Shown: positions 1 through 9,138 of the stretch, piece by piece
Numbering within the stretch: the stretch's first letter is position 1
How the letters are laid out: each line of letters begins with the position of its first letter
Origin: Candidatus Hydrogenedentes bacterium CG07_land_8_20_14_0_80_42_17
Lineage (GTDB): Bacteria; UBA8481
NCBI GenBank assembly: GCA_002780065.1
Contig: PEWQ01000086.1
Span: forward strand, 9,083-18,220
DNA: 9,138 bases
Reading direction: 5' to 3'
Notes under the pieces: model-generated
Told to the model about the DNA's origin: nothing
Seen by the model: only the letters and a program-made list of their open reading frames with translations
Database searches by the model: none
Translations under genes and position numbers: made by a program

Positions 1-60
1 CTCTACTACGTCAGCATCTACTTCAACAGCCGGCTCCTCTACTACGTCAGCATCTACTTC
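1..60 (+). repeat. In-frame tandem direct repeat, 36-bp period, in the Ser/Thr stalk
   Basis: The 24 bases at 1-24 recur exactly at 37-60. The period is 36 bp, or 12 codons, so the reading frame is kept. The next unit (from about 73) has diverged to a Ser/Thr run. More copies may lie upstream of the window. Such repeats can change in number by slippage or recombination and so alter stalk length. Confidence 0.85.
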
Positions 61-454
61 TACAACTAGTTCCTCTTCTTCCACCACTTCATCAGTCACT
101 ACAACTGTTGCATGCGCTCCGACAATTACGAGCATCACAACTTCTTTCGGATGCACACTCTCGCCGACAGGGGATAATGCTCTGACTCAAAAGAAAAACA
201 CTACCGCCACTTATACAATAACCCTCGGAGGCACAACAAGCTGTGTCACACACGTAACCGTTACGACTATCTCCGGCAGTGCGATCTCGAGTTATCCTAC
301 TCAGACAGATTATTCGTCGCCTTACGCGCTTACAATCAAGACAGTCAATGCATCCGGTCGATCATCTGTCGTAGAATTTCAGGTTTACGAAAATACCACT
401 CTAAAGGCTTCATTTCAGGTCACCATCAGCACGGCTTCAAGCAACGCATGCTAG
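2..454 (+). CDS. 3' end of a Ser/Thr-rich secreted or surface protein with a four-Cys beta-rich C-terminal domain (5' partial)
   Basis: The frame is open from the window edge and ends in TAG at 452-454, giving 150 visible residues. Residues 1-36 are almost entirely Ser, Thr, Ala and Gly, with a 12-residue repeat (STTSASTSTAGS, then STTSASTSTTSS). This resembles an extended mucin-like stalk or linker. Residues 37-150 alternate short hydrophobic and Thr/Ser-rich stretches (TYTITL, VTHVTVTTI, YALTIKT, VVEFQVYE, SFQVTIST), which suggests an Ig-like or other beta-sandwich domain. Its cysteines are at visible residues 38, 51, 81 and 150. The first and last bracket the domain, and the last is the C-terminal residue, which suggests disulfides outside the cytoplasm. 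No C-terminal anchor or sorting signal is seen. I do not recognise the family. The stalk could carry O-glycans, which would fit the adjacent glycosyltransferase genes, but that is inference. Confidence 0.7.
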   Translation, partial: STTSASTSTAGSSTTSASTSTTSSSSSTTSSVTTTVACAPTITSITTSFGCTLSPTGDNALTQKKNTTATYTITLGGTTSCVTHVTVTTISGSAISSYPTQTDYSSPYALTIKTVNASGRSSVVEFQVYENTTLKASFQVTISTASSNAC

Positions 455-460
455 TAGTGA

Positions 461-2134
461 TTAGTGATTACATTTTATAAGTTTGAAAACCCACTCACGC
501 TCACATTCAGCCTTTGATACAGTTTCCGTGTCTCTGTATCGCGCAAGAAAATCTTTACCTAGCGCAAAATTGCGATCAAAAGGAGGAGGAGCAATATCCC
601 AATAGTTCCAGTGATAATAAATCGCATATTTTTTTCCGAGCGCGTCCATCTCAAAAGGATGAGCAAGTGCCCAAACAAGCTGTATCGAGGCTCTGCCGCA
701 GTTTGACCAGATTGACGGTGTGTGAGAAACTACAATTGCATCGCCCGGTAAATTCCTGTTCAAAATTATAATCGCAGAATGTTCTTCCCTCGCCTGCCTC
801 GCCTCTTCCGTCTTAATCGGAACTAGCGTCAATGAGTTCGCCATGAATCCAAAAACAATTATGACAGACAATATCGCATTCTTCAAAATGCCTTCCTGTT
901 TCAACAGCTTCAAAAAAAATCCGACAACTTCTGTTATTCCCTTCGCCGCAAATAAAGCGACAACAGGAAGCGGCAGTAATGAAAAGCGAACGTCGGTTCC
1001 GTAATAATAAGATCCTGCGTAAAAAGGAATGAAGATTCCAAAAAATAATATTCCCCACAGAATCAGCAAAACATCTCTTCTCAATAATTCCAAATAATTT
1101 TTCTTCCGTATTTTTGAGAAGATAGAAATTAAAGCTCCGAGCACTGCTAGAATCGAGATACCTGCAGGCGCCGAAAACGTGTTGCCAATCTTCTCGTTTC
1201 CGAACCACCATCCAAGATTTTGAGCGAGATTTCTTTGAAGATAAGCAAATGAAAACTTAGCTTCGCTCGCGCCCCAGCTCTCGTTAGAAAAAGTTGATAA
1301 AAGAAGAAGATGCGGAAACAAAAGAATCGCCGCGGCAATAACAATGACAGCGACGATTTTTATTTCTTTGAGGTTTCTAAACTGCGCGTTCGAAAATGCT
1401 GCAAAGAAAAACGGCAAAAAAATCAATATGCCTTCCGGCCTAATTTGAGCCGAGTAAGTTGCAGTCAAAAGCCCAAGCCACATCAAAATTCTGTCGTTCT
1501 TTCTTGACGACCTGAATGCAAAAGCCAGTGACCATATTGCAAGACTCACCGCAGAAATCTCAGCGGCAGAGCATGCCGCCCATCGAAGATTTTCGGGCCA
1601 CAAAGCAAAAATGAGAGGAGCCAAAATAAATGTATTTGAATTGAAAAGTCCGGTCTCTTTTGCGAGAAATCCAAGTCCGATCGTACCAAGCGCAAAGAAT
1701 AATAAATTTGTTATCGTACCGCTATTGTCGCTCACTCCGAAAATTCTCGACACAATAGAAATTAGAAATGGAAATCCGTTAGGTTCCTTGTTAAGAGAAT
1801 ATCTGAGTCCGGTCCAGCTTCTTCCTTCATCAGCCGGAATCGCACAATCGAGCATTCCGGATCGAAAGTCCTTCGCTATCGAATGCCCAATCTGAATGTA
1901 GATGTCCTCGTCGAAAAACAATCTGTGACGTTCCGAAGAGAAAAAAAACGCCGAGGCAACTCCAAGCGCGGCAATAAGACAAAGAGAAAATATAATTTTC
2001 TTCTGATCGAGTAATTTTTTCCAATCCTGCACAGCAAGATAAATTACAAGCACAAAGAGCATAAAAAGATGCACGGCCAAAGTGTAAGGAAAAATTTTTA
2101 TCAATGCGGAATGGATTATTTCTCTAGTCATCAT
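461..2134 (-). CDS. Multi-pass membrane glycosyltransferase, GT-C fold, PMT/ArnT-like (GT39-type)
   Basis: The product has 557 residues. About ten or more hydrophobic segments fill residues 10-440, and a soluble tail of about 115 residues follows. Family features include an acidic FDED motif (residues 74-77) in the first large loop after a membrane helix, where GT-C enzymes keep catalytic Asp/Glu. Others are EPNGFP (117-122, compare the usual KPPGYP), IRPEG (231-235) and a TDVRFSLLPLP stretch (380-390) like the late-helix motif of PMT_2 proteins. Known relatives transfer a sugar from a polyprenyl phosphate to protein or lipid on the outer membrane face. Donor and acceptor here are unknown. 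The start is ATG-ATG, inside the end of the carbamoyltransferase gene (11-bp overlap), so coupled translation is likely. It is the last gene of the run, and its stop lies 6 bp from that of the convergent surface-protein gene. Confidence 0.8.
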   Translation of the reverse strand: MMTREIIHSALIKIFPYTLAVHLFMLFVLVIYLAVQDWKKLLDQKKIIFSLCLIAALGVASAFFFSSERHRLFFDEDIYIQIGHSIAKDFRSGMLDCAIPADEGRSWTGLRYSLNKEPNGFPFLISIVSRIFGVSDNSGTITNLLFFALGTIGLGFLAKETGLFNSNTFILAPLIFALWPENLRWAACSAAEISAVSLAIWSLAFAFRSSRKNDRILMWLGLLTATYSAQIRPEGILIFLPFFFAAFSNAQFRNLKEIKIVAVIVIAAAILLFPHLLLLSTFSNESWGASEAKFSFAYLQRNLAQNLGWWFGNEKIGNTFSAPAGISILAVLGALISIFSKIRKKNYLELLRRDVLLILWGILFFGIFIPFYAGSYYYGTDVRFSLLPLPVVALFAAKGITEVVGFFLKLLKQEGILKNAILSVIIVFGFMANSLTLVPIKTEEARQAREEHSAIIILNRNLPGDAIVVSHTPSIWSNCGRASIQLVWALAHPFEMDALGKKYAIYYHWNYWDIAPPPFDRNFALGKDFLARYRDTETVSKAECEREWVFKLIKCNH

Positions 2135-3797
2135 TCCGAATGATCTCTATCTTTCCTCCAATAACTAGCGAGGACAATCCTGATCTCAAAAATGCATCAA
2201 TTGCATCTGACTCGGTTCGAACAATTGGATCTCCGTGAATATTGAATGAGGTATTCAATACTCCTCCAATTCCAATTTTCTTTTCGACTTCAAGAACTAA
2301 CTCCAGAAAAACCTTTTCTTCTAGAGTTTCAGGAGTCTTCGAAAGTATCTGAGGTCTGCATGAGCCATCAGGTCCGATCACGCCTTCAAGTCTCTTACTT
2401 CCTCCGGCATTGGTTCCATAAAGAGAGGTCATCCATCGTTCATCTCGACCGTCATAATTTAAAAGTGAACGTTCAGCTTCAAGATGAGTAAGCGTTGGAC
2501 AAAACGGCTGGAAGAAGACGCGCTTCTTCTGAGCTAAATTCAATCTGTCTCGAATAGTTCTGTCATCGGGCCGAGCAAGAATCGAGCGAGCGCCAAGCGC
2601 ACGAGGACCGTATTCCATTCTTCCGTTCACCCAGCCTATCGACTCACCTTTCGCAATTCTCTCAGCTGCCTTTTCGAGAGAAGTATTCCTTACATTCAAT
2701 CCGCGTTCTCTAGCAATTGCGACAGCTCTATCGCAATCAATCTCCGCTCCAAGAAAAGGCTGAATCGAAATCTGTTCGTCCAGTGCCGCTCCAAGCGCAA
2801 GCCCGCCGTCGCCCATGTTTGGAAAGACCCAAATGTCTGAGAGTTTATCCTCAAAAAGTTTTTCACGGAGCAGACGATTTATTCTTACATTTGAAAAGAG
2901 CCCACCCGCTACTGCGACATTCGTAATCCCCGTCATTTTGACCGCGGCTTTTACTAGAGCTATTACCGCGCGCTCGGTCATCCTCTGCACCATCGCCGCA
3001 AATCGCTCGGGGCCGCGCCGCCATAAACACTCTTTCAGCCTTCGATAAGCATTCCTATTTACCTTTACGGATATACCATTCAAATCTGAAATCTCTATGA
3101 CCTCATCGAGAACACTCCGTTCATCCTCGCCTAAATCTGCGTGCGCCGCTAAAGCCATAACCTTACCTTCATCTTCAAGTTCACGCAGATTCAAAAGTCT
3201 CGTCGCTTCCTCATAAAGCAATGCTATGGAATCCCGCCCGCTAATTCCGGTAATCAATTCCATCTTTCCTTCAGTTCCCACAGCTACTGCTCCGGAGCAT
3301 GCGTCTCCGATTCCATCGAGCGAAATAACTGTTGCAGAAGAAAAAGGCGAAGTGAAGAATGCGGACCTGAGATGCGCTTCATGATGGTCGATTGTTCTTA
3401 CAGATATTTTTTCAAACCCGGTTCGTCGTCTGATGATAAATCGCGTCAAAGCCGCGCAACCTGCCATCGGCGGCAGTTGTGTAGCAAAAGACTTGAACCA
3501 ACTCTTTGCCGAATCGAATCGGCTCGGAGCAATTCTGTGTCGTCTGAACAGATAATAATTCTTACCCAAACATGGAAAGATTCTCGTCAGAACTTTCGAT
3601 GGATCTGTCGTGGAAATAACTATTTCATCCGGTTCGCCGCAACAAGCCAAAGCATCTTCAAATGAAAGATACGGGAATCCGACTTCCAATTTTTGCCGGC
3701 TAAACCGCTCTTCATTCGATGCATAAAGTATTTTTTCTCCCTCGACGACAGCAACTCCAGAATCATGTCCGTCCCAGATTCCGAAAACTTTCTTCAC
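2124..3797 (-). CDS. O-carbamoyltransferase, NodU/CmcH family
   Basis: The product has 557 residues, close to the usual length for this family, and both domains look complete. The N-terminal Kae1-like domain begins GIWDGHDSG (6-14) and carries the metal/carbamoyl-adenylate HHEAH motif (138-142), SLDGIGD (159-165), EDEGKVMALA (208-217), VAGGLFSNVRIN (296-307) and NMGDGGLALG (327-336). The C-terminal domain carries GRMEYGPRALGARSIL (392-407) and NTSFNIHGDPIV (515-526), both family hallmarks. These enzymes use carbamoyl phosphate and ATP to carbamoylate a hydroxyl group, often on a sugar or antibiotic. With glycosyltransferases on both sides, a surface or lipid-linked sugar is the likely target (inference). 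The start is GTG, overlapping the TGA of the GT2 gene as GTGA, so translation is probably coupled. No strong SD is seen. Confidence 0.93.
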   Translation of the reverse strand: MKKVFGIWDGHDSGVAVVEGEKILYASNEERFSRQKLEVGFPYLSFEDALACCGEPDEIVISTTDPSKVLTRIFPCLGKNYYLFRRHRIAPSRFDSAKSWFKSFATQLPPMAGCAALTRFIIRRRTGFEKISVRTIDHHEAHLRSAFFTSPFSSATVISLDGIGDACSGAVAVGTEGKMELITGISGRDSIALLYEEATRLLNLRELEDEGKVMALAAHADLGEDERSVLDEVIEISDLNGISVKVNRNAYRRLKECLWRRGPERFAAMVQRMTERAVIALVKAAVKMTGITNVAVAGGLFSNVRINRLLREKLFEDKLSDIWVFPNMGDGGLALGAALDEQISIQPFLGAEIDCDRAVAIARERGLNVRNTSLEKAAERIAKGESIGWVNGRMEYGPRALGARSILARPDDRTIRDRLNLAQKKRVFFQPFCPTLTHLEAERSLLNYDGRDERWMTSLYGTNAGGSKRLEGVIGPDGSCRPQILSKTPETLEEKVFLELVLEVEKKIGIGGVLNTSFNIHGDPIVRTESDAIDAFLRSGLSSLVIGGKIEIIRNDD

Positions 3798-4465
3798 AAC
3801 AAAACATCCCGTATCAGAGACCAGAGATATTTTGGAGCATCGAAGATCGGATCGATATGACTCTTTCCTGCTTTTCGCGAATATTCATGAGAAGGTATCT
3901 CTGCGACTCTAGCGCCAAGCTTCAGCGCTTTTGCAAGCATCTCCTGCTCGATAGTCGTAGAGTTTGAACGAAGTTTCATTCTCAAAAGTAAATCCTTTCT
4001 GACAGCCCGAAAACCATTTTGACTATCCGAAATTCTTACTTTGAATTTTTTGTTAATGCAGGCTGTAATGAACGCGGAACCTGTGAGCCGCAGGAACTCA
4101 TCGAATCCGCCATGCAGTTCGGAAGACCCGCCGCGCAGTCTCGACGCAATAACAATATCAGCCGAGTCGATTCGAATAAGTTCTACCAGCTTTGGAATAT
4201 CGCGAGGTTCATGCGAACCATCAGCGTCTATAAAAACAATGATCTCGTATTTTGCTTCGAACGCGGCCTTGCGAATCGCAACACCTTTTCCGCCGCCTCC
4301 GTCATAAACCGCACGAGCCCCAGCATTGCGCGCATTCTCTACTGTCCTATCACGCGAACCGCCGTCCAGAACAATAACCTCATCACCAAAAGGTTTCACT
4401 CCTTCGATAACTTCAGCAATCGTCTCCCCTTCATTCAAAGCTGGTATGACTATAGTGACTTTCAT
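3794..4465 (-). CDS. Family-2 glycosyltransferase, DPM1-like (polyprenyl-phosphate sugar synthase type)
   Basis: The product has 223 residues in a single GT-A domain. It opens with VTIVIPALNEGETI (3-16). It has VLDGGSRDRT (32-41), the nucleotide-binding and Lys-containing GGGGKGVAIRKA (56-67), and the metal-binding DAD in FIDADGS (79-83). SDSQNGFRAVRKDLL (146-160) and EQEMLAKA (173-180) follow. This order matches DPM1-type enzymes, which load a sugar from a GDP- or UDP-sugar onto a polyprenyl phosphate. There is no C-terminal membrane segment, so the enzyme is probably cytosolic or peripheral. It would supply donors to the GT-C proteins in this window (inference). It starts at ATG 15 bp after the upstream gene and overlaps the next by 4 bp. 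The sugar cannot be told from sequence. Confidence 0.9.
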   Translation of the reverse strand: MKVTIVIPALNEGETIAEVIEGVKPFGDEVIVLDGGSRDRTVENARNAGARAVYDGGGGKGVAIRKAAFEAKYEIIVFIDADGSHEPRDIPKLVELIRIDSADIVIASRLRGGSSELHGGFDEFLRLTGSAFITACINKKFKVRISDSQNGFRAVRKDLLLRMKLRSNSTTIEQEMLAKALKLGARVAEIPSHEYSRKAGKSHIDPIFDAPKYLWSLIRDVLL

Positions 4466-4480
4466 TCAGGTTTTAGAGAT

Positions 4481-4927
4481 TTACAACGCAGTTGTAAGTC
4501 TCCACACTCCATCCTCAAATATAAAATCCTGAAACGCTTTGGTCTCGTCACTGCCGCTCGAATAAGTAAAAAATACCCGAGCATGTTTTCCCACTGTCAA
4601 AGTATGATAAGGTCGAACTATAAAATTTCTCTGCCGCCAGAACGGCAGTTTTTTATTCAATTCCTCTTCGTTCTTCAATGCCGCTTTCCAGCTTTCAACA
4701 TCCGCAACTTCTTCAGATTTGCTTGCGTAAATGAACGACCTGCCGAAATAAAAATCGCCAAGTTCATTAGAAAGCATATTCAATGCCTCGGCAAATTCAT
4801 TTTGGCTTATTGCCTGAAAATAATTTGTCAAAACTTTTTCCGGAGTTTGACCCGGTGTTGTTTCACCTGAAGCCACGAGGACTAAAACCAAACATACAGC
4901 GGATAACAGTAATAAGAATCTTTTCAT
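4481..4927 (-). CDS. Small exported protein with an NTF2/DUF4878-like pattern
   Basis: The product has 148 residues. A classic Sec signal peptide (MKRF, then Leu/Val/Ala-rich to about residue 20, with possible cleavage after VAS) has no lipobox Cys, so a free periplasmic or secreted protein is likely. The mature part starts with a Thr/Pro linker. Then comes TPEKVLTNYFQAISQNEFAE (28-47), which resembles the first helices of NTF2-like/DUF4878 proteins ('pair a short helix, then do work per residue' spacing). It ends with alternating beta strands and FQDFIFEDGVWRLTT (132-146), the typical last strand of that fold. I assign the fold from pattern only, and no catalytic residues are evident. It is the first gene of the run, has by far the best SD, and ends 15 bp before the GT2 gene. 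It may be an accessory factor for the glycan pathway. Confidence 0.65.
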   Translation of the reverse strand: MKRFLLLLSAVCLVLVLVASGETTPGQTPEKVLTNYFQAISQNEFAEALNMLSNELGDFYFGRSFIYASKSEEVADVESWKAALKNEEELNKKLPFWRQRNFIVRPYHTLTVGKHARVFFTYSSGSDETKAFQDFIFEDGVWRLTTAL

Positions 4928-4933
4928 GTTAAC

Positions 4934-4940
4934 CCTCCTT
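4934..4940 (-). promoter_or_regulatory. Strong Shine-Dalgarno for the exported NTF2-like gene
   Basis: On the minus strand this reads AAGGAGG within AAAAGGAGGG, followed by GTTAAC and the ATG at 4927. The 6-base spacer is near ideal. It fixes the start. It is much stronger than anything before the three downstream genes, which fits coupled translation of those. Confidence 0.85.
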
Positions 4941-4947
4941 TTGAAAA

Positions 4948-4975
4948 AGTATGCTTAAAAATATTTCAATCGCAA
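4948..4975 (-). promoter_or_regulatory. Possible sigma70-like promoter for the minus-strand operon
   Basis: On the minus strand a TTGCGA box (4970-4975) and a CATACT box (4948-4953) are separated by 16 bp. Each matches the sigma70 consensus at four of six positions. Transcription would start just ahead of the strong SD. The match is weak and no experimental support is available. Confidence 0.3.
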
Positions 4976-4982
4976 CAGATTA

Positions 4983-5011
4983 TTGCCGCTCCTAATTAAA
5001 AAGACTAAAAT
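4983..5011 (+). promoter_or_regulatory. Possible sigma70-like promoter for the SLOG/AbiGi-like gene
   Basis: TTGCCG (4983-4988) and TAAAAT (5006-5011) are separated by exactly 17 bp and match the consensus at four and five of six positions. The expected transcript start is near 5018, at the edge of the SD-like AAAAGGCGG. The leader would therefore be very short, about 17 bases before the ATT at 5035. It lies back to back with the minus-strand promoter. Confidence 0.45.
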
Positions 5012-5017
5012 CATTTC

Positions 5018-5026
5018 AAAAGGCGG
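5018..5026 (+). promoter_or_regulatory. SD-like site that supports an ATT start at 5035
   Basis: AAAAGGCGG differs by one base from a strong AAAAGGAGG. It lies 8 bases before ATT at 5035. No ATG, GTG or TTG occurs in this frame between the stop at 4993-4995 and TTG at 5149. TTG at 5149 has no SD and would cut off the first strand and helix of the Rossmann domain. Confidence 0.5.
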
Positions 5027-5034
5027 AAGCTTCT

Positions 5035-6030
5035 ATTAAAACTTTTGCGTTTCTGATATCAAGACAAAAGCGGCATCTTTTCCCGGATACTTGGTGGCTC
5101 CGCGCTGTTCACTCGGTTTCCGCCCGCTTCGTCTCCCGCGGTTTTATTTTGGTAACAGGCATCGGAGGCAACATACATAATTTCCCCGCGTGGTCATTCA
5201 GAAGTTTCAGAGGAAGAATAAAAACAATCGAAATGAAGTCCGGACCTCTTTCTGCTGAAGGTCCGCTCAGAGATAAAAAAATACTTAATGAAGTTGATAC
5301 TGTTGTAGCTGTCTCGGTGAGAGACAACGGCAATATGCTGGAGCTTGGTCTTAAAGCTATTGCAGACAAAAAAGAAGTCTTCGTGATTCCGCCTCCGGAT
5401 AATTCAAAATATTTTGAAGGCAACAGAAAACTTTTAAAAGCCGGAATAAAAACTTTAAATATCGAGATACAACTGCCCGAACCCAAAAAATCAAAACCTA
5501 TTTTCGCTGAGAATTCTCCGTCCTCTGACTATATCTGGCACTTTACCAAACGCTCTACATGTCCGTGGCCTGGCCAATCTTTAGATGAATACTTTGAATC
5601 ACTAATCGATAATGAACCGGGCTCGTCTCATTCGGCTCTCGATGCATTGAACCGAATTCTTCAAGAAAAATGTATTCGTGCGAGCAAAAAGCTGATCAAA
5701 GGCAAATATCCGGTTGTCTGTTTTACAGCTTGCAGTCCCAAAAAGTTAATGGGAATGAAGCAGTATCGAGCCGCGCTTTTGAGATGGAACTACGAACCAT
5801 TCGGTATTGGAATACCAATAGAAATCGCAAAATCAGTCGGAATAAAACCAGTCAAATACCTCCCGCCAGAGCAATATAGCGGGATTAAACCTGAAGAACG
5901 ATTTCTTTACCAAAAGCATTTGCCGCCGGAAATTGATTATTCTGCAGAGCAAGAGTGGCGGCACCTCGGAGATCTAAATTTGTCTAACATTTCAAATAAA
6001 GATATCTTCACCTATTGCGAAAACTTTTAA
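5035..6030 (+). CDS. Two-domain protein: SLOG/DprA-like Rossmann domain plus AbiGi/DUF2971-like domain
   Basis: The frame gives 331 residues from ATT, or 293 from TTG at 5149. Residues 1-145 fit a SLOG (DprA/LOG-type) nucleotide-binding domain. The pieces are a first strand with an SR motif (KTFAFLISRQK), the segment SRGFILVTGIGGNIH (34-48), and DTVVAVSVRDNGNMLELG (88-105) followed by KKEVFVIPPP, very like the later DprA strand. Residues 165-331 contain CPWPGQSLDEYF, an Arg/Ala-rich helix (CIRASKKLIKG), PVVCFTACSP (226-235), YEPFGIGI and EQEWRHLGD (305-313). This layout resembles AbiGi-antitoxin and DUF2971 proteins from phage-defence settings. Substrate and role are unknown. The start may be a true ATT, a mutated ATG or a sequence error. 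The stop overlaps that of the convergent gene. It shares no theme with the glycan genes, so it may be a mobile or accessory insertion. Confidence 0.7.
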   Translation: MKTFAFLISRQKRHLFPDTWWLRAVHSVSARFVSRGFILVTGIGGNIHNFPAWSFRSFRGRIKTIEMKSGPLSAEGPLRDKKILNEVDTVVAVSVRDNGNMLELGLKAIADKKEVFVIPPPDNSKYFEGNRKLLKAGIKTLNIEIQLPEPKKSKPIFAENSPSSDYIWHFTKRSTCPWPGQSLDEYFESLIDNEPGSSHSALDALNRILQEKCIRASKKLIKGKYPVVCFTACSPKKLMGMKQYRAALLRWNYEPFGIGIPIEIAKSVGIKPVKYLPPEQYSGIKPEERFLYQKHLPPEIDYSAEQEWRHLGDLNLSNISNKDIFTYCENF

Positions 6031-6755
6031 CGTATCAATCCTGTTTCAATCGCCGCATCGGAAGAAAGCAGACACATTCCGTGAACGCACAGGTGAACTC
6101 CTTCTCCATCAAAAACAGGAGCTAGAAAACTTGCTTCTCGAGTTGAAATTAATTTTTTAAAATCAGTCAAAGTAATCCATCTTATCTTCCTATAGCTTGC
6201 GGTTTGCGTTGGAATAAATTCAGCTCCTTTTAGCCGCACTTCAATGTTCAACATCATTGCTTGCTCGCGATAAACTGTTTCTCCGTTTAAGATTATTTTT
6301 TCTCCGGGGATCTCGACATCTTTCTCTTCGTAAAAAACTTCTCCTTCAAGTAACACACGCGGTCGGGCAATAAACTTCACCTTTCCGCTCTCCAAATAAT
6401 CAGCTAAACCGAGTTTCGTAGATAGCAGAGATTCAACCGTAAAGATAACCGAATTATGCCCCTTCTCTTTTTCATTGTCCGAAATTGCAGTTGAAAGACT
6501 GAATGTCTTTCTTACCCGTTCAGGGAAGTCGCAATCCGGCTTCTTTGTCAATACAGCCGAACACCGCTTCATGATATCGTCATAAATCGATTCCGGTATT
6601 CTCTGAGTAGGCACGCTTACTACATTCGAATGAGTCGGGTTAGTATCCTCGCTTCTAATGCCGACCAAAATTCTCTTCTCCCCTCTGGATTCATCATCAA
6701 AGATGCTGAGAACAACTATTTTTGACGGTCTAGAAGGATCAATTCCATATTTCAT
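6027..6755 (-). CDS. Conserved-looking hypothetical protein, possibly a divergent Nudix-like fold
   Basis: The product has 242 residues from ATG at 6755. A TTG at 6773 would add six residues, but it sits on the SD itself. GGAGG at 6767-6771 lies 11 bases before the ATG, so I prefer the ATG. Visible blocks are an early strand (KIVVLSIFDD), ILVGIRSEDTNPTHSN (29-44) then VVSVPTQRIP (45-54), NSVIFTVESLLSTKLGLAD (101-119), ARPRVLLEGEVFYEE, YREQAMMLNIEV (162-173), YRKIRWITLTDFKKL (188-202) and CVHGMCLLSS (223-232). Strand order, the ESLLSTKLGL helix and the late 'IRWITLTDF' strand recall Nudix proteins. The catalytic Nudix box with its paired Glu residues is not intact, so hydrolysis is doubtful. 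I do not recognise a named family. It converges with the SLOG/AbiGi-like gene and shares 4 bp with it, and the two may have been inherited together. Confidence 0.6.
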   Translation of the reverse strand: MKYGIDPSRPSKIVVLSIFDDESRGEKRILVGIRSEDTNPTHSNVVSVPTQRIPESIYDDIMKRCSAVLTKKPDCDFPERVRKTFSLSTAISDNEKEKGHNSVIFTVESLLSTKLGLADYLESGKVKFIARPRVLLEGEVFYEEKDVEIPGEKIILNGETVYREQAMMLNIEVRLKGAEFIPTQTASYRKIRWITLTDFKKLISTREASFLAPVFDGEGVHLCVHGMCLLSSDAAIETGLIR

Positions 6756-6787
6756 TGAAATGACTTCCTCCAATAAATTATTGAGTT

Positions 6788-6796
6788 ATTATATCA
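6788..6796 (-). promoter_or_regulatory. Extended -10 promoter for the Nudix-like gene
   Basis: The minus strand reads TGATATAAT, a perfect TATAAT with the upstream TG of an extended -10 element. No convincing -35 is seen, which such promoters tolerate. Transcription would begin near 6781, leaving a leader of about 25 bases that holds the GGAGG site at 6767-6771. Confidence 0.5.
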
Positions 6797-6800
6797 TGTT

Positions 6801-8102
6801 ATGAAGAAAAAATTATTAATAATTATTCCAGTCATTATAATTTTGTCAGCTCTTCTGATAAGAATTCCCCGACTCAATTCAAAATTCATCGGTCCGAATG
6901 AATCTGACAACGTCATGTATAGTTTAGCCGCAAGAAATAATCTTAGATTCGGATATCTTGCCACTAAAGCAACAAATTGCTTTGCGGTTGGAACGGATGA
7001 AATCAAGCTTGATGACTATTATACAAATCACTCTGGAGTTCTTCCTATTGTATTGGCGGGAGCATTTTCTATTTTCGGGGAGTCTGAATCTGTTACGCGA
7101 ATTGTTGCGCTTCTCTTTTCTTTCAGCGGAATCATATTAATTTATTTGATGGTTAAGCGCCGTGAAAATTATTTAGTAGGAATCTTCACTTTAATTTTGG
7201 TCTCATTCTTTCCAATCTCTGCATGGTATGGGAAAGTAGCTTCGCATGTCGTAATTATCCTTCCTTTCGCCATACTGCTTCTCGACTCCATAGGAACTAA
7301 CTTTGAAAAAGATGAAATGAAATGGAGATACGGTACTCCATTGGAAATCATTCTAGCTTTCATTATCTCGATGATCGACTACGGAGGCACGCTTATCATT
7401 CCTGCGCTTCTGTTAGGATTCGGATTTAGGCGCAGATTTATTGGTCCGGCGTTAGCTGTTGCAGTAGCAAATCTATTTCTCTTCTTGCAAGTTATTTACA
7501 TAAAAGGTTTTTACGGTCTGATTAATCTTTTCATAAAAGCTTCTCATCGCATGGGAATAAAAGAAGGACTCACATGGTCCGATTTTCTTTACTCTCAATT
7601 CCAATATTTTTCCATGAACGGTTTTACTCCAATAGTTTTACTTTTTTTAGTAATCGGAATTATCTTCTTCGGTAACATGAATAAAATAATGAAAAGGATC
7701 TCGGCAAGCTTTGCCGCATGGGGACTGCTTTATATTTTTATCTTTCGTGAAGCCGCAGTAGTTCACGATTTCTGGCAGTATTATCTGATTCCGTCTGTCG
7801 CAATCTTTTCGGCAAACGCGCTCAGTAGAATGCCCAGATGGCTGGCTCTGATTCTATTGCTTATCTTCATGGACCAATCTGTAAGAATATTAAATCGCCG
7901 ATACTATTCGGATACAGGCTGGTACGCGTATGAATTCAAAGCGATAAAATTTGCTCTCGAGAACGCAAAAGATGACGATATCATTCTTTGCAGAAAGCCT
8001 GTAAGAAGCCAGCATCCTGCATATTACGGAGACCGCCGTTTTCAGGATGCTCCGTACATCGAAACCGAATTTGCAATCTTACATAAAGTCTCTTCGCGCT
8101 GA
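6801..8102 (+). CDS. Second multi-pass GT-C membrane glycosyltransferase, PMT/ArnT-like
   Basis: The product has 433 residues. It opens with Lys residues and a strong hydrophobic helix (4-20), and about nine further hydrophobic segments follow. GT-C features are the acidic GPNESDNVMYSLAARN (31-46) after the first helix, the YYTNHSGVLPIVLAG (73-87) and FSIFGESESVTRI (89-101) pair typical of PMT_2 proteins, AWYGKVASHV (141-150), and the late REAAVVHDFWQYYLIP (316-331). The tail from about 375 is soluble. It is shorter than the GT-C protein at 461-2134 and not closely similar to it, so I see no recent duplication. The likely role is transfer of a polyprenyl-phosphate-linked sugar, with donor and acceptor unknown. 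No SD precedes the ATG and the intergenic gap is short, so the mRNA may be leaderless or nearly so. It is divergent from the Nudix-like gene. Confidence 0.78.
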   Translation: MKKKLLIIIPVIIILSALLIRIPRLNSKFIGPNESDNVMYSLAARNNLRFGYLATKATNCFAVGTDEIKLDDYYTNHSGVLPIVLAGAFSIFGESESVTRIVALLFSFSGIILIYLMVKRRENYLVGIFTLILVSFFPISAWYGKVASHVVIILPFAILLLDSIGTNFEKDEMKWRYGTPLEIILAFIISMIDYGGTLIIPALLLGFGFRRRFIGPALAVAVANLFLFLQVIYIKGFYGLINLFIKASHRMGIKEGLTWSDFLYSQFQYFSMNGFTPIVLLFLVIGIIFFGNMNKIMKRISASFAAWGLLYIFIFREAAVVHDFWQYYLIPSVAIFSANALSRMPRWLALILLLIFMDQSVRILNRRYYSDTGWYAYEFKAIKFALENAKDDDIILCRKPVRSQHPAYYGDRRFQDAPYIETEFAILHKVSSR

Positions 8103-8195
8103 TATTACATTTTCGTAAAGAAGAAGAACTTTTTCCGCTTGAGAAACATTAGAAAGAATATCAACCGGCAATCTTTCAAATCTCGGTTCTTGGAT

Positions 8196-9138
8196 TCAGG
8201 AGTTTTCTTTCTCAAATTTCTTCATGAACTCGATTAGCTTCATGACACCTTCCAGCGGAAATGCATTGTAGATCGATGCCCTACAGCCGCCTACAGAACG
8301 ATGTCCTTTCAATCCAAGGAATCCTGCTTTCTTCGACTCTGAAACAAATTTTTCATCAAGCTCGGGCGTCTTCAATTTGAACGTGACGTTCATGATAGAC
8401 CTCGAATCTTTCTCTGCAATTGGAATGTAATAATCAGAAGTGTCGAGCAGTTCGTAAAGAATTCTTGCCTTCTCAAAATTTGTAGATTCTATCTCCTTCA
8501 GTCCGCCACGTTTCAACATCCATTTCATAACAAGACCGATAACATAAATTCCAAAAGTAGTCGGAGTATTGTAAAGCGAAGGGTTTTTAACATGAGTCTT
8601 GTAATTGAGCATAGTTGCGATATTGTCCGGGCAAGTTTCAACCAGTGATTTCTTTATTATCACAAGAGTGACACCAGACGGTCCTATATTCTTCTGAGCC
8701 CCGGCATAAATTAAATTGAACTTCGAAATATCAACTCTTCGAGACATCACATCGGAAGACATATCGCATACAAGCGGAACAGAACCCGTATCAGGATATT
8801 TCTGCCACTGAATTCCACCGATTGTTTCGTTTGAAGTGATATGAACATATTTTGCATTAGGAGTTAATTTGAGCGATGAAGGAATATAATTGTAGTTCTT
8901 ATCGGTCGAAGACGCGGAGATATTAACTGTTCCGAATCTTTTACCATCTTGAATTGCTTTCTTCGCCCACGCGCCTGTATCGACATAGTCAGCAACTCCG
9001 CCATTCAAAAAATTCATCGGAATCATACCGAACTGAGTGCTAGCTCCGCCCTGCAGAAATAAAACATAATAGTCGTCCGAAACACCGAATAGAGTTCTAA
9101 GATCAGCTTCTGCTTCCTTAATTGTCTTGTCGAACTCT
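8196..9138 (-). CDS. serC: Phosphoserine aminotransferase (5' partial)
   Basis: SerC is a cytosolic PLP enzyme that converts 3-phosphohydroxypyruvate and glutamate to phosphoserine, the second step of serine synthesis. It often also serves in pyridoxal phosphate synthesis. About 313 residues are visible, and roughly 45-50 N-terminal residues lie beyond the window edge. The frame runs through 9138, so the ATG at 9026 is internal. Hallmarks are VLFLQGGASTQFGMIPMN near the visible start (PLP phosphate site), HITSNETIGG, the active-site Lys in LIYAGAQKNIGPSG (Lys codon 8691-8693), and the C-terminal GHRSVGGCRASIYNA. The family norm is GGMRAS, so a Cys replaces Met there. All regions look intact. 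Nothing links it to its neighbours, so it is probably core genome flanking the accessory genes. Confidence 0.97.
   Translation of the reverse strand, partial: EFDKTIKEAEADLRTLFGVSDDYYVLFLQGGASTQFGMIPMNFLNGGVADYVDTGAWAKKAIQDGKRFGTVNISASSTDKNYNYIPSSLKLTPNAKYVHITSNETIGGIQWQKYPDTGSVPLVCDMSSDVMSRRVDISKFNLIYAGAQKNIGPSGVTLVIIKKSLVETCPDNIATMLNYKTHVKNPSLYNTPTTFGIYVIGLVMKWMLKRGGLKEIESTNFEKARILYELLDTSDYYIPIAEKDSRSIMNVTFKLKTPELDEKFVSESKKAGFLGLKGHRSVGGCRASIYNAFPLEGVMKLIEFMKKFEKENS

What the first reader, a model, noticed from the sequence alone, without database searches (positions are those of the whole stretch)
5035..6030. SLOG/DprA-like domain fused to an AbiGi/DUF2971-like domain: a candidate conflict or signalling protein
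The sequence shows a Rossmann domain with a late DprA-like strand and an NGNMLELG turn. It is followed by a domain with CFTACSP, a YEPFGIGI block and EQEWRHLGD. SLOG domains bind or process nucleotides and occur in nucleotide-signal defence systems. AbiGi and DUF2971 proteins are tied to phage resistance. A single chain joining a nucleotide sensor to such a domain suggests a sensor-effector. The function is inference.
Basis: partly seen in the sequence, partly recalled or inferred. Interest (0 to 1): 0.62.

Follow-up and report, generated by a model that had tools for sequence, protein, structure and literature searches.

The report
Core gene fusing DprA-like, AbiGi-like domains
This gene makes a two-part protein, a DNA- or nucleotide-binding module of the DprA type joined to a module shaped like ADP-ribosyl-transferring enzymes; it looks like an undescribed protein that several little-known bacterial phyla inherit as a normal, nearly universal single gene, so the first guess of a phage-defence gene is not supported by its surroundings.

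Summary
The frame 5035-6030 is a real gene: full-length homologues, with both halves, occur in at least five phylum-level groups. The predicted structure (pLDDT 93.4, pTM 0.87) shows residues 1-146 to be a SLOG domain closest to DprA (Z 14.5 over 137 residues). Residues 160-331 are homologous by profile comparison to AbiGi (P 6e-9) and DUF2971 (P 3e-6); shuffled controls give P of 0.07 or more. Folded alone, this half resembles ADP-ribosyltransferase (ART) folds weakly but consistently: DarT is best, Z 5.9, and nearly all rows are ARTs. H-x-T and E-x-E-W-R motifs are conserved. The conflict interpretation is only partly supported: the gene is single-copy and near-universal in some phyla (108 of 132 genomes in one; 8/8, 3/3, 11/17 in others), its tree follows taxonomy, its neighbours are ordinary and change, and it was not found in the phage, plasmid or viral collections searched. 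The genome has its own DprA. Best reading: a vertically inherited, probably NAD-using ADP-ribosyltransferase governed by a DprA-like nucleic-acid or nucleotide sensor. Architecture is shown by computation; activity is inferred. No Pfam or NCBIfam model covers it, and I found no description in the papers held.

The parts
5035..6030 (+). Whole gene, 331 aa, SLOG(DprA-like)-AbiGi/ART-like fusion
5020..5026 (+). AAGGCGG, Shine-Dalgarno-like, 8 nt before the probable ATT start at 5035
   Evidence: start inferred from the aligned ATG of the homologue
5035..5472 (+). SLOG (DprA-like Rossmann) domain, residues 1-146
   Evidence: VIA-align Z 14.5, 1.9 A over 137 residues to S. pneumoniae DprA 3uqz; Foldseek E 7e-6
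5056..5067 (+). I8-S9-R10-Q11 loop after the first strand (family NSRQ; S 57/59, R 49/59), at the place of DprA's GSR
5269..5331 (+). R79-D80 and R96-x-x-G99, at the place of the DprA RNR and SG.L motifs
   Evidence: R79 57/59, D80 58/59, R96 51/59, G99 56/59; assignment to DprA motifs is inference
5512..6027 (+). AbiGi/DUF2971-like domain with ART-like fold, residues 160-331
   Evidence: hhalign; structure
5539..5547 (+). H169-F-T171 (H 59/59, T 58/59), candidate H of the ART triad
   Evidence: role inferred
5719..5727 (+). C229-F230-T231 (F 55/59), candidate second triad position (F in place of Y)
   Evidence: role inferred
5947..5961 (+). E305-Q-E307-W308-R309 (both E and R 59/59), candidate catalytic glutamate
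   Evidence: shared with AbiGi and DUF2971

Best explanation
The gene encodes a member of an undescribed family in which a DprA-type SLOG domain is built onto an AbiGi/DUF2971-type domain with the probable fold of ADP-ribosyltransferases. It is a chromosomal, vertically inherited gene of several bacterial phyla, not a mobile defence gene. Most likely mechanism (inferred): the SLOG half binds single-stranded nucleic acid or a nucleotide ligand in its conserved S-R / R-D / R-x-x-G pocket, and this binding positions or switches on the C-terminal half, which uses NAD+ through the invariant H169 and E307 to attach ADP-ribose to a target, plausibly nucleic acid as DarT and KptA act on, or to cleave NAD+. 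Shown by computation: fold and homology of the SLOG half, homology of the C half to AbiGi/DUF2971, conservation, distribution. Inferred: ART catalysis, ligand, target, coupling of the two halves.
For: Structure model pLDDT 93.4, pTM 0.87. SLOG half: DprA Z 14.5/13.3/13.1, then LOG about 10.8, ShosA 10.7, ThsA SLOG bound to 3'cADPR 9.3. C half vs true AbiGi members P 5.7e-9, vs DUF2971 P 3.4e-6; reversed or shuffled profiles P 0.07-0.89. Separate Pfam scans of members: AbiGi hit in 15 of 59, DUF2971 in 3. C half model (pLDDT 92.4): top rows DarT Z 5.9-5.1, TreX 5.3, KptA/Tpt1 5.2, then PltA, Arr, PARP1, RES, ParT, nearly all ARTs. H169, E305, E307 and R309 are 59/59, which argues for an active site. 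Typically one copy in 108/132, 8/8, 3/3, 11/17 and 2/2 genomes of five phylum-level groups. Tree needs 9 label changes, the minimum, against 27.2 shuffled. Own genome has a canonical DprA elsewhere.
Against: ART matches have Z under 8 and no Foldseek E below 0.001, so the ART fold is probable, not proven. The second triad position seems to be F, not Y. Sequence profiles find no ART in the PDB. A DprA-like fold does not tell ssDNA from nucleotide ligands. No partner gene (such as an ADP-ribosylhydrolase) recurs beside it.
Confidence: 0.5

Rival explanations
1. It is a chromosomal anti-phage or abortive-infection protein: SLOG senses a cyclic ADP-ribose-type signal or phage-made ssDNA and the AbiGi/ART half kills or stalls the cell.
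For: Homology of the C half to AbiGi and DUF2971; the SLOG of ThsA and DprA-like ShosA are defence proteins (PMC9503650; PMC12593503).
Against: Near-universal single copy, tree follows taxonomy, ordinary neighbours, not found on phages, plasmids or viral contigs. PADLOC hits among 115 neighbours are generic domains such as subtilase and methyltransferase.
Confidence: 0.2
2. It is a nucleic-acid maintenance or RNA/tRNA enzyme: SLOG holds ssDNA or RNA and the ART-like half removes or adds a group as KptA/Tpt1 does.
For: DprA, an ssDNA binder, is the nearest SLOG; KptA/Tpt1 and DarT, which act on nucleic acids, are among the best C-half matches; vertical inheritance. Single cases next to miaA or mnmG.
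Against: Those neighbours do not recur; the KptA matches cover only about 85 residues; the substrate is unknown.
Confidence: 0.2
3. The C half has lost catalysis and the protein is a binding or regulatory scaffold.
For: F in place of Y at the presumed second triad position; AbiGi is annotated as antitoxin in Pfam.
Against: H169, E305, E307 and R309 unchanged in 59 of 59 diverged sequences.
Confidence: 0.1

Closest known systems
DprA / Smf (PF02481), SLOG superfamily
   Same: Residues 1-146 share the Rossmann core and the order of conserved loops; best structural match (Z 14.5)
   Different: No SAM or winged-helix part; fused to another domain; the genome has its own DprA; no Pfam match
AbiGi (PF10899)
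   Same: C half: H near the start, CF-x-x-x-P, YGIg, G..PV.Y, E-x-EWR; profile P 5.7e-9
   Different: AbiGi stands alone and is described as paired with abiGii; here fused to SLOG, single, vertical; window protein not over the Pfam cut-off
DUF2971 (PF11185)
   Same: Weaker profile match (P 3.4e-6), shared V.Y and E-x-EWR
   Different: No NDP motif, no fusion to SLOG in the DUF2971 members seen here
DarT and KptA/Tpt1 (ART superfamily)
   Same: Predicted fold, H on the first strand, E on a late strand
   Different: Low Z (5.9 and 5.2), no sequence match, F rather than Y at the presumed second position, no DarG-like partner seen
ThsA (SIR2-SLOG, Thoeris)
   Same: A SLOG domain in one chain with an NAD-using-type domain
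   Different: Other effector fold and order, defence operon with thsB; here none

Membership tests
SLOG superfamily (DprA-like clade) | SLOG Rossmannoid fold | tested here: met
   Z 14.5 to DprA, 9-12 to LOG, MCP and ThsA SLOG
SLOG superfamily (DprA-like clade) | Conserved phosphate-binding loops (GSR, SG..G, RNR-type) | tested here: inconclusive
   S9, R10, G44, R79-D80, R96, G99 conserved; mapping to DprA is by order along the chain, inferred
SLOG superfamily (DprA-like clade) | Nucleotide or ssDNA binding | not testable with these tools
   needs binding assay
DprA proper | PF02481 profile match and DprA domain set | tested here: not met
   no Pfam match; canonical DprA elsewhere in the genome
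AbiGi (PF10899) | Profile homology | tested here: met
   hhalign P 5.7e-9 with members over the cut-off; single-sequence scan under the cut-off
AbiGi (PF10899) | Adjacent abiGii partner / bicistronic unit | tested here: not met
   window neighbours are glycosyltransferases, a carbamoyltransferase and orphans; neighbours of homologues vary
DUF2971 (PF11185) | Profile homology | tested here: met
   hhalign P 3.4e-6, prob 87.7; 3 of 59 by Pfam, best E 0.054
ADP-ribosyltransferase superfamily | ART fold | tested here: inconclusive
   nearly all ranked matches are ARTs but best Z 5.9, no Foldseek E below 0.001
ADP-ribosyltransferase superfamily | H-Y-E (or R-S-E) triad | tested here: inconclusive
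   H169 and E307 invariant, F230 at the presumed middle place; residue mapping inferred
ADP-ribosyltransferase superfamily | NAD+ use | not testable with these tools
   needs assay
Anti-phage defence system | Accessory, patchy, horizontally moving, in defence islands or mobile elements | tested here: not met

The most novel reading that the evidence does not exclude
An unrecognised, vertically inherited DNA- or nucleotide-sensing ADP-ribosyltransferase is a normal part of the core genome of several bacterial phyla, and it shows that the AbiGi/DUF2971 defence-linked families are themselves ADP-ribosyltransferases.
Probability: 0.35. Interest if true: 0.8.

Novelty: new variant of a known kind. 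Interest (0 to 1): 0.6.

Why it matters
Neither Pfam nor NCBIfam has a model for this protein, yet in one phylum nearly nine of ten good genomes carry it, as a rule in one copy, so these lineages keep something not yet described. If the C half is an ART, AbiGi and DUF2971, families linked to defence without a known activity, gain a testable biochemical hypothesis with named residues (H and E-x-E-W-R). It would also be a case of a domain pair usually met in immune systems serving a core cellular function, or of an immune function fixed in a phylum.

Tried and rejected
Pfam, NCBIfam and PHROGs on the window protein: no Pfam/NCBIfam match, weak PHROG matches of unknown function. PDB by sequence with single protein and profiles: only chance hits. 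Pattern scans of genome contigs found only the relative from the second genome of the phylum. Viral pattern scan none; scans with the wide alignments could not be run. The window genome's DprA as a single sequence against the family profile gave no significant score; the DprA link rests on structure. Paper searches joining AbiG with ADP-ribosyltransferase or ART fold gave nothing relevant; DUF2971 occurs in one paper only. Considered and rejected: a chance open frame (homologues); a second DprA (no SAM or WH part, own DprA elsewhere); a recent mobile-element gene. Names of the phyla could not be read, as genome handles carry none; one homologue is from a MAG titled Candidatus Hydrogenedentota J006.

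Full report
Observation. No ATG, GTG or TTG precedes codon 5149 in this frame, but the homologue in the only other held genome of the same phylum begins with ATG exactly where the window has ATT at 5035, and AAGGCGG lies 8 nt before it. I take ATT as the likely start, with an assembly error in this 207-contig genome as the alternative.

It is a gene. The window's genome holds one copy. The second genome of the phylum has one at 36% identity over 319 residues. A profile from these two found matches in 18 of 386 genomes spread over the bacterial domain: 17 with the two-domain protein (some cut by a contig end) and one (G032) with a stand-alone AbiGi-like protein of 206 aa. Both halves occur together in the homologues, so the fusion is the normal form of the family. 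The median identity to the window is 21% in the first half and 31% in the second.

First half. AlphaFold2 with 59 sequences gave pLDDT 93.4 and pTM 0.87. Residues 1-146 match DprA of S. pneumoniae with Z 14.5 (1.9 A, 137 residues), other DprA at 12.4-13.3, then TM1055, the Moco carrier protein, LOG (10.8), ShosA (10.7) and the ThsA SLOG domain with 3'cADPR (9.3) (Foldseek). Conserved residues are S9-R10 (57 and 49 of 59), G44 (50), R79-D80 (57, 58), R96 (51) and G99 (56); they fall where DprA has GSR, SG..G, RNR and SG.L by order along the chain. That mapping is mine. The genome has a canonical DprA elsewhere, and this protein lacks DprA's other parts, so it is not a DprA.

Second half. The window protein alone has no Pfam match and a weak PADLOC AbiGi match, but 15 of 59 family members match AbiGi and 3 match DUF2971 at E below 1, best 4e-4 and 0.05. 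I collected AbiGi proteins over the Pfam cut-off and DUF2971 proteins and compared profiles: AbiGi P 5.7e-9, DUF2971 P 3.4e-6. Reversed and shuffled versions of these profiles gave P between 0.07 and 0.89. Adding the stand-alone protein of G032 raised the AbiGi score to 1.7e-16, but that protein was itself found with this family's profile, so I rest on the smaller figure. The joint alignment keeps H near the start, F in the CF motif and E-x-E-W-R near the end.

Fold of the second half. Predicted alone (pLDDT 92.4), its ranked structural matches are DarT (Z 5.9 to 5.1), the Rhs toxin TreX, KptA/Tpt1, PltA, Arr, PARP1, RES and ParT, almost all of the ADP-ribosyltransferase superfamily. Each match is weak, and Foldseek gave no E below 0.001. 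What persuades me is that one superfamily fills the list, together with the invariant H169 of H-x-T on the first strand and E305-x-E307-W-R309 on a late strand (59/59 for H, both E and R). In ARTs of the H-Y-E type a histidine on the first strand and a late glutamate hold and act on NAD+ (established knowledge); DarT needs R51 and E160 (PMC9967889). The middle place seems to be F230, not Y.

Distribution. In the phylum of G158 the family is in 108 of 132 genomes, 68 of 78 good ones, with one copy each save for split contigs and one weak second match. It is in 8 of 8 genomes of the phylum of G349/G077, 3 of 3 of G030's and 11 of 17 of G004's. A tree of 59 proteins groups them by taxon with nine changes, the fewest possible, against 27.2 for shuffled labels; single large phyla are split by other groups in places, so deep transfers between phyla are not excluded. 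The gene was not found in phages or plasmids nor by a pattern scan of viral contigs. Its neighbours are conserved only among close relatives. Of 115 flanking proteins the commonest families are subtilases, ABC transporters, methyltransferases and glycosyltransferases, and the PADLOC matches are mostly generic domains.

What it is and how it may work. It is a core-type, mainly vertically inherited fusion of a DprA-like SLOG domain with an AbiGi/DUF2971-type, probably ART-fold, domain. SLOG domains range from enzymes on nucleotides to non-catalytic sensors of cADPR variants or DNA (PMC9503650), and the DprA-like ShosA binds DNA and is thought to promote recombination (PMC12593503). I infer that the first half senses nucleic acid or a nucleotide and the second uses NAD+. 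The activity, ligand and target are not shown.

Against the defence reading. Being near-universal and vertical, without islands or mobile elements, is unlike most anti-phage genes, and AbiGi's own biochemical role is unknown; neither AbiGi nor AbiGii was toxic in E. coli (PMC3985639). A fixed immune gene is still possible, so I keep it as a rival.

Limits. Phylum names could not be read. The searches of 386 genomes and of phylum samples cover only part of known species. Structural residue pairs could not be inspected. Copy counts in fragmented genomes are approximate.

Noticed in passing
window 5035-5037: Probable ATT start codon with AAGGCGG 8 nt upstream; no ATG/GTG/TTG available for the conserved N-terminus.
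   Followed up: partly
window 6027-6773 (-): 248-aa reading frame with no Pfam or NCBIfam match and only a chance-level PHROG match, ending convergently with a few bases of overlap with the gene.
   Followed up: no
window 2-454 (+), full frame L041:8694-9536: Protein with a pilin-like N-terminus (GQGMVEMGL) followed by long Ser/Thr repeats.
   Followed up: no
window 461-4465 (-): Surface-glycan-like cluster: GT-C mannosyltransferase type, carbamoyltransferase, GT2 glycosyltransferase.
   Followed up: no
L040:5100-5720 (-): Stand-alone 206-aa AbiGi-like gene beside a 441-aa unknown and a 71-aa HTH protein; a possible accessory defence locus, unlike the fusion family.
   Followed up: partly
L028:9225-11003 (-): Homologue of 592 aa with a low-complexity insert of about 160 residues between the two domains.
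   Followed up: no
L029:11199-14618, L030:8957-12316, L036:2108-6379: A related large secreted-type protein (one recurring cluster) near the gene in three different loci.
   Followed up: no
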